From positions 6,635,501 through 6,699,500 of the forward strand of contig NZ_FNSM01000001.1 of NCBI RefSeq assembly GCF_900105415.1: a stretch of 64,000 bases of DNA, given 5' to 3'. Within the stretch, counting starts at the first letter, position 1. Every line of letters starts with the position of its first letter. This DNA comes from Streptomyces sp. TLI_105. Lineage in GTDB: Bacteria; Actinomycetota; Actinomycetes; Streptomycetales; Streptomycetaceae. Shown one piece after another: positions 1 through 64,000 of the stretch. The notes beneath the pieces were generated by a model. That model was not told the origin of the DNA and ran no database searches. It was given only the letters and a program-made list of their open reading frames with translations. The position numbers and the translations under genes are program-made.

Positions 1-1
1 C

Positions 2-415
2 GTCCCCGTCCACCAGGCGATCGCGGCCCTCGTCCACGAGAAGGCCGACACCCTGGTCCTGGACCTGGCCGGCCCCGTGCCGTACCAGGTGACCGGCTCC
101 GCGCTGCTCGCCCTCGCCGAGGGCCGCTCCAGCACCGACCCGCTCGACGACCCGGCCGTACGGGAAGCCGTGCGCGCCGTCGTGGCCGCCGAGCCCGCGG
201 TGCTCCGCGCCCACCTGGGCCCCGGCACCGCCGACGGCACGGTCGCGCTGGTCCTCGCCGCGGACGCCTCCCCGGCGGAGGCGGCCCAGCGCGTGGCCCG
301 CGCCCTGGCCGCCGACGAAACACTGAGGGCCCGCCTGGTGCGGGGCCTCGACCTGGCACTCCTGCCGGCCTCGGCCACGCCTCCCGGCGAGCCCTTCTAC
401 GTGAAGAACGTCTAG
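2..415 (+). CDS. SseB-family protein, C-terminal part (partial)
   Basis: The reading frame is open from base 2, runs in from upstream and stops at TAG 413-415, so only the last 137 residues are visible. The GTG at 77 is internal, because the frame upstream of it continues with protein-like sequence. The fragment is Ala/Leu/Glu rich and ends in FYVKNV. SseB N-terminal-domain proteins are usual at this position, just before DUF1844 and infC, in Streptomyces. The family name therefore rests partly on context. No catalytic motif is visible. The neighbouring DUF1844 gene is convergent and separated by 12 bp. The function of these proteins in actinobacteria is not established. Confidence 0.7.
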   Translation, partial: VPVHQAIAALVHEKADTLVLDLAGPVPYQVTGSALLALAEGRSSTDPLDDPAVREAVRAVVAAEPAVLRAHLGPGTADGTVALVLAADASPAEAAQRVARALAADETLRARLVRGLDLALLPASATPPGEPFYVKNV

Positions 416-427
416 CGCGAGGAACCC

Positions 428-805
428 CTAGCCGTACACCGGCCCCGTGTACTTCTCGCCCGGTCCCTGGCCCGGCTCGTCCGGGATCAGGGAGGCCTCG
501 CGGAAGGCGAGCTGGAGGGACTTCAGGCCGTCCCGCAGGGGAGCCGCGTGGAAGGAGGAGACCTCCGTCGCGCCGGCGTCCAGGAGGCCCGCGAGCGCGT
601 GGACCAGCTTGCGCGCCTCGTCGAGGTCCTTGTGCTTGTCGCCCTCCTCGGTGAGCCCGAGCTTCACGGCGGCGGCGCTCATCAGGTTGACGGCGACGGT
701 CACGATCACCTCGACCGCCGGGACCTCGGCGATGTCGCGGGTCATGGATTCGAAGTCGGGGGTTTCGGGGGAGTCCGGGGACTCGTTCTGGGGCGTCTCG
801 CTCAT
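428..805 (-). CDS. DUF1844 domain-containing protein
   Basis: This is a 125-residue acidic soluble protein. The start at 805 (MSETPQNE) gives the usual family length; the longer frame upstream only reads through the infC leader. After an acidic N-terminus of about 30 residues comes the DUF1844 helical core, with motifs EVIVTVAVNLMSAAAVKLGL and KDLDEARKLVHALAGL. The family is conserved next to infC in actinobacteria but has no proven function. The gene is divergent from infC, so the roughly 350 bp between them must carry both promoters. No membrane segment or signal peptide is present. Confidence 0.88.
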   Translation of the reverse strand: MSETPQNESPDSPETPDFESMTRDIAEVPAVEVIVTVAVNLMSAAAVKLGLTEEGDKHKDLDEARKLVHALAGLLDAGATEVSSFHAAPLRDGLKSLQLAFREASLIPDEPGQGPGEKYTGPVYG

Positions 806-1157
806 GCCCCACACGATATGCCGCTCCACGGTTCGCGGAGACCGCCGGGTCCTGCTAACCTTGTGTAACGACCGGCTGGACATCTCTGTGTCCGGCCCAC
901 AAGTGGAGGCTCCGTACTCCCACCTGACCACCCTCGCGGGTGGCGGGTCACCGGTCAGGTGGCGCCCATCGTTCCGTACGGACGATGGAGCCGCCCGATG
1001 CGCGCCCCGCGGTTGACCGCGGCGGTGCTCCGGTATTTCCGTGGAGCCCCGCCTGTGTCCCGTCCGGGGCGTTTTTCACGTGCCGGCTCGGTTGGTCAGA
1101 AACAGACAGTGCGCGTTCGTCCGCCAGGCGGTCGCGTGGTGCTACCGAGGAGGATCC
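806..1157 (+). promoter_or_regulatory. infC promoter region and structured mRNA leader with attenuator-like hairpin
   Basis: This 352-bp stretch has no gene. A weak promoter (TTCGCG, 18 bp, TAACCT at 856-861) could start the infC transcript. The leader then contains a hairpin at 966-988 (CCATCGT/ACGATGG arms), a CCGCGGT/ACCGCGG stem near 1007-1022, and a GCCCCG (1046-1051)/CGGGGC (1065-1070) stem followed by five T residues at 1072-1076. The last has the shape of an intrinsic terminator inside the leader, which suggests transcription attenuation of the infC-rpmI-rplT operon. The regulatory role is inferred; only the sequences are seen. Confidence 0.5.
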
Positions 1158-1817
1158 ATCAGCGCCGAGCCCCGCATCAACGACAGGATTCGCGTTCCCG
1201 AGGTGCGACTTGTCGGACCCAGCGGCGAGCAGGTCGGGATTGTTCCGCTTGCCAAGGCCCTGGAGCTCGCACAGGAGTACGACCTCGACCTGGTCGAGGT
1301 GGCGGCGAACGCCCGTCCGCCCGTGTGCAAGCTCATGGACTACGGGAAGTTCAAGTACGAGTCGGCCATGAAGGCCCGTGAGGCGCGCAAGAACCAGGCG
1401 CACACGGTCATCAAGGAGATGAAGCTCCGGCCGAAGATCGACCCGCACGACTATGACACCAAGAAGGGTCACGTCGTCCGGTTCCTGAAGCAGGGCGACA
1501 AGGTCAAGATCACGATCATGTTCCGTGGTCGTGAGCAGTCCCGCCCCGAGCTCGGTTTCCGACTGCTTCAGCGGCTGGCGTCGGACGTCGAGGAGCTTGG
1601 CTTCATCGAGTCCAACCCGAAGCAGGACGGCCGGAACATGATCATGGTTCTCGGCCCGCACAAGAAGAAGACCGAGGCCATGGCCGAGGCGCGTGAGGCC
1701 CAGGCCGCACGCAAGGCCGAGCGCCAGGGCGTCGCCTCCGACGAGGCCCCCGAGGCCCCGGTCGCCGAGGCTCCGGTCGCCGAGGCCGAGGCTCCGGTCG
1801 AGACCCCCGAGGCGTGA
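1158..1817 (+). CDS. infC: Translation initiation factor IF-3, AUC start codon
   Basis: IF-3 binds the 30S subunit, prevents premature 50S joining and proofreads the start codon and initiator tRNA. The N-domain ([20 protein letters not shown], about residues 5-75), a basic linker (KAREARKNQ) and the C-domain ([14 protein letters not shown]) are intact. A 40-residue tail rich in AEAPVAE follows, an extension usual in actinobacteria. The start is unusual: AGGAGG (1148-1153) sits 4 nt before ATC at 1158, which begins S-A-E-P-R-I-N-D. No in-frame ATG, GTG or TTG has a comparable ribosome-binding site. IF-3 discriminates against AUU/AUC, so this start fits autorepression as known for E. coli infC. 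The product has 219 residues. Confidence 0.93.
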
Positions 1818-1823
1818 CCCCAC

Positions 1824-1917
1824 GGGCTGCCAACCAGGCAGCCCCGGGCCCCGCCCGGAACCACCAAACGAAGAACTGACGCTCCCGGATGTCCGGTGTT
1901 CGCACCGGGCGGGAGCG
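1824..1917 (+). promoter_or_regulatory. Structured infC-rpmI intergenic RNA with nested UUCG hairpin
   Basis: Two structures fill the gap before rpmI. One is a simple stem, GGGCTGCC (1824-1831) with GGCAGCCC (1837-1844). The other is nested: outer arms CGCTCCCG (1880-1887) and CGGGAGCG (1910-1917) enclose an inner CCGGTG-TTCG-CACCGG hairpin (1893-1908), a very stable UUCG tetraloop. It ends about 8 nt before the rpmI Shine-Dalgarno. In E. coli, L20 represses rpmI-rplT translation by binding RNA between infC and rpmI. This RNA is the obvious candidate for a similar operator, but that is inference. Confidence 0.5.
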
Positions 1918-1941
1918 CCACTGACGAGGAGATACGGCGCG

Positions 1942-2136
1942 ATGCCGAAGAACAAGACGCACTCCGGTGCCAAGAAGCGCTTCAAGGTCACCGGCTCGGG
2001 CAAGATCCTGCGCGAGCGCGCCGGCAAGCGCCACCTGCTCGAGCACAAGTCGTCCAAGCTGACGCGTCGCCTCACCGGCAACGCCGAGATGGCCCCGGGT
2101 GACGCCGCCAAGATCAAGAAGATGCTGGGCATCTGA
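1942..2136 (+). CDS. rpmI: 50S ribosomal protein L35
   Basis: This 64-residue, strongly basic protein is a structural component of the large ribosomal subunit. It starts [20 protein letters not shown] and ends KIKKMLGI, both typical of bL35, and its length is normal. A GAGGAGA Shine-Dalgarno lies about 9 nt upstream of the ATG at 1942. It is the middle gene of infC-rpmI-rplT, 124 bp after infC and 105 bp before rplT. The long spacers carry RNA structure, which is consistent with ribosomal-protein feedback on translation. Confidence 0.97.
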
Positions 2137-2145
2137 GTTGATCTC

Positions 2146-2225
2146 CCGCCCCCGGCGACGGGGGCATCCGGCAGAGACCGGGAACCATTCGTATTTCGGG
2201 TCGTGTGAGGACCACCACGACCCCG
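2146..2225 (+). promoter_or_regulatory. rpmI-rplT intergenic hairpins
   Basis: Between rpmI and rplT lie a CCCCCGG...CGGGGG stem near 2147-2164 and a stem with arms GGGTCGTG and CACGACCC around 2199-2224, which finishes just before the AAGGAG ribosome-binding site (2229-2234) of rplT. No T-tract follows either stem, so they are not obvious terminators. They may tune rplT translation. Confidence 0.35.
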
Positions 2226-2241
2226 CTACAAGGAGTTAAAA

Positions 2242-2628
2242 GTGGCACGCGTCAAGCGGGCAGTCAACGCCCACAAGAAGCGCCGGGCGATCCTCGAGGC
2301 GGCCTCCGGCTACCGCGGTCAGCGTTCGCGCCTGTACCGCAAGGCCAAGGAGCAGGTCACCCACTCGCTGGTCTACAACTACAACGACCGCAAGAAGCGC
2401 AAGGGCGACTTCCGTCAGCTGTGGATCCAGCGCATCAACGCCGCTGCCCGCCAGAACGGCATGACGTACAACCGCCTCATCCAGGGTCTGAAGGCCGCCA
2501 ACATCGAGGTGGACCGCAAGATCCTCGCCGAGCTGGCCGTCAACGACATCAACGCGTTCGCCGCGCTGGTCGAGGTCGCGCAGAAGGCCCTCCCGGCCGA
2601 CGTCAACGCCCCGAAGGTCGCCGCCTGA
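2242..2628 (+). CDS. rplT: 50S ribosomal protein L20
   Basis: L20 binds 23S rRNA directly early in 50S assembly and in several bacteria represses its own operon. The protein has 128 residues, is very basic in its N-terminal half ([20 protein letters not shown], then [15 protein letters not shown]) and has the conserved globular C-half ([22 protein letters not shown]). It starts at GTG 2242 with AAGGAG 7 nt upstream. It is the last gene of the infC operon and is followed by a strong hairpin at 2653-2685. Confidence 0.97.
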
Positions 2629-2652
2629 TCTTCCAGGCCGCAGTACCTCTGC

Positions 2653-2685
2653 CCGGACCCGCAGGCCTCACGCCTGCGGGTCCGG
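2653..2685 (+). terminator. Terminator hairpin after rplT
   Basis: A perfect 14-bp stem (CCGGACCCGCAGGC with its complement) closes on the 5-nt loop CTCAC, 24 nt after the rplT stop. There is no clear T-tract, which is common for Streptomyces terminators. Confidence 0.75.
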
Positions 2686-2739
2686 CGCGTTGACCGCCCT
2701 TCAGCCGACGTACCCGACGAGTCAGAGAGCCGCAGGCAC

Positions 2740-3579
2740 ATGTCCACCCCCGAGCTGATCTCCCCGCGTTCCCCGCGCGTCGTCGCCGCCCGGCGGCTCG
2801 CCAAGCGCAACTTCCGGGGCAAGGACCGCCTCTTCATCGCCGAGGGCCCGCAGGCCGTCCGCGAGGCCGTCGACCACCGCGGCCCCGGCGGAGAGCCCAC
2901 CCTCGTCGAACTGTTCACCACCGTCGAGGCCGCCGAGCGCTACACCGCGATCGTCGACGCCGCCCGCGCCGCGGGAGCCCGCGTCCACTTCGCCTCCGAC
3001 GCCGTCCTCGCCGAGGTCTCCCAGACCGTCACCCCGCAGGGCCTCGTCGGCGTCTGCCGGTTCCTCGACTCGCCGTTCGAGGAGATCGTCGCGGCCCGGC
3101 CCAAGCTGGTCGCCGTCCTCGCGCACGTCCGCGACCCCGGGAACGCCGGCACCGTGCTGCGCTGCGCCGACGCGGCCGGCGCCGACGCCGTCGTCCTCAC
3201 CGACGCCTCCGTCGACCTCTACAACCCCAAGTCCGTCCGCGCCTCCGTCGGCTCCCTCTTCCACCTCCCGGTGGCCGTCGGCGTCCCCGTCGAGCAGGCC
3301 GTCGCCGGACTCAAGAGCGCGGGCGTGCGGATCCTCGCCGCCGACGGGGCCGGACAGGACGACCTCGACGACGAGCTCGACGCCGGCACCATGGGCGGGC
3401 CCACCGCCTGGATCTTCGGCAACGAGGCCTGGGGGCTGCCCGAGGAGACCCGGGCGCTCGCCGACGCCGTCGTCCGCGTCCCGATCCACGGCAAGGCCGA
3501 GAGCCTCAACCTCGCCACCGCCGCCGCGGTCTGCCTGTACGCCTCCGCCCGTGCCCAGCGCCCCCGAACCTCCGCCTGA
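2740..3579 (+). CDS. TrmH-family (SpoU) RNA 2'-O-methyltransferase
   Basis: This 279-residue SPOUT-class enzyme probably transfers methyl from SAM to a ribose 2'-OH in rRNA or tRNA. The N-terminal RNA-binding substrate domain (RLAKRNFRGKDRLFIAEGPQ) is followed by the knotted domain with all three motifs: DPGNAGTVLRCADAAGADAV, FGNEAWGLPEE, and IPIHGKAESLNLATAAAVCL. The conserved N and R residues of motif 1 are present. The target base cannot be read from sequence. It sits between rplT and the histidine kinase in the same direction. The ATG at 2740 has only a weak ribosome-binding site. A second SpoU gene occurs at 53198. Confidence 0.9.
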   Translation: MSTPELISPRSPRVVAARRLAKRNFRGKDRLFIAEGPQAVREAVDHRGPGGEPTLVELFTTVEAAERYTAIVDAARAAGARVHFASDAVLAEVSQTVTPQGLVGVCRFLDSPFEEIVAARPKLVAVLAHVRDPGNAGTVLRCADAAGADAVVLTDASVDLYNPKSVRASVGSLFHLPVAVGVPVEQAVAGLKSAGVRILAADGAGQDDLDDELDAGTMGGPTAWIFGNEAWGLPEETRALADAVVRVPIHGKAESLNLATAAAVCLYASARAQRPRTSA

Positions 3580-3660
3580 GGGGTCCAATCCGCCCTCCCC
3601 GCCCAGTAGAGTGACGCACTCGGGGGCCCACTGCGCTACACGGAGGGGTGGGATACGGGG

Positions 3661-4854
3661 ATGACGGTCGGCACGCACAGTCCCGCACAGGCACGGAGCA
3701 CCACGCCGCACGCCCCGGAGCCGTCCGGGCCCGGCGCCCCGCACACCCCGGAACCGGCCGGACCCGGCGCCGCGCCGGGCCCGGCAGAGGCGGCCGGTTT
3801 CGCCGGGATCGACCCCGACGACCTGCCCGACGGTCTCGTCATCGCCGACGAGACCGGTCGCGTCGTCCGCTTCAACGCCGCCGCCGCCCGCATCACCGCC
3901 GTCCCCGGCGACCGCGCCCTCGGCCTCCCCCTCGACGAGGCGCTGCCCCTGGAGGACCTCAAGGGACGCCGCTGGTGGGCGCTGACCGATCCGTACGGCG
4001 GACTCTCCACCCGCCGCGGCCAGCCCGAGCGCAACCTGCTGCTCCCCGGCGGCCGCGAGGTCCTCGTCTCCGCCCGGTACGTCCGCGAGCACCCCACCGG
4101 ACCCGTCCGCCGGGTCGTGGTCTCCCTGCGCGGCACCGAGGCGCGCCGCCGCACCGAGCGCAGCCACGCCGAGCTCATCGCCACCGTCGCCCACGAACTG
4201 CGCTCGCCGCTGACCTCCGTGAAGGGCTTCACCGCCACCCTCCTCGACAAGTGGGAGCGGTTCAACGACGAGCAGAAGCGGCTCATGCTGGAGACGGTCG
4301 ACGCCGACGCGGGCCGCATCAAGCGGCTCATCGCCGAACTCCTCGACATCTCCCGGATCGACTCCGGCCGCCTCGAAGTGCGCCGCCAGCCCGTCGACAT
4401 CGCCGCCGCCGTCGGCCGGCACATCCAGGTGCACACCACCGCCGGCCAGTCCCCCGACCGTTTCTTCGTACGGATCAGGCCACAGCTGCCCGCGCTCTGG
4501 GCCGACCCCGACAAGATCGACCAGATCCTCGGGAACCTCCTCGAAAATGCGGTGCGCCACGGCGAGGGAACCGTCACCATCGAGGTGGCACCGACCACGC
4601 TGGGCGACGACGGGGAAGAGGGGACGGAGGTCACCGTGAGCGACGAGGGACCCGGCATCCCCGAAGAGTCGATGAGCCGCGTCTTCACCCGCTTCTGGCG
4701 GGGCAGCAAACGCGGCGGCACCGGCCTCGGCCTCTACATCGTCAAGGGCGTCGTCGAGGCCCACGGCGGCACCATCACCGTCGGACGGGGCCCCCGTGGC
4801 GGGGCCGAGTTCCGATTTATCCTGCCCGTCGGCACCCCGGCCCACCTCCTCTGA
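3661..4854 (+). CDS. Soluble PAS-domain sensor histidine kinase
   Basis: This 397-residue kinase of a two-component system has no response regulator beside it. A Pro/Ala-rich N-terminus of about 35 residues precedes a PAS fold (LPDGLVIADETGRVVRFNAA, about 50-140). The HisKA domain has its phospho-acceptor in ATVAHELRSPLTSVKGF (His178), and the HATPase domain has an N box (LGNLLENAVRH), a G1 box (DEGPGIPEE) and a G2 box (GGTGLGLYIVKG). There is no transmembrane helix or signal peptide, so sensing should be cytoplasmic through the PAS domain. A possible -10 (TAGAGT, 3607-3612) lies upstream. It is conserved between the SpoU gene and pheS; its partner is unknown (orphan kinase). Confidence 0.92.
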   Translation: MTVGTHSPAQARSTTPHAPEPSGPGAPHTPEPAGPGAAPGPAEAAGFAGIDPDDLPDGLVIADETGRVVRFNAAAARITAVPGDRALGLPLDEALPLEDLKGRRWWALTDPYGGLSTRRGQPERNLLLPGGREVLVSARYVREHPTGPVRRVVVSLRGTEARRRTERSHAELIATVAHELRSPLTSVKGFTATLLDKWERFNDEQKRLMLETVDADAGRIKRLIAELLDISRIDSGRLEVRRQPVDIAAAVGRHIQVHTTAGQSPDRFFVRIRPQLPALWADPDKIDQILGNLLENAVRHGEGTVTIEVAPTTLGDDGEEGTEVTVSDEGPGIPEESMSRVFTRFWRGSKRGGTGLGLYIVKGVVEAHGGTITVGRGPRGGAEFRFILPVGTPAHLL

Positions 4855-4932
4855 CGTCTCAGCAGTCGAGACCGCACGAGATCAGGAGCCGTTCGGCCTG
4901 CCCACGGGCTCATTCGCGTCCCCGCGCCCCGT

Positions 4933-4938
4933 TAGACT
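4933..4938 (+). promoter_or_regulatory. Candidate -10 element of pheST
   Basis: TAGACT at 4933-4938 lies about 73 nt before the pheS start and resembles an HrdB-type -10 hexamer; no good -35 is visible. The leader between it and pheS shows no T-box features. Confidence 0.4.
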
Positions 4939-5010
4939 CGTCCTTTGGCACGTTTGCGCCCTTGACGTCGAGCGGGGCCGCCCAGCCAGCCAACGGAAGC
5001 ACGGGAAGAG

Positions 5011-6150
5011 ATGTCCGCACCCAATAAGTCGTACGACCCGGTTGAGGTCGAGGCACTGAAACCGGAAGAGATCGAGCGCATGCGGGACGAGGCGCTCGCC
5101 GCCTTCGCCGCCGCGGGCGACCTCGACGCGCTCGCGCACGCGAAGACGGCGCACACCGGTGGCACCTCGCCGCTGGCGCTCGCCAACCGGGAGATCGGCG
5201 CCCTGCCTCCCCAGGCCAAGGCCGCCGCCGGAAAGGTCGTGGGCCAGGCCCGCGGCGTCGTTTCCAAGGCGCTCGCCGCCCGCCAGGCCGAGCTGGAGGC
5301 CGAGCGCGACGCCCGCGTCCTCGTGGAGGAGGCCGTCGACGTCACCCTGCCGTACGACCGCGTCCCGGCCGGCGCCCGGCACCCGCTGACCACGCTCATG
5401 GAGCGGGTCTCCGACGTGTTCGTCGCCATGGGGTACGAGGTCGCCGAGGGTCCCGAGGTCGAGGCGGAGTGGTTCAACTTCGACGCCCTCAACTTCGTCC
5501 CGGACCACCCGGCCCGGCAGATGCAGGACACCTTCTTCGTCCAGGGAACCTCCCCCGACGGAAAGGCCACCACGGGCGACGAGTCCGGCGTCGTGCTCCG
5601 TACGCACACCTCGCCGGTCCAGGCCCGCACCCTCATCGACCGGGAGCCCCCGGTCTACGTGGTGTGCCCCGGCCGCGTGTACCGCACCGACGAACTCGAC
5701 GCCACGCACACCCCGGTCTTCCACCAGATCGAGCTGCTCGCCGTCGACGAGGGCCTGACCATGGCCGACCTCAAGGGCACCCTCGACCACATGGTCCAGG
5801 CGCTCTTCGGCCCGGACATGAAGACCCGCCTGCGGCCGAACTTCTTCCCCTTCACCGAGCCGTCCGCCGAGATGGACATGCTCTGCTACGTCTGCCGCGG
5901 CGAGTCCGTCGGCAACCCGGACCGTCCCTGCCGCACCTGCGGCAGCGAGGGCTGGATCGAGCTCGGCGGCTGCGGCATGGTCAACCCGAAGGTTCTCGTC
6001 GCCGCCGGTGTGGACCCCGAGAAGTACAGCGGATTCGCCTTCGGGTTCGGCATCGAGCGGATGCTGATGTTCCGCCACAACGTCGAAGACATGCGAGACA
6101 TGGTCGAGGGTGACGTCCGGTTCACCCGGCCGTTCGGGATGGAGATCTGA
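5011..6150 (+). CDS. pheS: Phenylalanine--tRNA ligase alpha subunit
   Basis: This is the catalytic subunit of the cytoplasmic alpha2-beta2 enzyme that charges tRNA-Phe. The 379-residue protein has the N-terminal coiled-coil ([20 protein letters not shown]), class II motif 2 around [20 protein letters not shown], and motif 3 in [20 protein letters not shown]. Four Cys residues in CYVCRG...CRTCGSEG form a possible zinc site that many PheS lack. GGAAGAG precedes the ATG at 5011. Its TGA overlaps the pheT ATG by one base, so the two subunits are probably translationally coupled. Confidence 0.97.
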
Positions 6151-8681
6151 TGCGGGTCCCGCTTTCTTGGCTGCGGGAGTACGTCGACCTGCCGGCGACG
6201 GCGACCGGCCGCGACGTCCAGGCCAAGCTCATTTCGGCAGGCCTCGAGGTCGAGACCGTCGAGCGGCTCGGCGCCGGCCTGACCGGTCCGCTGGTGGTCG
6301 GCAAGGTCCTCACCATCGAGGAGCTGACGGAGTTCAAGAAGCCCATCCGCTTCTGCACCGTCGACGTCGGCCAGGCCAACGGCACCGGCGAGCCCCAGGA
6401 GATCATCTGCGGCGCCCGGAACTTCGCCGAGGGCGACAAGGTCGTCGTGGCGCTGCCCGGCGCCGTGCTCCCCGGTGACTTCCGGATCGCCGAGCGCAAG
6501 ACGTACGGCCGCGTCTCCCGGGGCATGATCTGCTCCGGCGACGAGCTCGGCATGGGCGACGACGGCACGCACGGCATCATCGTGCTGCCGCCGGAGCACG
6601 AGGTCGGCACCGACGCCACGGTCCTCCTGGAGCTGTTCGACGAGGTCCTCGACATCGCCGTCACCCCGGACCGCGGCTACTGCCTCTCCATGCGCGGTGT
6701 CGCCCGTGAGACGGCCACCGCCTACGGCCTGCCGCTGCGCGACCCGGCGCTCCTCGACGTGCCCGCGCCGAACTCGTACGGCTACCCGGTCCAGATCGCC
6801 GACCCGATCGGCTGCGACCGCTTCACCGCCCGTACGGTCGTCGGTCTCGACCCCGAGGCCCGCAGTCCCATCTGGCTGCAGCGCCGCCTGCAGAAGGCGG
6901 GCATGCGCCCGATCTCGCTCGCCGTCGACATCACCAACTACGTGATGATCGAGCTCGGCCAGCCGCTGCACGCGTACGACCGCAGCCGGATCGACGGCCC
7001 CATCGGGGTCCGCCGCGCCGCCGCCGGCGAGAAGTTCACCACCCTCGACGGCACCGCGCGCGTCCTCGATTCCGGGGACCTGGTCATCACCGACAACCGC
7101 GGACCGATCGGCCTCGCCGGTGTCATGGGCGGCGCCAACACCGAGATCGCCGACCCGGTGACCGACCCGGAGACCGGCATCGTCACCGGCACCACCGAGG
7201 TCGTCATCGAGGCCGCGCACTTCGACGCGATCTCGATCGCCCGCACGGCCCGCCGCCACAAGCTGTCCTCCGAGGCGTCCAAGCGCTTCGAGCGCGGTGT
7301 CGACCCGCAGGCCGCCGCCGCTGCCGCGCAGCGCTGCGTCGACCTGCTCGTGCTGCTCGCGGGCGGCACCGCCGAGGCCGGCGTCACCGAGATCGCCGCC
7401 CCCTCCGCGCCGCACACCATCACGATGCCGGCGAACCACCCCGACAAGGTCGCGGGCGTCGACTACGGCCGCGAGACCGTCGTCCGCCGCCTCCAGGAGG
7501 TCGGCTGCGACGTCTACGGCCAGGACGAGCTCGTCGTCACCGTCCCGTCGTGGCGTCCCGACCTCTACGTGCCGAACGACCTCGCCGAAGAGGTCATCCG
7601 CCTGGAGGGCTACGAGAACCTGCCCTCCACGCTGCCCAAGCCCCCGGCGGGCCGCGGGCTCACCGACCGCCAGCGCGTCCACCGCCGGGTGGGCCGCGCC
7701 CTGGCCGGCGCCGGCTACGTCGAGGCGCTGAACTACCCGTTCATCGGCGAGCAGGCCCTCGACCACCTCGGTCTCGACGCGGACGACGCCCGTCGCCGCC
7801 TCGTGAAGCTGGTCAACCCGCTCTCGGACGAGGAGCCCGCGCTCCGTACGACGCTGCTCCCGGGCCTGCTCGGCGCGCTCCGTCGCAACGACAGCCGCGG
7901 CAGCCACGACCTGGCGCTCTTCGAGACCGGTCTGGTCTTCCGGCCGACCGAGGGCCAGCCGGGCGTCGCCGTCCGCCTGGGCGTCGACCGCCGCCCCACC
8001 GACGAGGAGATCGCCTCGGTCAACGCCGCGCTGCCCGAGCAGCCGCGCCGCGCCGCCGTCGTCCTCGCCGGTGCGCGCGAGCAGGCCGGCTGGTGGGGCA
8101 AGGGCCGTCCGTCCGACTGGGCGGACGCGATCGAGGCCGGCCGGACCGTGGCCGCCGAGGCGGGTGTCGAGCTGATCATCAGCGCCGACCAGCACGCGCC
8201 CTGGCACCCGGGCCGCTGCGCCGCGTTCCACGTCGAGGTGGACGGCGAGAAGGTCCTCGTCGGCCACGCCGGCGAGCTCCACCCGCGCGTGGTGAAGGCG
8301 TTCGGCCTCCCGGCCCGCGCCTGCGCGATGGAGATCGACCTGGACCTCCTGGAGAAGGCGAACGAGGGCCCCGTGAAGGCCCCCCGGATCTCCTCCTTCC
8401 CGGTCGCCACCCAGGACGTCGCCCTGGTCGTCGCCGCGGACGTCCCGGCCGCCGAGGTCGAGGCCGCCCTCACCGAGGGCGCGGGTGAACTCCTGGAGTC
8501 CATCCGGCTGTTCGACGTCTACACCGGCGACCAGCTCGGCGAGGGCAGCAAGTCCCTGGCGTACGCGCTGAAGTTCCGCGCCTCGGACCGCACGCTGACG
8601 GTCGACGAGGCCAGCGCGGCCCGCGACGCGGCGGTGGCCCTGGCCGCCGAGCGCACGGGCGCCGTCCTGCGCGGCGCCTGA
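6150..8681 (+). CDS. pheT: Phenylalanine--tRNA ligase beta subunit
   Basis: This 843-residue partner of PheS carries tRNA recognition and editing. In order it has the N-terminal fold and EMAP-type tRNA-binding domain ([12 protein letters not shown] through [10 protein letters not shown], about 40-155), the B3/B4 editing domain ([18 protein letters not shown], about 215-400), the B5 domain, the catalytic-like core ([17 protein letters not shown]), and the C-terminal anticodon-binding FDX-ACB domain ([20 protein letters not shown], about 748-843). Length is typical for actinobacteria. It starts within the pheS stop codon and ends 19 bp before a strong terminator. Confidence 0.97.
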
Positions 8682-8699
8682 CGCACCGCGGTACCACCA

Positions 8700-8736
8700 G
8701 GAGGGCCGCCCCGGGGATTCCCCGGGGCGGCCCTCC
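8700..8736 (+). terminator. Strong terminator after pheT
   Basis: A perfect 17-bp GC-rich stem (arms 8700-8716 and 8720-8736) with the 3-nt loop ATT lies 19 bp after the pheT stop. It should end the pheST transcript. Confidence 0.88.
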
Positions 8737-8965
8737 GCCGTTCGCGGGAGCCGGAAACCGCACGCCTGCCCCGGGCCCGGCCGTCCGTGCGCGTGGCGAA
8801 GCCCTGGCGAAGGGCGGCGCGGTGGGGGTGCTCACTCCTTCGGGTGAGATTGCCGGGGGCTGTTCCATGGCGCCCCACGCGGTCGGCAGAATCGACGCGG
8901 CCGCAGGGGCGGACCTGTGTGCCGCAGCGCTTCCGGGCGCTGTCGGGGCTCGGGAAGGGCCGTGC

Positions 8966-10033
8966 ATGATCCGTACCAGGTCGTTGCTCGCCGATGGCTC
9001 CCGGCTCCGCCGGCTGGCCCCGCTCGCTCTTCCCACCACGTGGGGCGCCGTGGCCGTGGCGTGGAAGTACGGCTGCCCGCTGGCCCGGCAGCCCGGGCTG
9101 CCCATGCGGATCGCCACCAGCGTCGTCTTCCTCACCGTCGGTCTCGGCATGGTGCTGGGCGTCCGGCACGGGCTCGCGCGGGAACTCGCCCGCGTCCGGG
9201 CCGTCGCGGCCGCCACCCAGCGGGTCCTGCTGCGCCCCCTGCCGGCCCGTCTCGACGGCCTCGCGCTGGCCGCCGGGCAGCTCTCCGCCTCCCGGGGCGC
9301 GTCCGTCGGCGGGGACCTGTACGAGGCGGTGGCCACCCCCTACGGGGTGCGGCTCGTGATCGGGGACGTCCGGGGCCACGGGCTGCCCGCGCTCGGCGCG
9401 GTGGTGGCGGTGCTCGGCAGCTTCCGCGAGGCCGCGCACGACGAGCCCGAACTCGCGGGGGTGCTGCGGCGGCTCGAGCGGGCCCTGGAGCGTCATCTGC
9501 GGGAGCGGGCGCGGGAGGAACACCCGGCGAGGGCCGGGGCGGAGCCCGAGCATCCGGCGGCGGAGGAGTTCGTCACCCTGCTGCTCGTGGAGGTCCGCTC
9601 CGACGGACGGCTCGCCGTCCTCAACTGCGGTCACCCCGGCCCGTACCGCCTCGGGAAGCGGGCGGAGCGGCTCGCGGTGGGGGATCCGCTGCCCCCGCTC
9701 GGGGTGCTGCCGCTGCCCGCCGGCATCGTGCCGTACACGGCGGCCCGGCTGCTGCCCGGCGAGACGCTGGTCCTGCACACCGACGGCGCGGAGGAGGCCC
9801 GTGACCAGCGGGGCCGGTTCTTCGCGCTCGACGCCGCGCTGGCCGGGATGCCGGGCGAGGCGCCCGCCGCCCTGGTCCGTCGGGTCCACGCGGAGCTGCT
9901 GCACCACACGGGCGGCCGGCTCGCCGACGACATCGCGCTGCTGGTCGTGCGCAACGACCGTGTCCGGGTGCCGGCGCAGCCCGCCGAACCCGGGCTGCGC
10001 CGACCCCGGCCCGCTCCCTCCTCCCACCGCTGA
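8966..10033 (+). CDS. Membrane-anchored SpoIIE-type PP2C phosphatase
   Basis: This is probably a protein serine/threonine phosphatase acting on an anti-sigma-factor antagonist or similar phosphoprotein. ATG 8966 is chosen because GGGAAGGG lies 6 nt upstream; longer frames lack a ribosome-binding site. The 355-residue product has a short basic N-terminus, one or two hydrophobic segments (WGAVAVAWKYG, then IATSVVFLTVGLGMVLGV, about 48-66), and a SpoIIE/PP2C domain. Metal-site motifs in that domain are ASVGGDLYEAV (about 113), VIGDVRGHGLPALGAVV (about 133), a late LHTDGAEEARD, and ADDIALLVVR. No kinase or STAS gene adjoins it, so its partner is unknown. It is isolated between the pheT terminator and a regulator gene. 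Confidence 0.88.
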   Translation: MIRTRSLLADGSRLRRLAPLALPTTWGAVAVAWKYGCPLARQPGLPMRIATSVVFLTVGLGMVLGVRHGLARELARVRAVAAATQRVLLRPLPARLDGLALAAGQLSASRGASVGGDLYEAVATPYGVRLVIGDVRGHGLPALGAVVAVLGSFREAAHDEPELAGVLRRLERALERHLRERAREEHPARAGAEPEHPAAEEFVTLLLVEVRSDGRLAVLNCGHPGPYRLGKRAERLAVGDPLPPLGVLPLPAGIVPYTAARLLPGETLVLHTDGAEEARDQRGRFFALDAALAGMPGEAPAALVRRVHAELLHHTGGRLADDIALLVVRNDRVRVPAQPAEPGLRRPRPAPSSHR

Positions 10034-10348
10034 GCGGAGGGGCGGGGCCGGCGCCGCCCGCCCCGCCACGGAGTGTCGGGCAGATCAGCGGGGCGGGCGA
10101 CGCGGACCGGGCGGCCGCACTGTACGAGGGGGAGCCGGCGGCCCGGTCGTCGCCTTGCGGCGAGAAGCACAGTCAACCGGGGCCGGGGCGGGCGTGGCAG
10201 AGTACGCGGCCCGGGAGAACGGGTACTTCGTTCACACCCCGTGCGAAATCACCGGTACGGGGGGCTTCTGTTCGGTTCGCTCCGTATGAATTCAGCCACC
10301 GCTACGCTGAGTTCACCGAGCGGAGCGGCCATGCGAACCGGAGCGGCC

Positions 10349-11689
10349 ATGCAGCCCAACACCTTGCTCGACGCCCTGCTCGACGAAGCGGGCGTCTCGA
10401 ACGCCGGCCTGGCCGCCCATGTGAACCGGGCGGGCCGGGCCCGGGGTCTCGCCCTGCGGTACGAACACACCGCCGTGGCCCGTTGGTTGAAGGGGCAGCG
10501 GCCGCGCGGCCAGGTGCCGGACCTGATCTGCGAGGTGCTCGCCGCCCGGCTGCACCGGCAGGTGACCCTGGACGACATCGGCCTCGGGGTGCCGGGCGGT
10601 CCGCCGCCGGCCGCCGGGTCGCCGCTGTCCGGTTTCGTGGAGCGGGCGGCCGCGCTGTGGCGCTCCGACGAGCAGCAGCGGCCGCACATCGTGTCCGCCC
10701 CGGCGGTGACCGGCACCCAGGCGGTGATGCCGGTGTGGGAGTGGGAGAACCCGCCGGAGGACGTGGACGTCTCGCGTACGGGCCGGACGACGGTCTCGGC
10801 GGCCGACATCGCGGTCCTGAGCGCCGCCCGCTCGCACTACGAGCAGATGTACCGCAGGGCCGGCGGCATCGCGACCCGGGCGCGGATCGTCGGCTTCCTC
10901 AACACCGAGACCGCGCCGCTGCTCCGGGGCGCGTACGGCGACGCGCTGGGGCGGCGTCTGCACCGTGCCGCCGGCGGGCTCGTCGCGGTGGCCGGAATCT
11001 GCGCCTACGACGCGGACGCGCACGGTCTCGCCCAGCGCTACTTCCACCAGGCGCTGCGGCTCGCGAAGGCGAGCGGGGACCGGGGGCTGGGGGCGTACGT
11101 GATCGCGCTCCTGGTCAACCAGTCGCTGTTCATGGGGGAGCACCGGCAGGCGGTGGCGTTCGCGGAGGCGGCGCTGCGGGCGGCGGGGCGGCAGATCACC
11201 CCGGCGCTCGCGGCCGATCTGACGGCGATGCAGGCGAAGGCGTACGCGCGTCTGGGCGACCGGTCCGCGGCGTTGGCCTGCATCCGGCGGGCGGAGGCGG
11301 CGGCGGAGCGGATCAGCCCGGGGGAGGAGCCGGTCGAGACGGGCTATGTCCAGCCGGGGTTCGTCAACGTCCAGGTGGCGGAGGCCCTGTTCGGCCTGGG
11401 CGACCTGGAGGCCGCCCATGAGCACGCCTCGGCGGCGGTCGGCACGCCCTCGCACGACCGGGGCCGGGTGCACCGGCTCGCCATGCTGTGCCGGATCGAG
11501 CTGCGGCAGGGGGAGGCCGACGAGGCGGCGCGCACGGCGGTGGAGATGACGGAGCGGGCGCGGGGGATGGAGTCGCGGCGGCTGCGGGACCGGCTGACGC
11601 AGGTGCGGGAGCAGCTCCTCGCGAGCGGCTGCGGGGACGCCCGGGAGGCCGCCGCTCTCATCGAAGGGGCGCTGCGCGTTCCCCTCTGA
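10349..11689 (+). CDS. HTH/TPR transcriptional regulator, NsdA-like
   Basis: This 446-residue protein has an N-terminal HTH-like region (LLDEAGVSNAGLAAHVNRAG, followed by a conserved KGQRPRGQVPDLICEVLA segment) and a long C-terminal all-helical part. The latter has TPR-like repeats such as ALRLAKASGDRGLGAYVIAL and AFAEAALRAAGRQITPALAA. The overall pattern matches Streptomyces regulators related to NsdA, a repressor of sporulation and antibiotic production; the relation is from memory, not a search. Start choice is uncertain: ATG 10286 has no ribosome-binding site, while ATG 10331 and ATG 10349 each have GGAG 5 nt upstream, and 10349 begins the conserved MQPNTLLD. A -10-like TACGCT occurs near 10306. 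Confidence 0.78.
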   Translation: MQPNTLLDALLDEAGVSNAGLAAHVNRAGRARGLALRYEHTAVARWLKGQRPRGQVPDLICEVLAARLHRQVTLDDIGLGVPGGPPPAAGSPLSGFVERAAALWRSDEQQRPHIVSAPAVTGTQAVMPVWEWENPPEDVDVSRTGRTTVSAADIAVLSAARSHYEQMYRRAGGIATRARIVGFLNTETAPLLRGAYGDALGRRLHRAAGGLVAVAGICAYDADAHGLAQRYFHQALRLAKASGDRGLGAYVIALLVNQSLFMGEHRQAVAFAEAALRAAGRQITPALAADLTAMQAKAYARLGDRSAALACIRRAEAAAERISPGEEPVETGYVQPGFVNVQVAEALFGLGDLEAAHEHASAAVGTPSHDRGRVHRLAMLCRIELRQGEADEAARTAVEMTERARGMESRRLRDRLTQVREQLLASGCGDAREAAALIEGALRVPL

Positions 11690-11752
11690 GCCGTCAACTG
11701 CTGCGATATTGCCACCAAACAAGCACCGACCGATCGGAAGGTGGCAAGAAAC

Positions 11753-12283
11753 GTGCAGTGGACGAAACTCAGCGAACGCTCGGTCTATGAGAACCGCTGG
11801 TTCCGGGTGAACCTCGCGGACGTCGAACTCCCCGACGGCCGCCACCTCGACCACTATCTGATCCGGCTCCGCCCGGTCGCCGTCGCGACGGCCGTCAACG
11901 AGGCCGACGAAGTCCTGTTGCTCTGGCGCCACCGCTTCATCACCGACAGCTGGGGCTGGGAACTGGCCGCGGGCGTCGTCGAGGACGGCGAGGACATCGA
12001 GTCCGCCGCCGCCCGCGAGATGGAGGAGGAGACCGGCTGGCGGCCGGGGCCGCTGCGCCATCTCCTCACCGTCGAACCCTCGAACGGCCTCACCGACGCC
12101 CGCCACCACCTCTACTGGGCGGAGCGGGCCACCTACACGGGGCCGCCCGAGGACGCCTTCGAGTCCTCACGAAGGGCCTGGGTGCCGCTGAAGGAGATCC
12201 CCGAGCTGATCGCCCGGGGCGAGGTCCCGGCCGCCAACACGGCCGCCGGACTGCTGATGCTCCGTCATCTGCGCCTCGGCTGA
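11753..12283 (+). CDS. NUDIX hydrolase
   Basis: This enzyme probably hydrolyses a nucleoside diphosphate linked to a sugar or another group. The Nudix box is complete: it runs GVVEDGEDIESAAA then REMEEETGW, matching Gx5Ex7REUxEExGU. An upstream antiparallel region (YENRWFRVNLADVELPDG) and VEPSNGLTDARHHLYWAE resemble the ADP-ribose pyrophosphatase group, so ADP-ribose is a plausible substrate. GTG 11753 is preferred because GGAAGG lies about 11 nt upstream; GTG 11741 would sit on top of that site. The product has 176 residues. It lies 63 bp after the TPR regulator and ends before a bidirectional hairpin. Confidence 0.88.
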   Translation: MQWTKLSERSVYENRWFRVNLADVELPDGRHLDHYLIRLRPVAVATAVNEADEVLLLWRHRFITDSWGWELAAGVVEDGEDIESAAAREMEEETGWRPGPLRHLLTVEPSNGLTDARHHLYWAERATYTGPPEDAFESSRRAWVPLKEIPELIARGEVPAANTAAGLLMLRHLRLG

Positions 12284-12300
12284 GACGCGGAGCACGATGT

Positions 12301-12342
12301 GCCGGACGGCCCGTACCTGTGCGGGGGTACGGGCCGTCCGGC
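12301..12342. terminator. Bidirectional terminator between convergent genes
   Basis: Perfect 16-bp arms (12301-12316 and 12327-12342) with a 10-nt loop lie between the NUDIX gene (+) and the dehydrogenase (-), and could serve both. Confidence 0.85.
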
Positions 12343-12415
12343 CGGAGTCACGGCGTCAGGGGTCGGACGCCGTCACTCCGGGTCTGGGGGCACTCCTCTT
12401 CCGGGAGTACGGGCT

Positions 12416-13276
12416 TCAGGAGTACGGGTAGAAGCCCGAGCCCGTCTTCCGGCCCAGCCGGCCGGCGTCCACCATGCGCTGGAGCAGCGGGGGAGCGGCG
12501 TACAGCGGCTCCTTGAACTCGGAGTACATCGAGTCGGCGATCGACGCGATCGTGTCCAGGCCGATCAGGTCGGAGAGCTTCAGCGGGCCCATCGGGTGGG
12601 CGCAGCCGAACTCCATGCCGTTGTCGATGTCCTCGCGGCTCGCGATGCCCGACTCGAACATCCGGATCGCCGAGAGCAGGTACGGCACGAGCAGCGCGTT
12701 CACCACGAAGCCGGAGCGGTCCTGGGCGCGGATCGCGTGCTTGCCGAGCACCTTCTCCGCGAAGGCCTGGGCCCGGCTGATCGTGCCCTCGGAGGTGGTG
12801 AGGGCCGGGATCAGCTCGACGAGCTTCTGCACCGGGGCCGGGTTGAAGAAGTGGATGCCGATGACATGGTCGGGGCGGGAGGTCGCCACGGCCAGCTTCA
12901 CCAGCGGGATGGAGGAGGTGTTCGAGGCCAGGATGGCGTCCGGCCGGGTCATCACCTGGTCGAGGACCTGGAAGATCTCGGTCTTGACCTGCTCGTTCTC
13001 CACGACCGCCTCGATGACGAGGTCGCGGTCGGCGAACTCGCCCAGGTCGGTGGTGAAGCTGAGGCGGGCGAGCGTCGCGTCCCGCTCCTCCTCGCTGATC
13101 TTGCCGCGCTCGGCGGCCTTGTTCAGCGAGTTGTAGAGCCGCGTGCGGCCGATCTCCAGCGCTTCGCCGGTGGTCTCGGCGACCTTGACCTCGAGCCCGC
13201 TCCGGGCACACACCTCCGCGATGCCCGCGCCCATCTGGCCGCAGCCCACCACTCCGACGCGCTCAATGTCGGCCAT
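12416..13276 (-). CDS. 3-hydroxybutyryl-CoA dehydrogenase
   Basis: This NAD(P)-dependent enzyme reduces acetoacetyl-CoA or oxidises 3-hydroxybutyryl-CoA in C4 carbon and storage metabolism. The Rossmann motif is VGVVGCGQMGAGIAEVCARS (residues about 6-25). The catalytic His lies in VIGIHFFNPAPVQKLVELI, with the Glu in the VIEAVVEN region. The C-terminal dimerisation domain carries DRSGFVVNALLVPYL and GCAHPMGPLKLSDLIGLD. ATG 13276 (MADIERV) has GAGGTGA 8 nt upstream; the GTG four codons earlier overlaps that site. Its 286 residues match the single-domain type. It stands alone, with no beta-oxidation genes around it. Confidence 0.93.
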   Translation of the reverse strand: MADIERVGVVGCGQMGAGIAEVCARSGLEVKVAETTGEALEIGRTRLYNSLNKAAERGKISEEERDATLARLSFTTDLGEFADRDLVIEAVVENEQVKTEIFQVLDQVMTRPDAILASNTSSIPLVKLAVATSRPDHVIGIHFFNPAPVQKLVELIPALTTSEGTISRAQAFAEKVLGKHAIRAQDRSGFVVNALLVPYLLSAIRMFESGIASREDIDNGMEFGCAHPMGPLKLSDLIGLDTIASIADSMYSEFKEPLYAAPPLLQRMVDAGRLGRKTGSGFYPYS

Positions 13277-13449
13277 GGAGTCCGTCACCTCGTGCCTTTC
13301 GCTCTTCTCCGGCGGCGGGGGGCCCGTGTGATTCCGGATGCGTCCGCCTCTACCCCCACGACGTTACCGCTCATTAACCGATGATCGATCGTCCCGGGTG
13401 GGCATGCTGTCCCGGTGGGTGTGACGTATCCGACAGAGGAGGGGGACAA

Positions 13450-14760
13450 GTGCGGCCTTTCGGTAGAAGAGGGTTCGTGACCGGTGCCACCGGAGCGGCG
13501 CTCGCCGTGACCGGAACGACAGGAGCGGCCCTCCCCGCGACGGGCACGAGAGGTGCCGCGCTTCCCGCGACGGACGAGGCGGCGACGACGGCCGCCGACG
13601 CCGCCTCCACGGCGCACGGCAAGCCGCACCGCAGGCGGGAGTTCCGCGGCACGTGGCTGGCGACGGTCGCCAACCGCGACTGGCCCTCCCGCGCCGGGCT
13701 GACCGCCGGGCAGCAGCGCGCCGAGCTCCTCCGCCACCTGGACACGGCGGTCGAGCGCCGGCTCAACACGGTGGTCCTCCAGGTCCGGCCGACCGCCGAC
13801 GCGCTGTGGCCCTCGCCGTACGAGCCGTGGGCGCAGTACCTGACCGGCACGCAGGGCCGGGACCCCGGCTGGGACCCGCTGGGCACGGCCGTCGACGAGG
13901 CCCACGCCCGGGGGCTCGAACTGCACGCCTGGTTCAACCCGTACCGCGTGGCGAACCACACGGACCCGAGCCGGCTCGTCGCCGGCCATCCGGCCCGGCT
14001 CCACCCGGAGTGGGTGCTGCCCTACGGCGGCAAGCTCTACTACAACCCCGGGCTGCCCGAGGTCCGGAGCTTCGTCCAGGACGCGATGCTGGACGCGCTG
14101 CGCCGCTACGACGTCGACGCCGTGCACTGGGACGACTACTTCTATCCGTACCCGGTGGCCGGGCAGGTCTTCGCCGACGACGAGGCGTACGCGCGGTACG
14201 GCGGGGACTTCCCCGACAAGGCGTCCTGGCGGCGGAACAACACCGACCTGCTGGTCTCGGAGATGTCCGCCCGGATCAAGGAGATCGACCGGCACACGGC
14301 CTTCGGCATAAGCCCCTTCGGGGTCTGGCGGAACATCGCCACCGACCCGGAGGGCTCGGACACCCGCGCCGGCGTCCAGACGTACGACGACCTGTACGCC
14401 GACACCCGCAAGTGGATCCGCGAGGGCTGGATCGACTACGTGATGCCGCAGCTCTACTGGAACATCGGACTGCCCGCCGCCGACTACGCCAAGCTGCTGC
14501 CCTGGTGGGACGCGGTGGTCCGGGACACGGGCGTCGGGCTCTACGTCGGCGAGGCGCTCTACAAGGCGGGCGACCCCGCCCAGCCCGCGGCCTGGCAGGA
14601 CCCGGGGGAGCTCTCACGCCACCTGGAGCTGGCCCACGCGTACCCCTCGGTCGGCGGTCACTGCTACTTCTCCGCGAAGGAGGTCGCCGCGGACCCGATC
14701 GGGGCGATGACCACCGTGGTGGCCGATCACTACCCGACCAGGGCCCGTCCGCCGAAATAG
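13450..14760 (+). CDS. Tat-exported family-10-like glycosyl hydrolase (GHL10/DUF187)
   Basis: This secreted protein probably cleaves or binds a polysaccharide. GTG 13450 follows GAGGAGGGGG and gives a Tat-type signal (RPFGRRGFVTGATGAALAVT) with a low-complexity TGAALPATG stretch. The catalytic domain begins FRGTWLATVANRDWPSRAGL and is a TIM barrel: VVLQVRPTADALWPSPYEPW, GLELHAWFNPYRVAN, AVHWDDYFYPYPV (acidic pair), GISPFGVWRN, and DYVMPQLYWNIG. This is the GHL10 pattern also seen in bacterial peptidoglycan- or exopolysaccharide-active enzymes. The 436-residue length is normal. The substrate is unknown. Confidence 0.88.
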   Translation: MRPFGRRGFVTGATGAALAVTGTTGAALPATGTRGAALPATDEAATTAADAASTAHGKPHRRREFRGTWLATVANRDWPSRAGLTAGQQRAELLRHLDTAVERRLNTVVLQVRPTADALWPSPYEPWAQYLTGTQGRDPGWDPLGTAVDEAHARGLELHAWFNPYRVANHTDPSRLVAGHPARLHPEWVLPYGGKLYYNPGLPEVRSFVQDAMLDALRRYDVDAVHWDDYFYPYPVAGQVFADDEAYARYGGDFPDKASWRRNNTDLLVSEMSARIKEIDRHTAFGISPFGVWRNIATDPEGSDTRAGVQTYDDLYADTRKWIREGWIDYVMPQLYWNIGLPAADYAKLLPWWDAVVRDTGVGLYVGEALYKAGDPAQPAAWQDPGELSRHLELAHAYPSVGGHCYFSAKEVAADPIGAMTTVVADHYPTRARPPK

Positions 14761-14765
14761 GGGGC

Positions 14766-14969
14766 TCAGCCCGTCCCCGCCTCCGGACGGTGGCGTACGA
14801 CGGTGTCGGGGCCCGGGGACATCAGCGCCTCGTGGCCGTCGTCGTCGAACTTCACGCGGTACGGGGGAGTGCCGTTCTCCCCCAGTACCTGCAGGACCTG
14901 GGCCGTGCGGTCGTGGTGACCGACGGTCCGGCCGTGTACCAGCAGCTTGTCGCCCACGCTCGCCTGCAT
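14766..14969 (-). CDS. DUF1918 small protein
   Basis: The 67-residue protein MQASVGDKLLVHGRTVGHHD...VVRHRPEAGTG matches the compact beta-rich DUF1918 family, found widely in actinobacteria as a single domain. The conserved pieces are GDKLLVHG, a region like RTAQVLQVLGENGTPPYRVK, and a DDGHEALMSPGPD segment. No catalytic residues are known. It is convergent with the glycosidase gene, 5 bp away, and on the same strand as the EamA transporter. Confidence 0.85.
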   Translation of the reverse strand: MQASVGDKLLVHGRTVGHHDRTAQVLQVLGENGTPPYRVKFDDDGHEALMSPGPDTVVRHRPEAGTG

Positions 14970-15062
14970 CAGGCTGACCTCCTCGCGACCGGGCCGGTCC
15001 TGCCCTGTACTGCGCAGGGCCTCTGTCTGCCATTGTGACCCGCTCCGCCCGGATCCGTCGCG

Positions 15063-16064
15063 TCAGCTCTTCGCCCGCTGGGTGACCGCGATGCAGACCA
15101 GGACCGCCACCGCGGCGACCGGGGCGGCCAGCGGCAGGCTCTCGCCGAGCAGGAAGACCGACCAGAACAGGGTGAGGAGCGGCTGGGCCAACTGGAGCTG
15201 GCTGGCCTTGGGGATGCCGATCGCGGCCATGCCGCGGTACCAGACGTACAGGCCGAAGAAGGTGGAGCCGGCCGCGACCCAGACGAGACCGATGACGCCG
15301 TGCGCGTTCAGGTGGACCGGCTCGATCGACAGCGTGACGGCCGAGGCGACCACCATCAGCGGCAGACAGAGGACCAGGGCCCAGCCGATGACCTGCCAGC
15401 CCGGCATGAGCGCGGCGAGCCGGCCGCCCTCGGTGTAGCCGGCCGCGCACACGAGCAGCGCCCCGAAGAGGTACAGGTCGCCGGTGGAGAACGAGCCGCC
15501 GCTCTGCTGGAGCGTGAAGCCCAGCACCACCGCGGCGCCCGAGACGGCCGCGACCCAGAAGGCGCGGGACGGCCGGCGTCCGGTCCGCACGGCGGCGAGG
15601 GTCGCGGTGGTGAGCGGCAGGAGGCCCACGACCACGGCGGCGTGCGAGGTGGTGGAGGTCTGCAGGGCCAGCGTCGTCAGGAGCGGGAAGCCGATGACGA
15701 CACCGCAGGCCACCACCGCGAGGCCCGCCCAATGGCGCCGCTCGGGCAGCGGCACCCGGCCCGCGAGGAGGAAGGCGCCGGCGATGAGCGCGGCGAGGGT
15801 GGAGCGCACGGCCACCAGCGACCAGGGGCCGAAGCTCTCCAGGCCCCACACGGTCGACGGGAAGGTGAGGGAGAAGGAGATCACGCCGAGCCCGGCGAGC
15901 AGCGTGCCACGGGTCCGGGGGTCGACGGCGGCCTGGGCGGCGGACCCGGTGCGGGCCTCGGAGGCGCCGGTCCCGGAGACGGCGCCGATGGCCCCGGTCC
16001 GGGGGGATCCGGTGGCGGTGACCGCTATCGTGGTCCGGCGAGTAGCGCTATTCTGTGTCCTCAT
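15063..16064 (-). CDS. EamA/DMT-family transporter
   Basis: This predicted 10-helix inner-membrane permease has two EamA repeats, with hydrophobic segments from TLLAGLGVISFSLTFPSTV through VAAVAVLVCIAVTQ. It probably exports a metabolite or amino acid. The first 50 residues are hydrophilic and of low complexity, so the true start could be an internal GTG such as the codon beginning VDPRTRG. The ATG at 16064 overlaps the start codon of the divergent MocR gene. A -10-like TACGCT lies 5 nt upstream of that ATG on this strand. MocR regulators are often paired divergently with the transporter they control. Confidence 0.85.
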   Translation of the reverse strand: MRTQNSATRRTTIAVTATGSPRTGAIGAVSGTGASEARTGSAAQAAVDPRTRGTLLAGLGVISFSLTFPSTVWGLESFGPWSLVAVRSTLAALIAGAFLLAGRVPLPERRHWAGLAVVACGVVIGFPLLTTLALQTSTTSHAAVVVGLLPLTTATLAAVRTGRRPSRAFWVAAVSGAAVVLGFTLQQSGGSFSTGDLYLFGALLVCAAGYTEGGRLAALMPGWQVIGWALVLCLPLMVVASAVTLSIEPVHLNAHGVIGLVWVAAGSTFFGLYVWYRGMAAIGIPKASQLQLAQPLLTLFWSVFLLGESLPLAAPVAAVAVLVCIAVTQRAKS

Positions 16065-16070
16065 GCATGA
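16061..16070. promoter_or_regulatory. Overlapping divergent start codons in a palindrome
   Basis: The perfect palindrome TCATGCATGA contains the minus-strand ATG of the EamA transporter (16064-16062) and the plus-strand ATG of the MocR regulator (16063-16065). -10-like hexamers flank it on both sides: TATTCT at 16049-16054 for the plus gene, and the complement of 16070-16075 (TACGCT) for the minus gene. Both mRNAs would then be leaderless. Confidence 0.5.
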
Positions 16071-17499
16071 GCGTAGCAGTGTGGCGGAATTGGCGAAATC
16101 CCTGAGGGCGGAACTGGACCGCTACTCTCCAGGCGGGAAACTGCCATCGAGTCGGGCGCTCGTCGAGCGCTACCGCGTCTCCCCGGTCACCGTCACCCGA
16201 GCCCTCGCCCAGCTCGCCGCCGAGGGACTCGTCGTCACCCGCCCCGGCGCCGGAGCCTTCCGCGCGCAACCGCGCACCCCCACCCCCGTCGCCGGCGACA
16301 CCTCCTGGCAGGAGGTCGCCCTCAGCGCCGACAGCGCCACCGAACTCGTCCCCCGGGCCGTCGACGCCTCCGGCGTCCTCGTCACCCTCTCCGCGCCCCC
16401 GCCCGGCGTGATCGAGTTCAACGGCGGCTACCTCCACCCCTCCCTCCAGCCCGAGAGCGCCCTAGCCGCCGCCCTCGCCCGGGCCGGCCGCCGCCCCGGC
16501 GCCTGGGGCAGACCGCCCACCGACGGCCTGCCCGAACTGCGCGAGTGGTTCGCCCGCGAGATCGGCGGCAGCGTCACCGCGGCCGAGGTCCTCGTCACCG
16601 CCGGCGGCCAGTCCGCGATCAGCACCGCCCTGCGCGCCCTCGCCCCGCCCGGCACCCCCGTCCTCGTCGAGTCGCCCACCTACCCGGGCATGCTCGCCGT
16701 CGCCCGCGCGGCCGGACTCCGCCCCGTCCCCGTGCCCACCGACACCGACGGAGTGCGCCCCGAACTCCTCGAAGCCGCCTTCCGCGCCACCGGCGCCCGC
16801 GTCTTCGTCTGCCAGCCGCTCTTCCAGAACCCGACCGGGACCACACTGCGCCCCGATCGCCGCCGGGAGGTCGTCCGCATCGCCCGCGCCGCCGGGGCCT
16901 TCGTCGTCGAGGACGACTTCGCCCGCCGCCTCGTCCACGAGGACGCCGCGCCGCTCCCCGCGCCCCTCGCCGCCGAGGACCCCGACGGCGTCGTCGTCCA
17001 CGTCCGCTCCCTCACGAAGATCACCTCGGCGAGCCTCCGCGTCGGCGCCCTCGCCGCCCGCGGACCCGTCCTCGAACGCCTGCGCGCCATCCAGGTCGTC
17101 GACAGCTTCTTCGTCCCCCGGCCCCTCCAGGAGGCCGCGCTCGAACTCGTCGGCTCCCCGGCCTGGCCCCGCCACCTCCGCGCCGTCGCCCAGGAGCTCA
17201 GGAACCGCCGGGAGGTCATGACCGGCGCCCTCGCCCTCCACCTCCCCGAGCTCGCCCTTCCGTACATCCCCTCCGGCGGCTACCAGCTCTGGCTGCGCCT
17301 CCCCGACACCCTCCCCGAGTCCTCCCTCCTCGCCGCCGGACTGCGCGCCGGGGTCACCGCCGCCCCCGGCCGCCCCTACTTCTGCGCCGAACCCCCCGCC
17401 GGCCACATCCGGCTGAGTTTCGCGGGTGTCGCGGGCCCCACGGAGATCGTCGAGGGCGTGCGCCGCCTGCGGACGGCGGTCGACGAGCTGACCGGCTGA
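16063..17499 (+). CDS. MocR-type (GntR/aminotransferase) regulator
   Basis: This 478-residue fusion has an N-terminal GntR winged helix (AELAKSLRAELDRYSPGGKL, then LPSSRALVERYRVSPVTVTR, residues about 8-60) and an aminotransferase class I/II domain. In the latter, PLP contacts appear in VTAGGQSAISTALRAL, QPLFQNPTGTTL, VVEDDFARRL and the Lys-bearing VRSLTKITSASLRVGAL. Such proteins use PLP or a PLP adduct as effector, and many control vitamin B6, GABA or amino-acid transport. The ATG at 16063 is preferred because it starts the HTH directly. Its start overlaps that of the EamA permease, a likely regulatory target. Confidence 0.92.
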   Translation: MHERSSVAELAKSLRAELDRYSPGGKLPSSRALVERYRVSPVTVTRALAQLAAEGLVVTRPGAGAFRAQPRTPTPVAGDTSWQEVALSADSATELVPRAVDASGVLVTLSAPPPGVIEFNGGYLHPSLQPESALAAALARAGRRPGAWGRPPTDGLPELREWFAREIGGSVTAAEVLVTAGGQSAISTALRALAPPGTPVLVESPTYPGMLAVARAAGLRPVPVPTDTDGVRPELLEAAFRATGARVFVCQPLFQNPTGTTLRPDRRREVVRIARAAGAFVVEDDFARRLVHEDAAPLPAPLAAEDPDGVVVHVRSLTKITSASLRVGALAARGPVLERLRAIQVVDSFFVPRPLQEAALELVGSPAWPRHLRAVAQELRNRREVMTGALALHLPELALPYIPSGGYQLWLRLPDTLPESSLLAAGLRAGVTAAPGRPYFCAEPPAGHIRLSFAGVAGPTEIVEGVRRLRTAVDELTG

Positions 17500-17603
17500 A
17501 CCGGGGGCGGGCCGCGCCTGAGCCCGGCGCGGCCCGCCCTCCCGTCCCTGGCCCGGGGCAAATTCGCCTGACAAGCTCCCGCGCCCCCTGGAAGCCTTCA
17601 CCC

Positions 17604-18065
17604 ATGAGCGACAGCACCACCCACGACACCCCCGGCACCCCCGTCATGCACGGGGCGTACGAGATCTCAGCCGACCCCGCCCGGATCGACGCGGCCCGCG
17701 TCCACCACTGGCTGTCCACCGACGCCTACTGGGCGCTCGGCCGACCTCGGGAGAAGCAGGACAGCGCCATCGCGGGCTCGCTGAACCTCGGCGCCTACCA
17801 CCGGGAGACCGGCGAGATGAGCGCCTACGCCCGCGTCGTCACCGACTACGCCACCTTCGCCTGGCTCTGCGACGTCTACGTCGACCGCCCGGCCCGCGGC
17901 ACCGGCCTCGGCACCGCGCTCGTCACCGCCGTCCGCGACCACCTCGCCCCCTACGGACTGCGCCGCATCATGCTCGCCACCGCCGACGCGCACGGCGTGT
18001 ACGAGAAGGTGGGTTTCACGCCACTGCGGAATCCGGACAAGTGGATGGCTCTCGGGCAGCAGTGA
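17604..18065 (+). CDS. GNAT-family N-acetyltransferase
   Basis: This 153-residue single-domain acetyltransferase probably moves an acetyl group from acetyl-CoA to an amine. The CoA-binding motif A is CDVYVDRPARGTGLGTALVT, with R/QxxGxG/A as RGTGLG, followed by a HGVYEKVGFTPL motif B. The tail PDKWMALG is typical of a widespread actinobacterial subfamily annotated only as GNAT. GGAAG lies 9 nt upstream of the ATG. The substrate is unknown. Confidence 0.88.
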   Translation: MSDSTTHDTPGTPVMHGAYEISADPARIDAARVHHWLSTDAYWALGRPREKQDSAIAGSLNLGAYHRETGEMSAYARVVTDYATFAWLCDVYVDRPARGTGLGTALVTAVRDHLAPYGLRRIMLATADAHGVYEKVGFTPLRNPDKWMALGQQ

Positions 18066-18098
18066 ACCCGCCCCCCTCCGGTCCCCGCAGACAACCCC

Positions 18099-18127
18099 TT
18101 GACCAGCGGGGCCACCGGCCTCACGAT
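18099..18127 (+). promoter_or_regulatory. Promoter for a predicted leaderless mRNA
   Basis: TTGACC (18099-18104), a 17-bp spacer and CACGAT (18122-18127) sit 7 nt before the ATG at 18135. Transcription would begin at or next to the start codon. Confidence 0.55.
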
Positions 18128-18134
18128 CGCGGCC

Positions 18135-18710
18135 ATGAGTCTTCGGGTGACGCTCGTCACGGCGGCACGCAGCTCCTCCCTGCTCGCCGAACGCTTCGAC
18201 GACGACCGGCCGCTCGACGAGGCCGGCTGGTACGAGGTGCAGCAGGCCGCGCCCGCGCTCATCCCGCTCGGCGCGGCCGAACTGCGCTACTGCTCCCCGA
18301 CCCCCCGCAGCCGCGCCACCGGCACCGCCCTCGGCTACGCACCCCTCGCCCAGCCCGCGCTCCGGGACTGTGACATGGGCCGCTGGCGCGGCCTGACCCT
18401 CGCCGAGGTCGCCGCCCTCGAACCGGCCGCCGTCGACGCCTGGCTCACCGACGCCCGCACGGCCCCGCACGGCGGCGAACCGCTCCTCGCCTTCATCACC
18501 CGCATAGGGAACTGGCTCGACACCCGCCCCGCCGAGGACGGCTCCATCGTCGCCGTCGCCGAGCCCTCCGTCGTACGGGCCGCCCTCGTGTACGCCCTCA
18601 AAGCCCCGCCCGCCACCTACTGGAACGTGGACGTCCGCCCCCTCTCCACCGTCACCCTCACCGGCCGCCCCGGCCTCTGGCACCTCCACCTCGCCACCGC
18701 CCCGTGCTAG
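18135..18710 (+). CDS. Histidine-phosphatase-fold protein with degenerate active site
   Basis: The 191-residue protein follows the phosphoglycerate-mutase-like layout (VTLVTAARSSSLLAERFDDD, LRYCSPTPRSRATGTALGY, CDMGRWRGLTLAEV), but the catalytic RHG is replaced by AAR. The late His motif (normally SHGG-VIR) reads VAEPSVVRAAL. Both catalytic histidines are therefore missing and phosphatase activity is unlikely. Related proteins are found near cobalt transporter genes in other actinobacteria; no such genes are here. ATG 18135 is chosen over the frame opening at 18099 because a good promoter ends 7 nt before it and the fold starts there. Confidence 0.75.
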   Translation: MSLRVTLVTAARSSSLLAERFDDDRPLDEAGWYEVQQAAPALIPLGAAELRYCSPTPRSRATGTALGYAPLAQPALRDCDMGRWRGLTLAEVAALEPAAVDAWLTDARTAPHGGEPLLAFITRIGNWLDTRPAEDGSIVAVAEPSVVRAALVYALKAPPATYWNVDVRPLSTVTLTGRPGLWHLHLATAPC

Positions 18711-18718
18711 GGGGCGCC

Positions 18719-18782
18719 GTTCGGATCAGGCCGGGCTCGCGGGGCCCGGCACGCCCGCTCCCTGATCCGGCCTGATCCGAAC
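18719..18782. repeat. Long inverted repeat, probable terminator
   Basis: Perfect 16-bp arms GTTCGGATCAGGCCGG (18719-18734) and its complement (18767-18782) flank a 32-nt GC-rich spacer. It lies between the phosphatase-fold gene and the RlmG-like gene. The core CGGATCAGG also occurs in the MITE-like element at 61211-61397. Confidence 0.65.
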
Positions 18783-18836
18783 GACAGGCCCTGACCGCGA
18801 GAACCGGCGGCCCCGACCGGCTAGCCTGAGAGCACG

Positions 18837-20000
18837 ATGAACCGTTTGAGCACGTCATGGGGCGCCTTCACGCTGACCCGTTTCCCCGAGGACCCACGCG
18901 ACCAGCTGCGCGCCTGGGACGCGTCCGACGAATACCTCCTCGGACACCTCGCCGAGACCGGCACCGACCTCTCCGGCACCGTCGCCGTCCTCGGGGACCG
19001 CTGGGGAGCCCTCGTCACCGCACTGCAGGCCGCGGGACCCCGCGAACTCGTCCAGATCTCCGACTCGTACCTCGGCGGGCAGGCGACCCGGGCCAACCTC
19101 GCGCGCGCCGGAGCCGCCCCGGACGCCGTCCGGCTGCTCACCACCCTGGACCCGCCGCCCGAGCGGATCGACGTGCTCCTCGTCCGGGTCCCCAAGAGCC
19201 TCGCGCTCCTGGAGGACCAGCTGCACCGGCTCGCGCCCGCCGTGCACGAGGGCACCGTGATCGTCGGCACGGGCATGGTCAAGGACATCCACACCTCCAC
19301 GCTCAAGCTCTTCGAGCGGATCCTCGGCCCCACCCGCACCTCGCTCGCGGTGAAGAAGGCCCGGCTGATCCACACCACCCCCGACCCGACCGCCACGCCC
19401 GGGCCGAACCCCTGGCCGTACCGCTACGACCTTCCCCCCGACACCCCCGCGCCCGGCCTCCCCGGACTGACCGTCACCAACCACGCCGGGGTCTTCTGCG
19501 CCGACCGCCTCGACATCGGCACCCGCTTCTTCCTCGCCAACCTGCCGGGCGGCCTCGGCCGGGCCCGGGTCGCCGACCTCGGCTGCGGCAACGGCGTCGT
19601 CGGCCTCGCCATCGCCCTCCACGAACCCGAAGCGGAACTGGTCTTCGCCGACGAGTCCTACCCGGCCGTCGCCTCGGCCGAGGAGAACTTCCGCACCCAC
19701 GTGGGCGCCGGCCGCAAGGCCGAGTTCCTCGTCGGCGACGGGCTCACCGCCCTGCCCGCCGGCTCGGTGGACCTCGTCCTCAACAACCCGCCCTTCCACA
19801 GCCACCAGGCCACCACCGACCGCACCGCCCGCCGGATGTTCGCGGACGCGCGGCGCGCGCTGCGGCCCGGCGGCGAACTGTGGGTCATCGGCAACCGGCA
19901 CCTCGGCTACCACGTCACGCTCCGCCGGATCTTCGGCAACAGCGAACTCGTCGCCAGCGACGCCAAGTTCGTGGTCCTGCGCGCAGTGCGCACCTCCTAG
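18837..20000 (+). CDS. RlmG/RsmC-like rRNA guanine-N2 methyltransferase
   Basis: This 387-residue class I SAM methyltransferase has two Rossmann-like halves. The N-terminal half (LSGTVAVLGDRWGALVTAL, about 40-180) is the degenerate substrate-binding domain of the RsmC/RlmG type. The C-terminal half has motif I VADLGCGNGVVGLAIALHEP and the DLVLNNPPFHSHQATTDR signature, whose NPPF specifies N-methylation of a base. This layout fits 23S G1835 (RlmG) or 16S G1207 (RsmC) methylation; which of the two cannot be told here. The ATG at 18837 has no clear Shine-Dalgarno but lies 9 nt after a TAGCCT hexamer. Confidence 0.82.
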   Translation: MNRLSTSWGAFTLTRFPEDPRDQLRAWDASDEYLLGHLAETGTDLSGTVAVLGDRWGALVTALQAAGPRELVQISDSYLGGQATRANLARAGAAPDAVRLLTTLDPPPERIDVLLVRVPKSLALLEDQLHRLAPAVHEGTVIVGTGMVKDIHTSTLKLFERILGPTRTSLAVKKARLIHTTPDPTATPGPNPWPYRYDLPPDTPAPGLPGLTVTNHAGVFCADRLDIGTRFFLANLPGGLGRARVADLGCGNGVVGLAIALHEPEAELVFADESYPAVASAEENFRTHVGAGRKAEFLVGDGLTALPAGSVDLVLNNPPFHSHQATTDRTARRMFADARRALRPGGELWVIGNRHLGYHVTLRRIFGNSELVASDAKFVVLRAVRTS

Positions 20001-20015
20001 TTCACCTGGTCCGGT

Positions 20016-20420
20016 TCATCTGGTCCAGTTACGCGAGCACAGGACGAGCCGGTATCCGTCGGGGTCGGCGACGGTGACGCCGTGCTCGTCCCAGTACGGG
20101 TTGTGCGCGGGCACCCGCGTCCCGCCGACGGCGAGCAGCCGCTCCACCTGCTCCTCCTCGACGGGCGCGCCGAGGTAGACGACGAACAGGTCCTCGACGG
20201 TCGGGGTGGGCTCCATCGGGTGCTCGGGATCGAAGGTCAGCTCGAAGTGCCAGCTCCCCTCCGGGGGCCCGACCATGAGCAGATCGTGCTTCCCGGGCAC
20301 CGGCCCCTCGCTCCGCCACTGCACCTCGAGGCCGAGCCCGTCGACGTAGAACCGCTCGGCGGCGGCGAGATCCCGCGACGGGCGGGCGATCCGTACTCGC
20401 GTCTGCGCATCGATGATCAT
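20016..20420 (-). CDS. VOC-family (glyoxalase/bleomycin-resistance fold) protein
   Basis: This 134-residue protein has a single vicinal-oxygen-chelate unit pair (QTRVRIARPSRDLAAAERFY...VDGLGLEVQWRS, then LFVVYLGAPVEEEQVERLLA and GVTVADPDGYRLVLC). These proteins are metal-binding lyases, dioxygenases or drug-binding proteins; nothing here fixes the role. It is convergent with the methyltransferase gene, and its start lies about 130 bp from the oxidoreductase-MerR operon on the other strand, so it might share that regulatory region. Confidence 0.85.
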   Translation of the reverse strand: MIIDAQTRVRIARPSRDLAAAERFYVDGLGLEVQWRSEGPVPGKHDLLMVGPPEGSWHFELTFDPEHPMEPTPTVEDLFVVYLGAPVEEEQVERLLAVGGTRVPAHNPYWDEHGVTVADPDGYRLVLCSRNWTR

Positions 20421-20429
20421 GCCTCCAGG

Positions 20430-20447
20430 CTAGGGGGTGTCCGGCGG
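20430..20447. repeat. 18-bp dispersed repeat fragment
   Basis: CTAGGGGGTGTCCGGCGG here is the exact reverse complement of 61388-61405, at the right end of the MITE-like element. It lies between the VOC gene and the MerR-type promoter. Confidence 0.6.
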
Positions 20448-20484
20448 CGGTGGCACTCGGGGATTCCCCTCTCCCGTCACGGAC

Positions 20485-20516
20485 TTGACCCTGACGCGCG
20501 GGTCAGGGTTTACGGT
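20485..20516 (+). promoter_or_regulatory. MerR-type promoter and operator
   Basis: TTGACC (20485-20490) and TACGGT (20511-20516) are separated by 20 bp, the over-long spacing typical of MerR-activated promoters. The spacer holds a perfect inverted repeat, ACCCTGAC (20488-20495) and GTCAGGGT (20502-20509). It should drive the oxidoreductase gene and the MerR gene downstream. Confidence 0.8.
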
Positions 20517-20553
20517 CCCGCCGACCTGCCCGACCCTCCTCCTGGAGCGCCCC

Positions 20554-21573
20554 ATGGCCACCCACCGCGAGATCAGGCTGCGCACCCGTCCCGAGCGCGG
20601 CCTCCCGGCACCCGAGCACCTCGCCCTCGTCCACACCGCCCTGCCCGTGCCCGCCCCCGGCGAAGTGCTCGTCAGGAACCGCTGGTTCGCGGTCTCCGCC
20701 GCGCTGCGGACCCTCATCGGCGGCGGGGTGGAGGGCGCGCCCTTCCCGCCCGTCGCACCCGGCGACCCCCTCTTCGGCGCGGCCGTCGGCGAGGTCGTGT
20801 CCGCTCCGGACGGCAGTGACCTGCGCCCCGGAGACCTCGTCGGCCACTGGCAGGGCTGGCGCGAGTACGCCGCCGTGTCCGCGGCCGGCTGCACGCCCCT
20901 CGGCGACGCGCTGCCCGACCCGGTCGCCCACCTCTCCCAGGGCTGGACCGCCTACGCCGCCCTCACCCGGGGCGCCGAGGTGCGCGCCGGGGACACGGTC
21001 CTCGTGACCGGCGGAGCCGGCGCCGTCGGGACGATGGCCGGCCAGATCGCCCGGCTCCTCGGCGCGGGCCGGGTGATCGGCAGCACCGGCTCACCGGCCA
21101 AGGCCGAGCGGCTCGTCAGCGAACTCGGCTACGACGCGGCCCTCGTCCGGGACGCGCCCGCCCCCTTCGCCGCACAGCTCGCCGAAGCCGCCCCGGAAGG
21201 CCTCGACGTCCTCCTCGACACGGTCGGCGGCGAGCAGTTGAGCGCGGCGGTCGCCGCCGCCCGCCCCGGCGCGCGGGGCGTCCTCGTCGGCGCGCTCTCC
21301 GGCCAGCTCGATCCGGAGGGCACCGGAACCACCGCGCGCGTGGAGCTCGATTCGTACCCGCTCGTCCTCAAGCGGATCTCCCTGCGCGGCTTCAGCCCGC
21401 TCGACCACCCGGAGACGGAGGCCGAGTGGCGGACCCGGTTCGGCGACTGGCTGCGCGCCGGCGCGATCACCTTCCCGCACGTCAGGGTGGCGGGCATGGA
21501 TCGGGCCGCCACGGCGTTGCGCGAGGTGATGGAGGGACGGCATCTCGGCGCGGTCGTGGTCGAGTTGCCGTGA
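20554..21573 (+). CDS. MDR-family NADP-dependent oxidoreductase
   Basis: This 339-residue zinc-independent medium-chain reductase is of the prostaglandin/leukotriene B4 reductase-curcumin reductase type. The N-terminal GroES-like part (VPAPGEVLVRNRWFAVSAAL, LFGAAVGEVVSA) is followed by the NADP-binding motif VLVTGGAGAVGTMAGQIARL and the DTVGGEQLSAAV and LKRISLRGF segments. Likely substrates are alpha,beta-unsaturated carbonyls or quinones. ATG 20554 is chosen (GGAG 6 nt upstream); the longer frame would run through the promoter. It is followed by merR after 48 bp, so it is probably an inducible detoxification operon. Confidence 0.9.
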   Translation: MATHREIRLRTRPERGLPAPEHLALVHTALPVPAPGEVLVRNRWFAVSAALRTLIGGGVEGAPFPPVAPGDPLFGAAVGEVVSAPDGSDLRPGDLVGHWQGWREYAAVSAAGCTPLGDALPDPVAHLSQGWTAYAALTRGAEVRAGDTVLVTGGAGAVGTMAGQIARLLGAGRVIGSTGSPAKAERLVSELGYDAALVRDAPAPFAAQLAEAAPEGLDVLLDTVGGEQLSAAVAAARPGARGVLVGALSGQLDPEGTGTTARVELDSYPLVLKRISLRGFSPLDHPETEAEWRTRFGDWLRAGAITFPHVRVAGMDRAATALREVMEGRHLGAVVVELP

Positions 21574-21621
21574 CGGCGACGGCCGTGGCCACGGCCGCGG
21601 CCGCGACGAAGGGCGGTCGGC

Positions 21622-22017
21622 ATGCGGATCGGTGACGCGGCGGCAGCGGCGGGGACCACACCCCGGGCCCTGCGCCTCTACGAGCAGCGGGGCCTCCTCC
21701 CGCCACCGGACCGCACCCCCACCGGCCAGCGGCGCTACGGCCCGGACGACGTCGCCCGCGTCCGGGTCGTGCGGGAGCTCCTCGCCCTCGGCCTGACGAT
21801 CGAGGACGTCCGCGCCTGCGTGGACCGGCTGCCCCTCCTCGACGTGGAGACGATCCGCTCCCGCCGGGTCCCCGAGGGCGTCTGCGTGCGGGCGTCCCCG
21901 GTCGTGAGCCGCCGGATCGCGGCCCTGGACGAGGAGATCGCCCGCCTCACCCGTCGGCGCGACGAACTGGCGGCCCGCTCGGCCCCGCCGGGCCGCGCCC
22001 CGGGAACCCCCGGCTGA
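21622..22017 (+). CDS. MerR-family transcriptional regulator
   Basis: This 131-residue regulator starts MRIGDAAAAAGTTPRALRLY, then EQRGLLPPPDRTPTGQRRYG, an intact MerR winged helix. A dimerisation helix follows (SRRIAALDEEIARLTRRRDE). Two Cys residues occur, in VRACVDRL and GVCVRAS, within the effector region; they might sense metals or electrophiles but do not match a known set. It is cotranscribed with the oxidoreductase behind a MerR-type promoter, so it is probably an autoregulated activator. A GC-rich tail of about 15 residues is low complexity. Confidence 0.92.
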   Translation: MRIGDAAAAAGTTPRALRLYEQRGLLPPPDRTPTGQRRYGPDDVARVRVVRELLALGLTIEDVRACVDRLPLLDVETIRSRRVPEGVCVRASPVVSRRIAALDEEIARLTRRRDELAARSAPPGRAPGTPG

Positions 22018-22096
22018 CGGGTTCTCGGGAAGGGGCCCGCCACCCGGGGCTCCCCAGGCCGGCGCGCCCCCGACATCCGGGGCCACACCAGCGCGC

Positions 22097-22128
22097 ACCC
22101 ACCCGGGCGCCCCCACCCGGGCGCCCCC
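22097..22128. repeat. Short tandem repeat between convergent genes
   Basis: The unit ACCCGGGCGCCCCC occurs twice in tandem just before the ABC-F stop codon, and each copy is internally palindromic (CCCGGG, GGGCGCCC). It may act as a terminator between merR and the ABC-F gene. Confidence 0.45.
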
Positions 22129-22136
22129 CGCGACCC

Positions 22137-23735
22137 CTATGCCAGGGCGACCAGCTCCCGGTACTCCGCGCTCCACAGGTCCTCGTCCGCGTCCGGGAGC
22201 AGCAGGACCCGCTCCGGACGCAGCGCGTCGAGTGCGCCCTCGTCGTGCGTGACCATCACGATCGCGCCCGGGTAGGTGCCCACGGCCGCCAGGACCTCGT
22301 CGCGCGACGCCGGGTCCAGGTTGTTGGTGGGCTCGTCGAGGAGCAGCACGTTCGCGCCGGAGTGCACCAGGGCGGCCAGGGCGAGCCGTGTCTTCTCGCC
22401 GCCGGACAGCACCCCGGCCGGCTTGTCGGCGTCGTCGCCCCGGAACAGGAACGCGCCGAGCACCGCCCGTACCTCACCGTCCGTCAGATGCGGGGCCGCC
22501 GTCGCCAGGTTCTCCCGGACCGTGCGCGCCGGGTCCAGCGTCTCGTGCTCCTGGGCGAAGTAGCCGAGCCGCAGTCCGTGCCCGCGCACCACCCGGCCCG
22601 CGTCGGGAGTCTCCTGTCCGGCGAGGAGCCGCAGCAGGGTCGTCTTGCCGGCCCCGTTGTGCCCGAGGACGACCAGTCGGCTGCCCCGGTCCACGGCCAG
22701 GTCCACCCCGTCGAGGACCGGCCGTTCCCCGTACGTCTTGGTGAGCGACACGGCGCCCAGCGGCGTCCGGCCGCAGGGGGCGGGCTCGGGCAGCCGGATG
22801 CGGGCGACCCGCTCGGCCCGCCGTGCCGGGTCGAGCCCGGCGAGCATCCGGTCGGCCCGGCGCGCCATGCTGCGGGCGGTCGTCGCCGTCGCCACCCGGG
22901 ACTTCATGCGGTCCGCCTGCACGTGCAGGGCGGCCGCCTTCCGCTCGGCGTTGGCGCGCTCGCGCACCCGGCGCCGCTCATCGGCGCCCCGCTGGGCGAG
23001 ATACGCGTCCCAGCCGGTGTTGTGGACGTCCAGCGAGGCGCGCTGCGGGTCGAGGTGGAAGACCCGGGTGACGGTGTCGGCGAGGAGCCGCACGTCGTGG
23101 CTGATCAGCACGAGCCCGCCCCGGTGGGCGGCGAGGTGGCCGCGCAGCCAGCCGATCGAGTCGGCGTCCAGGTGGTTGGTCGGCTCGTCGAGCAGCAGCG
23201 TGCCGTCCCGGCCGTGACCGGCGAAGAGGATCCTGGCCAGCTCGACCCGGCGCTTCTGGCCGCCGGACAGCCGGCCGACGGGCCGGTCCATGAGCGCGTG
23301 GGGCAGGCCGAGGCCGGCGGCGACCCGGGCGGCCTCCGCCTCCGCCGCGTACCCGCCGCCCGCCTCGAAGGCGGTCTCGGCGGCGTCGTACGCGGCGAGC
23401 GCCCGCGCGTCGGGCGCCTCGCCGAGCCGGCGGGCGGCCTCCGCGAGCCGCCGGGCCGCCCGGTCGAGGCCGCGCGCGGAGAGGATCCGGTCGGTGACGG
23501 TCACGGTGGGGTCGGCGGCCCGGGAATCCTGCGCGAGATGGCCGACGGAGCCGGTACGGGTGACGGTGCCGGCGGCCGGGGCGCGCAGCCCGGCCAGGGT
23601 GTCGAGGAGGGTGGTCTTGCCGGCGCCGTTGCGGCCGACGAGGCCGATCCGGTCGCCGGGGGCGACGTGGAAGGAGACGCCGGACAGCAGGAGCCGGGCG
23701 CCGACGCGCACGTCGGCACCACGAACGGTGATCAT
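22137..23735 (-). CDS. ABC-F family ATPase (ribosome-associated, resistance-type)
   Basis: This 532-residue protein has two ABC domains and no membrane segment. Walker A motifs are VGRNGAGKTTLLDTLAG and LGHNGAGKTTLLRLLAG; signature motifs are LSGGQKRRVELARILF and LSGGEKTRLALAAL; Walker B regions are LLLDEPTNHLDADS and LLLDEPTNNLDPAS. ABC-F proteins bind the ribosomal E site; some expel macrolide, lincosamide or pleuromutilin drugs, others tune translation. The interdomain linker (ERKAAALHVQADRMKSRVAT) is moderate in length. ATG 23735 has GGAG 9 nt upstream. The leader holds a tiny ORF and hairpins, as often seen for drug-induced ABC-F genes. Confidence 0.9.
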   Translation of the reverse strand: MITVRGADVRVGARLLLSGVSFHVAPGDRIGLVGRNGAGKTTLLDTLAGLRAPAAGTVTRTGSVGHLAQDSRAADPTVTVTDRILSARGLDRAARRLAEAARRLGEAPDARALAAYDAAETAFEAGGGYAAEAEAARVAAGLGLPHALMDRPVGRLSGGQKRRVELARILFAGHGRDGTLLLDEPTNHLDADSIGWLRGHLAAHRGGLVLISHDVRLLADTVTRVFHLDPQRASLDVHNTGWDAYLAQRGADERRRVRERANAERKAAALHVQADRMKSRVATATTARSMARRADRMLAGLDPARRAERVARIRLPEPAPCGRTPLGAVSLTKTYGERPVLDGVDLAVDRGSRLVVLGHNGAGKTTLLRLLAGQETPDAGRVVRGHGLRLGYFAQEHETLDPARTVRENLATAAPHLTDGEVRAVLGAFLFRGDDADKPAGVLSGGEKTRLALAALVHSGANVLLLDEPTNNLDPASRDEVLAAVGTYPGAIVMVTHDEGALDALRPERVLLLPDADEDLWSAEYRELVALA

Positions 23736-23744
23736 GGGGTAACG

Positions 23745-23792
23745 CTCCGAAGGAGGTCGAGGACACACGGGTGGCGTGAGTGCGGGTCCTCG
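23745..23792 (-). promoter_or_regulatory. Leader hairpins before the ABC-F gene
   Basis: Read on the minus strand, arms CGAGGAC and GTCCTCG (23792-23786 and 23764-23758) form a stem. A CTCC-TTC-GGAG hairpin (23755-23745) then buries the ABC-F Shine-Dalgarno, which is 9 nt before the ATG. Confidence 0.45.
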
Positions 23793-23793
23793 G

Positions 23794-23817
23794 CTAGGAG
23801 ATTCGGGGCGTCGACAT
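23794..23817 (-). CDS. Candidate 7-residue leader peptide of the ABC-F gene
   Basis: The minus strand encodes MSTPRIS then TAG, 58 nt upstream of the ABC-F start and just before the hairpins. A weak GGTGG lies in front of its ATG. Short upstream ORFs that stall drug-bound ribosomes control several ABC-F and erm genes. This one is proposed only from position and structure; an ORF this short can arise by chance. Confidence 0.35.
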   Translation of the reverse strand: MSTPRIS

Positions 23818-23877
23818 GCCACCGAGGCTAACGGAGTCGCCCCGTCGAGTGCACCGGAATTTCTCCCGGCCCGTGCC

Positions 23878-24747
23878 TCAGCTGTCGGGAAAGGCCAGGT
23901 CGAGGGCGCGCACCCGGTCCTCCCCGCTGGTCAGGGCGAGGGCGACGATGCGCCCTCGGCGGAGGGTGGCACCGACCGCCGAGACCGGTCGGCCGGCGGC
24001 GAAACCGACCGCGCCGACGGCCCCGTCGACCAGCGCGGGCCGGGACACGTCCGCGCACCGCGCGAAGGCGGCGGCCGTCTCGGCGACCGCGGCGACCCCG
24101 TGCACCGGGCCGCCCTCGGAGTACGCCACGACGTCCGGGTCGAGGACGGCCACCAGCGCACGGGTGTCACGCGCGCGTGCGGCCGCCAGGAACCGGTCCA
24201 CCACCGCGCGCTGCCGTCCCCGCTCGCCCTCGGGGCGGGCCGCCCCGCCGCCCCGGAGCCGCTCCCGCGCCCGCCGGGCCAGCCGCGCCGCCGCGTCAGG
24301 GGAGCCGCCGATGATCCGCGCGGTCTCGTACGGGGGCAGCCCGAACACATCGTGCAGGACATAGGCGAGCCGCTCGTCACCCCCGAGCCTCTCCAGCATC
24401 ACGAGCAACGCCAGCCACAGGGAGTCCACGTCGCGGCGCGGGCCCCCACCGCTCCCGGCGCCCGCGTCCCCGGCCCATGGCACCCGCCCGCCCCCGTCAG
24501 GCCCCCCGCCCCGCCGTCCCTCCGCTCCCCGCTCCTGGAGTCCCCGCACGCACGCCTGGCCCACGGCCGCCGTGAGCCAGGCGCGTACCGTCGCACCGTC
24601 GTCCCGCCCGAGATCCGCCCGCGCCGCCGCGAGCGCCGCCTCGGCCTCCGCCGGGGAGCCCGTGATCCGCAGCGCGACGGCCCGCAGCTGCTCCTCGTGG
24701 GCGTCGAACCGCCCGGTCAGGGCGGTCAGAAACGTGTCGTCGTGCAT
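23878..24747 (-). CDS. SigJ-like ECF sigma factor with SnoaL-type C-terminal domain
   Basis: This 289-residue protein has an N-terminal sigma region 2-like part (DDTFLTALTGRFDAHEEQLR, poorly conserved), a Gly-rich insert, region 4 (VFGLPPYETARIIGGSPDAA, ARLARRARERLRGG) and a C-terminal SnoaL-like fold (VDRFLAAARARDTRALVAVL and DPDVVAYSEGGPVHG). That matches the ECF41/SigJ type, where the extra domain governs activity without a classical anti-sigma factor. Region 2 is shortened and Ala-rich compared with the family, so promoter melting may be weak. GAGGAGTGA lies 7 nt upstream of the ATG. No COE or carboxymuconolactone decarboxylase gene, the usual ECF41 partner, is adjacent. Confidence 0.78.
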   Translation of the reverse strand: MHDDTFLTALTGRFDAHEEQLRAVALRITGSPAEAEAALAAARADLGRDDGATVRAWLTAAVGQACVRGLQERGAEGRRGGGPDGGGRVPWAGDAGAGSGGGPRRDVDSLWLALLVMLERLGGDERLAYVLHDVFGLPPYETARIIGGSPDAAARLARRARERLRGGGAARPEGERGRQRAVVDRFLAAARARDTRALVAVLDPDVVAYSEGGPVHGVAAVAETAAAFARCADVSRPALVDGAVGAVGFAAGRPVSAVGATLRRGRIVALALTSGEDRVRALDLAFPDS

Positions 24748-24852
24748 GGCGTCTCACTCCTCGTCGGTCCCGTCACCGCGTTGACGCGAGGACCCGTCGG
24801 GATGTGACAGCGACCGTTCCGGGAGCTCGCGGGACCGGCGCCCGGGCAGCGG

Positions 24853-24909
24853 AAAGGCCGGTCCGACACAAAAAAGGCCGGTCCGACACAAAGGTGTCGA
24901 ACCGGCCTT
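24853..24909 (-). terminator. argG terminator with a tandemly duplicated 3' arm
   Basis: Downstream of argG, the 5' arm (complement of 24893-24909) can pair with either of two identical 20-bp copies at 24873-24892 and 24853-24872. Each copy includes a T-run on the transcribed strand. The result is a strong intrinsic terminator with a second, alternative 3' arm. Confidence 0.85.
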
Positions 24910-24930
24910 CCAGGAGGGTGGTGCCGTGCG

Positions 24931-27053
<2,123 letters not shown>

Positions 27054-27098
27054 GGGGCCACCCTGGCAGGCCGTGCCGCGCCGGGCCACCGGGTAAGG

Positions 27099-27210
27099 GT
27101 CGGGCGCGCGGCGGCGCGGGACGGGGACCGGGTGCGCGGCGGCACGGGATGGGGGTCGGACGCGCGCCGACGCGGGATGAGGGCCGGGCGCGCGGCGGCA
27201 CCGGGCGAGG
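27099..27210. repeat. Four imperfect 28-bp tandem repeats
   Basis: Units at 27099-27126, 27127-27154, 27155-27182 and 27183-27210 share a core like CGGGCGCGCGGCGGCRCGGG, and a partial fifth follows. They lie between the zinc-ribbon gene and the argC promoter. There are no spacers between units. Confidence 0.75.
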
Positions 27211-27248
27211 TCCGGGCGCGCGGCCCGCCGGCCCCGCCCGTCCGGTGA

Positions 27249-29478
<2,230 letters not shown>

Positions 29479-29482
<4 letters not shown>

Positions 29483-30384
29483 CCAACACCGCGCGGAAGC
29501 ACACCGCCCTCCCGAAGGCCCAGATCTTGATCGAGGCCCTGCCCTGGCTCACCCGCCACCACGGCAAGACCGTCGTCATCAAGTTCGGCGGCAACGCCAT
29601 GATCGACGACGACCTCAAGGCCGCCTTCGCCCAGGACGTCGTCTTCCTGAGGCACGCCGGCCTCAAGCCGGTCGTCGTGCACGGCGGCGGCCCCCAGATC
29701 AACCGCGCCCTCGACCAGGCGGGCCTGGTTAGCGAGTTCAAGGCCGGCCTCCGGGTCACCACCCCCGAGGCCATGGACGTCGTACGGATGGTCCTCGCCG
29801 GCCAGGTCCAGCGCGAGCTCGTCGGGCTGCTCAACCAGCACGGCCCCTTCGCCGTCGGCATGACCGGCGAGGACGCCCACACCATCACCGCCACCAAGCA
29901 CGAGCCGGTCATCGAGGGCGAGCGCGTCGACATCGGCCGCGTCGGCGAGATCACCGCCATCGAGACCGGAGCCATCGAGGCGCTCCTGGAGGACGGCCGG
30001 ATCCCGGTCATCTCCTCCATCGCCCGCTCCCAGGACGACGGACATGTCTACAACGTCAATGCTGATACGGCGGCTGCGGCACTCGCTGCGGCGCTGGGTG
30101 CCGAGACCCTGATGGTCCTGACCGACGTCGAGGGCCTCTACGAGGACTGGCCGAACAGCGACGAGGTCATCAGCAGACTGACCGCGAGCCAGCTGGAGAA
30201 GCTCCTGCCCGACCTCTCCAGCGGGATGGTCCCCAAGATGGAGGGCTGCCTGCACGCCGTACGGAACGGGGTCACCACGGCCCGCGTCATCGACGGCCGG
30301 GTCCAGCACTCGATCCTGCTGGAGATCTTCACCGACGAGGGCATCGGCACGATGGTCGTGCCGGACGGACAGGGGGACCGATGA
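29479..30384 (+). CDS. argB: Acetylglutamate kinase
   Basis: This enzyme phosphorylates N-acetylglutamate, usually the feedback-controlled step. The protein has 301 residues. Motifs are [55 protein letters not shown], and a C-terminal [19 protein letters not shown]. An N-terminal helix ([19 protein letters not shown]) is the extension that forms hexamers and the arginine site in arginine-sensitive enzymes, so feedback inhibition is likely. It overlaps argJ and argD by ATGA. Confidence 0.97.
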
Positions 30385-31580
30385 CCGGCAACACCGAGCT
30401 GACCCAGCGGTGGCAGGGCTCGCTCATGAACAACTACGGCACCCCCCGGCTGCCGCTCGTCCGCGGTGAGGGCGCCAAGGTCTGGGACGCCGACGGCAAG
30501 GAGTACCTGGACTTCGTCGGCGGCATCGCCGTCAACGCCCTCGGCCACGCCCACCCGGCGGTCGTCGAGGCCGTGTCGCGGCAGATCGCGTCCCTCGGTC
30601 ACGTCTCCAACCTCTTCGTCGCCGAGCCGCCCGTCGCCCTCGCCGAGCGGCTCCTGAGCCTCTTCGGCCGGCCCGGCAAGGTCTTCTTCTGCAACTCGGG
30701 CGCCGAGGCCAACGAGGCCGCGTTCAAGATCGGCCGGCTCACCGGCCGCTCCCACATGGTCGCCACCGACGGCGGCTTCCACGGCCGGACCATGGGCTCC
30801 CTGGCGCTCACCGGCCAGCCCGGCAAGCAGACCCCGTTCCTGCCGCTCCCCGGCGAGGTCACCCATGTCCCGTACGGGGACGTGGAGGCGCTGCGGGCCG
30901 CGGTCACCGAGGACACCGCCTTCGTCATCATCGAGCCCGTCCAGGGCGAGAACGGCGTCGTCGTCCCGCCGGCCGGCTACCTCGGGGCCGCCCGCGAGAT
31001 CACCCGCGCCACCGGCACCCTGCTCGTCCTCGACGAGGTCCAGACCGGCATCGGCCGGTGCGGCCACTGGTTCGAACACCAGGCCCACGAGGGCGTCGAG
31101 CCCGACGTCGTGACCCTCGCCAAGGGCCTCGGCGGCGGCCTTCCCCTCGGCGCGACGGTCGCCTTCGGCGAGGCCGCGGAGCTCTTCGCGCCCGGCCACC
31201 ACGGCACCACCTTCGGCGGCAACCCGGTCGCCTGCGCCGCCGGACTCGCCGTCCTGGACACCCTCGGCGCCGACGCGGCCCTCGACCACGTGAAGTCGGT
31301 GGGGGAGCGGCTGCGCCAGGGAATCGAGGGTCTGGGGCATCCACTGGTCTCCCACGTCCGTGGTGCGGGCCTCCTGCTGGGTATCGTGCTCACCGGGCCC
31401 CTCGCACCCCAGGTGCAGCAGGCGGCCCAGGACGCCGGCCTCCTGGTGAACGCGCCCGCCCCCGACGTCGTACGGATCATGCCTCCGCTGGTCCTCACCG
31501 ACGCCGAGGCGGACGCCTTCCTCCAGGCCCTGCCCGGGGTCCTGGACGAGGCGAACGGGCAAGGACGAACCGGAGAATGA
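30381..31580 (+). CDS. argD: Acetylornithine aminotransferase
   Basis: This PLP-dependent class III aminotransferase makes N-acetylornithine from the semialdehyde. The protein has 399 residues. It has [38 protein letters not shown], the PLP aspartate in [15 protein letters not shown], and the Schiff-base Lys in [18 protein letters not shown]. It may also serve in lysine biosynthesis as a succinyldiaminopimelate aminotransferase, as in other bacteria. It starts inside the argB stop and ends 7 bp before argR. Confidence 0.97.
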
Positions 31581-31587
31581 GACGACG

Positions 31588-32118
31588 ATGACCGACGCGC
31601 AGGAGAACGAGCACGGCGGGCCGTCCGTTCCGCAGACCCGCACCGCACGCCACCGCAGGATCGTCGACATCCTCAACCGGCAGCCGGTGCGCTCGCAGAG
31701 CCAGCTCGCCAAGCTCCTCGCGGACGACGGACTGAGCGTCACCCAGGCGACGCTCAGCCGCGACCTCGACGAGCTCGGCGCGGTGAAGATCCGCAACACC
31801 GGGGGCGAGCTGATCTACGCGGTGCCCAGCGAGGGCGGCTTCCGCACCCCGCAGGCGCCGCTCGGCGAGTCCGCCAAGGAGGAGCGCATGCGCCGCCTCT
31901 CCGGCGAGCTGCTGATCTCCGCCGAGGCCTCCGCCAACCTCGTGGTGCTGCGGACCCCGCCGGGCGCCGCCCAGTTCCTCGCGTCGGCCATCGACCAGGC
32001 CGAACTCCACGCCATCCTCGGCACCATCGCGGGTGACGACACCCTGCTGCTCATCAGCCGCGACCCGGTCGGCGGACAGGCACTCGCCGACCACCTGCTG
32101 AAGCTGGCGCAGAAGTAG
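31588..32118 (+). CDS. argR: Arginine repressor
   Basis: This arginine-dependent hexameric repressor should bind the ARG boxes at argC, argG and argH. The 176-residue protein has an N-terminal winged helix ([39 protein letters not shown]), a short linker, and the C-terminal oligomerisation and arginine-binding domain with [20 protein letters not shown]. The aspartate pair of GDD binds arginine. It is the last gene of argCJBDR, so the repressor is made with the enzymes it controls. Confidence 0.96.
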
Positions 32119-32128
32119 GCGACCCGGC

Positions 32129-32818
32129 TCAGTAACGCGTGATCGCCGTCGGACCGCCCCGCGTTCCGACGGCGATGTGCGGTCGGCGCGCGGGATCCGC
32201 CCAGGCGAGGACCGCGCGCATCGCGCCGGCCGGCACGGAGACGCAACCGGCCGTCGCCCCGCGCCCGTCGACGTGCAGGAAGATCCCGGCCCCGCGCCCG
32301 CGCACCGGACGCTCGTAGTTGAAGCCGATGACGAGCGCGTACGCGTACTGCGTGCCGTACGCGGCGAGATGCTCGGCCTCGGCGGCCCGGCAGTCGCGGG
32401 GCAGCCCCTCGACCCAGCGGTTGTACGCGCGGGAGGCGTTGTCCTGGCACCACCAGGAGCGTCCGGTGACCCGGGCGTACGGGAAACGGGTCCCGGCGGG
32501 CCTCGCCCGCACCCCGAAGGCGTACGGCAGCTGGTAGAGCCCGGTGGGCGTGGTGTTCGTGCCCTGCCGGCGCGAGGCGCCCTCGGCGAGCCCCCTCGCC
32601 CCGAACCGGGCGGGCGCGGACCCCGCCGCCACCCATCGCCCACCGCGCCGGTCCCACCAGGTCAGCGTCCCCGTCGTGGCGCCCGGGTCCGGGGCCTCGG
32701 CGGTGATCAGCTGGGAGCCCCCGCCGGTGTCGGCCATCCGCCCGGGCAGCGGTACGGGTGCGGGCGGGACGCCCGGGGAGGAGAGCAGGACGGCGCCGAG
32801 GGCGAGAAGGATGCGCAT
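32129..32818 (-). CDS. Secreted L,D-transpeptidase-like (YkuD) protein
   Basis: A signal peptide (MRILLALGAVLLSSPGVPPA) directs export of a 229-residue protein. The YkuD-type active site reads FLHVDGRGATAGCVSVPAGA with the His and the catalytic Cys in place, though the usual SHGC is TAGC. The upstream part WWCQDNASRAYNRWVEGLPR is typical of the ErfK/YbiS/YcfS/YnhG-like secreted group in Streptomyces. It probably acts on peptidoglycan peptide cross-links or attaches proteins; the exact role is unknown. It is convergent with argR, 10 bp apart. Confidence 0.85.
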   Translation of the reverse strand: MRILLALGAVLLSSPGVPPAPVPLPGRMADTGGGSQLITAEAPDPGATTGTLTWWDRRGGRWVAAGSAPARFGARGLAEGASRRQGTNTTPTGLYQLPYAFGVRARPAGTRFPYARVTGRSWWCQDNASRAYNRWVEGLPRDCRAAEAEHLAAYGTQYAYALVIGFNYERPVRGRGAGIFLHVDGRGATAGCVSVPAGAMRAVLAWADPARRPHIAVGTRGGPTAITRY

Positions 32819-32864
32819 GGCGCGACGCTAGGGGCGCGAACGGGTCCCCGCCCGTCGTACGGGG

Positions 32865-33464
32865 CTATTCGGCGGGCAGCGGGGGCAGCGGGAGCGGCAG
32901 CCCCGGCAGGCCGTCGAGGCTGCTGCCGATGTGGTCCTTCCGCTCGCAGTACGCGTTGAACTCCTCGTCCGTCTTCCGGTTGAAGTACTCGGCGTGCAGC
33001 GACCGGTCCTCCCGGTACTCCATCACCGGGACGGCGAACCCGCACGCGTCGCTGACCCGCCGCGCGTGCACGAGGATGATCGCCCGCGCGCTGCCCTGCC
33101 CCTCGACGGCCTCGGCCGGGAACCGCGCGAACAGCTCGCCCCAGCGCGGGTCGTCCCGCAGCACGACCTCCCCGGTCCCGTGCACCCGCACGACGGTCGG
33201 CGGCCCGGAGAACGCGGTCCACATCAGCGTGATCCGGCCGTTCCCCGGCTCCCGCAGATGCGCGATCGTCTCGGCGCCGCTGCCGCCGAAGTCGACGTAG
33301 GCGAGGGTCAGTTCGTCGAGCACGACGAGGGTGCCCTGGCGGCCCTTGGGGGAGAGGTTGACGTGACCGTCGCCGGTGAGGGGGGCGGTGGCGGTGAAGA
33401 AGACCGGCTGCTCCTCGATGAAGGCCCGAAGCCGCCCGTCGATATGCTCATACGTTTTTCCCAT
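32865..33464 (-). CDS. Pyridoxamine 5'-phosphate oxidase-like flavoprotein
   Basis: This 199-residue protein of the split-barrel fold binds FMN or F420. Recognisable parts are FIEEQPVFFTATAPLTGDGH, VNLSPKGRQGTLVVLDELTL, the YVDFGGSGAETIAHLREPGN block, and ITLMWTAFSGPPTVVRVHGT. A C-terminal stretch (ACGFAVPVMEYREDRSLHAE) is typical of a subgroup widespread in actinobacteria. It is not PdxH, and the substrate is unknown. It stands alone on the minus strand. The ATG at 33464 lacks a strong Shine-Dalgarno. Confidence 0.87.
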   Translation of the reverse strand: MGKTYEHIDGRLRAFIEEQPVFFTATAPLTGDGHVNLSPKGRQGTLVVLDELTLAYVDFGGSGAETIAHLREPGNGRITLMWTAFSGPPTVVRVHGTGEVVLRDDPRWGELFARFPAEAVEGQGSARAIILVHARRVSDACGFAVPVMEYREDRSLHAEYFNRKTDEEFNAYCERKDHIGSSLDGLPGLPLPLPPLPAE

Positions 33465-35250
<1,786 letters not shown>

Positions 35251-35261
35251 CCCTCAGCACG

Positions 35262-35771
35262 TCACAGCGCCGCCGCCCACTCCGCGAGCGCGTCGAAGTC
35301 CGGCCGGGTCAGCCCGATCCGTTCGTCGACGCGCAGCAACAGGGCGGCGGCGAGGTGGTTCTGCTCCACGTACTCGTGGTCGTACGGGGTGATGTCGTCG
35401 TCGATCCAGGCGAACGGCCGCCCCGCCGCGTACTCCAGGATGTACTGCGTCTTCCAGAAGGTCCCGCGAGGGGCCTTTCCGTGCATCCGGGACCAGTCGA
35501 TGTACGGCAGCTCCGGCAGCCCGAGCCGGGGTCCGATCCAGTCGTTCGCCTCGCCCTTCCAGGTCGTCGCCCACACCAGCTCGTACGCCTCCGCCAGCGC
35601 GAGCAGCTCGCCGCCGTGCTCCGGATGGAGCCACACCCGCAGCGGCTTCGCCCCCGTCCAGCCCGTCGGGCTCATCCGGTGGGTCTCGTACCCCGCCGGG
35701 CGCCGCTCGGGCCGCGCCGCATAGGGATTCAGCGGCCCGTCGACGTCGATCAGCAGCAGTGGCTTCGTCAT
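35262..35771 (-). CDS. HAD-like hypothetical protein
   Basis: This 169-residue protein has a HAD-type first motif LLLIDVDGPLNPYAARPERR, a middle LVWATTWKGEANDWIGPRLG, and AWIDDDITPYDHEYVEQN as the possible acidic motif. The last resembles motif 4 (DD), while the Lys motif is less clear. It may be a small phosphatase, or an inactive relative. ATG 35771 (MTKPLLL) is preferred over the GTG two codons earlier. It is convergent with argH, and its start faces the pqrA-like gene 85 bp away. Confidence 0.78.
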   Translation of the reverse strand: MTKPLLLIDVDGPLNPYAARPERRPAGYETHRMSPTGWTGAKPLRVWLHPEHGGELLALAEAYELVWATTWKGEANDWIGPRLGLPELPYIDWSRMHGKAPRGTFWKTQYILEYAAGRPFAWIDDDITPYDHEYVEQNHLAAALLLRVDERIGLTRPDFDALAEWAAAL

Positions 35772-35819
35772 GATCACAGCATTCCGTCCCTGCCCTCAGT
35801 GAGGCTTTGAAATATCGAA

Positions 35820-35857
35820 TGAGACACTGATGTCTCACGCGGTGTACGCTTGTCTCA
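35820..35857 (+). promoter_or_regulatory. TetR operator and promoter of the pqrAB-like operon
   Basis: A perfect palindrome TGAGACA-CTGA-TGTCTCA spans 35820-35837, and a third TGTCTCA half-site lies at 35851-35857. A -10-like TACGCT (35845-35850) ends 6 nt before the ATG at 35857, with GAGACA as an 18-bp-spaced -35. The operator overlaps the -35, which fits autorepression, and the mRNA should be leaderless. Confidence 0.75.
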
Positions 35858-36408
35858 TGTCAGTCGATCGCACCCAGGTGCTCCGTGCCGCCGCCGCCCT
35901 GCTCACCCGCAAGGCGACCGCCACCATGGACGAGGTCGCCCGGGCCGCCGGGATCGGGCGGGCCACGCTGCACCGGCACTTCGCCGGGCGGGACGCCCTG
36001 GTGCGGGCGCTCGAAGAGCTCGGGCTCCAGGAGCTGGAGGCGGCCCACGACCGGGCCCGCACCGGCGAAGGGCCCGCCGACGAGGCCGTACGGCGGCTCG
36101 TCGCCGAGGTCGAGCCCGTCGCCCCCCTGCTGTCGTTCCTCGTCACCGAGAACCAGCTCTTCGAGGGCGACCAGCAGAACGAGGGCTGGGAACGCCTCGA
36201 CGCCCGCGTCTCCGCGCTCTTCCGGCGCGGACAGGAACAGGGCGTCTTCCGCATCGACCTGACCCCCGCCTGGCTCACCGAGGCCTTCTACGGGCTCATC
36301 GGCTCCGGCGCCTGGGCCGTGCAGGACGGCCGGGTCGCCGCCAAGGACTTCCAGTACATGATCGCCGAGCTGCTGCTCGGCGGAGCGCGCAGGAGCGTGG
36401 AGAAGTGA
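35857..36408 (+). CDS. pqrA: TetR-family repressor, PqrA-like
   Basis: The 183-residue protein has an N-terminal HTH (VLRAAAALLTRKATATMDEV, AGIGRATLHRHFAGRDALV, residues about 8-50) and a helical ligand-binding domain. It is translationally coupled to an MFS pump through a GTGA overlap and sits between argH and glpQ. This is the place where I recall the S. coelicolor pqrAB paraquat-resistance operon, so the symbol rests on context and type, not a search. The start at ATG 35857 is set by the promoter and by the third operator half-site. It should repress itself and the pump. Confidence 0.85.
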   Translation: MSVDRTQVLRAAAALLTRKATATMDEVARAAGIGRATLHRHFAGRDALVRALEELGLQELEAAHDRARTGEGPADEAVRRLVAEVEPVAPLLSFLVTENQLFEGDQQNEGWERLDARVSALFRRGQEQGVFRIDLTPAWLTEAFYGLIGSGAWAVQDGRVAAKDFQYMIAELLLGGARRSVEK

Positions 36409-37934
36409 CCACCAGCATCAGGACCGAGAGCCATATCGAGGGCGTGCGCCGCCCCGGCCGGTGGCTCGCCCTCTCCGTGCTCGTCCTGGCCGTCCTCCTC
36501 GTGGCGGTCGACGCCACGGTGCTCGGCCTCGCCACCCCCTTCCTCTCCGAGGACCTCAAGCCCTCCGGCACCCAGCTCCTCTGGATCGGCGACGTCTACT
36601 CCTTCGTCATCGCCGGGCTCCTGGTCTCCATGGGCAGCCTCGGCGACCGCATCGGCCGCAAGAAGCTGCTGCTGATCGGCGCCACCGCCTTCGGTGCCCT
36701 CTCGGTCCTGAACGCCTACGCGACCAGCCCCGAGATGATGATCGTGGCCCGCGCCCTCCTCGGCGTCGCCGGCGCGACCCTCATGCCGTCGACCCTCGCG
36801 CTCATCCGCAACCTCTTCCACGACCCGCGCGAGCGCAGCCTCGCCATCGGCATCTGGGGCGCCATGGCCTCGGCCGGCGCCGCCGTCGGACCCGTCGTCG
36901 GCGGGTTCCTCCTGGAGCACTTCTGGTGGGGCTCGGTCTTCCTCATCAACCTGCCCGTCATGGCCGTCCTCGTCCTCGTCGGCGCCAAGCTGATCCCCGA
37001 GTCGAAGAACCCGAACCCCGGCCCGTGGGACCTGCCCAGCGTGGCCCTGTCCCTCGTCGGCGTCATCGCGGTCGTATACGCCGTCAAGGAGCTGGCCTCC
37101 CACGGCCTCTCCCCGGACGCCGGCGTCGCCGCACTCATCGGTGCCGCCGCCCTGACCTGGTTCGTCCGCCGGCAGCTCACCCTGCCCGCGCCGCTCCTGG
37201 ACATGCGGCTCTTCCGCCACCGCGGCTTCTCCGGCGCCGTCCTCGCCGACCTGCTGACCATCCTCGGCCTCTCCGGCCTGGTGTTCTTCCTGTCCCAGTT
37301 CTTCCAGCTGGTCCAGGGCCGCCAGCCCCTGGAGGCCGGTCTCGCCGAACTGCCGGCCGCGATCGGCGCCGTGACGGCCGGTCTGGTCGCCGGCGTCGTG
37401 GCCCGCCGCTTCTCCGTACGGTCCGTGGTGGCCGGCGGTCTCGCGGCGGTCGGCCTCTCCCTCGCCGTCCTGACGACGCTCGACCAGCACACCGGCTACC
37501 CGCTGCTCGGCGCGAGCCTCCTCGTCGTCGGCGTGGGCGCGGGCTTCGCCTTCACCGTGACCGCCGACGTGATCCTCTCCAGCGTCCCGAAGGAGCAGGC
37601 CGGAGCCGCCTCCGCCGTCTCCGAGACCGCGTACGAACTGGGCGCCGCGCTCGGCATCGCCGTCCTCGGCTCCATCGTGACCGGCGTCTACCAGGGCTTC
37701 GTCACCCCGGCCGGCGTCCCCTCGGACATCGCCTCGGCCGCCCACGAGTCGCTCGGCGGCGCGGTCGAGGCCTCCGGCGGCCTCGCCCCCGCGACGGCGA
37801 CCGCCCTGGTCTCCTCCGCCCAGGACGCCTTCGTCGACGGCCTGCGGATCGCGGCCGGCGTCGGCGCGGCGGTCCTCCTCGCGACGGCGGTCGCGGCCTG
37901 GTTCCTCCTCAGGGGCCAGAAGCTGGAGAAGTGA
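36405..37934 (+). CDS. pqrB: DHA2 (14-helix) MFS efflux pump, PqrB-like
   Basis: This proton-driven drug or toxicant exporter of the inner membrane has 509 residues and about 14 hydrophobic segments. MFS motif A is MGSLGDRIGRKKLLLIG. Motif C is GAAVGPVVGGFLLEHFWW and motif D1 lies in LLVAVDATVLGLATPFLS, as in EmrB/QacA. GTG 36405 overlaps the TetR stop. A C-terminal helix ends LLRGQKLEK. In S. coelicolor PqrB exports paraquat; here the substrate is inferred from synteny and family only. The gene is followed by a terminator at 37990. Confidence 0.85.
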   Translation: MTTSIRTESHIEGVRRPGRWLALSVLVLAVLLVAVDATVLGLATPFLSEDLKPSGTQLLWIGDVYSFVIAGLLVSMGSLGDRIGRKKLLLIGATAFGALSVLNAYATSPEMMIVARALLGVAGATLMPSTLALIRNLFHDPRERSLAIGIWGAMASAGAAVGPVVGGFLLEHFWWGSVFLINLPVMAVLVLVGAKLIPESKNPNPGPWDLPSVALSLVGVIAVVYAVKELASHGLSPDAGVAALIGAAALTWFVRRQLTLPAPLLDMRLFRHRGFSGAVLADLLTILGLSGLVFFLSQFFQLVQGRQPLEAGLAELPAAIGAVTAGLVAGVVARRFSVRSVVAGGLAAVGLSLAVLTTLDQHTGYPLLGASLLVVGVGAGFAFTVTADVILSSVPKEQAGAASAVSETAYELGAALGIAVLGSIVTGVYQGFVTPAGVPSDIASAAHESLGGAVEASGGLAPATATALVSSAQDAFVDGLRIAAGVGAAVLLATAVAAWFLLRGQKLEK

Positions 37935-37989
37935 CCGGACCGTTGTGGGCAATCGTTCCGCAGGGCGGAACGGGTGGGCACAAGACGAC

Positions 37990-38021
37990 GGGGGCGGCGC
38001 CCCTTCCGGAACGCCGCCCCC
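37990..38021. terminator. Terminator between pqrB and the acyltransferase
   Basis: A 10-bp stem (GGGGGCGGCG, 37990-37999, with CGCCGCCCCC, 38012-38021) closes a 12-nt loop between convergent genes, with a weaker outer AAGACG/CGTCTT pair. Confidence 0.75.
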
Positions 38022-38045
38022 GAGTGCCCGTCTTCGGCGGAGCCG

Positions 38046-38717
38046 CTACGCCGCCTTCGCCTTCGTGGCGTACATGTCCACGTACTCCTGGCCGGAAAGA
38101 CGCATCACCTCGGCCATCACCGAGTCCGTCACCGCCCGCAGGACGTAACGGTCGCGGTCCATCCCGTCGTAGCGGGAGAACTCCATCGCCTCGCCGAAGC
38201 GGACCGTCACCTTGCCCGGGCGCGGGAAGCCCGCCCCGCCCGGCTGGATCTTGTCGGTGCCGATCATCGCGAACGGCACCACCGGCGCCCCGGTCATCAG
38301 GGTCAGCCGCGCGATGCCCGTACGGCCCCGGTACAGCCGGCCGTCGGGGGAGCGGGTGCCCTCCGGGTAGATCGAGAAGATCTTGCCCTCCTCCAGCACC
38401 CGACGGCCCGTCATCAGCGCCGCCACACCGCCGCGGCCGCCGTCCCGGTCCACCGGGATCATGCCGACGCTGGTGAAGAACCAGGCCATCGCCCGGCCCT
38501 TGAGGCCCTTGCCCGTCACGTACTCGTCCTTGCCGATGAAGTAGACCGGACGGTCCAGGCAGATCGGCATGATCATCGAGTCGATGAAGGTCAGGTGGTT
38601 GCCCGCGAGGATCACGGGACCCGTCCCGGGGATGTTCTCGGCGCCCTCCACGCGGGGGCGGAACATCAGGCGCATGACCGGCCCGAGCACTGCCTTGATG
38701 ATCGCGAGACGGGACAA
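38046..38717 (-). CDS. 1-acyl-sn-glycerol-3-phosphate acyltransferase-like protein, TTG start
   Basis: This 223-residue membrane-associated acyltransferase probably acylates lysophosphatidate in phospholipid synthesis. The HX4D catalytic motif is ILAGNHLTFIDSMIMPICL; the substrate motif is FSIYPEGTRSPDGRLYRGRT; a further PVVPFAMIGTDKIQPGG follows. The start is TTG at 38717, with a strong GGAGGAA ending 3 nt upstream; no nearby ATG or GTG has such a site. It is divergent from glpQ1 and might share phosphate control. Confidence 0.9.
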   Translation of the reverse strand: MSRLAIIKAVLGPVMRLMFRPRVEGAENIPGTGPVILAGNHLTFIDSMIMPICLDRPVYFIGKDEYVTGKGLKGRAMAWFFTSVGMIPVDRDGGRGGVAALMTGRRVLEEGKIFSIYPEGTRSPDGRLYRGRTGIARLTLMTGAPVVPFAMIGTDKIQPGGAGFPRPGKVTVRFGEAMEFSRYDGMDRDRYVLRAVTDSVMAEVMRLSGQEYVDMYATKAKAA

Positions 38718-38958
38718 CGGTTCCTCCGGTGGGAAGCGGGTCGGTCGAGTTGTCGAGACGACGGTTGCAGCTGGCGACGATACTCGCGGGTCACCCTCAC
38801 GCGCACATCGGGTTCACCGAGCGGATACACAGTGTTGACGCGTGTTTCCGCCATGTTCCGCCGAGGTCTGCCGCCCGTAGGGCCCCGCTGCCTAGCGTCG
38901 GGGACAACAGTTGACAGGTGCGGGACATCACACCGCGGCTCACACAGGAGGATCCCTC
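38718..38958 (+). promoter_or_regulatory. glpQ regulatory region with PHO-box-like direct repeats
   Basis: Heptamers related to GTTCACC recur with 11-nt phasing: GTCACCC near 38790, GTTCACC 38812, GTTGACG 38834, GTTTCCG 38844, GTTCCGC 38855 and GTCTGCC 38866. This matches the PhoP direct-repeat-unit design in Streptomyces. A TAGCGT hexamer (38893-38898) could be the -10. S. coelicolor glpQ1 is reported to be PhoP controlled. Confidence 0.6.
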
Positions 38959-40131
38959 ATGACCCAGGGCGAACGCCGGACCCCGGCACGGCGGACGGTT
39001 CTCGGAGCGGCGGGCGCCACCGTCCTCGGCGCCTCCACGGCCCTCGCGGCCGGCACCGGCACCGCGCAGGCCGTCGGCCAGGACCGCACGCCCGGCCGCG
39101 GCCACGGCTACCGCTCCCTCCCCGTCCCCACCGTCATCGGCCACCGCGGCGCCAGCGGCTACCGCCCCGAGCACACCCTCGGCTCCTACCGGCACGCCCT
39201 CGACCTCGGCGCCCACGTCGTCGAGCAGGACCTCGTCCCCACCCGGGACGGGCACCTGGTCTGCCGCCACGAGAACGACATCACCGGCACCACCGACGTC
39301 GCCGACCACCCCGAGTTCGCCTCCCGCAGGACCACCAAGACCGTCGACGGCGTCGCGCTCACCGGCTGGTTCACCGAGGACTTCACGCTCGCCGAGCTCA
39401 AGACCCTGCGGGCCAAGGAGCGCATCCCCGGCACCCGCCAGGAGAACACCCTCTACGACGGCCGCTGGACGGTCCCCACCTTCGAGGAGGTGCTGCGCTG
39501 GGCCGAGGAGGAGGGCCGCCGCCGGGGCCGCGAGATCTGGCTCCACGTCGAGACCAAGCACCCCAGCTACTTCCGCTCCCTCGGCCTCGGCCTGGAGGAG
39601 CCGCTCGCGAAGCTCCTGCGCCGCTACGGACGCCACCGCGCGAACTCCCCCGTCTTCCTCCAGTCCTTCGAGCCCAGCAGCATCCAGCGCCTGGCGAAGC
39701 TGGTCGACGCCCCCGGCGTCGTCCTGCTCTCGGGCGCGAGCAGCCGCCCCTGGGACTTCGTCGAGGCCGGGGACCCGCGCACGGTCGCCGACCTGGTCAC
39801 GCCCGAGGGCCTCGCCTGGATCGCCTCGTACGCGCAGGGCATCGGCCCCACGCTCGACCTGGTCATCCCGAAGGACGCGAGCGGCCGGCTCGGCACCCCG
39901 ACCACCCTGGTCCGCGACGCGCACGCCGAGGGGCTGATCCTCCACCCGTACACGCACCGCAACGAGAACACCTTCCTGCCCGCGGACTTCCGCAAGGGCA
40001 CGGACCCGACGGCGTACGGCGACGCCTTCGGAGCGCTCAAGCGGTACCTGGAGACGGGGATCGACGGCATCTTCTCCGACAACCCGGACACCGCCCTGCT
40101 CGCCGCCGCGGACCTCGCCGCCCGCGACTGA
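38959..40131 (+). CDS. glpQ1: Secreted glycerophosphodiester phosphodiesterase
   Basis: This exported enzyme hydrolyses glycerophosphodiesters to glycerol-3-phosphate and an alcohol, probably scavenging phosphate from teichoic acids or phospholipid remains. The Tat signal is TPARRTVLGAAGATVLGAST, ending near AQA. The catalytic start VIGHRGASGYRPEHTLGSYR has the GlpQ-type PEHT, followed by EQDLVPTRDGHLVCRHENDI (metal site). ATG 38959 has AGGAGGA 6 nt upstream and gives 390 residues. The name glpQ1 follows synteny and the PHO-box-like region. The enzyme is of the calcium-dependent GlpQ class by motif. Confidence 0.92.
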   Translation: MTQGERRTPARRTVLGAAGATVLGASTALAAGTGTAQAVGQDRTPGRGHGYRSLPVPTVIGHRGASGYRPEHTLGSYRHALDLGAHVVEQDLVPTRDGHLVCRHENDITGTTDVADHPEFASRRTTKTVDGVALTGWFTEDFTLAELKTLRAKERIPGTRQENTLYDGRWTVPTFEEVLRWAEEEGRRRGREIWLHVETKHPSYFRSLGLGLEEPLAKLLRRYGRHRANSPVFLQSFEPSSIQRLAKLVDAPGVVLLSGASSRPWDFVEAGDPRTVADLVTPEGLAWIASYAQGIGPTLDLVIPKDASGRLGTPTTLVRDAHAEGLILHPYTHRNENTFLPADFRKGTDPTAYGDAFGALKRYLETGIDGIFSDNPDTALLAAADLAARD

Positions 40132-40248
40132 TCCGACTGATCCGAAGAGGGGGCCGTACGGCCGGGCCGCCGGACCGTACGACCCCCTCCCGGGTGGTTT
40201 ACGCGCCGTACCGCAACCACGACCGCGCACCCCGGCATCGTGCCGGTC

Positions 40249-41055
40249 ATGACGACCCCCGAGACCGCCCCCGCACCAAAGGCCCTGGCCGTCCAGGACC
40301 CCGAGACCGCCCCCGAGGCCCCGGACGCCCAGGACCAAGCCGCCGCCCCCGCCTCCGAGGCCCCGGACGCCCAGGACCAAGCCGCCGCCCCCGCCTCCGA
40401 GGCCCCGGACGCCCAGGACCAAGCCGTCGTCCCCGCCTCCGGCCTCCCCGCCTCCGGCCTCCCCGCCTCCGGCCTCCCCGCCTCCGGCCTCCCCGCCTCC
40501 GGCCTCCTCGCCTCCGGCCTCCCCGCCTCCGGCCTCCTCGCCGCCCTCGCCCCCCTCCTCTCCGCCGAGTCCGACGCCGAGGCGCCGGCCGCCGGCGTCG
40601 ATCCGGGCGACCTCGAACAGGCCGTCTGGCTCCGCCTCCTGGAGCAGCTCCGGCAGACCGGCGCCGCTCCCGAACGGCCCGCCGAATGGCTGCGCCGCGC
40701 CGTCCGCGCGGAGGCGCGCCGCGCCCGCAGGACCCACGACCGGGAACGCCCCTACCGGGACGAACCCGCCCACGAGCCGGGCGGCGCCGAGCCCCACGGC
40801 TCCCCGGAGCACTCCCTGCTGGTCGCCGAGGGCCGCCGCACCCTGCGCGCCGCCGTCACCAGGACCCCCGGCCGCTGCCCGAAGGTGCTCACCGCGATGC
40901 TCGACCCGGGGGACCCCACCTACCGCGAAATCGCAGGGGAGTTGGGTATCTCACAGGGCAGTCTGGGGCCGATGCGTTCCCGTTGCCTGGGATGCCTGCG
41001 CAGAATGCTGGCTGCGGAGGTTCCCGCCCCCGGTCGACGGGGAAGGGTGCGGTAA
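40249..41055 (+). CDS. RNA polymerase sigma-factor-like protein with repetitive N-terminus
   Basis: The 268-residue product has a C-terminal region 4-like HTH (YREIAGELGISQGSLGPMRS) and, before it, a weak region 2-like piece (DLEQAVWLRLLEQLRQ; AEWLRRAVRAEARRARR). The first 100 residues are low complexity: three copies of EAPDAQDQAAAPAS, then seven of GLPAS. These come from tandem 42-bp and 15-bp DNA repeats. Region 2 looks too short for promoter melting, so it may be a degenerate sigma factor. ATG 40249 has no clear Shine-Dalgarno; GTG 40240 is possible. Confidence 0.7.
   Translation: MTTPETAPAPKALAVQDPETAPEAPDAQDQAAAPASEAPDAQDQAAAPASEAPDAQDQAVVPASGLPASGLPASGLPASGLPASGLLASGLPASGLLAALAPLLSAESDAEAPAAGVDPGDLEQAVWLRLLEQLRQTGAAPERPAEWLRRAVRAEARRARRTHDRERPYRDEPAHEPGGAEPHGSPEHSLLVAEGRRTLRAAVTRTPGRCPKVLTAMLDPGDPTYREIAGELGISQGSLGPMRSRCLGCLRRMLAAEVPAPGRRGRVR
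40315..40545 (+). repeat. In-frame tandem DNA repeats in the sigma-like gene
   Basis: Three 42-bp units (40315-40356, 40357-40398, 40399-40440) are followed at once by seven 15-bp units (40441-40545; GGCCTCCCCGCCTCC with single-base variants). Both periods are multiples of three, so copy-number change keeps the frame. Confidence 0.92.
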
Positions 41056-41091
41056 ACCGATGATCGACAGATGAGCGGGAGGCGTGCACAC

Positions 41092-41580
41092 ATGGGCCTG
41101 AGTGTGACCATCTCAGCAGCGGACGCGCAGGACGCGGAGCACATCCTGAAGCTGCAGTACCTCTGCTACCAGAGCGAGGCGGAGCTGTACGGGGACTGGT
41201 CCATCGAGCCCCTCACCCAGTCGCTCGACGCCCTGCGCGCCGAACTGGCCGAGGGACACGGACTCGTGGCCCGGCTCGGCGACGAGGTCGTCGCCTCCGT
41301 GCGGGCCCGCCTCGACGAGGACGGCACCGTGCGGATCGCCAAGCTGATCGTCCACCCGCGCATGCGGCGGCACGGCCTCGGCGGCCGGCTCCTCGACGGC
41401 ATCGAGCGCCACTTCGCGGCCACCACCGAGGCGACGACGTCCGCCAAGCGCTTCCAGCTCTTCACCGGCCACCGCAGCGAGGGCAATCTGCGCCTCTACC
41501 GCAGCAAGGGGTACGAGCAGGTCGCCACCCGCGAGCTCGGCCCGAAGCTCACCCTGGTGACCCTGGAGAAGGCCGCCTAG
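41092..41580 (+). CDS. GNAT-family N-acetyltransferase
   Basis: This 162-residue acetyltransferase has the acetyl-CoA motif AKLIVHPRMRRHGLGGRLLD (RRHGLG) and a motif B region RLYRSKGYEQVATRELGP. ATG 41092 has GGGAGG 9 nt upstream; the ATG at 41071 is too far upstream of that site. The substrate is unknown. Its TAG stop overlaps the stop of the convergent membrane-protein gene in the shared CTAG (41577-41580). Confidence 0.88.
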   Translation: MGLSVTISAADAQDAEHILKLQYLCYQSEAELYGDWSIEPLTQSLDALRAELAEGHGLVARLGDEVVASVRARLDEDGTVRIAKLIVHPRMRRHGLGGRLLDGIERHFAATTEATTSAKRFQLFTGHRSEGNLRLYRSKGYEQVATRELGPKLTLVTLEKAA

Positions 41581-41999
41581 GCGGCCTTCGACCTCCGCAG
41601 CCACCAGATGCCGGTCAGCGGCAGCAGCACCGGGATGAAGACGTAGCCGTAGCCGAAGTCCGACCAGACCGTGGCGTCCGGGAAGGCGGACGGCTCCACC
41701 AGCGTCCAGGTCCCCACGATCAGCACGCCCGCGAGCTCGGCGGCGCAGCACACCAGCGCCGCCCTGCGGGCCTTCTCCCCACCGCGTACCAGCGTGTACG
41801 TGATGAAGACGTAGACGACCGCCGCCACCGCCGACAGGGCGTACGCCAGCGGCGCGCGGTCGAACTCGGTGGCGATCTGGTAGATCGAGCGGGAGACCGC
41901 GCCGACCGACATCACGCCGTACAGCCAGACGAGCAGCATGCCAGGGCCGGTGACGAGACGGGTCTTCGCGCCCGCCGTCTTCTCCTGCGTCTCGGTCAT
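41577..41999 (-). CDS. Small four-helix membrane protein
   Basis: This 140-residue protein has about four hydrophobic segments (PGMLLVWLYGVMSVGAVSRS, LAYALSAVAAVVYVFITYTL, AALVCCAAELAGVLIVGTWT, FGYGYVFIPVLLPLTGIWWL). The short charged N-terminus MTETQEKTAGAK sets the start at ATG 41999. I recognise no functional motif. It forms a pair with the next membrane-protein gene, 2 bp upstream, so both are likely cotranscribed; such pairs are conserved in Streptomyces as integral membrane proteins of unknown role. Confidence 0.8.
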   Translation of the reverse strand: MTETQEKTAGAKTRLVTGPGMLLVWLYGVMSVGAVSRSIYQIATEFDRAPLAYALSAVAAVVYVFITYTLVRGGEKARRAALVCCAAELAGVLIVGTWTLVEPSAFPDATVWSDFGYGYVFIPVLLPLTGIWWLRRSKAA

Positions 42000-42001
42000 G
42001 G

Positions 42002-42364
42002 TCAGCCCACCGTCCAGATGTCGTAGAGGCGCACTTCGAGCACGGCCAGGACGACCGCGCCGGCCGCCACCGTCGCCGAACCCCACCGGCTGCGCTCCGC
42101 GAGCGACATGAAACCGGCGATGGGCACCGCGCACAGCGCGCCGAGCAGATAGGCGACGAAGATCGTCGTGCCCTCCTCGGCCTTCTCGCCGCGCGCCAGC
42201 TGCACGATGCCGACGATCAGCTGGACCAGGACCAGGAAGGTCACCACGGCCATGCCGACGAAGTGCCAGTCCTTGGTCGACTGGTCCCGGAAGGCGGCGA
42301 AGCCGCACCAGGCGGCGAGGGCGAGCGCGGCCACGGAGACCGCGACCGTCAGGGCGTCAAGCAT
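42002..42364 (-). CDS. Small membrane protein
   Basis: This 120-residue protein has about four hydrophobic segments (LTVAVSVAALALAAWCGFAA, FVGMAVVTFLVLVQLIVGIV, TTIFVAYLLGALCAVPIAGF, AAGAVVLAVLEVRLYDIWTV). ATG 42364 begins MLDALTVAV. No known domain is visible. It is the first gene of a two-gene unit with the following membrane protein, 2 bp apart. Confidence 0.8.
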   Translation of the reverse strand: MLDALTVAVSVAALALAAWCGFAAFRDQSTKDWHFVGMAVVTFLVLVQLIVGIVQLARGEKAEEGTTIFVAYLLGALCAVPIAGFMSLAERSRWGSATVAAGAVVLAVLEVRLYDIWTVG

Positions 42365-42625
42365 GCGCCCGAGGGTATTACGGCCCGAACGCCCCGATGC
42401 GCTCGCCCCCCGCTCCCCCGGCGCCCCGCTCACCGCGTGGTCTTGGCCACATCCCGTGCCCCGCGGCGGTCCCCGCCACGGCCGGAGCGGAGACGGCTCG
42501 CGCCAGGCCACGCCCGAGAAGGCGCACCGCGCGCCGTCCCCGGCGCGTCCGCCTGGCGTCTCAGTGATGTCCGCTATTCGGACGGACCGCTTCCCTTCGC
42601 AGCTGCGCATGTTTTACTTGCAGCC
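42365..42625 (+). other. Upstream region of the met leader
   Basis: No gene is seen in these 261 bp. Near the end are an inverted repeat GTCCG-CTATT-CGGAC (42569-42583) and the TTTACT -10 hexamer (42613-42618), 7 nt before the leader-peptide ATG. The inverted repeat is a candidate operator; a -35 is not clear. Confidence 0.5.
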
Positions 42626-42712
42626 ATGACCACGACGAGCAACCGCACCCTTGCGACCGAGGCGAACACGACGCCCGGTGCTCGTTGTATGTGTCGAATG
42701 TGCGCCATCTGA
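42626..42712 (+). CDS. Cys/Met-rich leader peptide of metNIQ
   Basis: The 28-codon ORF MTTTSNRTLATEANTTPGAR ends in CMCRMCAI then TGA. Three Cys and two Met codons fall within the last eight codons. The ATG lies 7 nt after TTTACT, so the mRNA is probably leaderless. It stands 212 bp before metN. Polycysteine leader peptides that couple cysteine supply to downstream translation are known in actinobacteria. This one mixes Cys and Met in front of a methionine importer, so ribosome stalling on Cys or Met starvation is a reasonable model. Confidence 0.72.
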   Translation: MTTTSNRTLATEANTTPGARCMCRMCAI

Positions 42713-42924
42713 GGGCCCCCGCCGAGCCTCGCGCCCCGAAGCGAGACCCCGACGGCCGAGCCGATCCGCCCGCCACCCGGCGCCGGACCGTGCCTGCCCC
42801 GCGCACCGCTGCCCACCGGCCACCAGCCGGCCGGAACAGCCTCCCGTGCGCCTGACTGTCCGAAGACGAATGCCCCGTGCGCGACGGACCCCGCGTCGCG
42901 CACTCGACAGTGACGGAAACCCCT
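42713..42924 (+). promoter_or_regulatory. Structured spacer between leader peptide and metN
   Basis: This RNA holds a CTCGC/GCGAG stem soon after the leader stop and a perfect 10-bp stem at 42877-42903 (GTGCGCGACG with CGTCGCGCAC, 7-nt loop) ending about 20 nt before the metN start. No T-tract follows, so control of metN translation is likelier than transcription termination. I see no SAM-riboswitch pattern. Confidence 0.5.
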
Positions 42925-43977
42925 GTGATCACCACTTCGGGCCTGACCAAGGTCTACGAGTCGCGCGGCCGACAGGTCACCGCTCTGGACGGAGTCGACC
43001 TCCACGTCCGCGAGGGCGAGGTGTTCGGCGTCATCGGTCAGAGCGGCGCCGGCAAGTCCTCGCTCATCCGCTGCGTCAACCTCCTGGAGCGCCCCACCTC
43101 CGGCACCGTGACCGTCGACGGCGTCGACCTCACCGCACTGGCCGGAAAGAGCCGCCGCGCCGGCAAGGACCTGCGCCGGGCGCGCAGCAGCATCGGCATG
43201 GTCTTCCAGCACTTCAACCTGCTGTCCTCCCGCACGGTCAAGGACAACATCGAGCTCCCCCTGGAGATCCTCGGCGTCTCCGGCGCCGAGCGCTCCCGCC
43301 GGGCCCTGGAACTCCTCGACCTGGTCGGCCTCGCCGACAAGGCGAAGTCCTACCCCGGCCAGCTCTCCGGCGGCCAGAAGCAGCGCGTCGGCATCGCCCG
43401 CGCCCTCGCCGGCAACCCCAAGGTCCTGCTCTCCGACGAGGCCACCAGCGCCCTCGACCCGGAGACCACCCGCTCCATCCTCCAGCTCCTGCGCGACCTC
43501 AACCGGCAGCTCGGCCTCACCGTCCTGCTCATCACGCACGAGATGGACGTCGTCAAGACGATCTGCGACTCCGCCGCGCTCATGCAGAAGGGCCGCATCG
43601 TCGAGTCCGGCACCGTCGGCGAACTGCTCGCCACCCCCGGCTCCCAGCTGGCGGCCGAACTGTTCCCGGTCAGCGGCGCCCCCACGGGCCCCGACCGCAC
43701 CGTCGTCGACGTCACGTTCCACGGCGAGGCCGCGACCCAGCCGGTCATCTCGCAGCTCTCCCGCACGTACAACATCGACATCTCGATCCTCGGGGCGGCG
43801 ATGGACACCGTCGGCGGGAAGCAGATCGGCCGGATGCGGATCGAGCTCCCCGGACGGTACGAGGACAACGTCGTCCCGGTCGGCTTCCTGCGCGAGCAGG
43901 GCCTCCAGGTCGAACTCGTGGAAGACGACGCACAGCAGGCCGCCGCGCCCGTGCTGGTGAAGGAAGGTGCCAAGTGA
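42925..43977 (+). CDS. metN: Methionine ABC transporter ATPase
   Basis: MetN powers uptake of methionine through MetI. The 350-residue protein has Walker A GVIGQSGAGKSSLIRCVNLL, signature LSGGQKQRVGIARALAGNPK, Walker B VLLSDEATSALDPET, and a C-terminal NIL domain (VVDVTFHGEAATQPVISQLS...). That domain binds methionine and gives transinhibition in E. coli MetNI. GTG 42925 (MITTSGLTKVYESRG) is preferred by family start and a nearby GGAA; GTGs at 42877, 42898 and 42910 are possible. Its stop overlaps metI by GTGA. Expression probably depends on the upstream leader peptide. Confidence 0.95.
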   Translation: MITTSGLTKVYESRGRQVTALDGVDLHVREGEVFGVIGQSGAGKSSLIRCVNLLERPTSGTVTVDGVDLTALAGKSRRAGKDLRRARSSIGMVFQHFNLLSSRTVKDNIELPLEILGVSGAERSRRALELLDLVGLADKAKSYPGQLSGGQKQRVGIARALAGNPKVLLSDEATSALDPETTRSILQLLRDLNRQLGLTVLLITHEMDVVKTICDSAALMQKGRIVESGTVGELLATPGSQLAAELFPVSGAPTGPDRTVVDVTFHGEAATQPVISQLSRTYNIDISILGAAMDTVGGKQIGRMRIELPGRYEDNVVPVGFLREQGLQVELVEDDAQQAAAPVLVKEGAK

Positions 43978-44642
43978 CCTGGTCCGAGATGCAGCCCCTC
44001 CTGGAGCAGGGCACCGTCGACACCCTCTACATGGTCCTGTGGGCCACCGTCGTCACCATCGTCGGCGGCCTGCCGCTCGGCATCCTCCTCGTCCTCACGG
44101 ACAAGGGCGGACTGCTGCAGAACCGGCCGGTGAACAAGGTCGTCGGTGCGATCGTGAACATCGGGCGTTCGCTGCCGTTCATCATCCTGCTGATCGCCCT
44201 GATCCCCTTCACGACCTTCGTCGTCGGCACCTTCATCGGCCCGACCGCGATGATCGTGCCGCTCGCCATCGGCGCCATCCCCTTCTTCGCGCGCCTCGTC
44301 GAGACGGCGATCCGCGAGGTCGACCACGGACTCGTCGAAGCCGTCCAGGCCATGGGCGGCGGCATCCCCACCATCGTCCGCAAGGTGCTGCTCCCGCAGG
44401 CCCTGCCCTCGCTGGTCTCCGCCGTCACCACCACCGTGATCGTGCTCATCGGCTACTCCGCGATGGCCGGCGCGGTCGGCGGCGAGGGCCTCGGCTCCAA
44501 GGCCGTCACCTACGGATACCAGCGCTTCGACACCACGTTCATGCTGGTCACCGTCGTCGTCCTGGTCCTCGTCGTGACCGTCGTCCAGCTCATCGGCGAC
44601 GGAGTCGTCCGACTCCTCGCCCGCCGGGGCCGCACCGCGTAA
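43974..44642 (+). CDS. metI: Methionine ABC transporter permease
   Basis: This 222-residue inner-membrane permease has five to six hydrophobic segments (LYMVLWATVVTIVGGLPLGI through MLVTVVVLVLVVTVVQLIGD). The EAA loop that docks MetN is VDHGLVEAVQAMGGGIPTIV. It starts at GTG 43974 inside the metN stop. Its length matches MetI of other bacteria. The 92-bp gap to metQ contains a small CTTCGA-TTG-TCGAAG hairpin, which may lower or adjust polarity. Confidence 0.96.
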   Translation: MTWSEMQPLLEQGTVDTLYMVLWATVVTIVGGLPLGILLVLTDKGGLLQNRPVNKVVGAIVNIGRSLPFIILLIALIPFTTFVVGTFIGPTAMIVPLAIGAIPFFARLVETAIREVDHGLVEAVQAMGGGIPTIVRKVLLPQALPSLVSAVTTTVIVLIGYSAMAGAVGGEGLGSKAVTYGYQRFDTTFMLVTVVVLVLVVTVVQLIGDGVVRLLARRGRTA

Positions 44643-44734
44643 CGACCCCCGGCCACACCAGACTTCGATTGTCGAAGAACAGCCCGGACTTGTTGTCCAG
44701 GCCTCCACCGCTCCACCGGAAAGAGGCACTCTTC

Positions 44735-45589
44735 GTGCGTAAGAACATCAAGCTCACCGCCGGTATCGCCGCCACCGCCGCCCTCGCCCTCGGCCTCACC
44801 GCCTGCGGCACCTCCTCGGACCCGTCCTCCGCCAAGGACCCGGCCGGCGCCGCCGACAAGCCCCTCGTCGTCGCCGCGTCCCCGACGCCGCACGCCGACA
44901 TCCTGAACTTCGTCAAGGACAACCTGGCCGAGAAGGCCGGCCTGAAGCTGGAGGTGAAGGAGTTCACGGACTACGTCCTGCCGAACACCGCCACCGAGTC
45001 CGGCCAGGTCGACGCCAACTTCTTCCAGCACAAGCCGTACCTCGACGACTTCAACAAGAAGAACAACACCCACATCGTCCCGGTGGTCAACGTCCACCTG
45101 GAGCCGCTCGGCCTCTACTCCAAGAAGGTCAAGTCGGTGAAGGACATCAAGGCCGGCCAGACCGTCGCCGTCCCCAACGACACCACCAACGAGGGCCGCG
45201 CCCTCCACCTCCTCGCCGACAACGGCCTCATCACCCTCAAGTCCGGTGTCGGCACCGACGCCAAGCTCTCCGACATCACCGACAAGAAGGGCCTGGAGTT
45301 CAAGGAGCTGGAGGCAGCCACCGTGCCCCGCGCCCTGAACGACGTGGACGCCGCCGTCATCAACGGCAACTACGCCATCGAGGCCAAGCTCCAGCCGGCG
45401 AAGGACGCCCTCGCCCTGGAGAAGTCCGAGGGCAACCCGTACGCCAACTTCCTCGCCGTCAAGGAGGGCAACGAGAAGGACGCCCGCGTGCAGAAGCTCG
45501 CCAAGCTCCTCAACTCGCCCGAGGTGAAGAAGTACATCGAGGACACCTACAAGGGCTCGGTCGTCCCGGCCTTCGGCGCCGCCGAGTAA
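44735..45589 (+). CDS. metQ: Methionine-binding lipoprotein
   Basis: This substrate-binding protein of MetNIQ is anchored outside the membrane. The lipobox LTAC puts the lipidated Cys at residue 24 after MRKNIKLTAGIAATAALALG. The mature part is the NlpA/MetQ fold: VVAASPTPHADILNFVKDNL, YVLPNTATESGQVDANFFQH, QTVAVPNDTTNEGRALHLLA and VDAAVINGNYAIEAKLQP. GTG 44735 has AAAGAGG about 8 nt upstream. It has 284 residues and is followed by a terminator. Confidence 0.96.
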   Translation: MRKNIKLTAGIAATAALALGLTACGTSSDPSSAKDPAGAADKPLVVAASPTPHADILNFVKDNLAEKAGLKLEVKEFTDYVLPNTATESGQVDANFFQHKPYLDDFNKKNNTHIVPVVNVHLEPLGLYSKKVKSVKDIKAGQTVAVPNDTTNEGRALHLLADNGLITLKSGVGTDAKLSDITDKKGLEFKELEAATVPRALNDVDAAVINGNYAIEAKLQPAKDALALEKSEGNPYANFLAVKEGNEKDARVQKLAKLLNSPEVKKYIEDTYKGSVVPAFGAAE

Positions 45590-45655
45590 GGCCGCCGAGC
45601 AGGACGAGCGTCCGAGGGGCCGTCAGACCGGCTCCCCCGTACAGTCCTTGGGCAG

Positions 45656-45691
45656 AAGGCCCCCCGCATCCCGTCCGGTGCGCGGGGCCTT
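45656..45691 (+). terminator. Terminator after metQ
   Basis: Arms AAGGCCCC-CCGCA and TGCG-CGGGGCCTT pair around a 10-nt loop, about 70 nt after metQ. Confidence 0.8.
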
Positions 45692-45808
45692 CGCCACGCC
45701 CACCCCCACACCCCCGGCACACCCGACCCGGCCATGCGCACCGGCGGCCGCATGCTGCATGCTGTGCGTTCACGGTCGATTCGGACGGTCCACGGCATGG
45801 AGCTGCGC

Positions 45809-46444
45809 ATGACTACCACCTTCCCGGACATCTCCATCAACACGGACCGGCTGGTGCTGCGCGCGCTCGAGGAGACGGACGCCCCCGCCCTCGCCGAGAT
45901 GATGAACGACGAGATGGTCGCCGCCTGGACCGCCGTGCCCCAGCCCTACACCGAGGCCGCCGCACACCGCTGGATCACCGAGTACGCCCCCACCGAACGC
46001 ACCGCGGGACGGGGCCTCGACCTCGCCGTCACCGAGTTCCTGACCCAGCGTCTCGTCGGCATCGTCCAGCTGGGCAACACCGACTGGCGGATCCGCTCCA
46101 CCGAGATGTCCTACATCATCGCCCCCTGGGCCCGCGGCGAGGGCTACGCCTCCGAAGCCGCGCTCGCCACCGCCCAGTGGCTCTTCGGCGACCAGAAGTT
46201 CGAACGCCTCGAACTGCGCACCGCCGCCGACAACACCGCCTCCCAGCAGGTCGCCCAGAAGATCGGCTGCATCAGCGAGGGCGTCCTGCGCAACGCCTGC
46301 ATAGCCCGCACCCGCACCGAGGACGGCAGCTGGACCGAACTGCGCACCGACTTCATCGTCTGGGGCCTCCTCCCCGAGGACCTCGACGGCGTCGCCGACC
46401 AGATGGCCGAGGCCGGCTACTCCTCGTACACCGACTGGAGCTGA
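45809..46444 (+). CDS. GNAT acetyltransferase of the RimJ/RimL type
   Basis: This 211-residue protein resembles ribosomal-protein or small-molecule N-acetyltransferases: TDRLVLRALEETDAPALAEM, then APWARGEGYASEAALATAQW (CoA motif) and LELRTAADNTASQQVAQKIG, then EGVLRNACI. ATG 45809 (MTTTFPDIS) has GGAG 6 nt upstream; the earlier GTG and ATG codons lie in the intergenic region. The substrate is unknown. The acceptor could be another protein, an amine or an antibiotic. Confidence 0.9.
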   Translation: MTTTFPDISINTDRLVLRALEETDAPALAEMMNDEMVAAWTAVPQPYTEAAAHRWITEYAPTERTAGRGLDLAVTEFLTQRLVGIVQLGNTDWRIRSTEMSYIIAPWARGEGYASEAALATAQWLFGDQKFERLELRTAADNTASQQVAQKIGCISEGVLRNACIARTRTEDGSWTELRTDFIVWGLLPEDLDGVADQMAEAGYSSYTDWS

Positions 46445-46514
46445 GCCCCACAGCGATCCCGGGGTACGCTCGGCACGCCCCCGACCTGCGACGACACCAG
46501 GGAGACAGACGACG

Positions 46515-47759
46515 ATGGCCGACCGCGTCACGGTGATCGGCTGGGACGGCTCGCCCCTCACCGCGGCGGCCCGGTCCGCGCTCTCCGCCGCCACCCTCGT
46601 GGCCGGCGCCGGCCACCACCTGACGCTGCCCGAGGTGCCGCCGGGCGCCGAACGCATCCGCCTCGGCAGCGTCGACCTCGCCGCCCGCCGCATCGCCGGC
46701 CACCGCGGCACCGCCGTCGTCCTCGCCGACGGCGACCCCGGCTTCTTCGGCGTCGTCCGCACCCTGCGCGCCCCCCAGCACGGCCTGGAGGTCGAGGTCG
46801 TCCCCGCCGTCTCGTCCGTGGCAGCCGCCTTCGCACGCGCCGGCATGCCCTGGGAGGACGCCCGGATCGTCGTCGCCCACCAGCGCACCCTGCGCCGCGC
46901 CGTCAACGTCTGCCGCGCCCACCCCAAGGTCGCCGTCCTCACCTCACCCGGCGCGGGACCGGCCGAACTCGCCCTCCTCCTCGAAGGCGTCCACCGCACC
47001 TTCGTCGTCTGCGAGGAGCTCGGCACCGACCGCGAACAGGTCTCCGTCCTCACCTCCGACAAGGCCGCCGACCACACCTGGCGCGACCCGAACGTCGTCC
47101 TCGTCATCGGCGGCGCGCTCGGCGGCACCCCCACCGCCCCCTGGCTGATGGGCCAGGACCCGGCCGCGCGCACGGTACGCGGCTGGGGCCTTCCCACCGA
47201 GGAGTACGACTCCGAGGGCGAAGGCCCCGGAACCGGACCGGCCCACACCGGCGCCGGCGCGGACCCCGCCCTCCGAGCCGCCCAACTGGCCCGCCTCGGG
47301 CCCCGCACCGGCGACCTCGTCTGGGACATCGGCTGCGCGGGCGGCGCCTTCTCCGTCGAGGCCGCACGCTTCGGCGCCGCCGTCATCGCCGTGGACGCCG
47401 ACCCGGCCGCCTGCGCCCGCACCGAACGGGCCGCCCGCCGTCACGGGGTCCTCCTCCAGACCGTCCCGGGCCGCGCCCCGCACGTCCTGGAGAGCCTGCC
47501 CGAACCCGACGTCGTACGGATCGCGGCCGGCGGCGTCCCCGTCGTCACCGCCTGCACCGACCGGCGCCCGGAGCGCATCGTGGTCCACGCCTCCACCCGC
47601 GACGAGGCCGAGGCGATCGCCACCGCCCTCGCCGACGGCGGCTACGCCGTCGAGACCGTCCTCCTCCAGACCGTCGGACTCGACCCGGACGACTGGTCGG
47701 AACGCGAGCGCTCGGTCGTCTTCCTGCTGTCCGGGCGCAGGATCGATCGCGCCCCATGA
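46515..47759 (+). CDS. cobL: Precorrin-6Y methyltransferase (CbiE-CbiT fusion)
   Basis: This bifunctional enzyme of aerobic corrin synthesis methylates C-5 and C-15 and decarboxylates. The CbiE half (MADRVTVIGWDGSPLTAAAR, VVLADGDPGFFGVVRTL, VVPAVSSVAAAFARAGMPW, about 1-200) is followed by a variable acidic linker and the CbiT half (LVWDIGCAGGAFSVEAARFG, about 255-414). The SAM motif in CbiT is DIGCAGGAF rather than the common DxGxGxG, and the C-terminal CbiT signature is loose, so activity of that half is less certain. It has 414 residues and precedes bluB-cobT in the same direction. The gene symbol follows the fused form. Confidence 0.82.
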   Translation: MADRVTVIGWDGSPLTAAARSALSAATLVAGAGHHLTLPEVPPGAERIRLGSVDLAARRIAGHRGTAVVLADGDPGFFGVVRTLRAPQHGLEVEVVPAVSSVAAAFARAGMPWEDARIVVAHQRTLRRAVNVCRAHPKVAVLTSPGAGPAELALLLEGVHRTFVVCEELGTDREQVSVLTSDKAADHTWRDPNVVLVIGGALGGTPTAPWLMGQDPAARTVRGWGLPTEEYDSEGEGPGTGPAHTGAGADPALRAAQLARLGPRTGDLVWDIGCAGGAFSVEAARFGAAVIAVDADPAACARTERAARRHGVLLQTVPGRAPHVLESLPEPDVVRIAAGGVPVVTACTDRRPERIVVHASTRDEAEAIATALADGGYAVETVLLQTVGLDPDDWSERERSVVFLLSGRRIDRAP

Positions 47760-48066
47760 CCAGGCCGCCCCACCGGGGCAGGGTAGGCTGGCCGATTGTT
47801 GTACCGCACCGGGATGTTCGGCACTCTGTTCGCCAATGTCCCGAATTGGTGGCCGCTTTGTGCCACTGATGTGGTACTTGACAACGGGGGGACCGCGCGA
47901 CGTGGCGCAGTCCACAGCGCACCGTGGCAGATCTCCCTGCCACGATGGCCGAAGGCCGCGACAATGTGTGGGTGTCCGCGCGTGTTTCGTGCCGCGCGGC
48001 GCGCGCGCTCGTTCTTGTCGACGGGCGCAGGTCTGAAGGAGCACAAGCGATGGGCGAGGGGTACGC
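47760..48066 (+). other. Intergenic region before bluB-cobT
   Basis: These 307 bp hold no gene I can support. A TTGACA (47878-47883) is visible without a good -10. I looked for a cobalamin riboswitch (B12 box and the conserved core) and did not find one. An imperfect CCAAT...ATTGG repeat lies near 47833. Confidence 0.5.
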
Positions 48067-51000
48067 ATGACGGACACCGGCCAGGTCCCGGGCGAGGGGC
48101 TGCCGGAGAACTCAGGCATGGTCGAGCAGCCGGGCATCCCCGCTCCGGGCGCGTACACCTTCCTGGACCCCTCCGGCCACACCACCGAGGACGACGACCT
48201 GCTCCTGATGCCGGGCGCCCAGGGCGCCTGGAGCGAGCACCCGCCGGGCGTCGTGCCCGCGCCGCCGGTCGCCGTCCCGGCCCCGCCGACGGCCCCCGTC
48301 GTCCCGGAGGCGCAGGTCCCGATGGGCGACCCGCTCACCGACCCGCTGCCGGACCCGCTCACGGGCCCGCTGCCCGACGGGGTCGCGCTCGCCGACGTGC
48401 TGACCGCCCCGCAGGGCCAGACCCCGCCGCAGGGCGTGCCGCTCGGCACCCCGGCGCACGGCGTCCCCGTGGCCACCGAGCACGGCTACGAGCCCGGCAT
48501 CCTCGACACCGGCGCCCACGAGGCGGCCGGCCGCGACTCCGGCTCCGTCGACCTCGGCGGTGTCCGCGTGCCCCCGCCGGCCGCTGCCCCGACCCCGCAG
48601 CCGGCCCGCCGCCCGCTGCACATGGGCCCGCCGGTGCCCGAGGCCGGCGGTGGCGTCGTGCTCTCCCTCGCCGACCGCGGGCCGGCCACCGCACCCGCTC
48701 CGGCCCCGCAGCCCGCGCCGGTCCCCGAGCCGGTCGTGGCCACGGCCCCCGCCCCGATGCCGGTGCGGACGCCGGGCCCGCCGACCACCGGCCCCGAGTA
48801 CTTCGAGATCGCGCAGGACCAGCAGCTCGCCCCGCAGGGCGCCGAACCGTGGGTCGCGCAGCCGCAGGAGCCGGCCGCGCCGCAGGCACCCGCAGAAACG
48901 GTCGTGCCGCCGACGGCCCAGTTCGTCCAGGTCGAGGGCTCCGTCCCGACGACCCCGCACCTGGCCCCGATCCCCGCCGAGGCGCCCCAGGTCGCCGAGT
49001 CGGCGCCGATCGCGGAGCAGGCTCCGGCCGAGGAGCCGTCGCTCCCGGCCGAGCCGGTGGCGGAAGCGCCCGTGGAGCCCGTGGCGGAGGCGTCCGTGGA
49101 GCCGGTGGCGGAGGCCCCGGCCGAGGTGGTCGAGCCCGTCGTGGAGGCCGCCGAGCCCGTCGCGGAGGCGGAGGTCGTGGACGCTCAGGCGACCGTGCCC
49201 GCGCCCCGCGAGGGCGAGCCCGCCGCCGAACCGGTGCAGGTCGCCGAGCCGCAGGCGGCCGAACCCGTCGCAGAGGCCCCGGCCGAGCCCGTACAGCCCG
49301 TGCAGGAGCCGATCCCGGCCCAGCCGGTGGAGCCCCCGACCACCGAAGCCGCACCCGCCGAGGTCCAGGCCGAGGCCGCTCCCGAGATCACCCCCGAGCT
49401 CGCGGAGCCGGTGGCGGAGGTCCTCGTGGAGCCCGCGATCGAACAGCCCGTCGAGCAGCCCGCCGTCGTCGAGGCCGTGGTGGAGACCCCGGTCGAAGCT
49501 CCCACGGAGGCCCCGGCGGAAGAGCCGGCGGAAGCGCCGGTGGAGGCTGTGACGGAGCAGCCCCCCGTGGTCGCGGAGGAGCAGCCGGAGCCGATCACCG
49601 AACCCGCGCCGGCCCCCGAGGCCGACGACCAGCCGGCGCCCGACTCCCCGGCCGGGGTCCAGGCGGAAGAGCCGGCCGAGGTCCAGGCGGAGGAGCCGGC
49701 GGAGGCCCAGGCGGAAGAGCCGGCGGAGGAGCAGGCGGAGACCCGCCCCGACTCCCCGGCCCCGGGCTACGACGACGCCGAGCGCGAGGCCGTCCTCCGT
49801 GTGATGCGCGAGCGCCGCGACATCCGCAACGGCTTCCGCAGCGACCCGATCCCGCACGAGGTGCTCCTGCGCGTCCTCGAAGCGGCCCACACCGCGCCCA
49901 GCGTCGGCCACTCGCAGCCCTGGGACTTCGTCGTCATCCGCTCCGCCGAGACCCGGCAGACGATGCACGAGCTGGCCCAGCGTCAGCGCGAGGCCTACGC
50001 CAAGTCGCTGCCGAAGGCACGGGCGAAGCAGTTCAAGGAACTGAAGATCGAGGCCATCCTCGACACCCCGGTGAACATCGTCGTGACCGCCGACCCCACC
50101 CGGGGCGGCCGCCACACGCTGGGCCGCTACACGCAGCCGCAGATGGCCCCGTACTCCTCGGCGCTCGCCGTCGAGAACCTCTGGCTCGCGGCCCGCGCCG
50201 AGGGCCTCGGCGTCGGCTGGGTCAGCTTCTTCGACGAGCGCGAGATGGTCCGTACGCTCGGCCTTCCCGAGCACCTCGAAGTGGTCGCGTACCTCTGCGT
50301 GGGCTACGTCGACGAGTTCCCCGAGGAGCCCGAGCTGATGCAGGCGGGCTGGTCCAAGCGCCGCCCGCTGGCCTGGGTCGTCCACGAGGAGACGTACGGC
50401 CGCCGCGCGCTGCCCGGCGAGGAGCCGCACGACCTGCTCCAGGAGACCGTCGCGAACATCCGCCCGCTGGACGCCAAGGCGCTCGGCGAGGCGTGGGAGC
50501 GGCAGAAGCGCATGACCAAGCCCGCCGGGGCGCTGGGCATGCTGGAGATCATCTCCGCACAGCTCTCGGGTCTCTCCCGCGTCTGCCCGCCCCCGATCCC
50601 GGAGCCGGCCGCCGTGGCGATCTTCGCCGGCGACCACGGTGTCCACGCCCAGGGCGTCACCCCGTGGCCGCAGGAGGTCACGGGCCAGATGGTGGCCAAC
50701 TTCCTCGGCGGGGGAGCGGTCTGCAACGCCTTCGCGAACCAGGTGGGCGCCGAGGTCTGCGTCATCGACGTGGGCGTGGCGTCGGAACTCCCCGCCACTC
50801 CCGGTCTGCTGCCCCGCAAGGTCCGCCCGGGCACGGGCGACTTCACCACGGGCCCGGCCATGACCCGCGAAGAAGTCCTGGCGGCGATCGAGGTGGGCAT
50901 CGAAACGGCCCGCGACCTCGTAGCAGCCGGCAACAAGGCACTGCTCACGGGCGAGATGGGCATCGCGAACACCACGGCGTCCGCCGCGCTGATCTCGGTC

Positions 51001-51483
51001 TACACGGGCGTGGACGCCGCCGAGGTCACGGGCCGGGGCACCGGCATCAACGACGAGACGCACGCCCGCAAGGTGGACGTGGTCCGGCGCGCCCTCGACC
51101 TGCACAAGCCGGACCCGGCGGACCCGATCGGCGTCCTGTCGGCGGTCGGCGGCCTGGAGCACGCGGCCCTCGTGGGCCTGATCCTGGGCGCGGCCTCGCT
51201 CCGTACCCCGGTCATCCTGGACGGCGTCTCCACGGGCGCGGCGGCCCTCGTCGCCCGCGCCATCGCCCCCGAGTCGCTCGCGGCGTGCATTGCGGGCCAC
51301 CGCAGCGCCGAGCCTGGCCACGTGGCGGCCCTCAACAAGCTGGGCCTGCGCCCGCTGGTCGACCTGGACCTCCGTCTCGGCGAGGGCACGGGCGCCCTGC
51401 TGGCCCTGCCCCTGGTCCAGAGCGCGGCCCGGGCGATGCACGAGGTGGCCACGTTCGACTCGGCGGGAGTCACCGAGAAGTAG
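48067..51483 (+). CDS. cobT: BluB-CobT fusion with long disordered N-terminus
   Basis: This 1138-residue protein has three parts. Residues 1-565 are Pro/Ala/Glu/Val-rich and disordered (EAPVEP, AEEPAEAQ-like units). Residues about 568-775 are a BluB-like nitroreductase (VLRVMRERRDIRNGFRSDPI, HTAPSVGHSQPWDFVVIRS, GVGWVSFFDEREMVRTLGLP) that makes the lower ligand 5,6-dimethylbenzimidazole from FMN. Residues about 788-1138 are CobT (GMLEIISAQLSGLSRVCPPP, IFAGDHGVHAQGVTPWPQ, GEMGIANTTASAALISVYTG, RLGEGTGALLALPLVQSA), which attaches phosphoribose to the ligand. Fusion puts ligand synthesis and activation on one chain. The N-terminal part may act as a tether. The start at ATG 48067 follows GGCGAGGGG. 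Confidence 0.9.
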   Translation: MTDTGQVPGEGLPENSGMVEQPGIPAPGAYTFLDPSGHTTEDDDLLLMPGAQGAWSEHPPGVVPAPPVAVPAPPTAPVVPEAQVPMGDPLTDPLPDPLTGPLPDGVALADVLTAPQGQTPPQGVPLGTPAHGVPVATEHGYEPGILDTGAHEAAGRDSGSVDLGGVRVPPPAAAPTPQPARRPLHMGPPVPEAGGGVVLSLADRGPATAPAPAPQPAPVPEPVVATAPAPMPVRTPGPPTTGPEYFEIAQDQQLAPQGAEPWVAQPQEPAAPQAPAETVVPPTAQFVQVEGSVPTTPHLAPIPAEAPQVAESAPIAEQAPAEEPSLPAEPVAEAPVEPVAEASVEPVAEAPAEVVEPVVEAAEPVAEAEVVDAQATVPAPREGEPAAEPVQVAEPQAAEPVAEAPAEPVQPVQEPIPAQPVEPPTTEAAPAEVQAEAAPEITPELAEPVAEVLVEPAIEQPVEQPAVVEAVVETPVEAPTEAPAEEPAEAPVEAVTEQPPVVAEEQPEPITEPAPAPEADDQPAPDSPAGVQAEEPAEVQAEEPAEAQAEEPAEEQAETRPDSPAPGYDDAEREAVLRVMRERRDIRNGFRSDPIPHEVLLRVLEAAHTAPSVGHSQPWDFVVIRSAETRQTMHELAQRQREAYAKSLPKARAKQFKELKIEAILDTPVNIVVTADPTRGGRHTLGRYTQPQMAPYSSALAVENLWLAARAEGLGVGWVSFFDEREMVRTLGLPEHLEVVAYLCVGYVDEFPEEPELMQAGWSKRRPLAWVVHEETYGRRALPGEEPHDLLQETVANIRPLDAKALGEAWERQKRMTKPAGALGMLEIISAQLSGLSRVCPPPIPEPAAVAIFAGDHGVHAQGVTPWPQEVTGQMVANFLGGGAVCNAFANQVGAEVCVIDVGVASELPATPGLLPRKVRPGTGDFTTGPAMTREEVLAAIEVGIETARDLVAAGNKALLTGEMGIANTTASAALISVYTGVDAAEVTGRGTGINDETHARKVDVVRRALDLHKPDPADPIGVLSAVGGLEHAALVGLILGAASLRTPVILDGVSTGAAALVARAIAPESLAACIAGHRSAEPGHVAALNKLGLRPLVDLDLRLGEGTGALLALPLVQSAARAMHEVATFDSAGVTEK

Positions 51484-51492
51484 CACCACCGA

Positions 51493-51527
51493 CGCGTCCC
51501 CCACCCACGACGGAAGTGGGGGACGCG
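51493..51527 (+). terminator. Terminator after bluB-cobT
   Basis: A 12-bp stem (CGCGTCCCCCAC and its complement, arms 51493-51504 and 51516-51527) with an 11-nt loop follows 10 bp after the stop. Confidence 0.8.
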
Positions 51528-51839
51528 CAGGAACCGGGTTCGGGCCGTCAAGCGTGACGTGTGGCGCGTACGCGCCTTGAGCATTCATGGCCCCGAAGGC
51601 GCCGTAAATCATGCGGTCCCGAACCCGGTTCCGGAGCGTCCCCACGCCCACGCCCACGGGCAGGGCCACACCACACGCCCATGGGCGAAGGCGCACCCCA
51701 CACTCACCGGCGGGGGACGACCGTCACACCCTCCCCACCCCAGGTCACAGCTATCGTGATCGTGCACGAGCCGCTCCACCGCCGCAGCGGCCCCCTCGCA
51801 CCGCACCGCACCGCCCGCTCTCCGAGGAGCCGCTCACCC
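51528..51839 (+). other. Intergenic region before the siroheme/corrin gene
   Basis: I see no gene in these 312 bp. The open frames here have poor protein composition. It contains GC-rich runs such as CACGCCCACGCCCACGGGC but no clear riboswitch. Confidence 0.5.
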
Positions 51840-53081
51840 ATGGCCGAGAACGCCGAGAACGCCGAGCACCCCGCCTACCCCGTCGGACTGCGCCTCGCCG
51901 GCCGCCGCGTCGTCGTCCTCGGCGGCGGTCAGGTGGCCCAGCGCCGACTCCCGGCCCTCATCGCCGCGGGTGCCGACATCACCCTGATCTCCCCGTCCGC
52001 GACCCCGTCCGTGGACGCGATGGCGGAGACGGGCGAGATCACCTGGATCAAGCGCCGGTACGAGGACGGGGACCTGGCCGACGCCTGGTACGCCCTGGTG
52101 GCGACCACGGACCCGGCGGCGAACGCCGCCGCGTCCGCCGAGGCGGAGCGGACCAGGACCTGGTGCGTGCGCGCGGACGACGCCGAGGCGGCGACGGCCT
52201 GGACCCCGGCGACGGGCAGGGACGCGGGCGTCACGGTGGCGGTGCTCACCGGCCACGACCCCCGCCGCTCCGCCGCCGTGCGCGACGCGATCGTCGAGGG
52301 CCTCCGAGACGGCTCGATCGCCGCGCCCGCGCACCGCTCCCGCACCCCCTTCGTCGCCCTGGTGGGCGGCGGCCCCGGCGACCCGGACCTCATCACCGTC
52401 CGGGGCCGTCGGCTGCTCGCGGAGGCGGACGTGGTCATCGCGGACCGGCTCGGCCCCCGCGACCTCCTGGACGAGCTGCCGCCGCACGTCGAGGTGATCG
52501 ACGCGGCGAAGATCCCGTACGGCCGCTTCATGGCCCAGGAGGCGATCAACAACGCGCTGATCGAGCACGCCAAGGCGGGCAAGTCGGTCGTCCGCCTCAA
52601 GGGCGGGGACCCGTTCGTCTTCGGCCGGGGCATGGAGGAAGCGCAAGCACTGCTCGCCGAGGGCATCGCCTGCACGGTGGTCCCGGGCATCTCCAGCTCG
52701 ATCTCGGTCCCGGGCGCGGCCGGCATCCCGGTGACGCACCGCGGGGTGGCCCACGAGTTCACGGTGGTCAGCGGCCACGTGGCCCCGGACGACCCGCGTT
52801 CGCTGGTGGACTGGGCGTCCCTGGCGAAGCTGACGGGCACGCTGGTCATCCTCATGGGCGTCGACAAGATCGGCAAGATCGCCGAGGCGCTGATCGCCCA
52901 CGGCAAGTCTCCGGACACCCCCCTGGCCCTGGTCCAGGAGGGGACGACGGCGACCCAGCGCCGGGTGGACGCGACGCTGGCGACGGTCGCGGAGACGGTC
53001 AGGGCGGAGGAGGTCCGCCCGCCGGCGGTCATCGTCATCGGCGAGGTGGTCACCGAGGGCCCCGACAAACTGACGAAGTAA
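51840..53081 (+). CDS. cobA: Uroporphyrinogen-III C-methyltransferase with siroheme-synthase domain (CysG-like)
   Basis: This enzyme feeds siroheme and corrin synthesis. The N-terminal part (VVVLGGGQVAQRRLPALIAA, about 20-165) is a precorrin-2 dehydrogenase/ferrochelatase module with an NAD loop. The C-terminal SUMT part (FVALVGGGPGDPDLITVRGR, VVRLKGGDPFVFGRGMEEAQ, VPGISSSISVPGAAGIPVTH, about 168-413) methylates uroporphyrinogen III at C-2 and C-7 with SAM. At 413 residues it is shorter than E. coli CysG, mainly because the dimerisation part is cut down, so the chelatase activity may be weak. ATG 51840 (MAENAENAEHP) has GAGGAG 10 nt upstream. The symbol could also be cysG. Confidence 0.88.
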   Translation: MAENAENAEHPAYPVGLRLAGRRVVVLGGGQVAQRRLPALIAAGADITLISPSATPSVDAMAETGEITWIKRRYEDGDLADAWYALVATTDPAANAAASAEAERTRTWCVRADDAEAATAWTPATGRDAGVTVAVLTGHDPRRSAAVRDAIVEGLRDGSIAAPAHRSRTPFVALVGGGPGDPDLITVRGRRLLAEADVVIADRLGPRDLLDELPPHVEVIDAAKIPYGRFMAQEAINNALIEHAKAGKSVVRLKGGDPFVFGRGMEEAQALLAEGIACTVVPGISSSISVPGAAGIPVTHRGVAHEFTVVSGHVAPDDPRSLVDWASLAKLTGTLVILMGVDKIGKIAEALIAHGKSPDTPLALVQEGTTATQRRVDATLATVAETVRAEEVRPPAVIVIGEVVTEGPDKLTK

Positions 53082-53162
53082 CCCCGCCCACACACCCACA
53101 CCCACGCACGACGACAACCGCGCAACCGGGGGCGACCGAACAACGGGCCGCCCCCGCACACA

Positions 53163-53191
53163 TTGGCACCACACCCCGGACAAGGCAGTAT
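53163..53191 (+). promoter_or_regulatory. Promoter of a predicted leaderless SpoU gene
   Basis: TTGGCA (53163-53168), a 17-bp spacer and CAGTAT (53186-53191) end 6 nt before the GTG at 53198. Confidence 0.65.
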
Positions 53192-53197
53192 CACCTC

Positions 53198-54016
53198 GTG
53201 GCCGAACTCATCACGATCGACGACCCCGACGACCCGCGCCTGCGCGACTACACCGGCCTGACCGACGTCGAGCTCCGCCGCAGGCGCGAGCCGGCCGAGG
53301 GCCTGTTCATCGCGGAGGGCGAGAAGGTCATCCGCCGCGCGAAGCAGGCCGGTTACGAGATGCGGTCGATGCTGCTCTCGGCCAAGTGGGTCGACGTCAT
53401 GCGCGACGTCATCGACGAGGTCCCCGCCCCGGTGTACGCGATCCAGCCCGACCTCGCGGAACGGGTCACCGGCTACCACGTGCACCGCGGCGCCCTCGCC
53501 TCCATGCAGCGCAAGCCGCTCCCGGAGGCCGCCGAGCTCCTCGCCGGCGCCCGCCGGGTGGTGATCATGGAGTCGGTCAACGACCACACCAACATCGGCG
53601 CCATCTTCCGCAGCGCCGCCGCCCTCGGCATGGACGCGGTCCTGCTGTCCCCGGACTGCGCGGACCCGCTGTACCGACGCTCGGTGAAGGTCTCCATGGG
53701 CGCGGTCTTCTCGGTCCCGTACGCCCGCCTGGAGGCGTGGCCCCGAGGCCTGGAGACCGTACGGGAGGCGGGCTTCAGGCTCCTCGCCCTCACCCCGGCC
53801 GAGAAGGCGACCTCGATCGACGAGGCCGCCCCGCACCGCCTGGACCGGGTGGCGCTGATGCTCGGGGCGGAGGGCGACGGCCTGTCCACGCAGGCCCTGC
53901 GCGCCGCCGACGAGTGGGTCCGCATCCCGATGGCCCACGGCGTCGACTCGCTCAACGTGGGCGCGGCGGCGGCCGTCGCGTTCTACGCGGTGGCGACGGG
54001 CCGCCCGGAGTCCTGA
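53198..54016 (+). CDS. TrmH-family (SpoU) RNA 2'-O-methyltransferase
   Basis: This 272-residue SPOUT enzyme is a second paralogue besides the gene at 2740. It starts VAELITIDDPDDPRLRDYTG (GTG 53198) and has the substrate-binding part EGLFIAEGEKVIRRAKQAGY. The methyltransferase motifs are ESVNDHTNIGAIFRSAAALG (the N of motif 1), MLGAEGDGLSTQALRAADEW and IPMAHGVDSLNVGAAAAVAF. The target RNA is unknown. The start is set by a promoter ending 6 nt before GTG, with no leader. It is followed by a convergent kinase gene. Confidence 0.9.
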   Translation: MAELITIDDPDDPRLRDYTGLTDVELRRRREPAEGLFIAEGEKVIRRAKQAGYEMRSMLLSAKWVDVMRDVIDEVPAPVYAIQPDLAERVTGYHVHRGALASMQRKPLPEAAELLAGARRVVIMESVNDHTNIGAIFRSAAALGMDAVLLSPDCADPLYRRSVKVSMGAVFSVPYARLEAWPRGLETVREAGFRLLALTPAEKATSIDEAAPHRLDRVALMLGAEGDGLSTQALRAADEWVRIPMAHGVDSLNVGAAAAVAFYAVATGRPES

Positions 54017-54056
54017 CCCCCACCTCTGCTCCCGCCCCTGCGGGGCCGGCGCGCTC

Positions 54057-55232
54057 CTACCCCTGCAAGGCCTGCGCGGCGGCGATCCCGAGGGCCACGA
54101 CGAGGGTCACGACCACGAAGACGAAGAGCCGCTGCCGCAGCAGCCGGGGGTTGGCGGGCCGGCGCCCGGTCGACGTGGAGCGGGCGCCGGGCCGGGTCCC
54201 CGGACGGGACTGAGGCCCTCGCGAGCCACCGGTCCGGGGCCCCGCCGAAGGCCGGGACGAGGGGCCGGCCCCCCGTCCCCGCTCCGTACCCCGCTCACGC
54301 TCCGGGCCACGGCCGGGCACGTCCCGGTCGGTGTACCGCTCGGTGGGCCGGACGGTGCTCCGCTCCTCGGCGCGCTCCCGCTGCGCCGGCGGCCGGGAGA
54401 CCGGCAGCCCCTGGGCCTCGCGCGCCGCGATCTCCTTGAGCCGCATCGACAGCTGCAGGGTGCTGGGACGGTCCTCGGGGTCCTTCGCGAGGCAGGCCCT
54501 GATGAGCGGCGCCAGCGCGTCCGGCACCCCGTGCAGCTGGGGCTCCTCGTGCACGACGCGGTAGAGCATGACCTCGGAACTGCCGTGCCCGAAGGGGGAG
54601 TCGGCCATCGCCGCGTACGCCAGGGTGGCGCCGAGCGAGAAGACGTCGGTGGCGGGGGTGACGGCCGCGCCGCGCACCTGCTCGGGGGCGAGGAAGCCGG
54701 GTGAGCCGACGGCCGTGCCCACATGGGTCAGGGTGCTGGCCCCGGTGGCCCAGGCGATGCCGAAGTCGATGATGCGGGGGCCCTTGGGGGAGAGCAGGAT
54801 GTTCGAGGGCTTCAGGTCGCGGTGGACGACCCCGGCCTCGTGGACGGCGACGAGGCCCTCCGAGAGCGCCGCTCCGATCGAGGCCACGTCGGCGGCCCGC
54901 AGCGGACCCTCCTCGGCGACCCGGTCGTGCAGCGAGGGGCCGGGCACGTACTGGGTGGCGAACCAGGGGCGGTCGGCCTCCAGATCGGCGGCGACGAGCC
55001 GGGCGGTGCAGCCGCCGCGGATCCGCCGGGCCGCCGACACCTCGCGGGCGAACCGCGAGCGGAACTCCTGGTCCTCGGCCAGGTCGGGCCGGATCACCTT
55101 CAGCGCCACCCGCTGGCCGCGCCGGTCGGACCCCAGGTACACGACGCCCATCCCGCCGGCCCCCAGCCTGCGGTGGAGCCGGAACGACCCGACGATCCGC
55201 GGATCCTCGCGCCGGAGCCGCATCATCGCCAT
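54057..55232 (-). CDS. Membrane-anchored Ser/Thr protein kinase
   Basis: This 391-residue Hanks-type kinase (PknA/B-like) has a Gly loop LGAGGMGVVYLG (24-29 region), Lys45 in VALKVIRP, catalytic Asp139 in HRDLKPSNILL, and DFG in RIIDFGIAWATG. The activation loop holds several Thr/Ser (STLTHVGTAVGSPGFLAPEQ). After the kinase a Pro/Arg/Gly-rich linker (about 285-365) leads to one C-terminal transmembrane helix (LFVFVVVTLVVALGIAAAQA). There is no extracellular PASTA sensor, so the input is probably internal or membrane based. GAGGGGA lies before ATG 55232. No phosphatase gene adjoins it. Confidence 0.92.
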   Translation of the reverse strand: MAMMRLRREDPRIVGSFRLHRRLGAGGMGVVYLGSDRRGQRVALKVIRPDLAEDQEFRSRFAREVSAARRIRGGCTARLVAADLEADRPWFATQYVPGPSLHDRVAEEGPLRAADVASIGAALSEGLVAVHEAGVVHRDLKPSNILLSPKGPRIIDFGIAWATGASTLTHVGTAVGSPGFLAPEQVRGAAVTPATDVFSLGATLAYAAMADSPFGHGSSEVMLYRVVHEEPQLHGVPDALAPLIRACLAKDPEDRPSTLQLSMRLKEIAAREAQGLPVSRPPAQRERAEERSTVRPTERYTDRDVPGRGPERERGTERGRGAGPSSRPSAGPRTGGSRGPQSRPGTRPGARSTSTGRRPANPRLLRQRLFVFVVVTLVVALGIAAAQALQG

Positions 55233-55735
55233 GTCCGTCCCCTCGTCCGTTCGACGTGGCACAGCTTACGTAGTGGCGCCCGTACGCGCTCATAGGCCGC
55301 GCCCTCGCACCGGGATCGATTGTCAGTGCTGAGGGGGAGACCGGGGGACCGGCGGTCACAGGGCCGGCCCCCAACCCCCCTGCCGGAAAACCCACTTGAC
55401 GTGCGGACGCGAACACACCAGGGCACCCCGGCGGGCGCCTCCCGGGACCGTCGGACCGGGCCCGCGCACCGGGCCGCACACCCGGGGTCCGGGGAAGTGA
55501 GCGATGTCACTCGCACCCCGCCCCCTCCGGGAAGACCCGGGCTTCCGGGCCGCCGTCTCCACCCAGGGGAGTACGTCGCACGGGCGGGCGTCATCCTTCG
55601 GGAGGCCCGGAAGTCGGTACGCGGGCATGACGTCCCGGCGCTTCCCGCTCCCTAGTGTTGAGGTCATGCGGCGGGTGCAGCACTCGTCCCCCGAGGTCAC
55701 GCACCCGCCGCGCCAGACACGACAGGAGAGGAACC
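55233..55735 (+). other. Intergenic region between kinase and small membrane protein
   Basis: No gene can be supported in these roughly 500 bp. The region is GC-rich with frames of poor composition. A TAGTGT -10-like hexamer (55653-55658) could drive the next small gene, giving a leader of about 70 nt with a GCGGGTGC...GCACCCGC stem. Confidence 0.5.
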
Positions 55736-55900
55736 ATGGCTTACACGGCACTGCGGACCACCCGGCCCTCCGGCCGCCGTCACCCCCTGGTGGCCACGGC
55801 CATGGTCCTCCCTCTCGCGGCCCTGCTCGTGGTCGTCTTCGGCGGCTGGGAAGCGGTGGTCACACAGGCGTCGTCCGTGGGCGTGATGCTGGGGCGCTGA
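55736..55900 (+). CDS. Small single-pass membrane protein
   Basis: This 54-residue protein starts MAYTALRTTRPSGRRHPLVA and has one hydrophobic helix (LVATAMVLPLAALLVVVFGG), then a short tail ending VGVMLGR. GACAGGAGAGG lies just before ATG 55736, an excellent ribosome-binding site. No family is recognised. It stands alone and is followed by a terminator hairpin. The N-terminal half is Arg-rich, so the N-terminus should stay inside. Confidence 0.7.
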   Translation: MAYTALRTTRPSGRRHPLVATAMVLPLAALLVVVFGGWEAVVTQASSVGVMLGR

Positions 55901-55989
55901 GCGGCGCCCCGGACCCGGGAGAGCGGCCCGGGTCGGGACATCCGGCCATCAACCCCGTGGGGACGGGGGTGCGGCGGACGGCAGCGTGG

Positions 55990-56017
55990 GGCCGGTCAGC
56001 TGGGGAGCTGACCGGCC
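55990..56017 (+). terminator. Terminator after the small membrane gene
   Basis: Perfect 12-bp arms GGCCGGTCAGCT (55990-56001) and its complement (56006-56017) close the tetraloop GGGG. Confidence 0.8.
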
Positions 56018-56100
56018 CTCGCGCGTTCCCGACAAGAAGCGGCCCTCGGGCGTTCCCGGCAGGACCGGCCGTCACGCGTTCCCGGCAGGACCGGCCCTCC
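56013..56100 (+). repeat. Tandem 26-27-bp repeats
   Basis: Units at 56013-56039, 56040-56065 and 56066-56091 share CGGCC-TC-CGTTCCCG-CA-GA; a partial fourth follows. They lie between the terminator and the kinase-fold gene and are noncoding. Confidence 0.75.
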
Positions 56101-56145
56101 ACCGAGCGGCAACCGGCGCGAGCACCCACCCCGTACGCTCCCGGA

Positions 56146-57180
56146 GTGGCCCCAGCACTCCCGATACCCCCGACACCCTCGACAGCCCCGACGTCGCTCC
56201 CCTCCCCGTCCTCCGCGCCCGACGGCCGAGGCCCGCTCCACCGCCTGGCCGCCCTCGCGCACACCGCCGCCCACCCGTCCGGCGAGCCCTGCCGTTGCGC
56301 GGGCGGGCTCGTCGGGGTGCTGGCGGACCGGGACGACGGGACCGTCGTACGGCACGGGGGGCTCGTCGCGAAGGCGCACGCGCCCGGCACCGACCCCGAG
56401 GCCCATCGCGTACGGCTCGCGCTGGCCGCGCACCAGGACCTCGGCGGCGTCTTCCTGCCGCCCCTCCCGCCGCCGCGGACGGGCCCCGACGCGCTGGACG
56501 GCCGCCCGGTCACGGTCTGGCCGTACGGTCCACCCGTCGCCCCGGAGGATCCCGACGCCGCACCGTGGGAGGAGGCGGCACGGCTCCTCGCCCTGCTGCA
56601 CCGCACCCCGCCCCCGCCCGGCTGGGCCGACCGCCTCCCGGACATGCGGGCCCCGGAGAAGGTGGCCCTCGCCGTGGAGCGGATGCGTCGCGCGGCTCCG
56701 GACCATCCGGCGGCGGCCACGGTCCTGGACGCCTGGCGGACGGTTCCCGACGGTCCCGCGACGGCACACCGGCTCCTGTGCCACGGCGACTTCCACCTGG
56801 GCCAGCTGGTCCGCGACACCCGCCGCGCGCCCGGCACCGTGGCCCGCTCCGACGGAGAAGCGCCCTGGCGGCTCATCGACATCGACGACCTCGGCCTGGG
56901 AGACCCGGCGTGGGATCTGGCCCGGCCCGCCGCCTGGTTCGCCGCCGGTCTCCTGCCGCCCGAGGTCTGGACGCGTTTCCTCGGCGCGTACCAGGAGGCG
57001 GGCGGCCCCGCCGTGGACGCGGAGCCCTGGGGCCGACTCGACGTGCCCGCCCGGGCGCTGACGGTCCAGACCGCCGCGCTGGCCCTGGCCAAGTCCACGG
57101 CCGAGCGCCGGCCGCTCGACGAGGTCGAGGAAGTGATGATCGACACCTGTGCCCGCATCGCCGGACATCGAACCGGGTAG
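56146..57180 (+). CDS. Aminoglycoside-phosphotransferase-fold kinase
   Basis: This 344-residue protein of the APH/choline-kinase fold has a catalytic loop LLCHGDFHLGQLVRDTRRAP (His213, Asp215) and a metal-binding IDIDDLGLGDPAWDLARPAA (Asp near 244). An N-lobe with VAKAHAPGTDPEAHRVRLAL is less conserved. The substrate may be an antibiotic, an amino acid or another small molecule; nothing near it fixes this. GTG 56146 is chosen because TACGCT lies 6 nt upstream (a leaderless start) and the frame before it is repeat DNA. The first 25 residues are Pro/Ser-rich. Confidence 0.82.
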   Translation: MAPALPIPPTPSTAPTSLPSPSSAPDGRGPLHRLAALAHTAAHPSGEPCRCAGGLVGVLADRDDGTVVRHGGLVAKAHAPGTDPEAHRVRLALAAHQDLGGVFLPPLPPPRTGPDALDGRPVTVWPYGPPVAPEDPDAAPWEEAARLLALLHRTPPPPGWADRLPDMRAPEKVALAVERMRRAAPDHPAAATVLDAWRTVPDGPATAHRLLCHGDFHLGQLVRDTRRAPGTVARSDGEAPWRLIDIDDLGLGDPAWDLARPAAWFAAGLLPPEVWTRFLGAYQEAGGPAVDAEPWGRLDVPARALTVQTAALALAKSTAERRPLDEVEEVMIDTCARIAGHRTG

Positions 57181-57247
57181 GCCCTTTCGGCGTCCACGTA
57201 AGGTGAAGCCACCATTCGAACGGCAATGTCAGGGAGTTGAGCCGAGC

Positions 57248-57517
57248 ATGCAGTGTCCCAAGTGCCATGCGGCCATGCACACGTACAACCGCAACGGCGT
57301 CCAGATCGAGCAGTGCAGCGGTTGCCGGGGCATCTTCCTGGACTACGGCGAGCTGGAGGCCCTGACCCGCCTGGAGTCCCAGTGGGTCCAGCAGGCCCCG
57401 CCCGCCCCGCCGGCCTACCCGGCGCAGCCCGCCCCCGCCGCGCCCGCCTGGGGCGCCCCGCACCAGGGCGGCCACTACCGCAAGGGCGGCTTCGGGCGGA
57501 TGCTCTTCTCCTCCTGA
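57248..57517 (+). CDS. Small zf-TFIIB-type zinc-ribbon protein
   Basis: This 89-residue protein starts MQCPKCHAAMHTYNRNGVQI and continues EQCSGCRGIFLDYGELEALT; four Cys residues form the zinc site. A Pro/Ala-rich middle (PAPPAYPAQPAPAAPAWGAP) and a basic end (HYRKGGFGRMLFSS) complete it. This domain occurs widely in bacteria with no known function. AGGGAG lies about 12 nt before ATG 57248. It is followed by a strong terminator shared with the tRNA array on the other strand. Confidence 0.88.
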   Translation: MQCPKCHAAMHTYNRNGVQIEQCSGCRGIFLDYGELEALTRLESQWVQQAPPAPPAYPAQPAPAAPAWGAPHQGGHYRKGGFGRMLFSS

Positions 57518-57529
57518 TTCGGGAATGCG

Positions 57530-57568
57530 AAGAAGCCCCCGGCCGCGAGCTGCGGCCGGGGGCTTCTT
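57530..57568. terminator. Bidirectional terminator, zinc-ribbon gene and tRNA array
   Basis: 17-bp arms AAGAAGCCCCCGGCCGC (57530-57546) and its complement (57552-57568) end in AAGAA/TTCTT on the two strands. It lies 12 bp after the zinc-ribbon stop and just after the last tRNA-Val. Confidence 0.88.
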
Positions 57569-57570
57569 GC

Positions 57571-57645
57571 TGGTGCGCGATACTGGGATTGAACCAGTGA
57601 CCTCTTCCGTGTCAGGGAAGCGCTCTCCCGCTGAGCTAATCGCGC
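57571..57645 (-). tRNA. tRNA-Val (GAC), copy 4
   Basis: The minus strand folds into a full cloverleaf: acceptor GCGCGAT/ATCGCGC, anticodon loop CTGACAC with anticodon GAC, T arm with GGTTCAATCCC. The CCA end is encoded (TGG at 57571-57573). It decodes GUC and GUU. It is the last of the array. Confidence 0.96.
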
Positions 57646-57674
57646 GGGTACACCCGAGGGGTGTTCGTACTGTG

Positions 57675-57746
57675 TGCGCGATACTGGGATTGAACCAGTG
57701 ACCTCTTCCGTGTCAGGGAAGCGCTCTCCCGCTGAGCTAATCGCGC
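57675..57746 (-). tRNA. tRNA-Val (GAC), copy 3
   Basis: Body and acceptor stem are the same as copy 4. The base triplet after the discriminator is not CCA (GTG on the plus strand), so CCA must be added by the enzyme. Confidence 0.96.
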
Positions 57747-57773
57747 GGGCGCACCCGAAGGGCGCGTGAACTG

Positions 57774-57848
57774 TGGTGCGCGATACTGGGATTGAACCAG
57801 TGACCTCTTCCGTGTCAGGGAAGCGCTCTCCCGCTGAGCTAATCGCGC
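57774..57848 (-). tRNA. tRNA-Val (GAC), copy 2
   Basis: Body and acceptor stem are the same as copies 3 and 4. CCA is encoded (TGG at 57774-57776). Confidence 0.96.
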
Positions 57849-57882
57849 GGGGGATCCGAAGATCCAGGACCCGAAGGTCCAG

Positions 57883-57954
57883 TGGACGATACTGGGATTG
57901 AACCAGTGACCTCTTCCGTGTCAGGGAAGCGCTCTCCCGCTGAGCTAATCGTCC
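57883..57954 (-). tRNA. tRNA-Val (GAC), copy 1, altered acceptor stem
   Basis: The body is identical to the other copies but the acceptor stem is GGACGAT/ATCGTCC instead of GCGCGAT/ATCGCGC; base pairing is kept. CCA is not encoded. It lies one base from the tRNA-Cys gene. Confidence 0.96.
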
Positions 57955-57955
57955 T

Positions 57956-58029
57956 TGGAGGTGGAGACGGGATTTGAACCCGTGTAGACGGCTTTGCAGG
58001 CCGTTGCCTCGCCTCTCGGCCACTCCACC
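57956..58029 (-). tRNA. tRNA-Cys (GCA)
   Basis: Cloverleaf with acceptor GGTGGAG/CTCCACC, anticodon loop CTGCAAA (anticodon GCA) and T loop GGTTCAAATCC. CCA is encoded (TGG at 57956-57958). U73 is the usual discriminator for Cys. Confidence 0.96.
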
Positions 58030-58068
58030 AGGAGTGAATACAGGGGTTCGGGAAGATCCCCCACATCG

Positions 58069-58141
58069 AGCGGACGACGAGATTCGAACTCGCGACCCTC
58101 ACCTTGGCAAGGTGATGCTCTACCAACTGAGCCACGTCCGC
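58069..58141 (-). tRNA. tRNA-Gly (GCC)
   Basis: Cloverleaf with acceptor GCGGACG/CGTCCGC, anticodon loop TTGCCAA (anticodon GCC) and T loop GTTCGAATC. CCA is not encoded. It is the first gene of the array as transcribed. Confidence 0.96.
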
Positions 58142-58183
58142 TTGTCGTTTCCGTTCCGCTTGCGCGTCCCGGCGACGTGTTGA

Positions 58184-58211
58184 ACTCTAGCGGATTCCTG
58201 GGCCAGTACAA
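58184..58211 (-). promoter_or_regulatory. Candidate promoter of the tRNA array
   Basis: On the minus strand TTGTAC (58211-58206), a 16-bp spacer and TAGAGT (58189-58184) lie about 43 bp before tRNA-Gly. No other gene uses this strand here, so the six tRNAs are probably one transcript. Confidence 0.55.
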
Positions 58212-58408
58212 AAACGCGTTTCCGCAGCGTGCTGACCTGCGGGCCCTTCCCCGTGCCCCGCCGGGCCTCACGGAGGGTTCGCACGGCGTTCACCCGCCGT
58301 GTCCCCGGGGTGGCAGGGAGCCCCCCTCGGAGGCGTCCCCCGTGCCCCCACCTCGCGCGCCCCTCGTGCCCCGGCGCACAGGACCCCGTGCCCCCGCCCC
58401 ACCGGACC

Positions 58409-58414
58409 TAGACT
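58409..58414 (+). promoter_or_regulatory. -10 element of a leaderless pabB
   Basis: TAGACT ends 6 nt before the GTG at 58421. No convincing -35 is visible. Confidence 0.5.
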
Positions 58415-58420
58415 CGATGC

Positions 58421-59488
58421 GTGCACGACCTTGCTCCCCTGGCCCGCTTCGGCGGCCTCCTCGCGACCGACCTCCGGGACGTCACCCATGATCCCGAGGC
58501 ACTGGACTCCGCGGGCTTCTGGGCCGTCTGCGCGGACTTCGAAGGGCGCCTCACCTGCGCGCGCTTCGGGGACGTCCGGCCCGACCCGGTCCCCCTGCCC
58601 GTCCCGGGCGCCTGGCGCGGACCCGCCGCCGGTGACTGGACGTCCTCGCTCGACCGCGCCGCGTACACCGCGGGCGTACGGCGCGTGCGCGAGCACATCG
58701 CGCGCGGCGAGGTCTACCAGGCGAACCTCTGCCGGGTGCTGACCGCGCCCCTGCCGGACCCGGCCGACGCCGACGTCGACGCCCTCACCGCGCTCCTGGC
58801 CCGGGGCAACCCCGCCCCCTATGCCGGAACGATCCGGCTGCCCGCCCACGGCGTGGAGATCGCCACCGCGTCCCCCGAGCTGTACCTGCGCAGGGAAGGG
58901 GCCCTGATCTCCTCGGGCCCCATCAAGGGGACCGGCCGCACCGCCGCCGACCTCCTGCCCAAGGACCACGCGGAGAACGTGATGATCGTCGACCTGGTCC
59001 GCAACGACCTGGGCCGCGTCAGCGAGACCGGCACCGTCGCGGTCCCCGAGCTCTGCGCCGTCGAGGAGCACCCCGGCCTCGTCCACCTCGTGTCCACGGT
59101 CACCGGACTGCTTCGCGAGGACGCCGGCTGGCCCGGGCTGCTCGCCGCCACCTTCCCGCCCGGCTCCGTCACCGGCGCGCCCAAGTCCAGTGCGCTGCGG
59201 ATCATCGAGGCGCTGGAGACCGTGCCCCGGGGGCCGTACTGCGGGGGCATCGGCTGGGTCGACGCCGACGCGGGCACCGCCGAGCTGGCCGTGGGCATAC
59301 GCACCTTCTGGATCGACCGCCCCGAGGGCGTGCTCCGCTTCGGTACGGGCGCCGGGATCACCTGGGGCTCCGACCCGGAGCGCGAGTGGGAGGAGACCGA
59401 GCTGAAGGCGGCCCGGCTGGTCGCGATAGCGTCGGGCGCCTACGAGTCAGGCGCCTGTGAGGCGAGCGGAAAGGCCACTTCTCGATGA
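58421..59488 (+). CDS. pabB: Aminodeoxychorismate synthase component I
   Basis: This chorismate-binding enzyme makes 4-amino-4-deoxychorismate for folate. The 355-residue protein has the nucleophile-bearing GALISSGPIKGTGRTAADLL, the core LVRNDLGRVSETGTVAVPEL, and FPPGSVTGAPKSSALRIIEA, then YCGGIGWVDADAGTAELAVG. The lysine in PIKGT is the feature of aminodeoxychorismate rather than anthranilate synthases. It lacks the glutaminase subunit nearby. GTG 58421 has a -10 ending 6 nt upstream. Its stop overlaps pabC by ATGA, so they form one operon. Confidence 0.93.
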   Translation: MHDLAPLARFGGLLATDLRDVTHDPEALDSAGFWAVCADFEGRLTCARFGDVRPDPVPLPVPGAWRGPAAGDWTSSLDRAAYTAGVRRVREHIARGEVYQANLCRVLTAPLPDPADADVDALTALLARGNPAPYAGTIRLPAHGVEIATASPELYLRREGALISSGPIKGTGRTAADLLPKDHAENVMIVDLVRNDLGRVSETGTVAVPELCAVEEHPGLVHLVSTVTGLLREDAGWPGLLAATFPPGSVTGAPKSSALRIIEALETVPRGPYCGGIGWVDADAGTAELAVGIRTFWIDRPEGVLRFGTGAGITWGSDPEREWEETELKAARLVAIASGAYESGACEASGKATSR

Positions 59489-60315
59489 AACTCTGGGTCA
59501 ACGGCGGGCTGCACGACGCGGAGACCGCCCGGGTCTCCGTACTGGACCACGGACTGACCGTCGGCGACGGCATCTTCGAGACGGTCAAGGCGGAGCGTGG
59601 CGAAACGTTTGCTCTCACGCTTCACCTGGAGCGGCTCACCCGCTCCGCCCGCGGCCTCGGCCTGCCCGACCCCGACCTCGGCGAGGTCCGCCGCGCCTGC
59701 GCGGCCGTCCTGGAGGCCAACCCGATGGAGCTCGGCCGGCTCCGCATCACGTACACCGGCGGACTCTCCCCGCTCGGCTCGGAGCGCGGCGACGCGGGCG
59801 CGAGCCTGGTCGTCGCCCTCGGCGAGACGAGCCGCCGCCCCGACTCGACCGCCGTGATCACCGTCCCCTGGACGCGCAACGAGCGCGGAGCCCTCACCGG
59901 CCTCAAGACCACCTCGTACGCCGAGAACGTCGTCGCCCTCGCCAGGGCGCGCGAGCAGGGGGCCTCCGAGGCGCTCTTCGCCAACACCGTGGGGCAGCTC
60001 TGCGAGGGCACCGGCTCCAACGTCTTCGTCGTGGTCGACGGCCGGATCCTCACCCCGCCCGTCTCCTCCGGCTGCCTCGCGGGCATCACCCGGGCCCTTG
60101 CCGTGGAGTGGACCGGCGCCCAGGAGACCGACCTGCCGCTGGAGGTGCTGGAGAGCGCCGACGAGATCTTCCTGACCTCGACCCTGCGCGACGTCCAGGC
60201 CGTGCACCGGGTCGACGGCCGCGAGCTCGCGGGCGCGCCCGGCCCCGTCACCGCCAAGGCGATGCGGGTCTTCGACGAGCGGGCGGCCGGGAACCGGGAC
60301 CCGCGGCTCGCGTAA
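59485..60315 (+). CDS. pabC: Aminodeoxychorismate lyase
   Basis: This fold-type IV PLP enzyme releases 4-aminobenzoate and pyruvate. The 276-residue protein starts MKLWVNGGLHDAETARVSVL, has GLTVGDGIFETVKAERGETF, the PLP lysine in LTGLKTTSYAENVVALARAR, and GSNVFVVVDGRILTPPVSSG with the GCLAGITRALAVE cap. It might also act as a branched-chain or D-amino-acid aminotransferase, but the pairing with pabB favours folate. It begins inside the pabB stop codon. Confidence 0.92.
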   Translation: MKLWVNGGLHDAETARVSVLDHGLTVGDGIFETVKAERGETFALTLHLERLTRSARGLGLPDPDLGEVRRACAAVLEANPMELGRLRITYTGGLSPLGSERGDAGASLVVALGETSRRPDSTAVITVPWTRNERGALTGLKTTSYAENVVALARAREQGASEALFANTVGQLCEGTGSNVFVVVDGRILTPPVSSGCLAGITRALAVEWTGAQETDLPLEVLESADEIFLTSTLRDVQAVHRVDGRELAGAPGPVTAKAMRVFDERAAGNRDPRLA

Positions 60316-60344
60316 ATCCGGATGACGCGTGGCGGGCGGATGGG

Positions 60345-60350
60345 TAGAAC
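60345..60350 (+). promoter_or_regulatory. -10 element before the double GNAT gene
   Basis: TAGAAC lies 7 nt before ATG 60358, consistent with a leaderless start. Confidence 0.4.
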
Positions 60351-60357
60351 ACCCATG

Positions 60358-61197
60358 ATGACCACCACCCTGCGGCCGACCGAGCCGCTTCAGCAATCCG
60401 CCGACGGCGGCCGTTCCCGCACCTTCGACATCTGCGTGAACAGCCGCCGGGTCGGATCCGTCCGCATCGCCACCGATGAGGGCTTCGGCAAGGCGTCCGG
60501 CCTGATCGACCGCCTCCTGGTCGACGAGCCCGACCGGGGCCGGGGCCGGGGCACGGTGGCGGCGCTCGCCGCGGAGGAGGTGCTGCGCGGCTGGGGCTGC
60601 GGCGAGGTGCAGATCTCGGTGCCGGCGGAGGCGGCGGCCGCGGTGCGGATGGCCCGCTCGCTCGGGTACACCGAGCGCAGCCGCAACATGCTCAAGGAGC
60701 TTCCGGCCGAGCCGCCGCGGCTCCCGGAGGGCTTCGAGTACCGGCCGGCGACCCAGGCGGAGTTCGACGCGTGGTCGGCGAAGGCGCAGGCCGCGTTCGC
60801 GCAGAGCTGGATCGACCGGGGCGTCCCGGAGGAGCAGGCGCTCGCCAAGGCCGAGGACAGCAACCGCCGCTTCCTCCCGCAGGGCCTGGAGACCCCGGGC
60901 GTCACCATCAGCGTCGGCGTGCGCGACGGGCAGGTCGTCGGCTACCTCTGGGTGGGCCGCCTCGAGCGCGAGCCCGGGAAGCCGACGGGCTTCGTCTTCG
61001 AGGTCGAGGTCGTCGAGGGGGAGCGCGGCAAGGGCTACGGCCGGGCCCTCATGCTGCTCGCCGAGCGGGCCGCCCTGGAGGCCGGGGAGCGCCTCATCGA
61101 ACTGCACGTGTTCGCGGGCAACACCCCGGCGATCCGGCTCTACGAGTCGCTCGGCTACCGCACGGTCCTCGTCAACAGCGCGAAGCCGCTGCTCTGA
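60358..61197 (+). CDS. Tandem-GNAT N-acetyltransferase
   Basis: This 279-residue protein has two GNAT-like halves. The N-terminal one (LIDRLLVDEPDRGRGRGTVA, about 55-75) has a degenerate CoA motif. The C-terminal one (FVFEVEVVEGERGKGYGRAL, about 215-235, then ELHVFAGNTPAIRLYESLGY) has an intact RGKGYG. This layout resembles mycothiol synthase MshD and related proteins, though the identity is not proved. ATG 60358 follows TAGAAC by 7 nt, and ATG 60355 is one codon before. The substrate is unknown. Confidence 0.85.
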   Translation: MTTTLRPTEPLQQSADGGRSRTFDICVNSRRVGSVRIATDEGFGKASGLIDRLLVDEPDRGRGRGTVAALAAEEVLRGWGCGEVQISVPAEAAAAVRMARSLGYTERSRNMLKELPAEPPRLPEGFEYRPATQAEFDAWSAKAQAAFAQSWIDRGVPEEQALAKAEDSNRRFLPQGLETPGVTISVGVRDGQVVGYLWVGRLEREPGKPTGFVFEVEVVEGERGKGYGRALMLLAERAALEAGERLIELHVFAGNTPAIRLYESLGYRTVLVNSAKPLL

Positions 61198-61210
61198 GCC
61201 GGCCAGGGCC

Positions 61211-61397
61211 TGTCCGGCGGATCAGGGTCGGAGAAGGCCGCGGCGTCCGGTGCAGGGGGTCTCCCCAGGCCCGCCAGGGCCGAGGGGACGCCTCGCAAGG
61301 CGCCGGAGCGCCTCGACAGCGGAGCTATCGGGGCGTTGCGGCAACGCGGCGAGGCGCCGTACCGGGAGTCCCGGCCCCGGCCCTGATCCGCCGGACA
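61211..61397. mobile_element. MITE-like element with 21-bp inverted ends
   Basis: The ends TGTCCGGCGGATCAGGG (then TCGG on the left, CCGG on the right, at 61211-61231 and 61377-61397) are inverted repeats with one mismatch. The 187-bp interior has no ORF and has hairpins such as GCGTTG-CG-GCAACGC. It lies between convergent genes. Parts of its end recur at 18719 and 20430. No target duplication is clear. Confidence 0.55.
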
Positions 61398-61401
61398 CCC
61401 C

Positions 61402-61917
61402 CTAGGCCTCCAGGAGGCGGTCGGCGATCTGCTCGATGCGCTCGCGCAGGCCCTCCTGGCTCTGGCCGCCGTCCAGGCGCTCGCCGCCGATGACGTAGGT
61501 CGGGGTGCCGGTGACCTTGATCGCCTTGCCCTCGGCCTCGTCGGCGTCCACGGTCAGCAGGTGCCGGCCGTCGATCAGCGCGGTGTCGAACTCCTCGGCG
61601 TCCAGGCCGAGCTCGGCCGCCACCTCCAGGAGCACCGGCTCGCCCCGCTCGCCGAGCTCGGCGGTCCTGGCGAGCAGCGCCTCCGCGTACGGCCAGCCCT
61701 TGCCCTGCTCCACGGCCTCCTCGGCGGCCTGGGCGGCGGCGTACGCCTGCTTGTGCTTGGCCAGCGGGAAGTGACGCAGCTGTACGTCGAGCCGGTCGCC
61801 GTACTTCTCGCGGAGCGCGCGGACGTCGTCGAGGGCCTGGAAGCAGTCGGGGCACTGGAGGTCGAACCATGCCTCCAGGACGACGGGGGAGGCGGGTGCG
61901 GTGGTGGAGTCGTTCAT
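61402..61917 (-). CDS. DsbA-family thioredoxin-fold protein
   Basis: This 171-residue protein has a CPDC active site in VLEAWFDLQCPDCFQALDDV and a helical insertion typical of DsbA/FrnE. The C-terminal part has IKVTGTPTYVIGGERLDGGQ, with the cis-Pro loop TGTPT. There is no signal peptide, so it probably acts in the cytoplasm as an oxidoreductase or isomerase. GGGAG lies 9 nt before ATG 61917. It is convergent with the GNAT gene, with the MITE-like element between them. Confidence 0.88.
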   Translation of the reverse strand: MNDSTTAPASPVVLEAWFDLQCPDCFQALDDVRALREKYGDRLDVQLRHFPLAKHKQAYAAAQAAEEAVEQGKGWPYAEALLARTAELGERGEPVLLEVAAELGLDAEEFDTALIDGRHLLTVDADEAEGKAIKVTGTPTYVIGGERLDGGQSQEGLRERIEQIADRLLEA

Positions 61918-62324
61918 GGCAGCAGTCTCCCTCACCGGGACCTGGGAGTGCCTGGCCGGTCGGGCCGGGCTCGCGGCTCCCCGGCCACCGCCGGGAGGCA
62001 CCCCTGCGCACCGCGCCTCGCCGCGTTGCCGTCGGTCGGCACGGTCCCCCGTAGTCCTTCGGGCACGGGAGGTGCCTCCACCGCCGTGTCTCCTCCTCCG
62101 CCTCGCGGGGCGTCCCCTCGGACCTGGCGGGTCTCGGGTCTGGGAAGGCCCCGGGCGACAGCCGTCGCTCCCCGGTCCGGCCTGACCGGCGAGGCACACC
62201 CTGGGGAGGAGATCCCGGCCGGGGCGACCCGGAGATCTCCCTGAGACCGGGCCCGGGACATGGCCCGGGCCGTCCCCGCGGTGCAGGATGGAAGGGACGT
62301 ACCGCCCGGCACCTGGAGGATCGC
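61918..62324 (+). other. Intergenic region between DsbA-like and membrane-protein genes
   Basis: These 407 bp carry both divergent promoters. Open frames here have poor composition and I support none. A hairpin (GGCCCGGG ACATGG CCCGGGCC) lies near 62250-62272. Confidence 0.5.
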
Positions 62325-62738
62325 ATGCTCGCCGAGACCATCTGTTCCGCGGTGTCCGCGGCGGGCCTGGGCATCGCCGCGATTTCGGCGTACCGGAAGC
62401 GATTCCTGTCCGCCGCCCGGATCGCGGCCTACGCCCTGGTGCCGCTCGGTCTGGTGATGACGGGCGCGGTCGACTGGATCGCCGACACGGCCTTCAGCCC
62501 GGTGGCCTGGGCCGGCTTCGGCGTGCTGGGCGTCGCCTGGCTGCTCTTCCTGTCCACCCGGGCCGTGGAGCGGCGCCGGGCCGGCCAAGAGGTGACCGCC
62601 GGGGGAGCCGAGCCGAGAGCCGTGGCCCCGGCCGCGTCGGCGCCCTCCCGTGGCGTGACGGCGAAGCCGCGGGCCGGCCAGTCCGCCGGTGAGGACTTCA
62701 GCGACATCGAGGCGATTCTGAAGAAGCACGGAATCTGA
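62325..62738 (+). CDS. Small membrane protein with conserved acidic C-terminal tail
   Basis: This 137-residue protein has two or three hydrophobic segments (TICSAVSAAGLGIAAISAYR, IAAYALVPLGLVMTGAVDWI, VAWAGFGVLGVAWLLFLSTR), then a disordered Ala/Pro/Arg-rich part and a tail EDFSDIEAILKKHGI. GGAGG lies 5 nt before ATG 62325. No known domain is recognised. The tail could be a protein-binding motif. It is isolated from its neighbours. Confidence 0.8.
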   Translation: MLAETICSAVSAAGLGIAAISAYRKRFLSAARIAAYALVPLGLVMTGAVDWIADTAFSPVAWAGFGVLGVAWLLFLSTRAVERRRAGQEVTAGGAEPRAVAPAASAPSRGVTAKPRAGQSAGEDFSDIEAILKKHGI

Positions 62739-62860
62739 TCACTTCTGGCGGTTCCGGTGTCCGTCCCCTTTCCGTGATCCACGGGAAGGAGTGAACGGCC
62801 CCCGCGGCGGGGCGTGTTGCGGGATTCGCAGGGTGCGGGGTGCGCCATCATCCCCCCGAG

Positions 62861-63025
62861 ATGCTGGATACCTCGCGGGAGCCCGTACCCGCCGCCACCG
62901 ACGCCCCCGCCGAAGAGCCGCGCGGCTGCCTGTTCGCGCTCTCCCAGCCACCACTGATGATCTTCCTCGGGGTGATCGGCTGTCTGCTCCTGATGGCCGC
63001 CGTGCACGACCTCTTCGTGCTCTGA
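62861..63025 (+). CDS. Small single-pass membrane protein
   Basis: This 54-residue protein has an acidic, Pro-rich N-terminus (MLDTSREPVPAATDAPAEEP) and one hydrophobic helix near the C-terminus (LMIFLGVIGCLLLMAAVHDL). The ATG at 62861 is chosen; GTG 62840 would add seven residues. The ribosome-binding site is weak. No family is recognised, and function cannot be inferred. It is convergent with the CGNR gene. Confidence 0.62.
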   Translation: MLDTSREPVPAATDAPAEEPRGCLFALSQPPLMIFLGVIGCLLLMAAVHDLFVL

Positions 63026-63040
63026 CCCTCCCGAGGGGGC

Positions 63041-63598
63041 TCAGCCGGCGGCTTCCTTGCGGCGCGCCCGGTACGCGGCCACGTGCAGACGGTTGCCGCA
63101 GGTCCGGCTGTCGCAGTACCGGCGCGAGCGGTTGCGCGAGAGGTCCACGAAGGCCCGGCCGCAGTCCGGCGCCTCGCAGCGCCGCAGCCGCTCCTGCTCG
63201 CCCGCCACGACGATGAACGCCAGGGCCATGCCGCAGTCGGCCGCGAGGTGGTCCGCCACCGAGGCGCCCGGCGCGAAGTAGTGCACGTGCCAGTCGTAGC
63301 CGTCGTGGTCGGTGAGCTGGGGGGTGGTGCCCGCGCCCGCCACCAGCTGGTTGATCAGGGGGGCCGCGATCCGGGCCTCGGGGGCGGAGAAGACCGCCGC
63401 GAACTTCTCGCGCACCTCGCGCACGGCGCGCAGGTCGTCGGGGCCGAGCTCACCCACGCCGCTGACCTTGTGCGCGTCCAGGAAGTCGTGGAGCTCCGGG
63501 ACGTCCGCGAGCTCGTCGGCGCGGTCGCCCTGGGGCGCGGTGTTCATCAGATCGACGACGGTGTCGAGGGCGATCCGGGTGTCGTGGGGGATCAGCAC
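63041..63598 (-). CDS. CGNR zinc-finger (ABATE-domain) protein
   Basis: This 185-residue protein has an N-terminal ABATE-type helical domain (TVVDLMNTAPQGDRADELAD, VREVREKFAAVFSAPEARIA) and a C-terminal CGNR finger: RRCEAPDCGRAFVDLSRNRS, then RRYCDSRTCGNRLHVAAYRA. The four Cys residues (CxxxxC...CxxxxC) and CGNR are intact. Such proteins are likely stress-related DNA-binding regulators. The start is GTG 63598. It lies between ssgB and the small membrane gene, on the same strand as ssgB. Confidence 0.9.
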   Translation of the reverse strand: MLIPHDTRIALDTVVDLMNTAPQGDRADELADVPELHDFLDAHKVSGVGELGPDDLRAVREVREKFAAVFSAPEARIAAPLINQLVAGAGTTPQLTDHDGYDWHVHYFAPGASVADHLAADCGMALAFIVVAGEQERLRRCEAPDCGRAFVDLSRNRSRRYCDSRTCGNRLHVAAYRARRKEAAG

Positions 63599-63740
63599 GA
63601 TTCGCTCCCTGGCCGGCCGCGGGCGGGCGCCCGCGGAATGGCGCTGACTTTAGCGCGCCCCGGAAAACGACACCGGCGCCCGCCACCGCGCCGGCTGCGC
63701 GGTGGGAGCGCCGGATCTCGTGCCTATGTGACTGTCCGCG

Positions 63741-63771
63741 CGGCGCCGTCTCCCCGAGTCGGACGGCGCCG
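63741..63771 (-). terminator. Terminator after ssgB
   Basis: Arms CGGCGCCGTC (63741-63750) and GACGGCGCCG (63762-63771) form a 10-bp stem, 19 bp after the ssgB stop. Confidence 0.75.
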
Positions 63772-63789
63772 TGCGGCTCTCGGCCTGGC

Positions 63790-64000
63790 TCAGCTGTCGG
63801 CCAGGATGTGGGAGAGCTCCGTGTCCAGGTCGAAGTGCCGGTGCTCGGTGCCCGGTGGCACGGCGGCGTCGGTCCTCTTCAGGAACGACTCCAGGGCCCT
63901 CGCCGGGGCCTCGAGCAGGGCTTCTCCCTCGGGGGAGCTCAACGCGATGCAGACGACTCCCTGACCGTGGCTGCGGGACGGCCAGACGCGGACGTCGCCC
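63790..64000 (-). CDS. ssgB: Sporulation cell-division protein SsgB, C-terminal part (partial)
   Basis: The last 69 codons are visible and the gene runs off the right edge. The sequence starts GDVRVWPSRSHGQGVVCIAL and continues SSPEGEALLEAPARALESFL, then KRTDAAVPPGTEHRHFDLDT and ends ELSHILADS. This matches the SsgA-like family and closely fits the SsgB member as I know it. SsgB recruits FtsZ to sites of septation in sporulating aerial hyphae. The gene is essential for sporulation in S. coelicolor. Its start and promoter lie outside the window. Confidence 0.9.
   Translation of the reverse strand, partial: GDVRVWPSRSHGQGVVCIALSSPEGEALLEAPARALESFLKRTDAAVPPGTEHRHFDLDTELSHILADS

Follow-up and report, generated by a model that had tools for sequence, protein, structure and literature searches.

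A conserved leader ORF as a putative attenuator responding to Cys and Met supply 5' of metNIQ in Streptomyces

In Streptomyces sp. TLI_105, the region 5' of the metNIQ operon would appear to be a ribosome-mediated attenuator driven by the supply of Cys- and Met-tRNA, a reading to which a probability of about 0.6 is given. That the control of metNIQ is ribosome-mediated is likely, and the operon would probably be switched on when Cys and Met run short. The stretch of DNA analysed, referred to here as the window, is 64,000 nucleotides long (NZ_FNSM01000001.1, positions 6,635,501 to 6,699,500), and all coordinates are those of the window (Table 1). A 28-codon ORF ending in CMCRMCAI, which the first-pass annotation of this DNA had placed 212 bp before metN, is read directly in the sequence, as are the 212 nt between its stop and the GTG start codon of metN.

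The first-pass annotation took this leader for a less-described regulatory system. It already has a name, metL (SLIV_29928), and is listed before metNIQ as a methionine attenuator of S. lividans TK24 in Table 4 of PMC8079986, as far as the available text of that paper goes. No further account of a Streptomyces metNIQ leader beyond this paper was found in the literature searched, and the S. griseus data in PMC8914203 make no mention of metN, methionine or cysteine. The leader is therefore a known one; new, as far as the literature was searched, are the Cys component, the conservation across the family, the fold embedded in the ORF and the fixed rare codon. Absent from the first-pass annotation were the three-way junction within the ORF, the CGA codon kept in the tail and the hairpin after the stop.

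Table 1. Features of the leader region and the metNIQ operon, in coordinates of the window
Feature	Position	Strand	Basis	Details
Inverted repeat (dyad)	42569..42583	.	promoter region	GTCCG-CTATT-CGGAC = GTCCGCTATTCGGAC
Extended -10-like element	42610..42618	+	conserved position before leader ATG	TGT-TTTACT
Leader ORF (metL)	42626..42712	+		28 codons, MTTTSNRTLATEANTTPGARCMCRMCAI; ATG 42626, TGA 42710-42712
Three-way junction in ORF mRNA	42632..42688	+	covariation, covariance model	
P1	42632-42640 with 42680-42688	+		codons 3-5 with 19-21
P2	42644-42655	+		codons 7-10
P3	42656-42679	+		codons 11-13 with 16-18
Cys/Met tail	42686..42709	+	codon counts	around rare codon CGA (42695-42697)
Post-stop GGGCCCC and hairpin P4	42713..42745	+	sequence conservation	CTCGC-GCCCCGAA-GCGAG; P4 42728-42745
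Spacer	42746..42874	+	base composition	C-rich, G-poorer; candidate Rho loading region
Hairpin P5	42877..42903	+	folding prediction	10-bp stem, just 5' of metN ribosome-binding region
P5 arms	42877-42886 and 42894-42903	+	direct reading	GTGCGCGACG and CGTCGCGCAC
metN RBS flank	42898..42909	+	duplex energy	GCGCAC-TCGACA, complementary to leader tail 42692-42697 and 42700-42705
metN	42925..43977	+	Pfam ABC_tran and NIL	ATPase with NIL domain; start codon GTG at 42925
metI	43974..44642	+	Pfam BPD_transp_1	permease
metQ	44735..45589	+	Pfam Lipoprotein_9, 315.3 bits	NlpA-type substrate-binding lipoprotein

The top NCBIfam model for the product of metN is MetN (TIGR02314), at 385.8 bits and below its cut-off of 499.7, and that for the product of metI is MetI (NF008049), at 209.3 bits and slightly under its cut-off of 212.

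The leader is found throughout the genus. A 181-nt DNA query matched 140 of 150 Streptomyces genomes (E≤0.001), at a single place in each bar one genome with two, and in all 89 of the fetched places that hold metN the gene is preceded by the leader. Of the 141 places 90 were fetched, the ninetieth (L160) ending at a contig end and being left out of the locus tables. Of the ten genomes with no match, six have no metN at E≤1e-60 and four have one; in one of these four metN starts at the contig edge (L311), in another the match covers residues 43–350 only (L312), and in the last two (L313, L314) a diverged leader is present, MTGASSHHQAPETGTLSGARCPRRMCAR, despite there being no match to the query. 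In other genera of the Streptomycetaceae the leader tail is present at each of the 45 close MetN loci fetched, out of 77 matched genomes; 43 were identified by script and two by eye and covariance model (L186, L198), and in L191 the start is uncertain. There is no leader at two weak MetN matches in the family outside the genus (L243, L244). In other families the leader was seen in one of 28 fetched loci (67 genomes matched), in a scan that sought R-M-C-type tails only and with one locus, L238, too short to judge.

The Actinomadura locus L016, from another family, shows the leader. Its tail-to-P4 stretch is nearly identical to the Streptomyces one, and the remainder of the region differs. The leader script skipped L014, L015, L016 and L018, the first three of which list leader-like ORFs. 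Further copies of the tail within the genome of strain TLI_105 were considered and rejected, there being 36 matches to the tail pattern with up to two mismatches against 21 for the reversed control, and the sole exact match being the leader itself.

Judging from its conservation the leader is almost certainly translated, because length changes inside the ORF keep the frame and those outside do not. The distance from CCCGG to CGAATG inside the ORF ranges from 9 to 48 nt and is a multiple of three in 120 of 121 usable loci, 16 more having been left uncounted as the distance was negative, the first anchor having matched elsewhere. The distance from the P4 loop to metN is spread over the three phases (42, 41 and 40 loci), and that between the P4 loop and the GGGCC after the stop follows no multiple-of-three rule. 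Both the start and the stop of the leader are conserved.

At a distance of 6 or 7 nt 5' of the leader ATG, 102 of the 103 loci in the Streptomyces set and 40 of the 43 from other genera have a hexamer resembling TTTACT, each with a TG one base 5' of it, which is as expected for an extended -10 element and would fit a leaderless start. Such a start has been mapped for the S. lividans leader, according to the available text of PMC8079986. A generic sigma-70 scan identified no promoter at the leader. The inverted repeat GTCCG-CTATT-CGGAC, to which the first-pass annotation had given a part in stem-loop control, is present and conserved, but would belong to the promoter region and not to RNA control: it lies 5' of the -10-like element and, given a leaderless start, would therefore be absent from the transcript. 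Of the 103 loci in the Streptomyces set, 95 have the pattern GTCC-N7-GGAC at 30–85 nt 5' of the leader ATG, its centre being 49–51 nt from the ATG in 91 of the 103, and arm positions 2–6 are more complementary than when shuffled, in a control that ignores relatedness. This dyad, at about -50, is probably an operator for a putative regulator, outside the leader RNA.

The outer arms of the dyad covary from species to species, a behaviour not usual in a simple operator. In the case of the strain's own genome, a copy with one mismatch (L252:1501-1516) precedes a methylmalonyl-CoA mutase gene (from 1600) by about 85 nt. This copy is absent from 26 of 26 other mutase loci and is taken as chance, so a dyad regulon including the mutase was rejected. 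A looser pattern gave 11 exact copies in other genomes, 10 of them in Streptomyces, none at the leader, and one in genome G490.

The tail of the leader is where the sulfur amino acids are concentrated. In the last 12 codons of 122 distinct leaders Cys makes up 24.2%, Arg 24.2% and Met 16.2%, against a background of 0.81%, 8.54% and 1.41%, respectively, in the 42 gene-like ORFs of the window; the leader of L191, with its uncertain start, was left out of these counts. Cys is present in all 122 tails and Met in 121, one leader having no tail Met. In the window the tail reads C-M-C-R-M-C, and most leaders have their Cys codons interspersed with Met and Arg, not contiguous. The interleaving of Cys and Met codons, noted in the first-pass annotation, is thus conserved for both, and conservation of these codons in relatives, one of the two conditions that annotation had set for its proposal, was examined with the outcome that the codons are kept and the proposal is not refuted by them. 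Both Cys and Met would probably be read by the leader. Individual positions do change: among the 69 leaders that are 28 codons long, 24 have Arg in place of Cys26.

In 119 of 122 leaders the last Met of the tail directly follows a CGA codon, while CGA makes up 2.6% of Arg codons in the ORFs of the window. Similarly, the tail Cys codon is TGT in 245 of 355 cases, with TGT making up 12.8% of Cys codons in the window genes; TGT at codon 21 may be partly due to pairing in P1. In a his-leader assay, as reported in the available text of PMC4046918, CGA took longer to read than CGC and CGU, stalling at CGA de-attenuated the operon, and NNC codons, Cys ones included, were read faster than NNU. The fixed CGA and the preference for TGT, both slow in that assay, would suggest that the tail codons have been selected for slow reading.

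CGAATG (Arg-Met) is present in the tail of 149 of the 152 tabulated loci, including loci with an otherwise altered peptide, which might be expected of nascent-peptide arrest, in which the R-M-C end of the peptide would halt the ribosome in answer to a small molecule, independently of tRNA supply. This is improbable, as the peptide ahead of R-M-C is highly variable, ranging from RCMC to APRARMC, and it is CGA that is kept and not any Arg codon, which a peptide sensor would not need.

The coding RNA appears to carry a fold of its own. Many leader codons are fixed to the third base, and the fixed codons pair in P1–P3, which together would make a three-way junction within the ORF. In alignment A1, made up of 96 Streptomyces-set leaders out of 118 distinct sequences (L109, L161 and 20 from other genera were left out), 95.9% of cells are paired over P1–P4 and a possible pseudoknot, 16 cells are changed on both sides against 1.6 in shuffles (none of 500 reaching 16), and pairing falls to 30–46% when the partners are slid. 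With related genera (27 distinct rows) there are 29 such cells against 10.0 in shuffles, these controls ignoring relatedness and the cell counts standing for fewer events. The number of pair types is not above the shuffles with related genera (397/500), nor clearly so in A1 (57/500). With related genera the changes on both sides are chiefly of one P1 pair, which is G-C in 15 rows and A-U in 12, the swap taking Ser to Asn on one side and Ala to Val on the other, so that pairing is kept while both residues are changed. Alignment A2 held 29 of 34 sequences (L134, L155, L199, L204 and L247 were left out).

RNAalifold on A1 predicted P2, P3 and most of P1 unaided, with P4 paired differently, and P2 is weak with related genera, where 81.5% of cells are paired. 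A covariance model of P1–P3 scored above a sequence-only model in L314 (45.2 and 24.9 bits), L313 (39.0 and 22.0) and L199 (52.3 and 35.8), the two models weighting their rows differently. The structure model was run on 44 chosen loci and found the leader no more than 3 nt from the ATG in 13 of them at E≤0.01; the sequence-only model gave L228, a locus with no leader, an E of 0.0087. The possible pseudoknot of GGGC with the GCCC of the P4 loop has no pairs changed on both sides and 86.1% of cells paired. A candidate pairing of the leader CGAGGC with a complementary post-stop GCCTCG was also observed. If the three-way junction is true, the leader ORF has been under selection for its RNA structure as well as its coding sequence.

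RNA structure selected inside an ORF is also what would be seen if the aptamer of a ligand-binding riboswitch overlapped the leader. Against this, the frame is kept through length changes, the P2 and P3 loops vary with few fixed unpaired bases outside the tail, and the leader has no match in Rfam up to E=5, so that such a riboswitch is very improbable; nor had the first-pass annotation recognised one. A window-wide Rfam search at the gathering score gave nothing at the leader, and between 41500 and 43500 there is no match to the SAM, SAM-IV, Streptomyces-metH or Streptomyces-metK RNAs up to E=5, nor does any of these RNAs reach its gathering score elsewhere in the window, the only two matches in that interval lying on the opposite strand within 42087-42210, below their gathering scores. 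Elsewhere in the window Rfam identified the Streptomyces RNA Scr1601 (RF02830, 183.2 bits) at 867-1077 and a six-gene tRNA cluster on the minus strand at 57574-58141.

Within 8 nt after the leader stop, 96 of the 103 loci in the Streptomyces set and 17 of the 43 from other genera have GGGCC. The stem and loop of P4 are exact in 99 of 152 loci, three have a CCCGC/GCGGG stem, and the remainder have other variants, some mismatched; the loop core is absent in 28 of the 152, 24 of these being from other genera. Of 40 Streptomyces genomes 35 have a single copy of the P4 18-mer, as has one of the 354 others of the class sample, and all 30 copies fetched, of 36, lie 120–228 nt from metN, which would suggest that P4 belongs to the metNIQ operon. 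Judging from its distribution, the system does not depend on P4 in the family as a whole.

With two conserved hairpins 3' of the leader, a classical attenuator might be expected, in which P4 or P5 would serve as an intrinsic terminator with an antiterminator as its alternative. This too is very improbable, since a scan of 42500-43000 gave no terminator-like sites, the core loop of P4 is missing from the 28 loci mentioned, and for metL of S. lividans the available text of PMC8079986 describes termination as unclear, with no typical Rho-independent terminator. There being no U-run terminator, the output of metNIQ control is probably translational or Rho-coupled.

Rho-coupled termination is the nearest rival to translational attenuation. 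In this case, similar to tna, the ribosome would leave at the stop when Cys and Met suffice, and Rho would load on the C-rich spacer and end transcription before metN, while a stalled ribosome would cover the start of the spacer and block Rho. This would agree with the terminator scan and with the composition of the spacer, in which C exceeds 1.3 times G in 147 of 149 loci, the C/G ratio of the window's own spacer being reached by only 4.0% of its 160-nt stretches, a comparison made within the window. Rho has also been proposed for mycobacterial cys leaders in the available text of PMC1262725. RNAalifold identified no convincing fold in the spacer. However, Rho-coupled termination would leave the conserved P5 and RBS flank without a role, and it is rather unlikely.

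The 10-bp stem between the leader and metN reported in the first-pass annotation is indeed there, and folding predictions place P5 or a substitute hairpin in 134 of the 146 distinct loci, the arms having changed yet remaining complementary, as in L148 (GTGTCCGGGCA/TGCCCGGACAC) and in L001 and L208 (GTAC ends). The mean folding z-score of P5, at -1.3, is modest, and the case for P5 therefore rests on the co-changing arms. The TGTCGA-AT-GTGCGC of the leader tail can also pair with GCGCAC-TCGACA in the RBS flank, which would break P5. This duplex is predicted at -21.0 kcal/mol in the window, and in Streptomyces the mean is -21.1 kcal/mol, against -16.6 for a shuffled flank and -16.1 for other spacer stretches. 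It is no better than shuffled in the groups g14, g11, g4 and f17, and near shuffled in g2 and g15; the leader of L205, in g14, is that of the named Kitasatospora locus L014. A swap of tails and flanks across genera was not significant (p 0.22).

CGAC is present near the RBS in 102 of 108 loci in g1, 7 of 7 in g3, 9 of 10 in g7 and 5 of 8 in g14, against a background of 0.19 per stretch, and in none of the loci in g2, g5 and f17, though CGAATG is kept in nearly all of these. Pairing with the flank as the sole cause of tail conservation was rejected, as CGAATG is fixed where the flank has no CGAC. Support for the predicted pairing is confined to Streptomyces and near relatives. The start codon of metN itself lies outside both P5 and the pairing.

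Translational attenuation would proceed as follows. Transcription would start at or beside the leader ATG, as the conserved -10-like element suggests, and the ribosome would translate the leader and meet the Cys and Met codons around CGA near its end. Should Cys- or Met-tRNA be short, the ribosome would stall at the tail and cover it, so that the tail could not pair with the RBS flank, P5 would form, the start region would be free and MetNIQ would be made. Were Cys and Met plentiful, the ribosome would clear the tail, the three-way junction would refold, the tail would pair with 42898-42909 and translation of metN would drop. The three-way junction, 6 nt from the transcript 5' end, may restrict loading to the first ribosome. 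That the output lies mainly at metN translation through this pairing is possible, at somewhat under even odds. The attenuator reading is weakened by the ilvB leader of S. coelicolor, in which changes to the regulatory codons had no effect, as recounted in the available text of PMC1262725.

A more specific and more tentative proposal is that one leader senses the charging of Cys- and Met-tRNA together at the fixed rare-codon site CGA-AUG-UGY, with the three-way junction timing ribosome loading and refolding, making a terminator-free, combined Cys/Met gauge for methionine import. If this is true, a single translated RNA couples the import of methionine in Streptomyces to the availability of both sulfur amino acids. 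Such a link would fit with methionine being convertible to cysteine. The retention of one rare Arg codon throughout a bacterial family would, if true, also offer a clean test of codon speed in attenuation.

Mycobacterial polycysteine leaderless attenuators were reportedly described by Canestrari et al. in 2020. They resemble the present leader in that a short ORF containing Cys codons precedes an operon related to sulfur, with no obvious terminator (PMC9031893, PMC13236596 and PMC9094748, in the text available), and they are leaderless, as the conserved -10-like element would suggest for the present leader. They differ in that Cys here alternates with Met and Arg and is not contiguous, the operon is that of a methionine importer, and the coding RNA would have a selected fold. 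The LEU element before leuA is also an actinobacterial leader with sensor codons that can pair near the RBS of the structural gene, whereas here the partner is the flank 5' of the RBS and not the SD, the pairing is not seen in all genera and there is no Leu run; the available text of the same source (PMC1262725) gives no conserved RNA structure at methionine operons, and cysteine leaders in mycobacteria and others. The SAM, SAM-IV, Streptomyces-metH and Streptomyces-metK RNAs likewise represent RNA control of methionine-related genes in Streptomyces (listed for S. lividans in PMC8079986, available text). In the case of metL of S. lividans, the available account (PMC8079986) differs in calling the leader methionine-dependent and in leaving aside conservation, a role for Cys, the RNA fold, the CGA codon and the mechanism. 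The two leaders are otherwise alike in their position before metNIQ, the homologous peptide (MSTTSDRTPATEATTTPGARCMCRRMCAF in S. lividans), the leaderless start, a probable one here, and the absence of a typical Rho-independent terminator.
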